22,366 nucleotides of DNA, taken from the IMG/VR virus record IMGVR_UViG_3300035034_002269, positions 1 to 22,366 of that record; one strand, written 5' to 3'. This stretch comes from a virus. Position numbers and translations under genes: made by a program. The stretch's first letter is position 1. The number at the start of each line of letters is the position of its first letter. Shown here in pieces: positions 1 through 22,366 of the stretch. The notes below the pieces were generated by a model. The model worked only from the letters and a program-made list of their open reading frames with translations. It was not told the DNA's origin and searched no databases.

Positions 1-75
1 CCCACGATGGCAGTAAGGAGTACCCCGATAAGACCGCGCCAGAGATACGATCTCACGGCGGACATCAGGAAGCAT
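1..75 (-). CDS. NlpC/P60-type phage cell-wall peptidase, N-terminal fragment cut by the window edge
   Basis: Only the first 25 codons are present. The frame opens with ATG at 75 and runs off the left edge. The visible residues include a basic helix and the motif ARSYRGTPYCHRG. This resembles the N-terminus of phage NlpC/P60 cell-wall peptidases, where a helix ending in GTPY-x-H comes before the catalytic Cys-His region. The start overlaps the end of the DUF2163 gene by 11 nt, which suggests translational coupling. In gene transfer agents and related siphophages an NlpC/P60 gene directly follows DUF2460 and DUF2163, so the position supports the call. The catalytic cysteine lies outside the window and is not seen. 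The family assignment is an inference from a short motif plus synteny. Confidence 0.6.
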   Translation of the reverse strand, partial: MLPDVRREIVSLARSYRGTPYCHRG

Positions 76-1744
76 GGAAGGTGTCAATTTCGTCCTGCCC
101 CGGAAGGTCTGGGAAGCCCTGAAAATTCAGGATGTTCTCAAACTTGTCAGGGCATGTTTCGCGCAGCTTGTCGCAGCCAGGCTGAATGTAGCAGACGTCC
201 CCGATCTTTGGTGTCCGGGCATTCGGGAGCCATGTCTCGACGTCGTAGCCGTTCTGCCCTCCGCCGATGGCGGATGTTGTCTTCGCCTCTATCGCTCGGC
301 CTGCATTTTCGCCTTGGAGCCATTGGATGACCGCGCCGTCATAGAATCCGGCGTTCGATTTTCCCCGCTCGTCATCATTGACAATCAGTGTGAAGGTTGA
401 CGCATCAGTGACATCCGCCACCACGCCGACGACACGCCATGCCTGTTCGATATACAGTTCAGCAGTTCCGTCCGTGACAGTCGATCCAACCACATCTGTG
501 TAGGATGGCTGCGATGCTGCAGTCGTTCCTGCCGTGGTGACGAGGGCGTATCTGCCTGCATAATCCATCTCGGAGGACTCGGTGTCATCGAGAGACATGA
601 TAGAACAGATGACATCGGCGGTGCCTGCATCCGTGCTCGGCCCGCCATCCTGAGCCTGATTCAATTCGACTCTGATCTTGGTGGCTGTCGCGGGGATATC
701 CGTCGTGATCGCACGGATACGGAACCAGTCCAGATTCTCTTCACCCGGCGTGGGATTGTAGGGGTTGTCCTCAGACAGGACGAGGCCGGTGTCCGCAATA
801 GGCGTTCCGACTTCATTGTCGTCGGCATCGATGTATACGACCTTGACCTGTCTACGGTCGAACTCGCTATGATAAATCCACGCCGAGAAGAAGCACCATA
901 CCCGGTTGTCCGTGATATCGTCTTCCGTTACGACCCCGCTTGTGAGATCGAATTCCTGGTGCAGGTCGGTCCCGTACAGGTTCTGCCGGAGGAACCGGTC
1001 CACATGATCCGGAAGCAGGTCGTCTTCAGGCTGGTCAGCGGCTTCGATGTAGAATTGTCCGCCTCCGGAAGTCCAGCCTGTGGGAGCTTCTTCGTTGATG
1101 AACTGGGTGCCAATAGGTTCAGAAGTGAAGTCTCCGTTGACGACAACCTGATCTCCGCCCCGGAACTTCTCGGTCTTGATGCGGACGCCTACCCTGTCTC
1201 CCACCTTGTAGGTCGTGCTTCGTTCGATATCGTCGAGGACAATCGGAAGCCTGCACCTTCCGTCTCCCAGATCGGCATCGCAGGTCGGTGAGACGAAGCG
1301 CTCAATCGAAGCATTCAGATGCTCCTTCAGCCCGAAGAAGGTGGCCGTGAAGCCTTTTGCATTCGTCAGGGGCTGGATTTCGCCAAAACGCCCGGTGCGG
1401 AGAATGATCTTTCCGAACCCATCCGGGTCCTTGTAGTTGACCGCGAACAGTTCGACCTCTGCCCAGTCGAACTTTCCGTTCTCAAGGTCCTGCTGGACGA
1501 ACAGATCGGAATTCAACAGGGCGTAGACTTCAAGGTTGTCAGACTCCATGTCCGATCCAGCAGCGACTGCGGACCGATCATAGCTGTCCGAGGCGGAATA
1601 CGTGTCCCCGTCGAAAACGATGTCCACGGTATTGTCCGTCAGGAAGAATTCCTCTCCATCCGTCCGTGTGATCTTCCAGCATGTTGCAAGGGACGTCGTC
1701 GTGCCGTCCAGATGCTCACGCATGGCTGTGCTGATCGACTTCAC
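65..1744 (-). CDS. DUF2163 (phage BR0599 family) tail-tip protein with a lectin-like insertion
   Basis: This is a distal tail (baseplate hub) protein of the gene-transfer-agent gp13 type, 559 aa. I chose GTG at 1744: GAGGAGG lies just upstream, and it falls 1 nt after the DUF2460 stop, whereas the in-frame ATG at 1861 lies deep inside that gene. Residues about 7-170 hold the family N-domain (tTSLATCWKITRTDG, LFAVNYKDP, CDADLGDGRC). Residues about 433-549 hold the family C-domain, ending with GCDKLRETC, KFENILNFQGFP and DLPG; the paired cysteines are 524 and 531. Between them, residues about 199-389 are an insertion. It begins VVNGDFTSEP and GWTSGGGQF and looks like the start of a carbohydrate-binding jelly roll. 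A short TTAGTTAASQPSY / VTDGTAEL repeat unit common in phage tail proteins follows. Family members are usually about 300 aa, so this one is much longer. Confidence 0.88.
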   Translation of the reverse strand: MKSISTAMREHLDGTTTSLATCWKITRTDGEEFFLTDNTVDIVFDGDTYSASDSYDRSAVAAGSDMESDNLEVYALLNSDLFVQQDLENGKFDWAEVELFAVNYKDPDGFGKIILRTGRFGEIQPLTNAKGFTATFFGLKEHLNASIERFVSPTCDADLGDGRCRLPIVLDDIERSTTYKVGDRVGVRIKTEKFRGGDQVVVNGDFTSEPIGTQFINEEAPTGWTSGGGQFYIEAADQPEDDLLPDHVDRFLRQNLYGTDLHQEFDLTSGVVTEDDITDNRVWCFFSAWIYHSEFDRRQVKVVYIDADDNEVGTPIADTGLVLSEDNPYNPTPGEENLDWFRIRAITTDIPATATKIRVELNQAQDGGPSTDAGTADVICSIMSLDDTESSEMDYAGRYALVTTAGTTAASQPSYTDVVGSTVTDGTAELYIEQAWRVVGVVADVTDASTFTLIVNDDERGKSNAGFYDGAVIQWLQGENAGRAIEAKTTSAIGGGQNGYDVETWLPNARTPKIGDVCYIQPGCDKLRETCPDKFENILNFQGFPDLPGQDEIDTFHAS

Positions 1745-1745
1745 C

Positions 1746-2381
1746 TCATTCCTCCTCTTCTTCGCGGTAGACTTCGATAATGGGAATGGAGTTGATCGAG
1801 TTCTGGTCGAAGGCGTCCATCGAAATATCGAGTTCGTCGATGTCGAATCTGACAGGGACATCGAATTCGATGTAATCGAGACTGATGACCGTGCCTTGCG
1901 AATACGGCTGATTGAGTGTGATCTCGCCGGTTGTCCAGTCCACTGAGTAATGGGACGGCTGCATGATCACATTGCTGTGTCGAAGGTTGACGAGGGTTCC
2001 TTCCACCGGTTTCGAGATGATCCTGTCATAGGGGTCCCCTGCTCCGTCTTCATACCGCTTGAACAGCTGGAAGACTTCTCCGGCAGTGTAGTCGTTCTCG
2101 ACCACATGGACATTCTGATCCTCGATCTGATAGTCAAGCCAGTCCTTGAATCGCCACGAGTAAGCCCGCCCTCTGCGGGCGTAGAAGAACTTGATGACAT
2201 TGTGCATGTCATTGGTGTCCCGGATTCCGTATTTCAGATCATATGTGGCACGAGCGCGTTCCCACTCCTGGTTACGCTGCTCGTTGCCGGTGCCTGATGT
2301 GGCGACGGATGTCTTGAAGCCTGGACCGCCCAGCGATCCGTAACTGATCTCGACATCGAGTCGTTTGTTGTGAAAAGCCAT
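1746..2381 (-). CDS. DUF2460 (TIGR02217-type) distal tail protein
   Basis: This 211-aa protein matches the DUF2460 family, which in gene transfer agents and related siphophages is the distal tail protein that starts the tail tip. Family signatures visible are the N-terminal FHNKRLDVEISYGSLGGPGF, the central YDLKYGIRDTNDMHNVIKFFYARRGRAYSWRFKDW region (residues about 46-80, given in parts here), and a C-terminal strand pattern ending in a run of glutamates. The length is normal for the family. ATG at 2381 is preceded by AGAAAGG. It ends 1 nt before the GTG of the DUF2163 gene, and its last Glu codons (GAGGAGG) double as the ribosome binding site of that gene. Confidence 0.92.
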   Translation of the reverse strand: MAFHNKRLDVEISYGSLGGPGFKTSVATSGTGNEQRNQEWERARATYDLKYGIRDTNDMHNVIKFFYARRGRAYSWRFKDWLDYQIEDQNVHVVENDYTAGEVFQLFKRYEDGAGDPYDRIISKPVEGTLVNLRHSNVIMQPSHYSVDWTTGEITLNQPYSQGTVISLDYIEFDVPVRFDIDELDISMDAFDQNSINSIPIIEVYREEEEE

Positions 2382-2402
2382 CCTTTCTCAAGTCTCGTGT
2401 TT

Positions 2403-2449
2403 CTTTTTGTTTACATTTTATTGTGCGTCAAAGCAAACAGGTCTTGGCA
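2403..2449 (-). promoter_or_regulatory. Weak promoter candidate between tape measure and DUF2460
   Basis: This AT-rich 70-nt gap is the only real space between tail genes left of the chaperone. Read on the minus strand it has TGCCAA (2449-2444) and, 12 nt later, TTGACG (2431-2426), echoing the TGCCAA/TTGACA late promoters elsewhere in the window. The expected -10 at a 17-nt spacing is AAAAAG, which is poor. A different pairing, TTGCTT with TAAACA at 17 nt, is also possible. It may be a degenerate family member or chance. Confidence 0.3.
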
Positions 2450-2451
2450 GA

Positions 2452-5400
2452 TCAAGCAACTGATCTGAGAGACCGGGCGGCACGTGACTTCAATTGATGC
2501 TCCGAACGACGGAACTCATTCGGGTCCTTCGCCTGAATGTTGAACACCACAGACTGCTGTGTCGTGTTCCCGCCCTTGGCCTCGCCGCCACGCATCTGGA
2601 CCGGCACATAACGCCCACGGGAAAGCGGGATGACGGCCTCATCGTCGTGCAGGATCGCAGGATGCTCTCCGGACGAGATGTTTGGCGTACCGACTGCGAG
2701 GCGTGGCGCGCTGTTGAAGGCAGGCATAGGTGCCATACCGTGAGCCACGGCGGAGCCTGTGATGCCCCCTTCCTCGAAGAAACCTGAAAGAAGGCTTCCG
2801 ATCTGTCCGCCGATGCCAGGCATTCCGAACATGGCCCCAATACCGGTTCCGGCAGCGCTCAGGATACCGCTGGTTGCGTCACCACCACCGCCGCCTCCCA
2901 TGAGACCGCCCAGCATGCCACCGATGCCGCCACCGCCGCCTCCCATGAGACCGCCCAGCATGCCGCCAGCTCCTCCGGCTCCGCCGCCGAGAAGGTCTCC
3001 GAAGATGCCTCCATTATTGAAGAGGTCAGAGAGACCACCAGCAGCTCCTGTGCCGGAATCTCCGTTCAGTGTGTCTCTGATCTGCTCAAGGACCGTGACG
3101 ATGGCGTAGTCGCCTTTGGACAGCTCATCCTTCTTGATCTCGCTGTAGCCGGACTGGAACGAGGACAGGAAGTTTCCTTCCTTGCCATCGAACAGCGACA
3201 TCGCACCTTTCTTCAGACCACCGATCAAGCCTCCCTTGTTGCCAAGGCCGACTTCATTCATGATGTCCTTGGTGACAAGCTCTCCAGCGCCTTGCGCGGC
3301 TTCGTCCCGGATCGCCGTCAGGAAATCCGTCATCTCGAAGTCGCCGGTCGCGAACAGTTTTGCAAAGGACCCTGCCAGCTCGTCGCCGACCGTCGTGGAC
3401 AGATCGCTCATCACTTCAGAGAGCGTGCGGGCTTCGTCGATCCACTGGCGGAAGCCGGTCGGATTGTCCATCTTGTCTTGCAGGATGACCATCTCGGATA
3501 CGTTCCGGATCAGATCAGATGTGATATCCACGCCTGCCTCTTCCAGCGTGTTGATCTCATCTCTGATAGCTGCGTAGCGGCGCGCTGACGTCTCGTCCAT
3601 GCCGGAGGTGGCCCGACTTTCAGCAAACCGGCGCTGCATCGCTCCAACAGGGTCCGTGGCATCACGGCTCTGCTTCTTCAGGCGTTCCAGCATGCGGTCG
3701 CGCTCTGGTCCGGCAGGGACGGCGTCGAGAACTGCCTGACGGTCGAGACCGTAGTCCCGGCGTGCAGCGGCGAGCGGGTTCAGATTGTCGCGGATAGACG
3801 AGAAGCGTTCGAGGCTTGCTTCAAGGCGCATCTTCTCGCGAAGCTCCTTGTTCTCGTCAGCCTGCGCCTCAGCATTCTCATGACGTAGCTTCGCCATGAA
3901 TTCGTAGTATTCCTTGATGCCCGGAGCAGCGTCCATCGTCTGCCTGGTCAAGGCAATGTTACGCTCGGTCTCGCTGACGAGTCCTTTGACAGGATCGATC
4001 TGAGCCTCGTACTCGGTCCGCAGGTTCTGCTGAGCCTGTGCCAGTTCCTTGTCGGTGATCAGCTTCTTCTTGTGAGCTTCGAGGAGCATCTTCTCGGAAG
4101 CGGCAAGTTCAGTTACGGCAGTCTTCATTGGAAGCATGCGTTCAATGAGCTTGTTGATGTTGGCAAGCCGTTTTGCCGCTGCTTTATCGTCGTCTTTACC
4201 TTTCGACGGATCATAATCGTCCGTGAACAGTTTCAGGTTCGCCTTGCGAGGGTCAATCGTTTTGGCCTCCTCGCCGCCGAGCGTTCCGCGAAGAGAATTC
4301 TTTGCCCGATTTTCCTTGATCTGCCGTGTGATGATGCCGTCACGGGAGAAGATGTCAGACTGACGCCCGAAGAAATTCTGGTCGATGGCAGCATTGTTCG
4401 AGCGGTACTGCATGACGTCGGCACGCAGCTCTTCATCGCTCTTCAGTCCGATGGCATTTGCGATCCCGGACCCACTCAATTTGACATTCTCGCCGAGCTT
4501 GCTCCAACCTCGATCAACCTTGTTGAGCATGTTGTCCCAATGGTTGAAGAACTGGTCGATAGCCCAGATCATGTTCTCGATCATTGAGCCGAAGTCGAGT
4601 TCGATATCTCCCCAGATACCACCAAGATATTTGTTGTAGGTGTCGAACGCGCCCATGACAAAGTTGAGGCCAGTCGTGACTCCTTTCACGATCAGGTCCC
4701 AGACAGCCTTTACGGTTTCACCGACCGTGACCATCTCGTCTCCGAGCATGTATGTCGCGTCCCGGTTCTTGTACAGGATGGCAGCAAGCGCCGCACCGGC
4801 AGCGAGGATCGCCACGAATGGGATGGACAGCATCGCCAGGCGCAAGGCCTTGGAAGCGCCTGTGGCAGCCCCCAGTGCTTTCGTTGTCCCCCAGATGTTC
4901 TTCGCCATGATCGCGAAGTTCGTTCCAGACTGGATGATGCTGGCTCCGAGATTGACTGACTTGTAGGCGACGGCAGCGATCAGGATGGCCTTCAGGCTCT
5001 CCTTGATCTTGTCCATGTTCTCGATGGTCCATACAGCAGCGTCGCCGATGCCACGCACAGCACGACCGAGGCCTTCACCCAGAGTGATGGCGAACTGGCG
5101 GAACTGGTCGGTCTGCATCGCAACAGTCAGCTTGTCGAAGGCGATCCCCAGCTCATAGAGGAACCCGGAATCTGCGACTGTCTTCTTGAAGAATGTCCAC
5201 TGGTTGCGGAGACGGTTCAGAGCAACATCCGGACGCTTCAGAGCTTCGCCCAGTTCATCGCCATACGTCTCGTCCAGAACCTGTGCGAAGCGCTGCATGG
5301 CTTCGATGGAGCTGATGTTACCTTTCTTCAGCTCTTCGTTCAGTTTGCGTTGAGCGGCTTCCATGCCCTCGGTTGCAACAATGTTCGGATACAACGCTTT

Positions 5401-6792
5401 CGCCATCGCCTGGAAAGCGCCGGGCAGACGTTCAGCCAGCTGACGGCGAAGTTCTTCCGAACTCAGGACGCCTTTCGAGATGATCTGCTCAATCGCGAGG
5501 AAGGCCAGTTCGGAGTCTTCAGCGTTCGCGCCGAGAACCGTCAAGGCTCCGGAAACGGATTCGAAGATGTCACGGGCTTCGCCGACCGTCAGACCGGATT
5601 GACCGGCAGCAGCAACGAATTTGGAGTAGCGTGGCAGGACGGTGTCAATTGCACCGCCCGTGCTTTGGATCATGGCGATGGCCTGTGCCATCTCTTCCGT
5701 CGCTTCTTCCTGAGATGCGGTGACAACCCGGAAGGCAGCATCGGCTTTCAGATACATGACCGACGTGTCGAAGACGCTCTTGGCGAAAGTGCCGAGAGAC
5801 AGGGCTCCGATCATGGTACGGAACAAGCTGCCCGCGTGGTAGGACAGCGAGAACGCGTTCTCAAGGCCGCGCAGTGCGCCGGTCATCCCATGGATGTTTC
5901 GTGTGGTCCGGTTGAAGGGGATACCCGTCATGCTCTTGCGCATCATTCCGAATGCCCGCGAGCTGCGTGTGGCAGCTGTGGCGATCCGGTCGAGGCCTGC
6001 GGCCATGGGGCCGAAGTCCTTGCGGAGCTGGACTGTGTTCAGGAAGGTGACAAACTGCTTGAAGCGTTCGATCTGGGAGGCAGTCGGCGGGCGGAAGGCA
6101 CGCATGGAATTGCCCAGCCCCATCAGACCAGCGGCCAGACCATTAGGCACACGGGCGCGTTGGATGCGGTCGAGGAACCGATCCATGTTGTCTACACGAG
6201 CTGAGGTAGGTGGACGGAAGTCTCGAAGCGCTGCGCTGATGGCAGTCAGCTTGTACAAGTCGTTCGAGATGCGAACGGCTTTGAGCATCTGGAAGAAGAG
6301 TCCGAGCTTTTCCAGGTTCTGGGGCTTGATCCGCGTCATGCTGGAGATCGCCGTTTTCAGCGTCTTCATATGAGATGCGGCGTTGCCGATGCTTTCGAGC
6401 GACTTGACGGCCTGTGCAATCTGCTGGATCACGGAGGCCCCCTTCCCTCCGTTCGCACGGGCAATGTTTGCCACTGCCTTGGAGAGATTGTTCAGGCGCG
6501 TGACGGCAGCCTGACTGGGACCCTTGAAGGCACTTATTTCCCTCAGCATGGCCACATAGTTGGACATGCCTCTGGAGGAGAACTTCACACGGGAGAGCTT
6601 GGATACCTCGCTCACCATCTTGGAGAAGTTGGCACCGGAGATAGCAGACTTCAGGCGCTCGAAGTCTTTCGTCGTGGCGTCAATGCTCGCTCTGGAGTTC
6701 GTCCGGATCGATTTGACCGCCTTAACAAATTGACGCGCGCCAGCCTCTGCTGAACGCGCGTCAATGGAGTATTTCAAAGTGCGGTCGGTCAC
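2452..6792 (-). CDS. Tail tape measure protein
   Basis: This 1446-aa protein fixes tail length and is ejected with the DNA. It starts with GTG at 6792, three bases after the T-frame stop, with GAGG upstream in the T coding end; no ATG is better placed. The first 300 residues are helical, Arg/Lys-rich repeats. Residues about 330-530 resemble the tape-measure N-terminal domain (VLPRYSKFVAAAGQSGLT, SKGVLSSEELRRQLAERLPG). Residues about 600-680 hold hydrophobic segments (ILIAAVAYKSV; AMLSIPFVAILAAGAALAAI) that could span a membrane. Residues about 880-1150 are coiled-coil-like. The C-terminal part (VGDELAGSFAKLF; FEEGG; HDDEAVIPL) is typical of lambdoid-like tape measures. A Gly/Met-rich stretch near residues 1255-1310 is coded by an internal duplication. 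At about 0.15 nm per residue the tail would be roughly 215 nm, a known rule of thumb rather than a measurement. Confidence 0.95.
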   Translation of the reverse strand: MTDRTLKYSIDARSAEAGARQFVKAVKSIRTNSRASIDATTKDFERLKSAISGANFSKMVSEVSKLSRVKFSSRGMSNYVAMLREISAFKGPSQAAVTRLNNLSKAVANIARANGGKGASVIQQIAQAVKSLESIGNAASHMKTLKTAISSMTRIKPQNLEKLGLFFQMLKAVRISNDLYKLTAISAALRDFRPPTSARVDNMDRFLDRIQRARVPNGLAAGLMGLGNSMRAFRPPTASQIERFKQFVTFLNTVQLRKDFGPMAAGLDRIATAATRSSRAFGMMRKSMTGIPFNRTTRNIHGMTGALRGLENAFSLSYHAGSLFRTMIGALSLGTFAKSVFDTSVMYLKADAAFRVVTASQEEATEEMAQAIAMIQSTGGAIDTVLPRYSKFVAAAGQSGLTVGEARDIFESVSGALTVLGANAEDSELAFLAIEQIISKGVLSSEELRRQLAERLPGAFQAMAKALYPNIVATEGMEAAQRKLNEELKKGNISSIEAMQRFAQVLDETYGDELGEALKRPDVALNRLRNQWTFFKKTVADSGFLYELGIAFDKLTVAMQTDQFRQFAITLGEGLGRAVRGIGDAAVWTIENMDKIKESLKAILIAAVAYKSVNLGASIIQSGTNFAIMAKNIWGTTKALGAATGASKALRLAMLSIPFVAILAAGAALAAILYKNRDATYMLGDEMVTVGETVKAVWDLIVKGVTTGLNFVMGAFDTYNKYLGGIWGDIELDFGSMIENMIWAIDQFFNHWDNMLNKVDRGWSKLGENVKLSGSGIANAIGLKSDEELRADVMQYRSNNAAIDQNFFGRQSDIFSRDGIITRQIKENRAKNSLRGTLGGEEAKTIDPRKANLKLFTDDYDPSKGKDDDKAAAKRLANINKLIERMLPMKTAVTELAASEKMLLEAHKKKLITDKELAQAQQNLRTEYEAQIDPVKGLVSETERNIALTRQTMDAAPGIKEYYEFMAKLRHENAEAQADENKELREKMRLEASLERFSSIRDNLNPLAAARRDYGLDRQAVLDAVPAGPERDRMLERLKKQSRDATDPVGAMQRRFAESRATSGMDETSARRYAAIRDEINTLEEAGVDITSDLIRNVSEMVILQDKMDNPTGFRQWIDEARTLSEVMSDLSTTVGDELAGSFAKLFATGDFEMTDFLTAIRDEAAQGAGELVTKDIMNEVGLGNKGGLIGGLKKGAMSLFDGKEGNFLSSFQSGYSEIKKDELSKGDYAIVTVLEQIRDTLNGDSGTGAAGGLSDLFNNGGIFGDLLGGGAGGAGGMLGGLMGGGGGGIGGMLGGLMGGGGGGDATSGILSAAGTGIGAMFGMPGIGGQIGSLLSGFFEEGGITGSAVAHGMAPMPAFNSAPRLAVGTPNISSGEHPAILHDDEAVIPLSRGRYVPVQMRGGEAKGGNTTQQSVVFNIQAKDPNEFRRSEHQLKSRAARSLRSVA
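2886..2964 (-). repeat. 45-bp in-frame direct duplication inside the tape measure gene
   Basis: A 34-nt stretch at 2886-2919 recurs exactly at 2931-2964, an offset of 45 bp. It encodes two 15-residue units of the form GGMLGGLMGGGGGG plus Ile or Asp. The repeat sits in a flexible Gly-rich part of the tape measure C-terminus, where a change in copy number would keep the frame. Confidence 0.85.
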
Positions 6793-6795
6793 CGG

Positions 6796-7185
6796 CTAGT
6801 ACCTCGTGGGCGGTCTCCTTGGATTGGAATCGCGCTTGTTCTTCGCGTCCTGCGCCCGACGCTCCTCGTCCCGGTGCTCCAGCATCACGTCATCAAGGAC
6901 GCCGATGAAGCAGGCGAGGTCTTCCCGATCTTCTTCCTCATGGATGCGGAACAGATCGGCGTAAGCTTTGATTTCTGAAGGGGGGATCGCGGAGATCGAG
7001 GAAAAGCTCGGTGGCCGTCTTCGATCAAGATAGACAAACGCTTCCCAAATCCATCTCAGGTGCGGGAAGAGTGTGGGCTCGTCTCGGAGGGAGGGAAGTT
7101 CTTTCCCCTGCTCCTCCGCGATCTTCTTGAGCCATCCGGACTTTCTTGCGGTAGGCTTCAGGGACCACCGCAAGAAGTCGGTTAG
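6796..7185 (-). CDS. Tail assembly chaperone T extension, made by -1 frameshift from G
   Basis: This frame encodes the T part of a G-T fusion. It has no convincing start of its own: the first usable codon is a TTG at 7173 without a ribosome binding site. It joins the G frame exactly by a -1 slip at the A-AAA-AAC heptamer at 7191-7185. The fusion then reads AKN (AAC decoded before the slip) followed by LTDFLRWSLKPTARK and ends at TAG 6796, adding 129 residues to the 133 of G. The body contains LRWIWEAFVYLDRRRPP and IPPSEIKAYADLFRI, the W-x-x-F, L-x-x-R and E-I-x-A-Y pattern usual in T-type tail chaperones. It lies between G and the tape measure, as in lambda-like tails. Confidence 0.85.
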   Translation of the reverse strand, partial: LTDFLRWSLKPTARKSGWLKKIAEEQGKELPSLRDEPTLFPHLRWIWEAFVYLDRRRPPSFSSISAIPPSEIKAYADLFRIHEEEDREDLACFIGVLDDVMLEHRDEERRAQDAKNKRDSNPRRPPTRY

Positions 7186-7191
7186 TTTTTT
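7143..7191 (-). promoter_or_regulatory. Programmed -1 frameshift signal (slippery heptamer plus stem-loop)
   Basis: On the minus strand the G frame ends GCA AAA AAC TAA. The heptamer A AAA AAC (7191-7185) fits X-XXY-YYZ in the correct phase and touches the stop codon. After an 8-nt spacer comes a perfect 10-bp stem, TTCTTGCGGT (7176-7167) with ACCGCAAGAA (7152-7143). It encloses a 14-nt loop whose GG and CC ends could extend it. Spacer length and stem are those of known stimulatory structures. The -1 frame downstream is open for 129 codons and encodes a T-like domain. Confidence 0.9.
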
Positions 7192-7583
7192 GCTGACTCC
7201 TCGTCAGACTGTGCCTTGAACACTTCGCGTTCCATGGCGGCACTCGCCACAGCATTCCGGAAGTCTGGCAGATCAGTCAGAACCTGGACCTTCGCTTCGG
7301 TCGTGTTCGGAAGGATATTGCCTTCTCGGTCGGTGACGCCTTCCCAGTCAACGATGACAGCTTCAGCGATCAGTCGGATCGTGATCTTCTCGGCGATATC
7401 GTCAGGGAGCGACTGACCGCCACGGACAAGACCGGCATACGGCTTCTGGAGACGCTGCTGGACCATCTGTACAGGCTTCGACTGGAAGCGGCGTACCTTG
7501 ACGCGGGTGCCTTCGCCGAAGGGAATCCATACGCCGTCAGTTTCGGCAGCGAGGTCGGTGGAAAAAGTTTCGTAAAGAGACAT
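7182..7583 (-). CDS. Tail assembly chaperone G
   Basis: This 133-aa protein sits between the tail tube and tape measure genes, where siphophages carry the chaperone that coats the tape measure during tail assembly. The pattern VIVDWEGVTDREGNILP followed by VLTDLPDFRNAV is typical of G-type chaperones. The frame ends just after AAA AAC and overlaps the -1 frame that gives the G-T fusion. ATG at 7583 has only a weak purine stretch (GAGAG) 5' of it. It follows a 351-nt structured non-coding region, and the six bases CCCGAC directly before the ATG can pair with that region, so initiation may be regulated. Confidence 0.88.
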   Translation of the reverse strand: MSLYETFSTDLAAETDGVWIPFGEGTRVKVRRFQSKPVQMVQQRLQKPYAGLVRGGQSLPDDIAEKITIRLIAEAVIVDWEGVTDREGNILPNTTEAKVQVLTDLPDFRNAVASAAMEREVFKAQSDEESAKN

Positions 7584-7934
7584 GTCGGGTTTCTCTCAAG
7601 TTGTGAATGGCGAGGGGTTCGGCCCGACTCCTCGCCCCTCGCCTGCCACGTGGCATTGGGGGATGTTCCGTTACGGAGTCGGGTATTTTGGGCTCCAGCC
7701 TGTATCGTGTCTTACGTCCACTGAGTGGGTATAGCTGTGCAGGGAGGCTGGAGGGACTGACCACGGCCGCATGCTGAGCAGAGGCGGGTCCGTGGTGTAC
7801 TTCGAGAGCCTGTCCGTAGTTTCCCAGAGGGACGGGCCGTATTGTTAAAGCAGGAAGTCAGACGCCTCGACGGGCGGACTGGGGTCAGCGATCCTTCCTG
7901 CTCCGGACCGTTATGAGGCTACCGGGTGCTGGGT
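7584..7934 (-). ncRNA. Highly structured non-coding interval / leader RNA upstream of tail chaperone G
   Basis: I see no convincing gene in this 351-nt gap. It holds an unusual number of perfect inverted repeats, given here in plus coordinates: 7609-7617 with 7635-7643 (GGCGAGGGG, 9 bp); 7623-7631 with 7675-7683 (CCCGACTCC, 9 bp); the 12-bp palindrome TGCCACGTGGCA at 7644-7655; 7693-7701 with 7745-7753 (CTCCAGCCT, 9 bp); 7760-7766 with 7790-7796 (ACCACGG, 7 bp, continued by CCGC/GCGG inside); 7849-7857 with 7894-7902 (AGCAGGAAG, 9 bp). The first two pairs interleave, which allows an H-type pseudoknot or a switch. GTCGGG within the second pair can also match CCCGAC abutting the G start codon. 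It could act as a 3' end or processing element for tail-tube mRNA, as a translational regulator of G, or as a separate small RNA. No U-rich terminator tail is seen. Confidence 0.65.
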
Positions 7935-9743
7935 TTAGGCTGTCGGTGCAGCCGTCGAAGAGAAGCGGTCACGCTGGAACATGCAGCGGGTCGTTGGATC
8001 ACGGAAGGCCGTGAATTCCAGCGGCTCAAGCACATCCTGGTCGATGCCTTGCGGAGTGATGTCATCAGACGTGAACTTCACTGCTGGAAGCGTTGTCCAG
8101 TAGGTGTTCTTGTCGAGGTCAACATAGTCGAAGGCGAGAGCGACAGTATCGTGATCGATGAAGTGATCATACATGACGCCGTCTTCGAAGTAGGCCGTGA
8201 CAGAACCAGTCAGGTTGAACCGACCCGTGCCGATGCCGCGTGCGTACTTGGAGCCTACAGCATTCTGTGCACGAAGGTTGGCTTCGCCCGTCAGGGAGAT
8301 CGACTGGACCGCCGTTGCCAGTTCGACGCCACCTTTGTAGATGGAGCCGACATTGGTCGTGGCGTTGATGACTTCAGTCGTGGTTGCTTCCAGAGTGTCG
8401 TATGGAGCTGCGCCGAGAACCGTTTCGGTCTTGCGCTGGCTTTCGCGTCCGAGGAATGTGAAGGAGCCCGTAACGATAGCGCCGGAAGACACTTCTTCGT
8501 TGAAGCCTCCTACACGCAAGCCGTTCCGGACAAAGATTTGACCGATGTCGGTGTAGTTCTCTTCCACGGAGAAGCTTTGTGGCGTGATGTCTTCGATGTC
8601 GCCAGGGTTGCGGAGCATGGAGCCCTTGATGGTGACAGAAGCGCTGGAGGCTACCGTGCCGACAGCTTCGGCGACCGTGATGACATCATCCGTCAGAGCC
8701 GTGATCGTGAAGAAGCCGCGCGTGGTTGCGTCGCCGCCAGAGAAGTCGGTCGTCGCGATGACCGATCCGGTCTCATCTTCAGCGAGCGCTCCGCCTGTGG
8801 AGTTCAGGTTGTTGATCGTGACAGTGTCAGTGGCGTCGGAGACAGCCTTGACGTTCACGAGGCCAGCAGCATAGTCAGCCTGGATCGCAGCAGCCAGATC
8901 GTCTGCAGCACCTGCAGCGTCAGCCGGAGTTCCAACATCGACAGATGTATCCGGAACCGTTCCACCGAACTGGTAGGTGCGAGTGTTCACACCATCAGAG
9001 ACAGTGACAAGGTCGCCAGCTGAAGGGACGCCGGAGAAGACAAATGTGCCTTCTTCGAAGCCGATGCCTTCAACAAAGATTTTCTGACCGACAGCCAGTT
9101 GGCCTGCTGCGATGGCAGAGGCGAATTCGTCATTGCTGTTGGAGTCGAACGTCTGGTTGCCGCTCGTGCCTGCCCGGATGTTCGCGCTGTTCAGGACGAT
9201 CACATCGTTGGCATCCATGACGCGGGTATAGCGGGATGCGGCCTCAGCCACGAATGGCGTGCCGGACACGGTGATGACCGTATTGCCGGACGTGAACGCA
9301 GCCGAGGAAATCTCGGCGTAGGCGTTGTTGGCAGGGTTCTTGAAGCCTTCGGTCTTGATGCGGCGACCTGCAGTGAGGTAGTCCGTATAGTCACGACCGG
9401 AGATAGTGATGGCGCTGCTGGAAGTGATCGAGACCGTCTCGCCTTCCCAGCGATCAAAGCTCATTGGACGCGTCCATGCACCCAGCACAAAGGCTTCCAT
9501 GAGTTCATCATGAGAGCCTGCGGAAAATTCAGTGGAAATGTCGCCACCGGTCCCGGCCTGAACCTCGATAACGCTCGAAACCATACGGTCAGCGCGAAGT
9601 TCGTCAGATACGGCAGTCTCTTTCGAGGCCGTCAGGCTGGCGGAAGTGAGGCGAAGTTCGCGCGTCGATCCAGAGGCTGGAGTCGTCCCCCAGACAACCT
9701 CTTTGATGATGCGCGCGATATAGCGGTTGCTGTCAGCAAACAT
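7935..9743 (-). CDS. Major tail tube protein (Phage_tube_2-like) with a large inserted domain
   Basis: This 602-aa protein looks like a siphophage tail tube subunit of the Phage_tube_2 type. The N-terminus has RIIKEVVWGTTPASGSTREL, a seRrADRMVSS-like segment and GTGGDISTEFSAGSHDELME. The C-terminal half (residues about 385-590) has the strand-rich core ending in FTAFRDPTT. Related proteins are often near 300 aa. Much of the excess lies at residues about 100-380, including a unit at about 236-342 (LVTVSDGVNTRTYQFGG; LAAAIQADYAAGLVNV; TVTINNLNSTGG) like add-on domains that decorate phage tails. ATG at 9743 has AGGAG 8 nt upstream. It is the first gene behind the promoter at 9861-9908 and is followed by the structured 351-nt interval. 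Confidence 0.88.
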   Translation of the reverse strand: MFADSNRYIARIIKEVVWGTTPASGSTRELRLTSASLTASKETAVSDELRADRMVSSVIEVQAGTGGDISTEFSAGSHDELMEAFVLGAWTRPMSFDRWEGETVSITSSSAITISGRDYTDYLTAGRRIKTEGFKNPANNAYAEISSAAFTSGNTVITVSGTPFVAEAASRYTRVMDANDVIVLNSANIRAGTSGNQTFDSNSNDEFASAIAAGQLAVGQKIFVEGIGFEEGTFVFSGVPSAGDLVTVSDGVNTRTYQFGGTVPDTSVDVGTPADAAGAADDLAAAIQADYAAGLVNVKAVSDATDTVTINNLNSTGGALAEDETGSVIATTDFSGGDATTRGFFTITALTDDVITVAEAVGTVASSASVTIKGSMLRNPGDIEDITPQSFSVEENYTDIGQIFVRNGLRVGGFNEEVSSGAIVTGSFTFLGRESQRKTETVLGAAPYDTLEATTTEVINATTNVGSIYKGGVELATAVQSISLTGEANLRAQNAVGSKYARGIGTGRFNLTGSVTAYFEDGVMYDHFIDHDTVALAFDYVDLDKNTYWTTLPAVKFTSDDITPQGIDQDVLEPLEFTAFRDPTTRCMFQRDRFSSTAAPTA

Positions 9744-9777
9744 TCAGTAGACTCCTTGGAGTGTGCGGCCTATGACC

Positions 9778-9792
9778 GACACCCCCGGTGTC
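9778..9792 (-). other. Leader hairpin of the tail tube mRNA
   Basis: GACACC (9778-9783 plus) and GGTGTC (9787-9792) form a 6-bp stem with a 3-nt GC loop in the roughly 110-nt leader between promoter and tail tube start. There is no U-tract after it on the minus strand, so it is a leader hairpin rather than a terminator. Confidence 0.5.
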
Positions 9793-9860
9793 TGTCTTCC
9801 TTTTCTTTTCGAGAAACGAGAGAAGCCACTCCAATGCATTTGGATGGCTATGATGGGTGC

Positions 9861-9908
9861 ACCATACATCAAAAGACCCGGAATGTCAAGTTTTCCGGGC
9901 CTTTGGCA
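9861..9908 (-). promoter_or_regulatory. Late promoter for the tail tube gene (TGCCAA / TTGACATTC family)
   Basis: On the minus strand: TGCCAA (9908-9903), 13 nt, -35 TTGACA (9889-9884, perfect), 17-nt spacer, -10 TATGGT (9866-9861). The stretch from CTTGACATTC to ATGTAT matches the promoter at 18297-18345 over most positions. Transcription would start near 9854, about 110 nt before the tail tube ATG. Confidence 0.8.
9871..9899 (-). terminator. Terminator hairpin overlapping the tail tube promoter
   Basis: On the minus strand CCCGGAA (9899-9893) pairs perfectly with TTCCGGG (9883-9877) around a 9-nt loop, followed by TCTTTT (9876-9871). It lies 26 nt after the stop of the tail terminator gene, as expected for an intrinsic terminator. 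The loop contains five of the six -35 bases of the next promoter and the stem carries the rest of the conserved CTTGACATTC block. Confidence 0.55.
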
Positions 9909-9924
9909 TAAATGGAATTACTGT

Positions 9925-10359
9925 TCAGGCAGCCTGGGTTCGGACGATCTTCTTGAGAGAGAACGGGATCGATCCGATCACGACATATTTTCCGTTCAGA
10001 TACTCGTCTGTATCGAGACCGGCCTGCCGGAAAGTGAGCGTTTCGTCCGGTCCGATCTTGTGCTGGGTCTCGTTCAGGGAGTTCAAGGCGTCCTCGCAGA
10101 CGGTCTCGGCTGTACCGGCTCCAGTGTCTTCGGGAACCACAATGTTCAGTTGCAGGATGCCGACCTGTTCGCGGTACGCATTCGATCCGATTGAGGTCCG
10201 TGTGGTGCCTCCCCGGACCCAGAAGAATTCGGCGTACATGGCATCGTCAGGTCCTGAGAAAGGCGCGTTCGGGAACTTGACTGGGACGTCCGGATAGTTT
10301 GTGGCGAACCATTCGAAGACGAGTTGTTGTGCTTTGCCCTTGGCGGAAGTCTGTGACAT
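9925..10359 (-). CDS. Tail terminator protein (DUF4128-like)
   Basis: This 144-aa protein lies between the gp10-like gene and the tail tube, where siphophages encode the tail terminator that caps the tube. The N-terminal helix (AQQLVFEWFATNYPDVPVKFPN), the ARG-type pattern VRGGTTRTSIGSN, the strand GILQLNIVVPEDTGAGTAE and the helix that follows resemble DUF4128. ATG at 10359 shares its first base with the stop of the upstream gene (TAATG), so translation is probably coupled. It is the last gene of a tightly packed neck-gene run and is followed by a terminator-like hairpin. Confidence 0.75.
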   Translation of the reverse strand: MSQTSAKGKAQQLVFEWFATNYPDVPVKFPNAPFSGPDDAMYAEFFWVRGGTTRTSIGSNAYREQVGILQLNIVVPEDTGAGTAETVCEDALNSLNETQHKIGPDETLTFRQAGLDTDEYLNGKYVVIGSIPFSLKKIVRTQAA

Positions 10360-10844
10360 TAGAGAAGCCCCTCTGCTTTCATGCGCGCCTCTACTTCGAG
10401 CGAGGACACACGGAATACACCCTTCGGAGCACGTGCTTTCAGACCATCACGAGGTGGCAAGCCAAACTCGATCCGGCGCATGTGTGGCGCATTGTTGACC
10501 AGGATGAATTCCTGAAACGGGTTGGAGAAGTTGAGCCGGTTGAAGCTCGCATCGGCAACTGCCTGATTTTCCGGCCTGCGTGGTTCCGATCCGACGCGCA
10601 TGCTGTTGGTCGGTCCGGGGTCTTTTGATCCGCCAGCTGCGCTCACGACACCTACTGCCGGTGCTCCGGTACTCCATTGCATGTTTGCCAAGGCCGTCCC
10701 CTTCCAGACCGGTATCTTCGACGTGGACAGGCGGTGCATCAGCGTCGCTGCGCGTTCGACTCGCCGAGTCATGTCACGCTTGATGTCGTTCATTATAGAG
10801 AGATCGTTGTCTCGAAGAAAGGAGCTGGCATTTGTCTTGAGCAT
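10359..10844 (-). CDS. HK97 gp10-like neck / tail completion protein
   Basis: I take ATG at 10844 as the start, giving 161 aa. It overlaps the upstream stop by one base (TGATG), has AAGG just upstream, and matches the tight packing of this cluster; an in-frame ATG at 10913 lies inside the previous gene. The protein has an N-terminal helix (DIKRDMTRRVERAATLMHRL), then VWKGTALANMQWSTG, and near the C-terminus ILVNNAPHMRRIEFG. This order of a T/G-x-L-x-x-x-W element and NNAPxxxxIExG is the signature of HK97 gp10-like proteins, which act at the head-tail joint. Fold-level assignment is an inference. Confidence 0.72.
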   Translation of the reverse strand: MLKTNASSFLRDNDLSIMNDIKRDMTRRVERAATLMHRLSTSKIPVWKGTALANMQWSTGAPAVGVVSAAGGSKDPGPTNSMRVGSEPRRPENQAVADASFNRLNFSNPFQEFILVNNAPHMRRIEFGLPPRDGLKARAPKGVFRVSSLEVEARMKAEGLL

Positions 10845-11212
10845 CAGGCCTTTGTCATATGCAGAATCCAGACCGACTTGCCCGGCACGGAGAGTATCTT
10901 CTTCACGTTCCACCGTGTCCCGTCCTGGTAGACGATGACGTCCTCCTCTTCTGGCGTGACCGTCAGCTGTGGGGCGTGGATGATGAATCTGGCATCGGTC
11001 TTCAGGTCTACGTCGCCATTCAGCTCGGTCGCGGTGAAACGCGTCTCGATGACCTGTTTGATGGGATAGCTGTCAGGTGTTCCCGGCGTCACGGTCCCGG
11101 TGGATGGATCGTACTCGGAATCCGCGTATCGCAGGAGTTCGCAGTCCTGCTCAGCGAGGTCTCCGATGGTCTTGAACCCGACGCCGATGAGATCGGAAAC
11201 GAGGCTGCGCAT
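10844..11212 (-). CDS. Head closure / head-tail joining protein
   Basis: This 122-aa, mostly beta-stranded protein has the order expected of a head-closure (gp16/gpFII-like) connector: SDLIGVGFKTIGDLAEQDCELLRY at the N-terminus, a loop, then strands ending in VIVYQDGTRWNVKKILSVPGKSVWILHM. Its neighbours (DnaT-like connector upstream, gp10-like downstream) match the neck module of many siphophages. ATG at 11212 overlaps the upstream stop by one base. No residue-level motif proves the function; the call rests on size, strand pattern and synteny. Confidence 0.65.
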   Translation of the reverse strand: MRSLVSDLIGVGFKTIGDLAEQDCELLRYADSEYDPSTGTVTPGTPDSYPIKQVIETRFTATELNGDVDLKTDARFIIHAPQLTVTPEEEDVIVYQDGTRWNVKKILSVPGKSVWILHMTKA

Positions 11213-11724
11213 CAGGACCTCCTGATCTTGGCGAAGGACGGCTTGTCCGTCTGGGTCTGTCCGTACTGGCGGAGCAGGCGCTGGACCGTGGCAGGAAGGC
11301 TGTTGATCTGTCCGTCCGTGAACTTCAGGCGGATGACGTCCACCTCGATCTCTTCGAGTCCTTGTGTGGCGTTCGGGTCACGAGATGGGCCGGATGCAAG
11401 CGTGCGTGCCAGTTCAATCGTGGCCTGCCGGACGGCTGTCGGAATCTCATCGACCTCGACAGGTGTTCCGTCCGGATGTTTGAGACAGGAGCGAGGAAAG
11501 GACAGCGCGCTTTCATCTGCCGTCTTCTCTCCCTTGAACACGACCTTCTGGTCGATCTCGCGGGTTGCCATGGCCAGAAGCTTCTCCTTGACGGAGTCAT
11601 CCAGCGCAGGCCATGTCTGCTCGTGAATATCGATCTCCAGATAGGTGTCCGCCTCCTCTACGGAAACGTAGCTGTTGGAGTCCGAAAATCCGGTCCCGTC
11701 TTCGACTTTAAACGTGAATGCCAT
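11212..11724 (-). CDS. DnaT-like head-tail connector (adaptor) protein
   Basis: This 170-aa protein begins FTFKVEDGTGFSDSNSYVSV followed by EEADTYLEI. That is the recurring N-terminus of phage DnaT-like ssDNA-binding-domain proteins, which serve as the connector adaptor under the portal. The middle helices (KEKLLAMATREIDQKVVFKG; FPRSCL; IPTAVRQATIELARTL) also fit the helical adaptor family, in which a conserved R-x-x-D and F-P-R-x-x-x element recur. It overlaps the end of PhoH by 17 nt and couples to the head closure gene by TGATG. Confident about family, less about exact role. Confidence 0.8.
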   Translation of the reverse strand: MAFTFKVEDGTGFSDSNSYVSVEEADTYLEIDIHEQTWPALDDSVKEKLLAMATREIDQKVVFKGEKTADESALSFPRSCLKHPDGTPVEVDEIPTAVRQATIELARTLASGPSRDPNATQGLEEIEVDVIRLKFTDGQINSLPATVQRLLRQYGQTQTDKPSFAKIRRS

Positions 11725-12448
11725 CTGCTGTTTTCTCGAATGCCATTACCCACTCGCGGGCGTGATGTGATCTCTCCACATCGGCGGAGGAGAAGGTTAC
11801 GATTTCGGCGTCAAGGTCGAACCTCGTCACCATGTTGACGACCGTCATCAGGCCGCTGTCCGGGATATCGGACTGATAGGGATCGCCGTTGATCAGGTAC
11901 TGGCACTCTTCGCCCTGCCGGGTCAGGAGTAGCTTGAAGTCTTCGAGGCATAGGTTCTGCGCCTCATCGACGATCACGATGGCGTCCTTGAAAGTGCGGC
12001 CTCGCATGAACGCAAACGGGACGACCTCTATGGTCTTGTCCCGCATATGCTTGTCTACCTCTGCCTTGCCGACCTCTTCGATCATGGCTTCGACGAGTGG
12101 CACCATCCATGGCTTCATCTTGGATTCCTCTCCACCTGGAAGGAACCCCATCTGATGCCGTCTGGGCGTGATCGTGGCGCGGGCAATATAAATCTTGCCG
12201 ACATCGCCGTCCTTCAGCTTTCGAGCTGCCCGGCGAGCTGCGAGATATGTCTTTCCGACCCCTGCGGGTCCGACGCCGAAGACCTGGGTCGAGGTCTCCA
12301 TGGCATCGAGATAATCCTGCTGGCTTTCTGTCCGGGCCTTTACGGGCTTCGGTGTTCTTGCCAGCTGCTTGGTCTTCTTGGCTTCCTTACGGGCTTTGCG
12401 GTTTTCGGCTTTCGTCGAAACGCCTTCTTCAAAGAACTCCGTACTCAA
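11708..12448 (-). CDS. phoH: PhoH-like ATPase
   Basis: This 246-aa protein is a PhoH-type P-loop ATPase. Walker A is GPAGVGKT at residues 60-67, followed by YLAARRAA. Other family marks are MGFLPGG (100-106), VPFAFMRGRTF (143-153), Walker B IVIVDEAQN (157-165), LLLTRQG and INGDPYQSD. The first 40 residues are a basic, lysine-rich extension. The start is TTG at 12448, since no in-frame ATG or GTG precedes the P-loop at a sensible place; AGGTGG ends 3 nt before it and is sequestered in a hairpin. PhoH is common in marine and other large phages, its role in infection is unsettled, and it is unusual to find it between regulators and neck genes. Confidence 0.93.
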   Translation of the reverse strand: MSTEFFEEGVSTKAENRKARKEAKKTKQLARTPKPVKARTESQQDYLDAMETSTQVFGVGPAGVGKTYLAARRAARKLKDGDVGKIYIARATITPRRHQMGFLPGGEESKMKPWMVPLVEAMIEEVGKAEVDKHMRDKTIEVVPFAFMRGRTFKDAIVIVDEAQNLCLEDFKLLLTRQGEECQYLINGDPYQSDIPDSGLMTVVNMVTRFDLDAEIVTFSSADVERSHHAREWVMAFEKTADGIHV

Positions 12449-12451
12449 TTC

Positions 12452-12466
12452 CCACCTGTCAGGTGG
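12452..12466 (-). promoter_or_regulatory. Hairpin sequestering the PhoH ribosome binding site
   Basis: On the minus strand CCACCT (12466-12461), GAC, AGGTGG (12457-12452) forms a perfect 6-bp hairpin with a triloop. Its 3' arm is the Shine-Dalgarno-like AGGTGG of PhoH, followed by GAA and the TTG start. As DNA it is also a 15-bp dyad, CCACCTG-A-CAGGTGG. An RNA role in limiting PhoH translation and a DNA operator are both possible. Confidence 0.6.
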
Positions 12467-12482
12467 TCATCACCTTTCAGGA

Positions 12483-12695
12483 TTACGCGGTGTTGCTCGC
12501 AACCAACTTCACAGTGCATGGATCGTTTCTTTTGGCCTCTCTGAGTGCGCCTGCCTTGAGCATAAGCTCCGACAGGGCGATGGTGAAATCTTCAACCTCT
12601 TCGAGCGTCGTCAGGCTGTGAGCCTGAATCGCCACCTCTGCTGCCCCGATCATCAGACGTTCTTCGAGATCGGCTGCTCTATTGGTGTTAGGCAT
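12483..12695 (-). CDS. Small helical protein of unknown function
   Basis: I do not recognise this 70-aa protein. It is predicted mostly helical (ADLEERLMIGAAEVAIQAHS; EEVEDFTIALSELMLKAGAL), slightly acidic, with a basic segment KRNDPC and no membrane span. ATG at 12695 has GAGGA 7 nt upstream, a good ribosome binding site, which is the main support for its being real. It sits 34 nt before PhoH and 92 nt after the coiled-coil/membrane protein gene. Confidence 0.65.
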   Translation of the reverse strand: MPNTNRAADLEERLMIGAAEVAIQAHSLTTLEEVEDFTIALSELMLKAGALREAKRNDPCTVKLVASNTA

Positions 12696-12787
12696 TTTCT
12701 ATTCCTCATCTTCCCAATTACCTCGGATCAGGTTTCACCTAAAAGGAGGAAAATGCAAAGGACAAGAATATTCCTTTTGTGTGCTAG

Positions 12788-13150
12788 TTAACCGCCCCAC
12801 ACACACGTGGTTAAGAAGGCGAAAACACCTAATGCCGCAATTCCAACGAATGCGCTAACCTTTTGGAAACCACTGGCCGACTTCTCATCTTTGCTGTCCG
12901 CTTCCGCTTCCATTTTGCTCTCCATTTTGTCAACGCGTTCTTTGAGTTCTGTCTGAGCTTTCTCAAGGTCCTTGAGAGACTCGCTGATATGCTCCACAGC
13001 TTCGGCCCCTTCTCGGAAGGGAGCCAGATGCTCGAACGCCTCCTGGATGGCGGCGTCCATTGCGTTCAGTGTGTTTTGAATGACCTTTGCAAATGCAGCG
13101 AATTCGGTGCGGGAGATGTACGTGTTGCCTTGGTCAGTTCCTTTCGTCAT
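12788..13150 (-). CDS. Coiled-coil protein with C-terminal membrane anchor (XhlA-like)
   Basis: This 120-aa protein has a long amphipathic helix (residues about 15-90, rich in E/K/L heptads such as ESLKDLEKAQTELKERVDKM), then a single hydrophobic segment (VSAFVGIAALGVFAFLTTCV, about 98-117) and two or three residues after it. This architecture, coiled coil plus tail anchor of about 100-120 aa, is that of XhlA-type proteins of phage lysis modules, but no sequence motif proves that. ATG at 13150 overlaps the PAS gene by 17 nt without a strong ribosome binding site, so it is probably coupled. No endolysin is visible nearby. Confidence 0.7.
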   Translation of the reverse strand: MTKGTDQGNTYISRTEFAAFAKVIQNTLNAMDAAIQEAFEHLAPFREGAEAVEHISESLKDLEKAQTELKERVDKMESKMEAEADSKDEKSASGFQKVSAFVGIAALGVFAFLTTCVWGG

Positions 13151-13691
13151 TGGGGGCTCGCATCACCCAACGCATGTCGGGCTTGATTAGAATTTCAGCT
13201 CCGACTTCGCCTGGCGACAGGCTGTCTTTTCGGGGCATATCTGCCACGACGAAACCCCCGGTCGCGCCCATGTCTTTGAGGGGAAGCTCTCCTTCCCGTG
13301 TAAATTCGATCTCCAGCGGCCATTCGATCTGGAATAGCGTCCGCTGTTCTCCTGTCTCAGGATTTGTGATCTCCTTGATGCAGAAGATCGGCTCGCCTTC
13401 GTGGACGACATTGATCTCCCGTCCGGAATACTCGATGGCGGTCAGCTCATTGGAAAACTCTGCATCGGCCTCGTACCTGTCAGAGGAAATGCCATACCGA
13501 TCCGCGTAGGCCCGGTTGGTTCTCACGACGAAGCCGGAAGAGACCTTGATCCACGCTGGCATCGGCAAGCGCTCGAAGAAGGCAAACAGATGTGAGTCCG
13601 CGCCCCCTCGTGTCTGATACGAGTCGGCGAGATCATTCATCTCTTTAAGGAGTACACGCAGGCGTGGCTCCTGAACTGGACTGGATGTCAT
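13134..13691 (-). CDS. PAS-domain protein without DNA-binding domain
   Basis: Residues about 40-148 look like a PAS sensor domain. LPMPAWIKVSSGFVVRTNRA followed by YADRYGISSDRYEADAEF has the P-x-W-x-K, N-x-A-Y and Y-G-I spacing of canonical PAS folds, and the later strands FCIKEITNPETGEQRTLFQI suit its beta-sheet. There is no HTH, kinase or GGDEF partner in the 185 residues; the last 50 residues (LPLKDMGATGGFVVADMPRK and beyond) are unassigned. I chose ATG at 13691. A TTG at 13697 is possible; neither has a Shine-Dalgarno, and a GC hairpin (13699-13711) sits just upstream. It has its own promoter and dyad and follows two HTH+PAS-like genes, so it may signal to them. That link is inference. 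Confidence 0.78.
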   Translation of the reverse strand: MTSSPVQEPRLRVLLKEMNDLADSYQTRGGADSHLFAFFERLPMPAWIKVSSGFVVRTNRAYADRYGISSDRYEADAEFSNELTAIEYSGREINVVHEGEPIFCIKEITNPETGEQRTLFQIEWPLEIEFTREGELPLKDMGATGGFVVADMPRKDSLSPGEVGAEILIKPDMRWVMRAPNDERN

Positions 13692-13698
13692 GTGCAAA

Positions 13699-13711
13699 GC
13701 CGCTGAGCGGC
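13699..13711 (-). other. GC hairpin directly before the PAS gene start
   Basis: GCCGC (13699-13703 plus), TGA, GCGGC (13707-13711) is a perfect 5-bp stem with a triloop. It ends 1 nt before the alternative TTG start and 7 nt before the ATG, in place of a ribosome binding site. It probably affects translation of the PAS gene. Confidence 0.5.
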
Positions 13712-13726
13712 GGTGATACCGAGAAA

Positions 13727-13751
13727 GATATCAGAGAACAAATTTGATATC
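13727..13751. promoter_or_regulatory. Dyad operator candidate at the PAS gene promoter
   Basis: GATATCA (13727-13733) and TGATATC (13745-13751) are perfect 7-bp inverted half sites separated by 11 bp, in one face-to-face turn-like arrangement (18 bp centre to centre). The right half site overlaps the expected transcription start of the promoter at 13756-13784. HTH regulators encoded directly upstream are natural candidates to bind it. Confidence 0.55.
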
Positions 13752-13755
13752 GTCT

Positions 13756-13784
13756 AAGCTACCATATTCCATCCCGTTTGTCAA
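13756..13784 (-). promoter_or_regulatory. Promoter for the PAS gene and downstream cassette
   Basis: On the minus strand: perfect -35 TTGACA (13784-13779), 17-nt spacer, -10 TAGCTT (13761-13756) with TG one base upstream (extended -10). It lies in the 90-nt gap between the second HTH+PAS-like gene and the PAS gene. It lacks the TGCCAA box of the late promoters, so it belongs to a different control class. Confidence 0.6.
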
Positions 13785-13787
13785 ATA

Positions 13788-14366
13788 CTATGCGGCTTCG
13801 GACGCATGAGCATAAACCGGGACTATTTCGATGATTGCCCATGTCTGTTTGCCTTCCGGACGGATCAATCTGCAGTGGGCGACATATCCCTTTCCACCTC
13901 TCTCGAAAAAGTGTGCGCTCTCCGGATCAAGGTAGTGAAAGATGTTTCGGAGAGGTTCTATGTCAAGCTTGCGTTGCTCCTTGTCCAGGCCGCTCAGGAT
14001 CAGGCCTTCATCCGTGATCATGAGCTTCCGGACTCCCATGGAGAAGGCCTTGATGTTCAGCTCGTGATCGACCGCAAATTCGATCCCCGGATTGTTCTTG
14101 ATCCTGCCGACTAGTCTGGCCTGCTCCATTACCGCTGGATAGCTGTAGTTCGGCATGATCTGCATCATCTGCTCTTCATGGGCCGGAGTGGGTGTGGCCT
14201 CCCCTCTGAGCCAGCGCTGTGCTGTCTTCTCCTCGACCTCCATCAGCACCGATAATTGGGAGGCAGTCAGATCGAGGTCACGGCAGATGCGTCGGGACAG
14301 TCCGCATCTCAAGGTGCGGTGATCGCCTGACAGGGGTCTGATCTTTCTCGGCTTCCGATTGATCAT
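13788..14366 (-). CDS. HTH regulator with C-terminal PAS-like domain (second of pair)
   Basis: This 192-aa protein has a helix-turn-helix at residues about 30-72 (LTASQLSVLMEVEEKTAQRW then LRGE), of the kind found in Cro/XRE-like regulators. Residues about 92-186 (GIEFAVDHELNIKAFSMGVR, then strands CRLIRPEGKQTWAIIEIVPV) have the opening D-x-x-x-x-I/V-x-x-x-S pattern of a PAS fold. The N-terminal 28 residues are strongly basic. ATG at 14366 directly abuts the stop of the preceding HTH+PAS-like gene, so both are translated together. A transcriptional regulator responding to a small ligand or partner is the natural reading; the ligand cannot be inferred. Confidence 0.75.
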   Translation of the reverse strand: MINRKPRKIRPLSGDHRTLRCGLSRRICRDLDLTASQLSVLMEVEEKTAQRWLRGEATPTPAHEEQMMQIMPNYSYPAVMEQARLVGRIKNNPGIEFAVDHELNIKAFSMGVRKLMITDEGLILSGLDKEQRKLDIEPLRNIFHYLDPESAHFFERGGKGYVAHCRLIRPEGKQTWAIIEIVPVYAHASEAA

Positions 14367-14927
14367 CTAGTAGGCATCCTGAATGATCTCCTTCAATTCG
14401 GTGTGTCGGTCGTCCACTGTGAACGTGTATGTTATTCCCTGACGGCCCTCTATTTCGAGTCCTATCGGGACGATCCTCATCGAATAGACGAGGCCGCGAT
14501 AGCGGATGCCGTGGAGGAAGGCCTGACTGCACTGGCCGGAGAACATGCCCCGGCGCAGGAAATTCCAGAAGAAAGTCTCGATCTCCGGCAGCGGATTGAT
14601 GTCACGCATGTTCCGCCCGATACAGTCATCAGGCGTGAGATCGAAGGAAGCTGCGGCGCTCCGGGACATGGCACGGACTGTCAGGTTCGTGTCCAGATAC
14701 GCGCTATTCAAAGGCGATCCGTTTGTGGCGCGTATTACTGCCTGCCTGTTGGCTCGCTCCAGGATCGGCATGATGAGGTCGAGAACCCTCTGCCGTTGCC
14801 TTTCCGGTATTCCATTCTTCTCCCATTTTGACAGCACCGATTGAGTACAACCAAGACGCGCGCAAGTCTCCCCTTGTGTTAACCTCGCTTCATGGCGGTA
14901 CAGGCTTAATAGCGAGCCCGTTTGCAT
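14367..14927 (-). CDS. XRE-family HTH regulator with C-terminal PAS-like domain (first of pair)
   Basis: This 186-aa protein has a Cro/C1-type HTH at residues about 5-52: LLSLYRHEARLTQGETCARL then GCTQSVLSKWEKNGIP, with the recognition helix TQSVLSKWE. Residues about 72-180 resemble a PAS domain: SAYLDTNLTVRAMSRSAAAS, then FDLTPDDCIGRNMRDI, the D-x-N-x-x-V-x-x-x-S and I-G-x-x-x-x-D-I pattern, followed by strands SMRIVPIGLEIEGRQGITYT. ATG at 14927 has AAGGAG 6 nt upstream, the strongest ribosome binding site in the cassette. It begins just after a strong terminator, so it needs its own promoter, which I could not identify with confidence. It may be a repressor or a late-gene activator. Confidence 0.82.
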   Translation of the reverse strand: MQTGSLLSLYRHEARLTQGETCARLGCTQSVLSKWEKNGIPERQRQRVLDLIMPILERANRQAVIRATNGSPLNSAYLDTNLTVRAMSRSAAASFDLTPDDCIGRNMRDINPLPEIETFFWNFLRRGMFSGQCSQAFLHGIRYRGLVYSMRIVPIGLEIEGRQGITYTFTVDDRHTELKEIIQDAY

Positions 14928-15001
14928 TTAATCTCCTTAAAGGATTCTTGTTTGTCAGTTCTTTTTCTTACTTGGTCCTACTGAATTGCTGCGATGGATG
15001 C

Positions 15002-15059
15002 AACTATATTCTTACATGCAAAAAGCCCCACCATGTTGGGTGGGGCTTTCAATATAGTT
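15002..15059 (-). terminator. Strong intrinsic terminator of the head operon, nested in a 9-bp dyad
   Basis: AAGCCCCACC (15023-15032 plus) and GGTGGGGCTT (15039-15048) form a perfect 10-bp stem with a 6-nt loop. On the minus strand it is followed by a run of T (CTTTTTGC). It lies just after the last small head gene. Perfect 9-bp arms AACTATATT (15002-15010) and AATATAGTT (15051-15059) surround the whole terminator. Confidence 0.93.
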
Positions 15060-15070
15060 AAATGTTGGAC

Positions 15071-15322
15071 CTAACTATCAGATTCTGTTTGGAAATCCTG
15101 TTCAATTTCATTGAAAGTTTCCGCAGGTTGATCGGCAGTGGAAGACCTTTTCGAAGACTTCTTGGTCTTCTTTTGCTCTTCCTGGTCCTCGGCTTTTGGA
15201 GGATCGACGAGTTCCGGTCTGGATCGCGTCCACCCTTTCTGGAGAACAAGGTAGGGGATGCGGGAGGCAGGAACCTCGAACATCTCCCCTTCGGGAGAAT
15301 AGACTTTTTCGTGAAAGGCCAT
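15071..15322 (-). CDS. Small head-module protein with YxPEG N-terminal motif
   Basis: I do not recognise a named family for this 83-aa protein. The N-terminal 36 residues (VYSPEGEMFEVPASRIPYLV then LQKGWTRS) follow the same plan as the start of the preceding gene (VTIYNPEGKPEKHLRANAVD then LTRHCGYTW): a strand, Y-x-P-E-G, and a helix ending in GW/GYTW. The rest is a low-complexity charged tail rich in Lys, Ser and Glu. ATG at 15322 lies 8 nt after the previous stop with only a weak GAG upstream. As the last gene of the head operon before its terminator it is probably a minor virion or assembly factor. Confidence 0.7.
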   Translation of the reverse strand: MAFHEKVYSPEGEMFEVPASRIPYLVLQKGWTRSRPELVDPPKAEDQEEQKKTKKSSKRSSTADQPAETFNEIEQDFQTESDS

Positions 15323-15330
15323 GGATGCTC

Positions 15331-15699
15331 TTACTCGGAAGCCTTCTTCTCAGCGGCAGCGATCTTCTTCGCCAGGCTGTTCTCGGTCGCGTTGCCTGTG
15401 ACCTTGATGCCGAGTGATTCAGCCTTTGCCTTCAGCGCGTCGAATTCGCTCGCTGTGCTTTCGGAATCGGCGTCATCCTCCTCGTCGTCGTCTTCATCCT
15501 CGTTGTCGTCTTCATTGACCTTGTCAGCGAGGGGATCGACATTCTTCTCCTTCGGGATCGGCGCGGGATCGACCGGGGAGAGGACTTTGCCGGGCTGCCA
15601 AGTGTATCCGCAATGCCGCGTCAGATCGACTGCGTTCGCGCGGAGGTGCTTCTCAGGCTTGCCCTCTGGGTTGTAAATGGTGACTGTTCTTTGTGCCAT
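15331..15699 (-). CDS. Acidic-linker protein with YxPEG N-terminus and HeH/SAP-like C-terminus
   Basis: This 122-aa protein has three parts. Residues 1-38 carry the YNPEG motif shared with the next gene. Residues about 60-82 are an almost pure Asp/Glu linker (EDDNEDEDDDEEDDADSE). Residues about 85-118 (FDALKAKAESLGIKVTGNAT then ENSLAKKIAAAE) look like a HeH/SAP/Rho-N type helix-extended-helix, a small nucleic-acid-binding unit common in phage head proteins. It lies directly downstream of the decoration-like gene after two GC hairpins. It may be a capsid accessory or head-completion protein; the function is not known. Confidence 0.72.
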   Translation of the reverse strand: MAQRTVTIYNPEGKPEKHLRANAVDLTRHCGYTWQPGKVLSPVDPAPIPKEKNVDPLADKVNEDDNEDEDDDEEDDADSESTASEFDALKAKAESLGIKVTGNATENSLAKKIAAAEKKASE

Positions 15700-15744
15700 G
15701 TCGGTTGTCTCTTGTTCGTCGGGGAGATGGTTGGAGGGAAAGAG

Positions 15745-15800
15745 GCCGGGGAACTCTAGGCTCCCCGGCTTCTGGACAGTGGCAGGGTGGGTTTCCCTGC
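15745..15800 (-). other. Two GC hairpins between decoration-like gene and YxPEG gene
   Basis: GCAGGG (15782-15787) pairs with CCCTGC (15795-15800). GCCGGGGA (15745-15752) pairs with TCCCCGGC (15762-15769), 8 bp with a 9-nt loop, followed on the minus strand by CTCTTTCCC. The second could be a weak terminator or a 3'-end stabiliser for the abundant upstream mRNA. Confidence 0.6.
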
Positions 15801-15807
15801 TACGTGC

Positions 15808-16215
15808 TTAGACGAGCCAAGCAGCGTATTTCAGGGCCGGAGCGGTGCCGCCCACATCAGCAGCAATGCGCAGGGCGTTGCCGTCAGCGTCGGCTGCAGT
15901 GATCTGCTTGTCCGTCAGTTTGCGGGTGTATTCACCAGCGCCCGTGACAGTGACAGATTCGACGACCGTGCCGTCTTCAGCCTCGATGTTCAGGACATAG
16001 GTCTCGTCAGCGGTTGGCGTCGGAGCGTCGTCAACAACGATAACAACCGTGTATTCCTCAGCGCCGAGTGCGTCCTTGTAGCCGCCATTGTGTTTTACGA
16101 GACGGTCGAGAGCGACGTCAGCAGAGTCAGCGTCAGCTTCAACAGCAGTTGCCATGTCGGCAATAGTGCGGAAGGCCGTTGCTTCGTCATAAATGTAGCG
16201 AAGTGTGGAGTTCAT
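15808..16215 (-). CDS. Probable capsid decoration / head-stabilising protein
   Basis: This 135-aa protein lies immediately after the major capsid gene. It is acidic, Ala/Thr/Val-rich and beta-rich in its second half (EEYTVVIVVDDAPT; TYVLNIEAEDGTVVESVTVT; YAAWLV), the usual character of small decoration proteins. The N-terminal part (YIYDEATAFRTIADMATAVE) is helical. I see no family motif that fixes the identity. ATG at 16215 has AGAGGA 8 nt upstream. Separate hairpins before and after it suggest independent mRNA ends, consistent with high expression. Confidence 0.6.
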   Translation of the reverse strand: MNSTLRYIYDEATAFRTIADMATAVEADADSADVALDRLVKHNGGYKDALGAEEYTVVIVVDDAPTPTADETYVLNIEAEDGTVVESVTVTGAGEYTRKLTDKQITAADADGNALRIAADVGGTAPALKYAAWLV

Positions 16216-16247
16216 TTCAGATATCCTCTGGGATTGGAAAGAAGTTG

Positions 16248-16269
16248 AGGGGAGGAGTTACCCTCCCCT
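16248..16269 (-). terminator. GC hairpin after the major capsid gene
   Basis: AGGGGAGG (16248-16255) and CCTCCCCT (16262-16269) form a perfect 8-bp stem with a 6-nt loop 14 nt after the capsid stop. Only a mixed CAACTTCTTTCC tract follows on the minus strand, so termination would be partial. An mRNA 3'-stabilising hairpin is equally likely. Confidence 0.55.
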
Positions 16270-16282
16270 ACGTGGCCTTCAG

Positions 16283-17206
16283 TTAGCTGACGACGTCAGC
16301 GTTCTTGATGCCCCACACGCGAGCCGCACAGCGACCGTGTTGAGCGGCGAAGGAGACGAGCCATTCGAGGCGGGTCCGGTAAACCGGCTTCGCATCGATC
16401 TCACCCAGGTCTTCGACATCAAGGATGCCGTTCTGGAGACCCGTGATCATGTTCGGTCCGAAGGACACAACGTAGATCGACGTACCGACAGCGGCACCGC
16501 CGTTCGGGTTGGCTTCGTTGAAGCCGATGATCTCGTTGCTTTCATTGTCACGGTCGGTGACAAGGATCGGCAGATCATTGTAGTAAGCGATGCGCTTGCC
16601 GAATTCATCGAGACCCCACACGATGTCACCGCCGATGTTCTTGCGGGCAGCCGTGTTCAGCTTGTTCCGCATTTTCTTCGACATGATGAGGTGCGTTGGG
16701 TTGTCCACCTGGTCGATAGCATCGTCCAGAAGTTCGATGGACAGAGCGTCACCACCAGATGTGTTACCGGCTGCGATGAGCTGGTCGCCGACGATACGCT
16801 TGCGCAGGCCGTCGAACTCAAGTGGGTTGGCTTCGCTGTCACCGTTGATGATCTTGCCCGTGATCGACAGAGCGATGGACTTGATCTTCAGGGTTTCGTG
16901 CGTGGTGCGGACGCGTTCGCCGCGAGTCTTGATGAGTGCCTTATCGACATCCATGTCACCGCCGACGATGCGCAGGCGCTCCGTGGAGTTGTTGATGATG
17001 CCAGTGGACTCGTCGTAGCCTTGGTTATAGCCACGGAATGCAACGCCAGGCAGTTCGCCTTCGGTCGAATAGGAGAAAGAGTCTCCTGGAATGTCTTCAA
17101 ACGGCATCACGCGCAGCAGGTCGGACGAAGATGCGAACATCTCGATTACGGCCTCGCGCTTGGTGTCGCCCTCGACGAGCTTTTTGGCTTCAAGAAGGGT
17201 CAGCAT
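16283..17206 (-). CDS. Major capsid protein (HK97-fold expected)
   Basis: This 307-aa protein has the size, place (after the scaffold) and pattern of a siphophage major capsid protein. The N-terminal helix TLLEAKKLVEG is followed by FASSSDLLRVMPFEDIPGDS, then FSYSTEGELPGVAFRGYNQG and ESTGIINNSTERLRIVGGDM, the N-arm and E-loop style region of this capsid group. The central part has a P-domain helix with HLIMSKKMRNKLNTAARKN, and the C-terminal part WGLDEFGKRIAYYNDLPILV, then YRTRLEWLVSFAAQHGRCAA and RVWGI. ATG at 17206 has GAGGA 8 nt upstream. It sits behind a long hairpin-rich leader. There is no sign of an N-terminal prohead protease target, as the scaffold is separate. Confidence 0.88.
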   Translation of the reverse strand: MLTLLEAKKLVEGDTKREAVIEMFASSSDLLRVMPFEDIPGDSFSYSTEGELPGVAFRGYNQGYDESTGIINNSTERLRIVGGDMDVDKALIKTRGERVRTTHETLKIKSIALSITGKIINGDSEANPLEFDGLRKRIVGDQLIAAGNTSGGDALSIELLDDAIDQVDNPTHLIMSKKMRNKLNTAARKNIGGDIVWGLDEFGKRIAYYNDLPILVTDRDNESNEIIGFNEANPNGGAAVGTSIYVVSFGPNMITGLQNGILDVEDLGEIDAKPVYRTRLEWLVSFAAQHGRCAARVWGIKNADVVS

Positions 17207-17251
17207 TATAGTGTTCCTCGTATCGGAATGTTGAGTGCTTTCGAGTTTCAG

Positions 17252-17390
17252 GGACGGTCTTGTATTGAGGCCCCCGGCCTCGGTTTGGCACTCCGCACCG
17301 TCCGGTTACGGATCACCTGAATTCGGCGACAATCGAAAAAGGGGAGATCAGGCCTGTAAGGACCCGACCTCCCCCGGAGACCGATTGTCG
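17252..17390 (-). other. Hairpin-rich spacer between scaffold and major capsid genes
   Basis: The 205-nt spacer holds four perfect inverted repeats: CGACAATCG (17327-17335) with 17382-17390, 9 bp; inside it GGGGAG (17341-17346) with CTCCCC (17369-17374), followed on the minus strand by TTTTT; GGACGGT (17252-17258) with 17297-17303, 7 bp; and inside that GAGGCC-CCC-GGCCTC (17267-17281). The first pair may give a partial terminator or processing site after the scaffold gene, the second a structured capsid leader. Confidence 0.65.
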
Positions 17391-17411
17391 TTTTCTTGTT
17401 GACCGGCGCGC

Positions 17412-18206
17412 TTAGCGGCGCGGCTTGGTCGAACCTTTGTTCGCAAGAGCCAGCTTTTCGGTGGCTGACATCTTGTCGTAGGCTTCTTTCGTGAAGCCGA
17501 AATACTTCTTGGAAGGATCGCCTTCACCACCGCCGCCACCTGACGGCTTGGCAAGGATGGTCTTCGTTGACACAAGGTCAGAGACCCATTCCTTCATCGA
17601 CATCGGCGTTGCGCCATCCGATCCGTACAGGACCGAGTCGCCTTTGCGTGGGATCAGCTGGTCGTCTTCGTCGAAGGAGAAGACCTTCTGGGCATCGGAC
17701 AGGATATAATCCACAGCTTCCGGGTTTGCGCCTGTCTCCGGGTCCATGGCTGCTTCGATGACAGCCTGTTTCAGGATCAGGTTCTTGAACTTGCCTTCAG
17801 CGGCCTGAGCGCGCTCTTCGGCTTTCGTCTTGGCTCCCAGGGCAGCTGTCTTCTGGTCTTCCAGTTCGCGCTTCATCCGCTCGGTGCGTTTGGCCACTTC
17901 AGCCTCGATGTCACCATTCTCTGACAATTCACCGTCAGCGACCCGCTGGGCCATTGCTTGAAGGTCTGTCAGCTGTGTGCGGAATTCATCGAAGTCCGTC
18001 CCTTCGGGGACAATTTCCTTGAGCTTCTTCAGCTCATCGACCGCTGCGTCGCGTTCCTTGGACACGCTGATATTCGTGTCACGGAACTCGTCCAGCTTGG
18101 TCTTTGGGACCACGTTGAGTTCGAAACCACCGGCTTCGCTTTCCTTTACGAGGTCACGCAGCTCTTCAGGCCACGCGTCTCGCGTTTCGAGTTTGATAAT
18201 GGGCAT
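17412..18206 (-). CDS. Capsid scaffolding protein
   Basis: This 264-aa protein directly precedes the capsid gene. It has a globular N-terminus (PIIKLETRDAWPEELRDLVK), a long charged coiled coil (residues about 35-145, heptads such as RTERMKRELEDQKTAALGAK), a conserved-looking helix LILKQAVIEAAMDPETGANP with DYILSDAQKVFSFDEDDQLI, and a Gly-rich hinge (SGGGGGEGD) before a basic tail (STKPRR). This is the usual build of phage scaffolds, in which a basic C-terminus binds the coat protein. ATG at 18206 has GGAGAG 4 nt upstream. It is the first gene behind the promoter at 18297-18345. Confidence 0.85.
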   Translation of the reverse strand: MPIIKLETRDAWPEELRDLVKESEAGGFELNVVPKTKLDEFRDTNISVSKERDAAVDELKKLKEIVPEGTDFDEFRTQLTDLQAMAQRVADGELSENGDIEAEVAKRTERMKRELEDQKTAALGAKTKAEERAQAAEGKFKNLILKQAVIEAAMDPETGANPEAVDYILSDAQKVFSFDEDDQLIPRKGDSVLYGSDGATPMSMKEWVSDLVSTKTILAKPSGGGGGEGDPSKKYFGFTKEAYDKMSATEKLALANKGSTKPRR

Positions 18207-18253
18207 GTTCTCTCCGAGATTCGCCGTAGTGTCGGGATTTGGATTTGTGGGGA

Positions 18254-18285
18254 TTGAGTTCTGACGCTCCGCGTCCTGTTCTCAA
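18254..18285 (-). other. Leader hairpin of the scaffold/capsid mRNA
   Basis: In the 5' leader TTGAG (18254-18258) pairs with CTCAA (18281-18285), and inside it GACGC (18263-18267) with GCGTC (18271-18275) over a triloop. It begins only a few bases after the expected transcription start, where a hairpin would protect the mRNA 5' end. Confidence 0.55.
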
Positions 18286-18296
18286 TTTGTGGGCTC

Positions 18297-18345
18297 GTTA
18301 TACATTAAAAGCTCCCGAATGTCAAGTATTTTACAAGCATTGGCA
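18297..18345 (-). promoter_or_regulatory. Late promoter for scaffold and capsid genes (TGCCAA / TTGACATTC family)
   Basis: On the minus strand: TGCCAA (18345-18340), 14 nt including an A-rich stretch, -35 TTGACA (18325-18320, perfect), 17-nt spacer, -10 TATAAC (18302-18297, five of six). It is the best match to the general bacterial consensus in the window. It lies in the gap between the 51-aa gene and the scaffold and gives a leader of about 85 nt. Confidence 0.88.
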
Positions 18346-18361
18346 GAACTTACCGGGCTGT

Positions 18362-18517
18362 TTACTTGCTTTTGGGCGGCTTCTTCTTTGACGACTTCTT
18401 TATCCGTCGTTTCGGCGGGCTGCGGCGTTGATTGAGCAGATCATCGTCGTCAAGGAGCCCGTAGATCGGGGACTCCTCGGTCAGTTCGTCGATACGGCGG
18501 GAAAAATCGTCTTTCAT
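18362..18517 (-). CDS. 51-aa protein with acidic N-half and very basic C-tail
   Basis: The ATG at 18517 shares its A with the portal stop (TAATG), so it is translationally coupled to the portal gene. The 51 residues start MKDDFSRRIDELTEESPIYG, continue LLDDDDLLNQ and end in a Lys/Arg/Ser/Pro tail (RRSPPKRRIKKSSKKKPPKS then K). It is too short for a family call. The strongly bipolar charge suggests a protein that binds DNA or an acidic partner at the portal or head, but that is inference. It is the last gene before the scaffold promoter. Confidence 0.7.
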   Translation of the reverse strand: MKDDFSRRIDELTEESPIYGLLDDDDLLNQRRSPPKRRIKKSSKKKPPKSK

Positions 18518-20124
18518 TACTCCGTCTGGGGAGGGCTTCCCTGCTCAGGGTTCTGGGGTGGATTCTCTGCTTGCTGCTTCAGGGCGTCCTTGCGCGCCTG
18601 TTCGTCAGCTTCACGATCCTTGTCGTTGTTGTCTTGTGTGACCTTGGCTTGTGCGTTCGGGAATCCGGATACGCGGGCCTGGAAGTCTGGCTGGTTCGGG
18701 AAGCTCTCCTGATCGTCGAGGAAGTCCTTGAATTCTTCGAGCGTGATGGAGGTCGGAACGACTTCGGCTTTCACGAGATAGTCGTAGACGACTTCAATCG
18801 GGATGATGCCATCGACATACATTGCCTGGATCGCACGGAACTCGCGGGCTCCTACATTCATCAGGAGGAAGTCCCGGTTCAAATGCATGCTGATCTTCTC
18901 GTCCGGATAGGCTGTACCGGCATTCCACATCACCCACAGACGCAGGAGACGGGACATCGATCGGTCTACGACATTGGCGATGTTCAGTAGGAGGGAGGCT
19001 TCGTTGCCTTCCTTGAGTTTCAGCTCATTATCTGACAGGGAGGCTCCCTTCGATGAGGTCAGGAGACGTCCGCCAAGGGACTCGATCTGCTTTTCCTTCT
19101 CGACCAGGGAGTTCTCAAGCGATCCGAGGCCGTGGCCGTGGAATTCAATCACACCGGGCTTCTCGTCCGTGGGACCCACCTGCCAGACCACATTCGGTCC
19201 GATGACGTATTCGTTATTGTCCCCAGCAGTCGGGGCGTAATAGATCGGCAGGGCTGTGTGATAGCGTCCGTGCTGGAGCTGGGCGTAATCCTTGTAGTGG
19301 GCGAGGTTCAGCGTGACGATGTCGCGGAGAGGCGGCTTTTCGACCTCTGGTCCGCCTTCGAAGGGTCCGAAGAACTCGAATGGGATACGGTCGAACGTGC
19401 GGCCACGGTTCATCGGCGTGACGACGGTCGGCTCGTCTTCCAGTGTGGCATCGCCATCTTCCTTCCAGAACTTGTACTGGCGGTAGACAAACTTGCCGTT
19501 GGCCCCCTCCTCCAGTGTAAGGAGGCGGTAGCTTGTATAGATTTGCGAGCTGAAGAGCTGGGTGACTGTGGAGCGATCCTGACGGAGTTCACGCAGGAGG
19601 ACCATGGTTGGAACCTTGCGGCCCTTGATCTTCTCGACATGCCAGTCGAGGATGTCTTCCGACAGGTAGATGGTCACATAGGGGGAATCCTTGCCATCCG
19701 ATGTGCGATCCAGAAGTGCTCCTGCTCTGCCGACTTCGAGGATTTCTCCCGTGATCTTCTTCGCAGCATAGGTCGGAGAATTGTCATCATCCGTGAACTT
19801 CTCTTCCAGAAGCTTCTTGATGGTCTGGTTGACGCCTTCGAGGGCCGGGTCCTTGCGGAAGATGCTGCCGAGCAGGCCTTCCTTGGTCCGGGCTGTCATG
19901 TTGACGAAAACAGCGCGCGACAGGAAGTCTGCATAGTCTTCTTCGTCGGCAGCGGCCATTTTCGGCAGATACTCCTGCCCGCGCTCCTTGATCGCATCTT
20001 CTCCGTGAATACAGTCACGGTTCGACTTCCAGATTTCCTTGTACGCAGCGTATTGCGGGTGTCCGTTGATAGGGTCCCGTGCGACGTCATGAATTCTACG
20101 ATACTTGGTGCGTGTGGCTGGCAT
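18517..20124 (-). CDS. Portal protein (DUF4055 family)
   Basis: This 535-aa protein matches the DUF4055 portal group. Marks are DPINGHPQYAAYKEIWKSNR near residues 18-36, GQEYLPKM (49-56), then DYADFLSRAVFVNMTARTKE and GLLGSIFRKDP (63-93), and later GRAGALLDRTS, a FEFFGPFEGG-type strand, and LNLAHYKDYAQLQHGRYHTA with LPIYY. The C-terminus is a charged, Gln/Pro-rich tail. I chose ATG at 20124, with AGGAAAGG upstream; an in-frame ATG at 20169 would lie inside tRNA-Glu. It follows the two tRNAs on the same transcript, about 450 nt from the promoter, and is coupled by TAATG to the 51-aa gene. Confidence 0.93.
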   Translation of the reverse strand: MPATRTKYRRIHDVARDPINGHPQYAAYKEIWKSNRDCIHGEDAIKERGQEYLPKMAAADEEDYADFLSRAVFVNMTARTKEGLLGSIFRKDPALEGVNQTIKKLLEEKFTDDDNSPTYAAKKITGEILEVGRAGALLDRTSDGKDSPYVTIYLSEDILDWHVEKIKGRKVPTMVLLRELRQDRSTVTQLFSSQIYTSYRLLTLEEGANGKFVYRQYKFWKEDGDATLEDEPTVVTPMNRGRTFDRIPFEFFGPFEGGPEVEKPPLRDIVTLNLAHYKDYAQLQHGRYHTALPIYYAPTAGDNNEYVIGPNVVWQVGPTDEKPGVIEFHGHGLGSLENSLVEKEKQIESLGGRLLTSSKGASLSDNELKLKEGNEASLLLNIANVVDRSMSRLLRLWVMWNAGTAYPDEKISMHLNRDFLLMNVGAREFRAIQAMYVDGIIPIEVVYDYLVKAEVVPTSITLEEFKDFLDDQESFPNQPDFQARVSGFPNAQAKVTQDNNDKDREADEQARKDALKQQAENPPQNPEQGSPPQTE

Positions 20125-20141
20125 CCTTTCCTGCTCTTGAT

Positions 20142-20217
20142 TGGTATTCCCGATGGGATTTGAACCCATGTTGCCGACGTGAAAGGCCGGTGTCCTGGAC
20201 CACTAGACGACGGGAAC
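20142..20217 (-). tRNA. tRNA-Glu (anticodon UUC)
   Basis: A full cloverleaf is visible on the minus strand: acceptor GTTCCCG with CGGGAAT (first pair G-U wobble), anticodon arm CCGGC-CTTTCAC-GTCGG giving anticodon TTC, T arm ATGGG-TTCAAAT-CCCAT, discriminator A, and an encoded CCA (20144-20142). It starts on the base after the CCA of tRNA-Pro, so the two are cut from one precursor. The usual G1-C72 pair is replaced by G-U. Confidence 0.96.
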
Positions 20218-20295
20218 TGGTCTGTGTGGCAGGATTTGAACCTACGACCCCCTGCTTCCAAGGCAGGTGCTCTACGCAGACTGAGCTACACACAG
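20218..20295 (-). tRNA. tRNA-Pro (anticodon UGG) with A37
   Basis: Cloverleaf on the minus strand: acceptor CTGTGTG with CACACAG, D arm GCTC...GAGC, anticodon arm CCTGC-CTTGGAA-GCAGG (anticodon TGG), T arm GTAGG-TTCAAAT-CCTGC, A73 and an encoded CCA (20220-20218). The C1-G72 pair and A73 are the known bacterial tRNA-Pro identity marks, which support the call. Position 37 is A, where bacterial tRNA-Pro normally has the methylated G37. Confidence 0.94.
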
Positions 20296-20378
20296 AAAAA
20301 GAGACACAACGCTTAGGCGCGTGTGCCTTCATGTTCAGGTGGGGTGCTCGGTCGGAAGTTCATGAAATCGATCTCGTC

Positions 20379-20423
20379 AGCCCGGACCGGCTTACACGGT
20401 CTGTGCCTGAAGGGCAGCGGGCT
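20379..20423 (-). other. Three-way-junction RNA element in the tRNA/portal leader
   Basis: AGCCCG (20379-20384) pairs with CGGGCT (20418-20423). The interior forms two more stems on the minus strand, TGCC-cttca-GGCA and GACCG-TGTAAGC-CGGTC. It recalls a small cloverleaf, but the 7-nt loop lacks U33 and there is no T arm, so it is not a tRNA. It lies about 85 nt upstream of tRNA-Pro. Confidence 0.5.
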
Positions 20424-20440
20424 ATCCGGGTTGTTTTGAA

Positions 20441-20579
20441 GAAGTCTATACCTTAGACTTCACAGCGCCGATCTTGCCAGACTTGCACTGGCTGCAGGGT
20501 TTCCGAGAAATACGCCTCTGGAAGATCGAAGGAGGTCTCACTACGGATATGGTGATGGTATGGGACCGTTGTGAAGTCT
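20441..20579 (-). promoter_or_regulatory. Leader with alternative base-pairing segments
   Basis: On the minus strand, segment 1 AGACTTCACA (20579-20570) can pair perfectly with segment 2 TGTGAAGTCT (20464-20455), and segment 2 can instead pair with segment 3 TAGACTTC (20448-20441) as an 8-bp, 5-nt-loop hairpin. The two pairings exclude each other. The second hairpin is followed by TTCAAAAC, a poor terminator tail. The arrangement suggests a conformational switch but is not proven. Confidence 0.45.
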
Positions 20580-20581
20580 GG

Positions 20582-20630
20582 ATACTTGCACATAAGATCG
20601 AGAATGTCAAGTTTTCCCATCATATTGGCA
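20582..20630 (-). promoter_or_regulatory. Late promoter for tRNAs and portal (TGCCAA / TTGACATTC family)
   Basis: On the minus strand: TGCCAA (20630-20625), 14 nt ending GGAAAAC, -35 TTGACA (20610-20605, perfect), then a 17-nt spacer to a weak -10 AAGTAT (20587-20582) that has TGC directly upstream. The upstream half is as conserved as in the other two family members, but the -10 is poor, which points to dependence on an activator. It is followed by a leader of about 280 nt before the tRNAs. The rest of the 606-nt gap from 20296 to 20901 holds the palindrome and terminator listed separately, and no convincing gene. Confidence 0.7.
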
Positions 20631-20643
20631 GAGCAGATTTCGG

Positions 20644-20661
20644 TTTATCGCATGCGGTAAA
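20644..20661. promoter_or_regulatory. Palindromic operator candidate upstream of the tRNA/portal promoter
   Basis: TTTATCGCATGCGGTAAA is an 18-bp palindrome with one mismatched pair. It starts 14 bp upstream of the TGCCAA box. A related imperfect dyad, TTTACCGAATAGGGTAA at 20695-20711, repeats the TTTACCG half about 50 bp further upstream. The paired sites suggest a bound regulator. Confidence 0.5.
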
Positions 20662-20849
20662 ATTTCCCCGATAATCTGTGATCTGATATACGTGTTTACC
20701 GAATAGGGTAATGTGAGTATTTGTTCACTTTGCTCAAAATTTTGTGCGTACAAGGCTCGCACCGGATGCGGCGTGTCCCAGGATGGCACAGGGGGGTCTT
20801 TGGGTCCCCTGTCCCAAACCAGGGCAGCAGGCTGTGTTGCCATGGCACA

Positions 20850-20877
20850 AAGAAAGCCCGCCACAAAGGGCGGGCTT
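20850..20877 (-). terminator. Strong intrinsic terminator
   Basis: AAGCCCGCC (20854-20862 plus) and GGCGGGCTT (20869-20877) form a perfect 9-bp stem with a 6-nt loop. On the minus strand TCTTTG follows, extending the T-rich tail. It is 24 nt after the stop of the acidic 321-aa gene and isolates it from the tRNA/portal unit. Confidence 0.9.
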
Positions 20878-20901
20878 ACTCATTGGTATGACTCGGTATG
20901 G

Positions 20902-21867
20902 CTAGAACATATCAGGCGTTGCATCGCATCGCACGGGCAAGCCGTCGCCTATGCGCTCCCATGCTCCGCGGGCTTCACGCATGGTCTCGGCGTCATGCTC
21001 GCAAGCCGCCCTGTAAACATCCGAGTCCGGATTATCTGCTACCCATTTCAGGGCAGGTGACTCGGCTATATCGCCTTCGAAGTCGATCAGGTCGTCCGCG
21101 ACCCATTGCGCCAGATTCTCGCCCTGTATCTCGCATAAGGTAGAGTCGCCCATCTGTATGTGCTGATAAAAAGCCGTGTTTTCCTCATACAGCAGCGACT
21201 CCGTCACCTCGCTTGTGAGCTGGTCGGCGCTTGTCCAGCGGTCTGCCTGCTGCAAGGCAAACAGGAACAACGTAGACAGATTATTGTGATCGAAATCATC
21301 TACTGAGTCAGGCCAGCGTTCATCCGTGTTCGGATAGTGTGAGTGAAACCCGTCGCGGGAACTATGCCGCTCACTGATCATTGTCTCCCATGCTTCGCGG
21401 CTGTGTTCATTGCGGGCAAGTGCCAGCATTGCCGCGAAAGCTTTTGCACTGCCATATACAAAGAGTCGATCAGTCTCGAAATTGTAATAGCGCGGGCTTG
21501 TCATGGTCTCAACGCTCATTGAGTCCGCCAATGCATACAGGGCAAGGCAAAACTTTTCATCCTGCCCCATGCCCTCGACATCGTCCGCGCAGCGCGCAGG
21601 GTCAAGGGTTTCTGCTTTGATACACTCGGCGAGGGCGTCGAGCCATTGCACATTCACGGCTTCCCTGTAAGCGGCAAAATCGGCGCTATAGTAGGAGTCA
21701 CAAATCTGCATTTCAGTCGCCCGCACTTTGTCCGGATACTGTAGATTCGAGTCGGACTCGTTGGCGTAATATTCGGAGTCGCGTTCAATCTCATAATCCA
21801 ATTGCTGATCGAGAACAGAACAATACCATCCGGGGAAAAGCGGCATTACAAAAACAGTCTTTTCCAT
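20902..21867 (-). CDS. Acidic 321-aa protein of unknown function
   Basis: I do not recognise a named family. ATG at 21867 is chosen because GGGAG lies 7 nt upstream and it is 2 nt after the previous stop; the longer in-frame start at 21915 would overlap that gene. The N-terminus FVMPLFPGWYCSVLDQQLDY then EIERDSEYY resembles the opening of hypothetical proteins seen in other phages and plasmids, with a hydrophobic P-L-F-P-G-x-Y motif. The protein is very rich in Asp and Glu and has only six lysines. It has an AKAFAAMLALARNEHSREAW helix in the middle and no membrane span or signal peptide. A DNA-mimic role would fit the charge but is only a guess. It is followed by a strong terminator. Confidence 0.85.
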   Translation of the reverse strand: MEKTVFVMPLFPGWYCSVLDQQLDYEIERDSEYYANESDSNLQYPDKVRATEMQICDSYYSADFAAYREAVNVQWLDALAECIKAETLDPARCADDVEGMGQDEKFCLALYALADSMSVETMTSPRYYNFETDRLFVYGSAKAFAAMLALARNEHSREAWETMISERHSSRDGFHSHYPNTDERWPDSVDDFDHNNLSTLFLFALQQADRWTSADQLTSEVTESLLYEENTAFYQHIQMGDSTLCEIQGENLAQWVADDLIDFEGDIAESPALKWVADNPDSDVYRAACEHDAETMREARGAWERIGDGLPVRCDATPDMF

Positions 21868-21869
21868 GA

Positions 21870-22052
21870 TCAGACTCCCGCAATGCCAAGGCAAGCGCCG
21901 AGAAGAACACCGCACGCGACGATAATTCCAGCAACCGGCATGATATTCATCTTAGGCGACTCGAACGTCACATTGGGACGTGGAGTCGGCTTGATTGGGC
22001 TCGCATGTTCGCCAGACCAGTCTTTTCCAATTTTATAATCTTGAGTGTTCAT
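21870..22052 (-). CDS. 60-aa protein with C-terminal membrane helix
   Basis: ATG at 22052 has AAGGA 7 nt upstream; the longer in-frame start at 22112 would lie in the terminator stem. The first 35 residues are polar and Pro-rich (HASPIKPTPRPNVTFESP). The last 23 (NIMPVAGIIVACGVLLGACL then GIAGV) are one hydrophobic helix with GxxxG-like spacing. There is no lysine anchor or lysis motif that would make it a holin. It forms a two-gene unit with the acidic protein, 2 nt apart. Function unknown. Confidence 0.75.
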   Translation of the reverse strand: MNTQDYKIGKDWSGEHASPIKPTPRPNVTFESPKMNIMPVAGIIVACGVLLGACLGIAGV

Positions 22053-22106
22053 ATCGCTTTCCTTTCTTAGCTGCGATGAGTCTTTAATGACACAAGCCGA
22101 AAGGGA

Positions 22107-22129
22107 AAGCAAGCTTTTTCTTGCTTTTT
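22107..22129. terminator. Hairpin with T-tracts on both strands
   Basis: AAGCAAG (22107-22113) and CTTGCTT (22120-22126) form a 7-bp stem with a 6-nt loop. TTT follows on the plus strand and TCCCTTT on the minus strand. It can act in either direction and separates the repeat array from the 60-aa gene. GC content of the stem is low, so efficiency is uncertain. Confidence 0.6.
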
Positions 22130-22151
22130 ATGTTGGTTTTTCTTGTCTTTT

Positions 22152-22206
22152 GTTTCCAGGGAAGGTCCAGGCGATTGCCAGGCGTTTCCAGGGAAGGTCC
22201 AGGCGA
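22152..22206. repeat. Two 23-bp direct repeats leading into the tandem array
   Basis: A 23-bp block beginning GTTTCCAGGGAAGG and ending CCAGGCGA occurs at 22152-22174 and 22184-22206, 32 bp apart. Its end shares the CAGGCG core with the units of the adjoining array. Confidence 0.9.
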
Positions 22207-22348
22207 GCCCGTGGGAGCGTGGCAGGCTGCAGGCGAGCCCGTGGGAGCGTGGCAGGCTGCAGGCGAGCCCGTGGGAGCGTGGCAGGCTGCAGGCGAGCCC
22301 GTGGGAGCATGGCAGGCTGCAGGCGAGCCCGTGGGAGCGTGGCAGGCT
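22201..22348. repeat. 30-bp tandem repeat array (five copies)
   Basis: Units start at 22201, 22231, 22261, 22291 and 22321. They are identical except one base in copy 4 (GCAT for GCGT) and a diverged end in copy 5. Each unit begins AGGCGAGCCCGTGGGAGC and ends GGCAGGCTGC. With the two flanking 23-bp repeats the core CAGGCG appears at least seven times. The unit length is a multiple of three, so long repetitive reading frames run through both strands, but none has a good ribosome binding site. The 314-nt stretch 22053-22366 contains this array, the hairpin and no gene I can support. Confidence 0.95.
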
Positions 22349-22366
22349 TGCATAGCGCGCATAAAA

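Follow-up and report, generated by a model that had tools for sequence, protein, structure and literature searches.

The tail module and its 351-nt gap

The DNA analysed here, referred to as the window, is a virus record of 22,366 nt with a phage structural module on its minus strand. The genes of this module run in the order portal, major capsid, neck, tail terminator, tail tube, a gap of 351 nt, G, T and tape measure (Table 1). G carries the slippery heptamer AAAAAAC at its end, identical to the one reported in the phiCbK genome paper (PMC3556154). We found no convincing coding sequence within the 351-nt gap. The earlier note had contrasted this gap with a module that has almost no spacer elsewhere, which is not strictly so, as the tail-tube gene is itself preceded by a gap of ~180 nt (9744–9924).

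Some other features of the window were recorded in passing. Adjacent tRNA-Glu and tRNA-Pro genes (20142–20217 and 20218–20295, minus strand) lie where the portal gene region begins. Three small genes (13134–14927, minus strand) are located between the capsid and PhoH genes; one of them (14367–14927) gave weak HTH and PAS matches below the curated cut-offs, which is unusual for a structural module. Near the contig end, a 30-nt unit is present in five nearly identical tandem copies (22200–22348).

Table 1. Features of the tail module and of the tube–chaperone gap (positions in the window)
Feature	Position	Strand	Remarks	Basis
Tail tube protein	7935–9743	−	directly upstream of the gap	Pfam Phage_tube_2; PHROG 290
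Hairpin of 9 bp, AGCAGGAAG/CUUCCUGCU	7849–7902	−	shortly after the tail-tube stop	
9-bp stem	7849–7857/7894–7902		further stems of 7 bp also found	inverted-repeat search
9-bp stem	7693–7701/7745–7753			inverted-repeat search
9-bp stem	7623–7631/7675–7683	−		inverted-repeat search
9-bp stem	7609–7617/7635–7643	−		inverted-repeat search
U, upstream partner strand CCCGACUCC	7675–7683	−	9 bp complementary to the H3 loop	
H1, small hairpin UCCG-UAA-CGGA	7667–7677	−	between U and H2, overlapping the end of U	
H2, perfect 12-nt palindrome TGCCACGTGGCA	7644–7655	−		sequence
H3, 5′ arm GGCGAGGGG	7635–7643	−	family helix covaries	inverted repeat
L, loop segment GGAGUCGGG	7623–7631	−	UCGGG, 7623–7627; GUCGGG, 7623–7628	
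H3, 3′ arm CCCCUCGCC	7609–7617	−		inverted repeat
GAGAG, weak Shine-Dalgarno-like	7593–7597	−	9 nt before ATG	sequence, inference
D, CCCGAC	7584–7589	−	complementary to GUCGGG in L; between Shine-Dalgarno-like sequence and ATG	
Tail assembly chaperone G, 133 aa	7182–7583	−	presumed controlled gene	PHROG 8233 and 313
Slippery heptamer AAAAAAC, end of G	7185–7191	−	expected −1 frameshift into GT	sequence
T part of the GT frameshift product	6796–7173	−		PHROG 8233 (C-terminal half); PHROG 3817
Tape measure protein	2452–6792	−	same module, downstream of the chaperone	

The repeats claimed for the gap in the earlier note are all present, the stems exactly as described together with the 12-nt palindrome, and CCCGAC does lie immediately before the chaperone ATG (7581–7583). 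Perfect 9-bp inverted repeats within 60 nt were observed four times, against 0.09 expected (P ~0.0005). In 7 of 20,000 dinucleotide shuffles there arose a hairpin with a loop complementary to one 6-mer upstream and to another near the start. The specific architecture is thus rare; the 351 nt taken together have an ordinary minimum free energy (z = −1.0; 15 of 100 shuffles as good), but this measure was uninformative and cannot represent interleaved pairing.

An element of the same build in related phages

Relatives were collected by tail-tube and chaperone searches, which yielded ten annotated phages, 80 IMG/VR loci and three genome loci, and to these ten further phages and 13 Nanhaivirus-like loci were added. 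The tail-tube alignment was used for the relative search because the chaperone alignment has no conserved stretch to search with, and a single-protein search of viral contigs with the chaperone found no relatives. Nearly all alignable relatives have a gap of ~80–390 nt at the tube–chaperone junction, and we counted 58 distinct elements of the same build in this gap, including those of phages whose chaperones share only 24–41% identity with that of the window. In the distant tube relatives PaMx28, DLP4 and Seurat, the gap is 4–29 nt and the element is absent.

From 5′ to 3′, the element often begins with a hairpin after the tube stop, followed by U, sometimes H1, often H2, H3 with UCGGG in its loop, and finally D. 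The hairpin after the tail-tube stop, which is strong in the relatives too, is a possible 3′-end stabiliser outside the core element; H1-like hairpins occur in many relatives. H3 has 9–13 bp in the relatives (median 12 bp) and its sequence is unconserved. In its loop, UCGGG usually has 2 nt before it and 0–1 nt after it, and the link from the motif to the 3′ arm is usually 0–2 nt. UCGGG is invariant in the seed alignments, partly by selection, because the members were picked for a hairpin containing UCGGG, with no requirement for D, U or H2.

D (CCCGA or CCUGA) typically follows H3 by 7–10 nt and adjoins the chaperone gene's Shine-Dalgarno sequence or its start codon. A copy was found beside one or the other in 57 of the 58 elements, compared with 10% of 45-nt stretches chosen at random. 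Many relatives have the end of D immediately ahead of the Shine-Dalgarno sequence (CCCGAC-AAGG), and no more than 12 nt separate a copy from the start codon in the window and in about one third of the elements. U, defined as CCCGA within 65 nt upstream of H3, is present in 44 of the 58 and missing in about a quarter. The pairing of GTCGGG with CCCGAC before the start codon, mentioned in the earlier note as a further option, is therefore the more constant pairing of the two. CCCGA often recurs two to four times in one element.

The element is absent from one tube clade (L074/L076, L080, L081, L084, L086) and from L002, L022 and L070, and as several relatives do without it, it is not essential in all of them. 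Among the Nanhaivirus-like loci, L123 lacks the loop motif and D as well, and L122 has lost the whole gap. From a presence/absence tree we read only the grouping of the loci that truly lack the element and drew no statistic, because near-duplicates of counted elements carried the label 'no'.

Six Nanhaivirus-like loci (L111, L116, L118, L121, L124, L125) have promoter-like boxes between H3 and D (TTGCAN-like, 17 nt, TATCTT-like), which would allow a second transcript to include D but not H3. TTGACA-type promoter-like sequences, read by eye, are also seen in the tube–chaperone gaps of L022, L033, L040, L080 and L084, mostly in gaps that lack the RNA element or have it only in part. Promoter-like boxes in the gaps of relatives, read in this manner, would suit a requirement for chaperone expression independent of the tube.

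Compensatory changes in H3

The model was built on H3–D only, since a first whole-element MAFFT alignment had put the stems out of register. H3 covaries at 11 of the 11 modelled pairs. In an alignment that was fitted to the structure and is thus biased towards pairing, 92.8% of the cells are paired, compared with 52.6% after shuffling and 46–51% with the partner slid; the seed alignment already shows the covariation. Double changes number 174, against 53 in shuffles and 28–50 with the partner slid, the latter control preserving the relatedness among elements. A hairpin of unconserved sequence has thus been kept by compensatory changes.

These data bear on two other explanations of the gap. It is extremely unlikely that the element acts as DNA, as an operator or promoter: sigma-70-like sequences (TTGACA, or TTGCAN with TATCTT-like boxes) are visible by eye in the gaps of some relatives, but the complementarity of H3 has been kept through complete sequence change, the spacing between the parts varies, and a search of the window gap for sigma-70 −35/−10 hexamers found none. 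H3 could also be mainly a transcription attenuator or terminator, or a stabiliser of an mRNA 3′ end between tube and chaperone, as a T run follows it in a few AT-rich relatives (only L016–L021) and a hairpin distinct from H3 is frequent after the tube stop. We consider this very unlikely, because in the window and the GC-rich relatives H3 has no following T run, the sole terminator-like site near H3 in the window is on the other strand, and the conserved loop and the D copy by the start codon would be left unexplained.

Predicted pairing of the loop with D and U

As the 5-nt core hardly varies, the evidence for pairing of the loop comes mostly from the flanking bases. For L–D we observed 103 flanking pairs against 81.5 ± 6.8 (p = 0.0012; p = 0.0002 with one element per clade), and the signal for L–U was weaker (p = 0.03; p = 0.012 with one element per clade); these permutations compare matching within and between genomes, by which the effect of relatedness is reduced, not removed. 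In one clade (L004, L064), L reads AUCGGGG, and U and D have both changed to CCCCGAU.

The flanking bases also bear on the idea of a protein-binding operator, where the CCCGA repeats and H3 would bind a repressor of the module, e.g. the tail tube protein, G or GT, in the way that gp32 represses on T4 gene 32 mRNA, and base pairing would be secondary. The recurrence of CCCGA two to four times would suit it, and T4 gene 32 has a 5′ pseudoknot with short repeats at the ribosome-binding site (PMC535899). However, none of the module's proteins was identified as RNA-binding, and the loop covaries with the bases on either side of the repeats, which protein binding alone would not require; we therefore hold this explanation to be unlikely.

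The predicted geometry of L–D, typically an H3 of ~12 bp, 2 nt, a second stem of 6–8 bp and a connecting loop of ~7–10 nt, is that of a classical H-type pseudoknot. With H3 closed, the U–L helix would have to be crossed by a connector of usually 0–2 nt in the relatives, which is too short, and of 5 nt in the window, so U–L and a closed H3 are probably alternatives. The opinion of the earlier note that the interleaved 9-bp pair may more likely be a switch than a stable pseudoknot is reasonable on these grounds. In the window, the loop is of 17 nt instead of the usual 7–9, D is present in a single copy and the U–L pairing is unusually long; by simple duplex energies, the 9 bp of U–L amount to about −18.6 kcal/mol as against −12.1 for L–D.

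The H2 palindrome

Palindromes of variable sequence occupy the place of H2 in many relatives. Distinct Watson–Crick palindromes of at least 10 nt number 21 in 60 elements, compared with 2.5 in shuffles (maximum 8, 500 runs). A common further variant, UUUCGCUGGCGAAA, is self-complementary only with G–U pairs, which favours RNA over DNA. The HIV-1 dimer initiation hairpin and other palindromic kissing loops are hairpins with a self-complementary centre, and the likeness of H2 to them lies in this centre and is one of resemblance only. Since a hairpin needs no self-complementary loop, dimerisation via H2 is a fair idea, and the palindrome might mean that the RNA dimerises. It is rather doubtful that H2 goes further and lets abundant tail-module mRNAs dimerise, thereby moving the loop between U and D as a sensor of message concentration. 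If it did, the synthesis of chaperone and tape measure would be coupled to the amount of tail-tube message.

Specificity of the element and likely membership of the window

In 314 kb of the same loci, none of the 722 other UCGGG sites had a strong hairpin with CCYGA behind it. Model R1 matched phages outside its training set, and only at this place (Pan1, E = 2.3e-4; DSS3P8, E = 0.003; Bajun, E = 0.016). When whole records of up to 348 kb were searched, strong matches were confined to the tube–chaperone gap, and the extra weaker matches (E 0.1–0.7) were at chance level.

The window itself has UCGGG in the H3 loop (7623–7627) and CCCGA by the chaperone start codon (7584–7589), as the members of the family do. 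With default filters R1 did not match it; with the filters off it scored 9.9 bits (E = 0.051 for 501 nt), low because its loop is larger. From its position, the shared UCGGG and CCCGA, the H2 palindrome and the shuffle test, the window is likely a divergent member of the family.

Against Rfam 15, the window gave only two tRNAs at gathering scores, and nine related loci gave no credible match at E up to 1. A term search of the phiCbK genome paper (PMC3556154), in which the frameshift site is reported, returned no RNA element here. The papers covered by the literature search, which reached few subscription journals and not the 2017 survey of 224 structured-RNA candidates, contained no earlier description. 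A conserved RNA element in the tube–chaperone gap, undescribed in Rfam and in the literature searched, is well supported by these sequence comparisons.

A possible switch at the chaperone ribosome-binding site

In long-tailed phages, the tail tube is needed in many copies, and the chaperone and the tape measure in far fewer. The earlier note had proposed a cis-acting RNA that sets this ratio or, instead, a separate small RNA. Conservation, covariation and the location at the ribosome-binding site all agree with the former. No support emerged for a distinct small RNA processed from the transcript, the conserved part being tied to the chaperone start.

We propose, with a probability of about 0.6, that the gap is a cis-acting RNA switch in which the L–D pseudoknot represses translation of the chaperone and tape measure and U competes. 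On the tail-module mRNA, H3 would present the UCGGG loop L, which would pair with D at the Shine-Dalgarno sequence or start codon of G and form the H-type pseudoknot. This structure would hide or crowd the chaperone ribosome-binding site, and translation of G, GT and probably the tape measure would be kept far lower than that of the abundant tail tube, whose gene lies upstream in the shared transcript. U would compete with D for L and could hold the ribosome-binding site open. Repression by L–D that is relieved or tuned by U is favoured because U–L and the closed H3 are probably alternatives. We infer L–D pairing in the cell, repression rather than activation, and a trigger that shifts the balance.

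The main rival is the opposite sign: L–D would keep the ribosome-binding site open or recruit the ribosome, and U–L would switch the gene off. There is a precedent in IncI-alpha repZ, the translation of which is activated by, and needs, a pseudoknot upstream of the ribosome-binding site (PMC8383071). Where D stops just before the Shine-Dalgarno sequence, that sequence is mostly left free. However, a D copy as close to the start codon as in the window should hinder initiation, and the low copy number required of the chaperone and tape measure relative to the tube also argues against activation, which we consider rather unlikely.

Judged by analogy, the element appears to resemble known ribosome-binding-site pseudoknots in its working, but could be assigned to none of them. 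Like the operator of T4/RB69 gene 32, it would be a pseudoknot in a phage mRNA, located ahead of the ribosome-binding site and accompanied by short repeats near the start (PMC535899). There, a protein (gp32) binds the pseudoknot and UUAAA repeats, and the genes are unrelated to the chaperone module; here the CCCGA repeats complement the loop. The repZ pseudoknot is likewise upstream of its ribosome-binding site and blockable by another RNA strand (PMC8383071), but there an antisense RNA competes and the effect of the pseudoknot is activation, whereas here the competitor strand is in cis. The pseudoknots of E. coli rpsO (S15) and the alpha operon (S4) lower translation at the ribosome-binding site (PMC10931766), and that of rpsO can trap the ribosome; unlike the present element, they are stabilised by ribosomal proteins, enclose the ribosome-binding site and belong to cellular genes. 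The G/GT −1 frameshift signal, in the window the same heptamer as in phiCbK, is also a translational device of the same gene, but it sits at the end of G and not before it, and is a separate feature.

The known G/GT frameshift does not account for the large step from the tail tube to the chaperone and tape measure, to which a switch of the proposed kind would apply. CcrColossus and the phiCbK group, which are experimentally tractable, carry the conserved RNA, and the question is therefore directly testable. The element would represent an undescribed family of structured phage RNAs, possibly with an unusual palindromic, dimer-prone hairpin.
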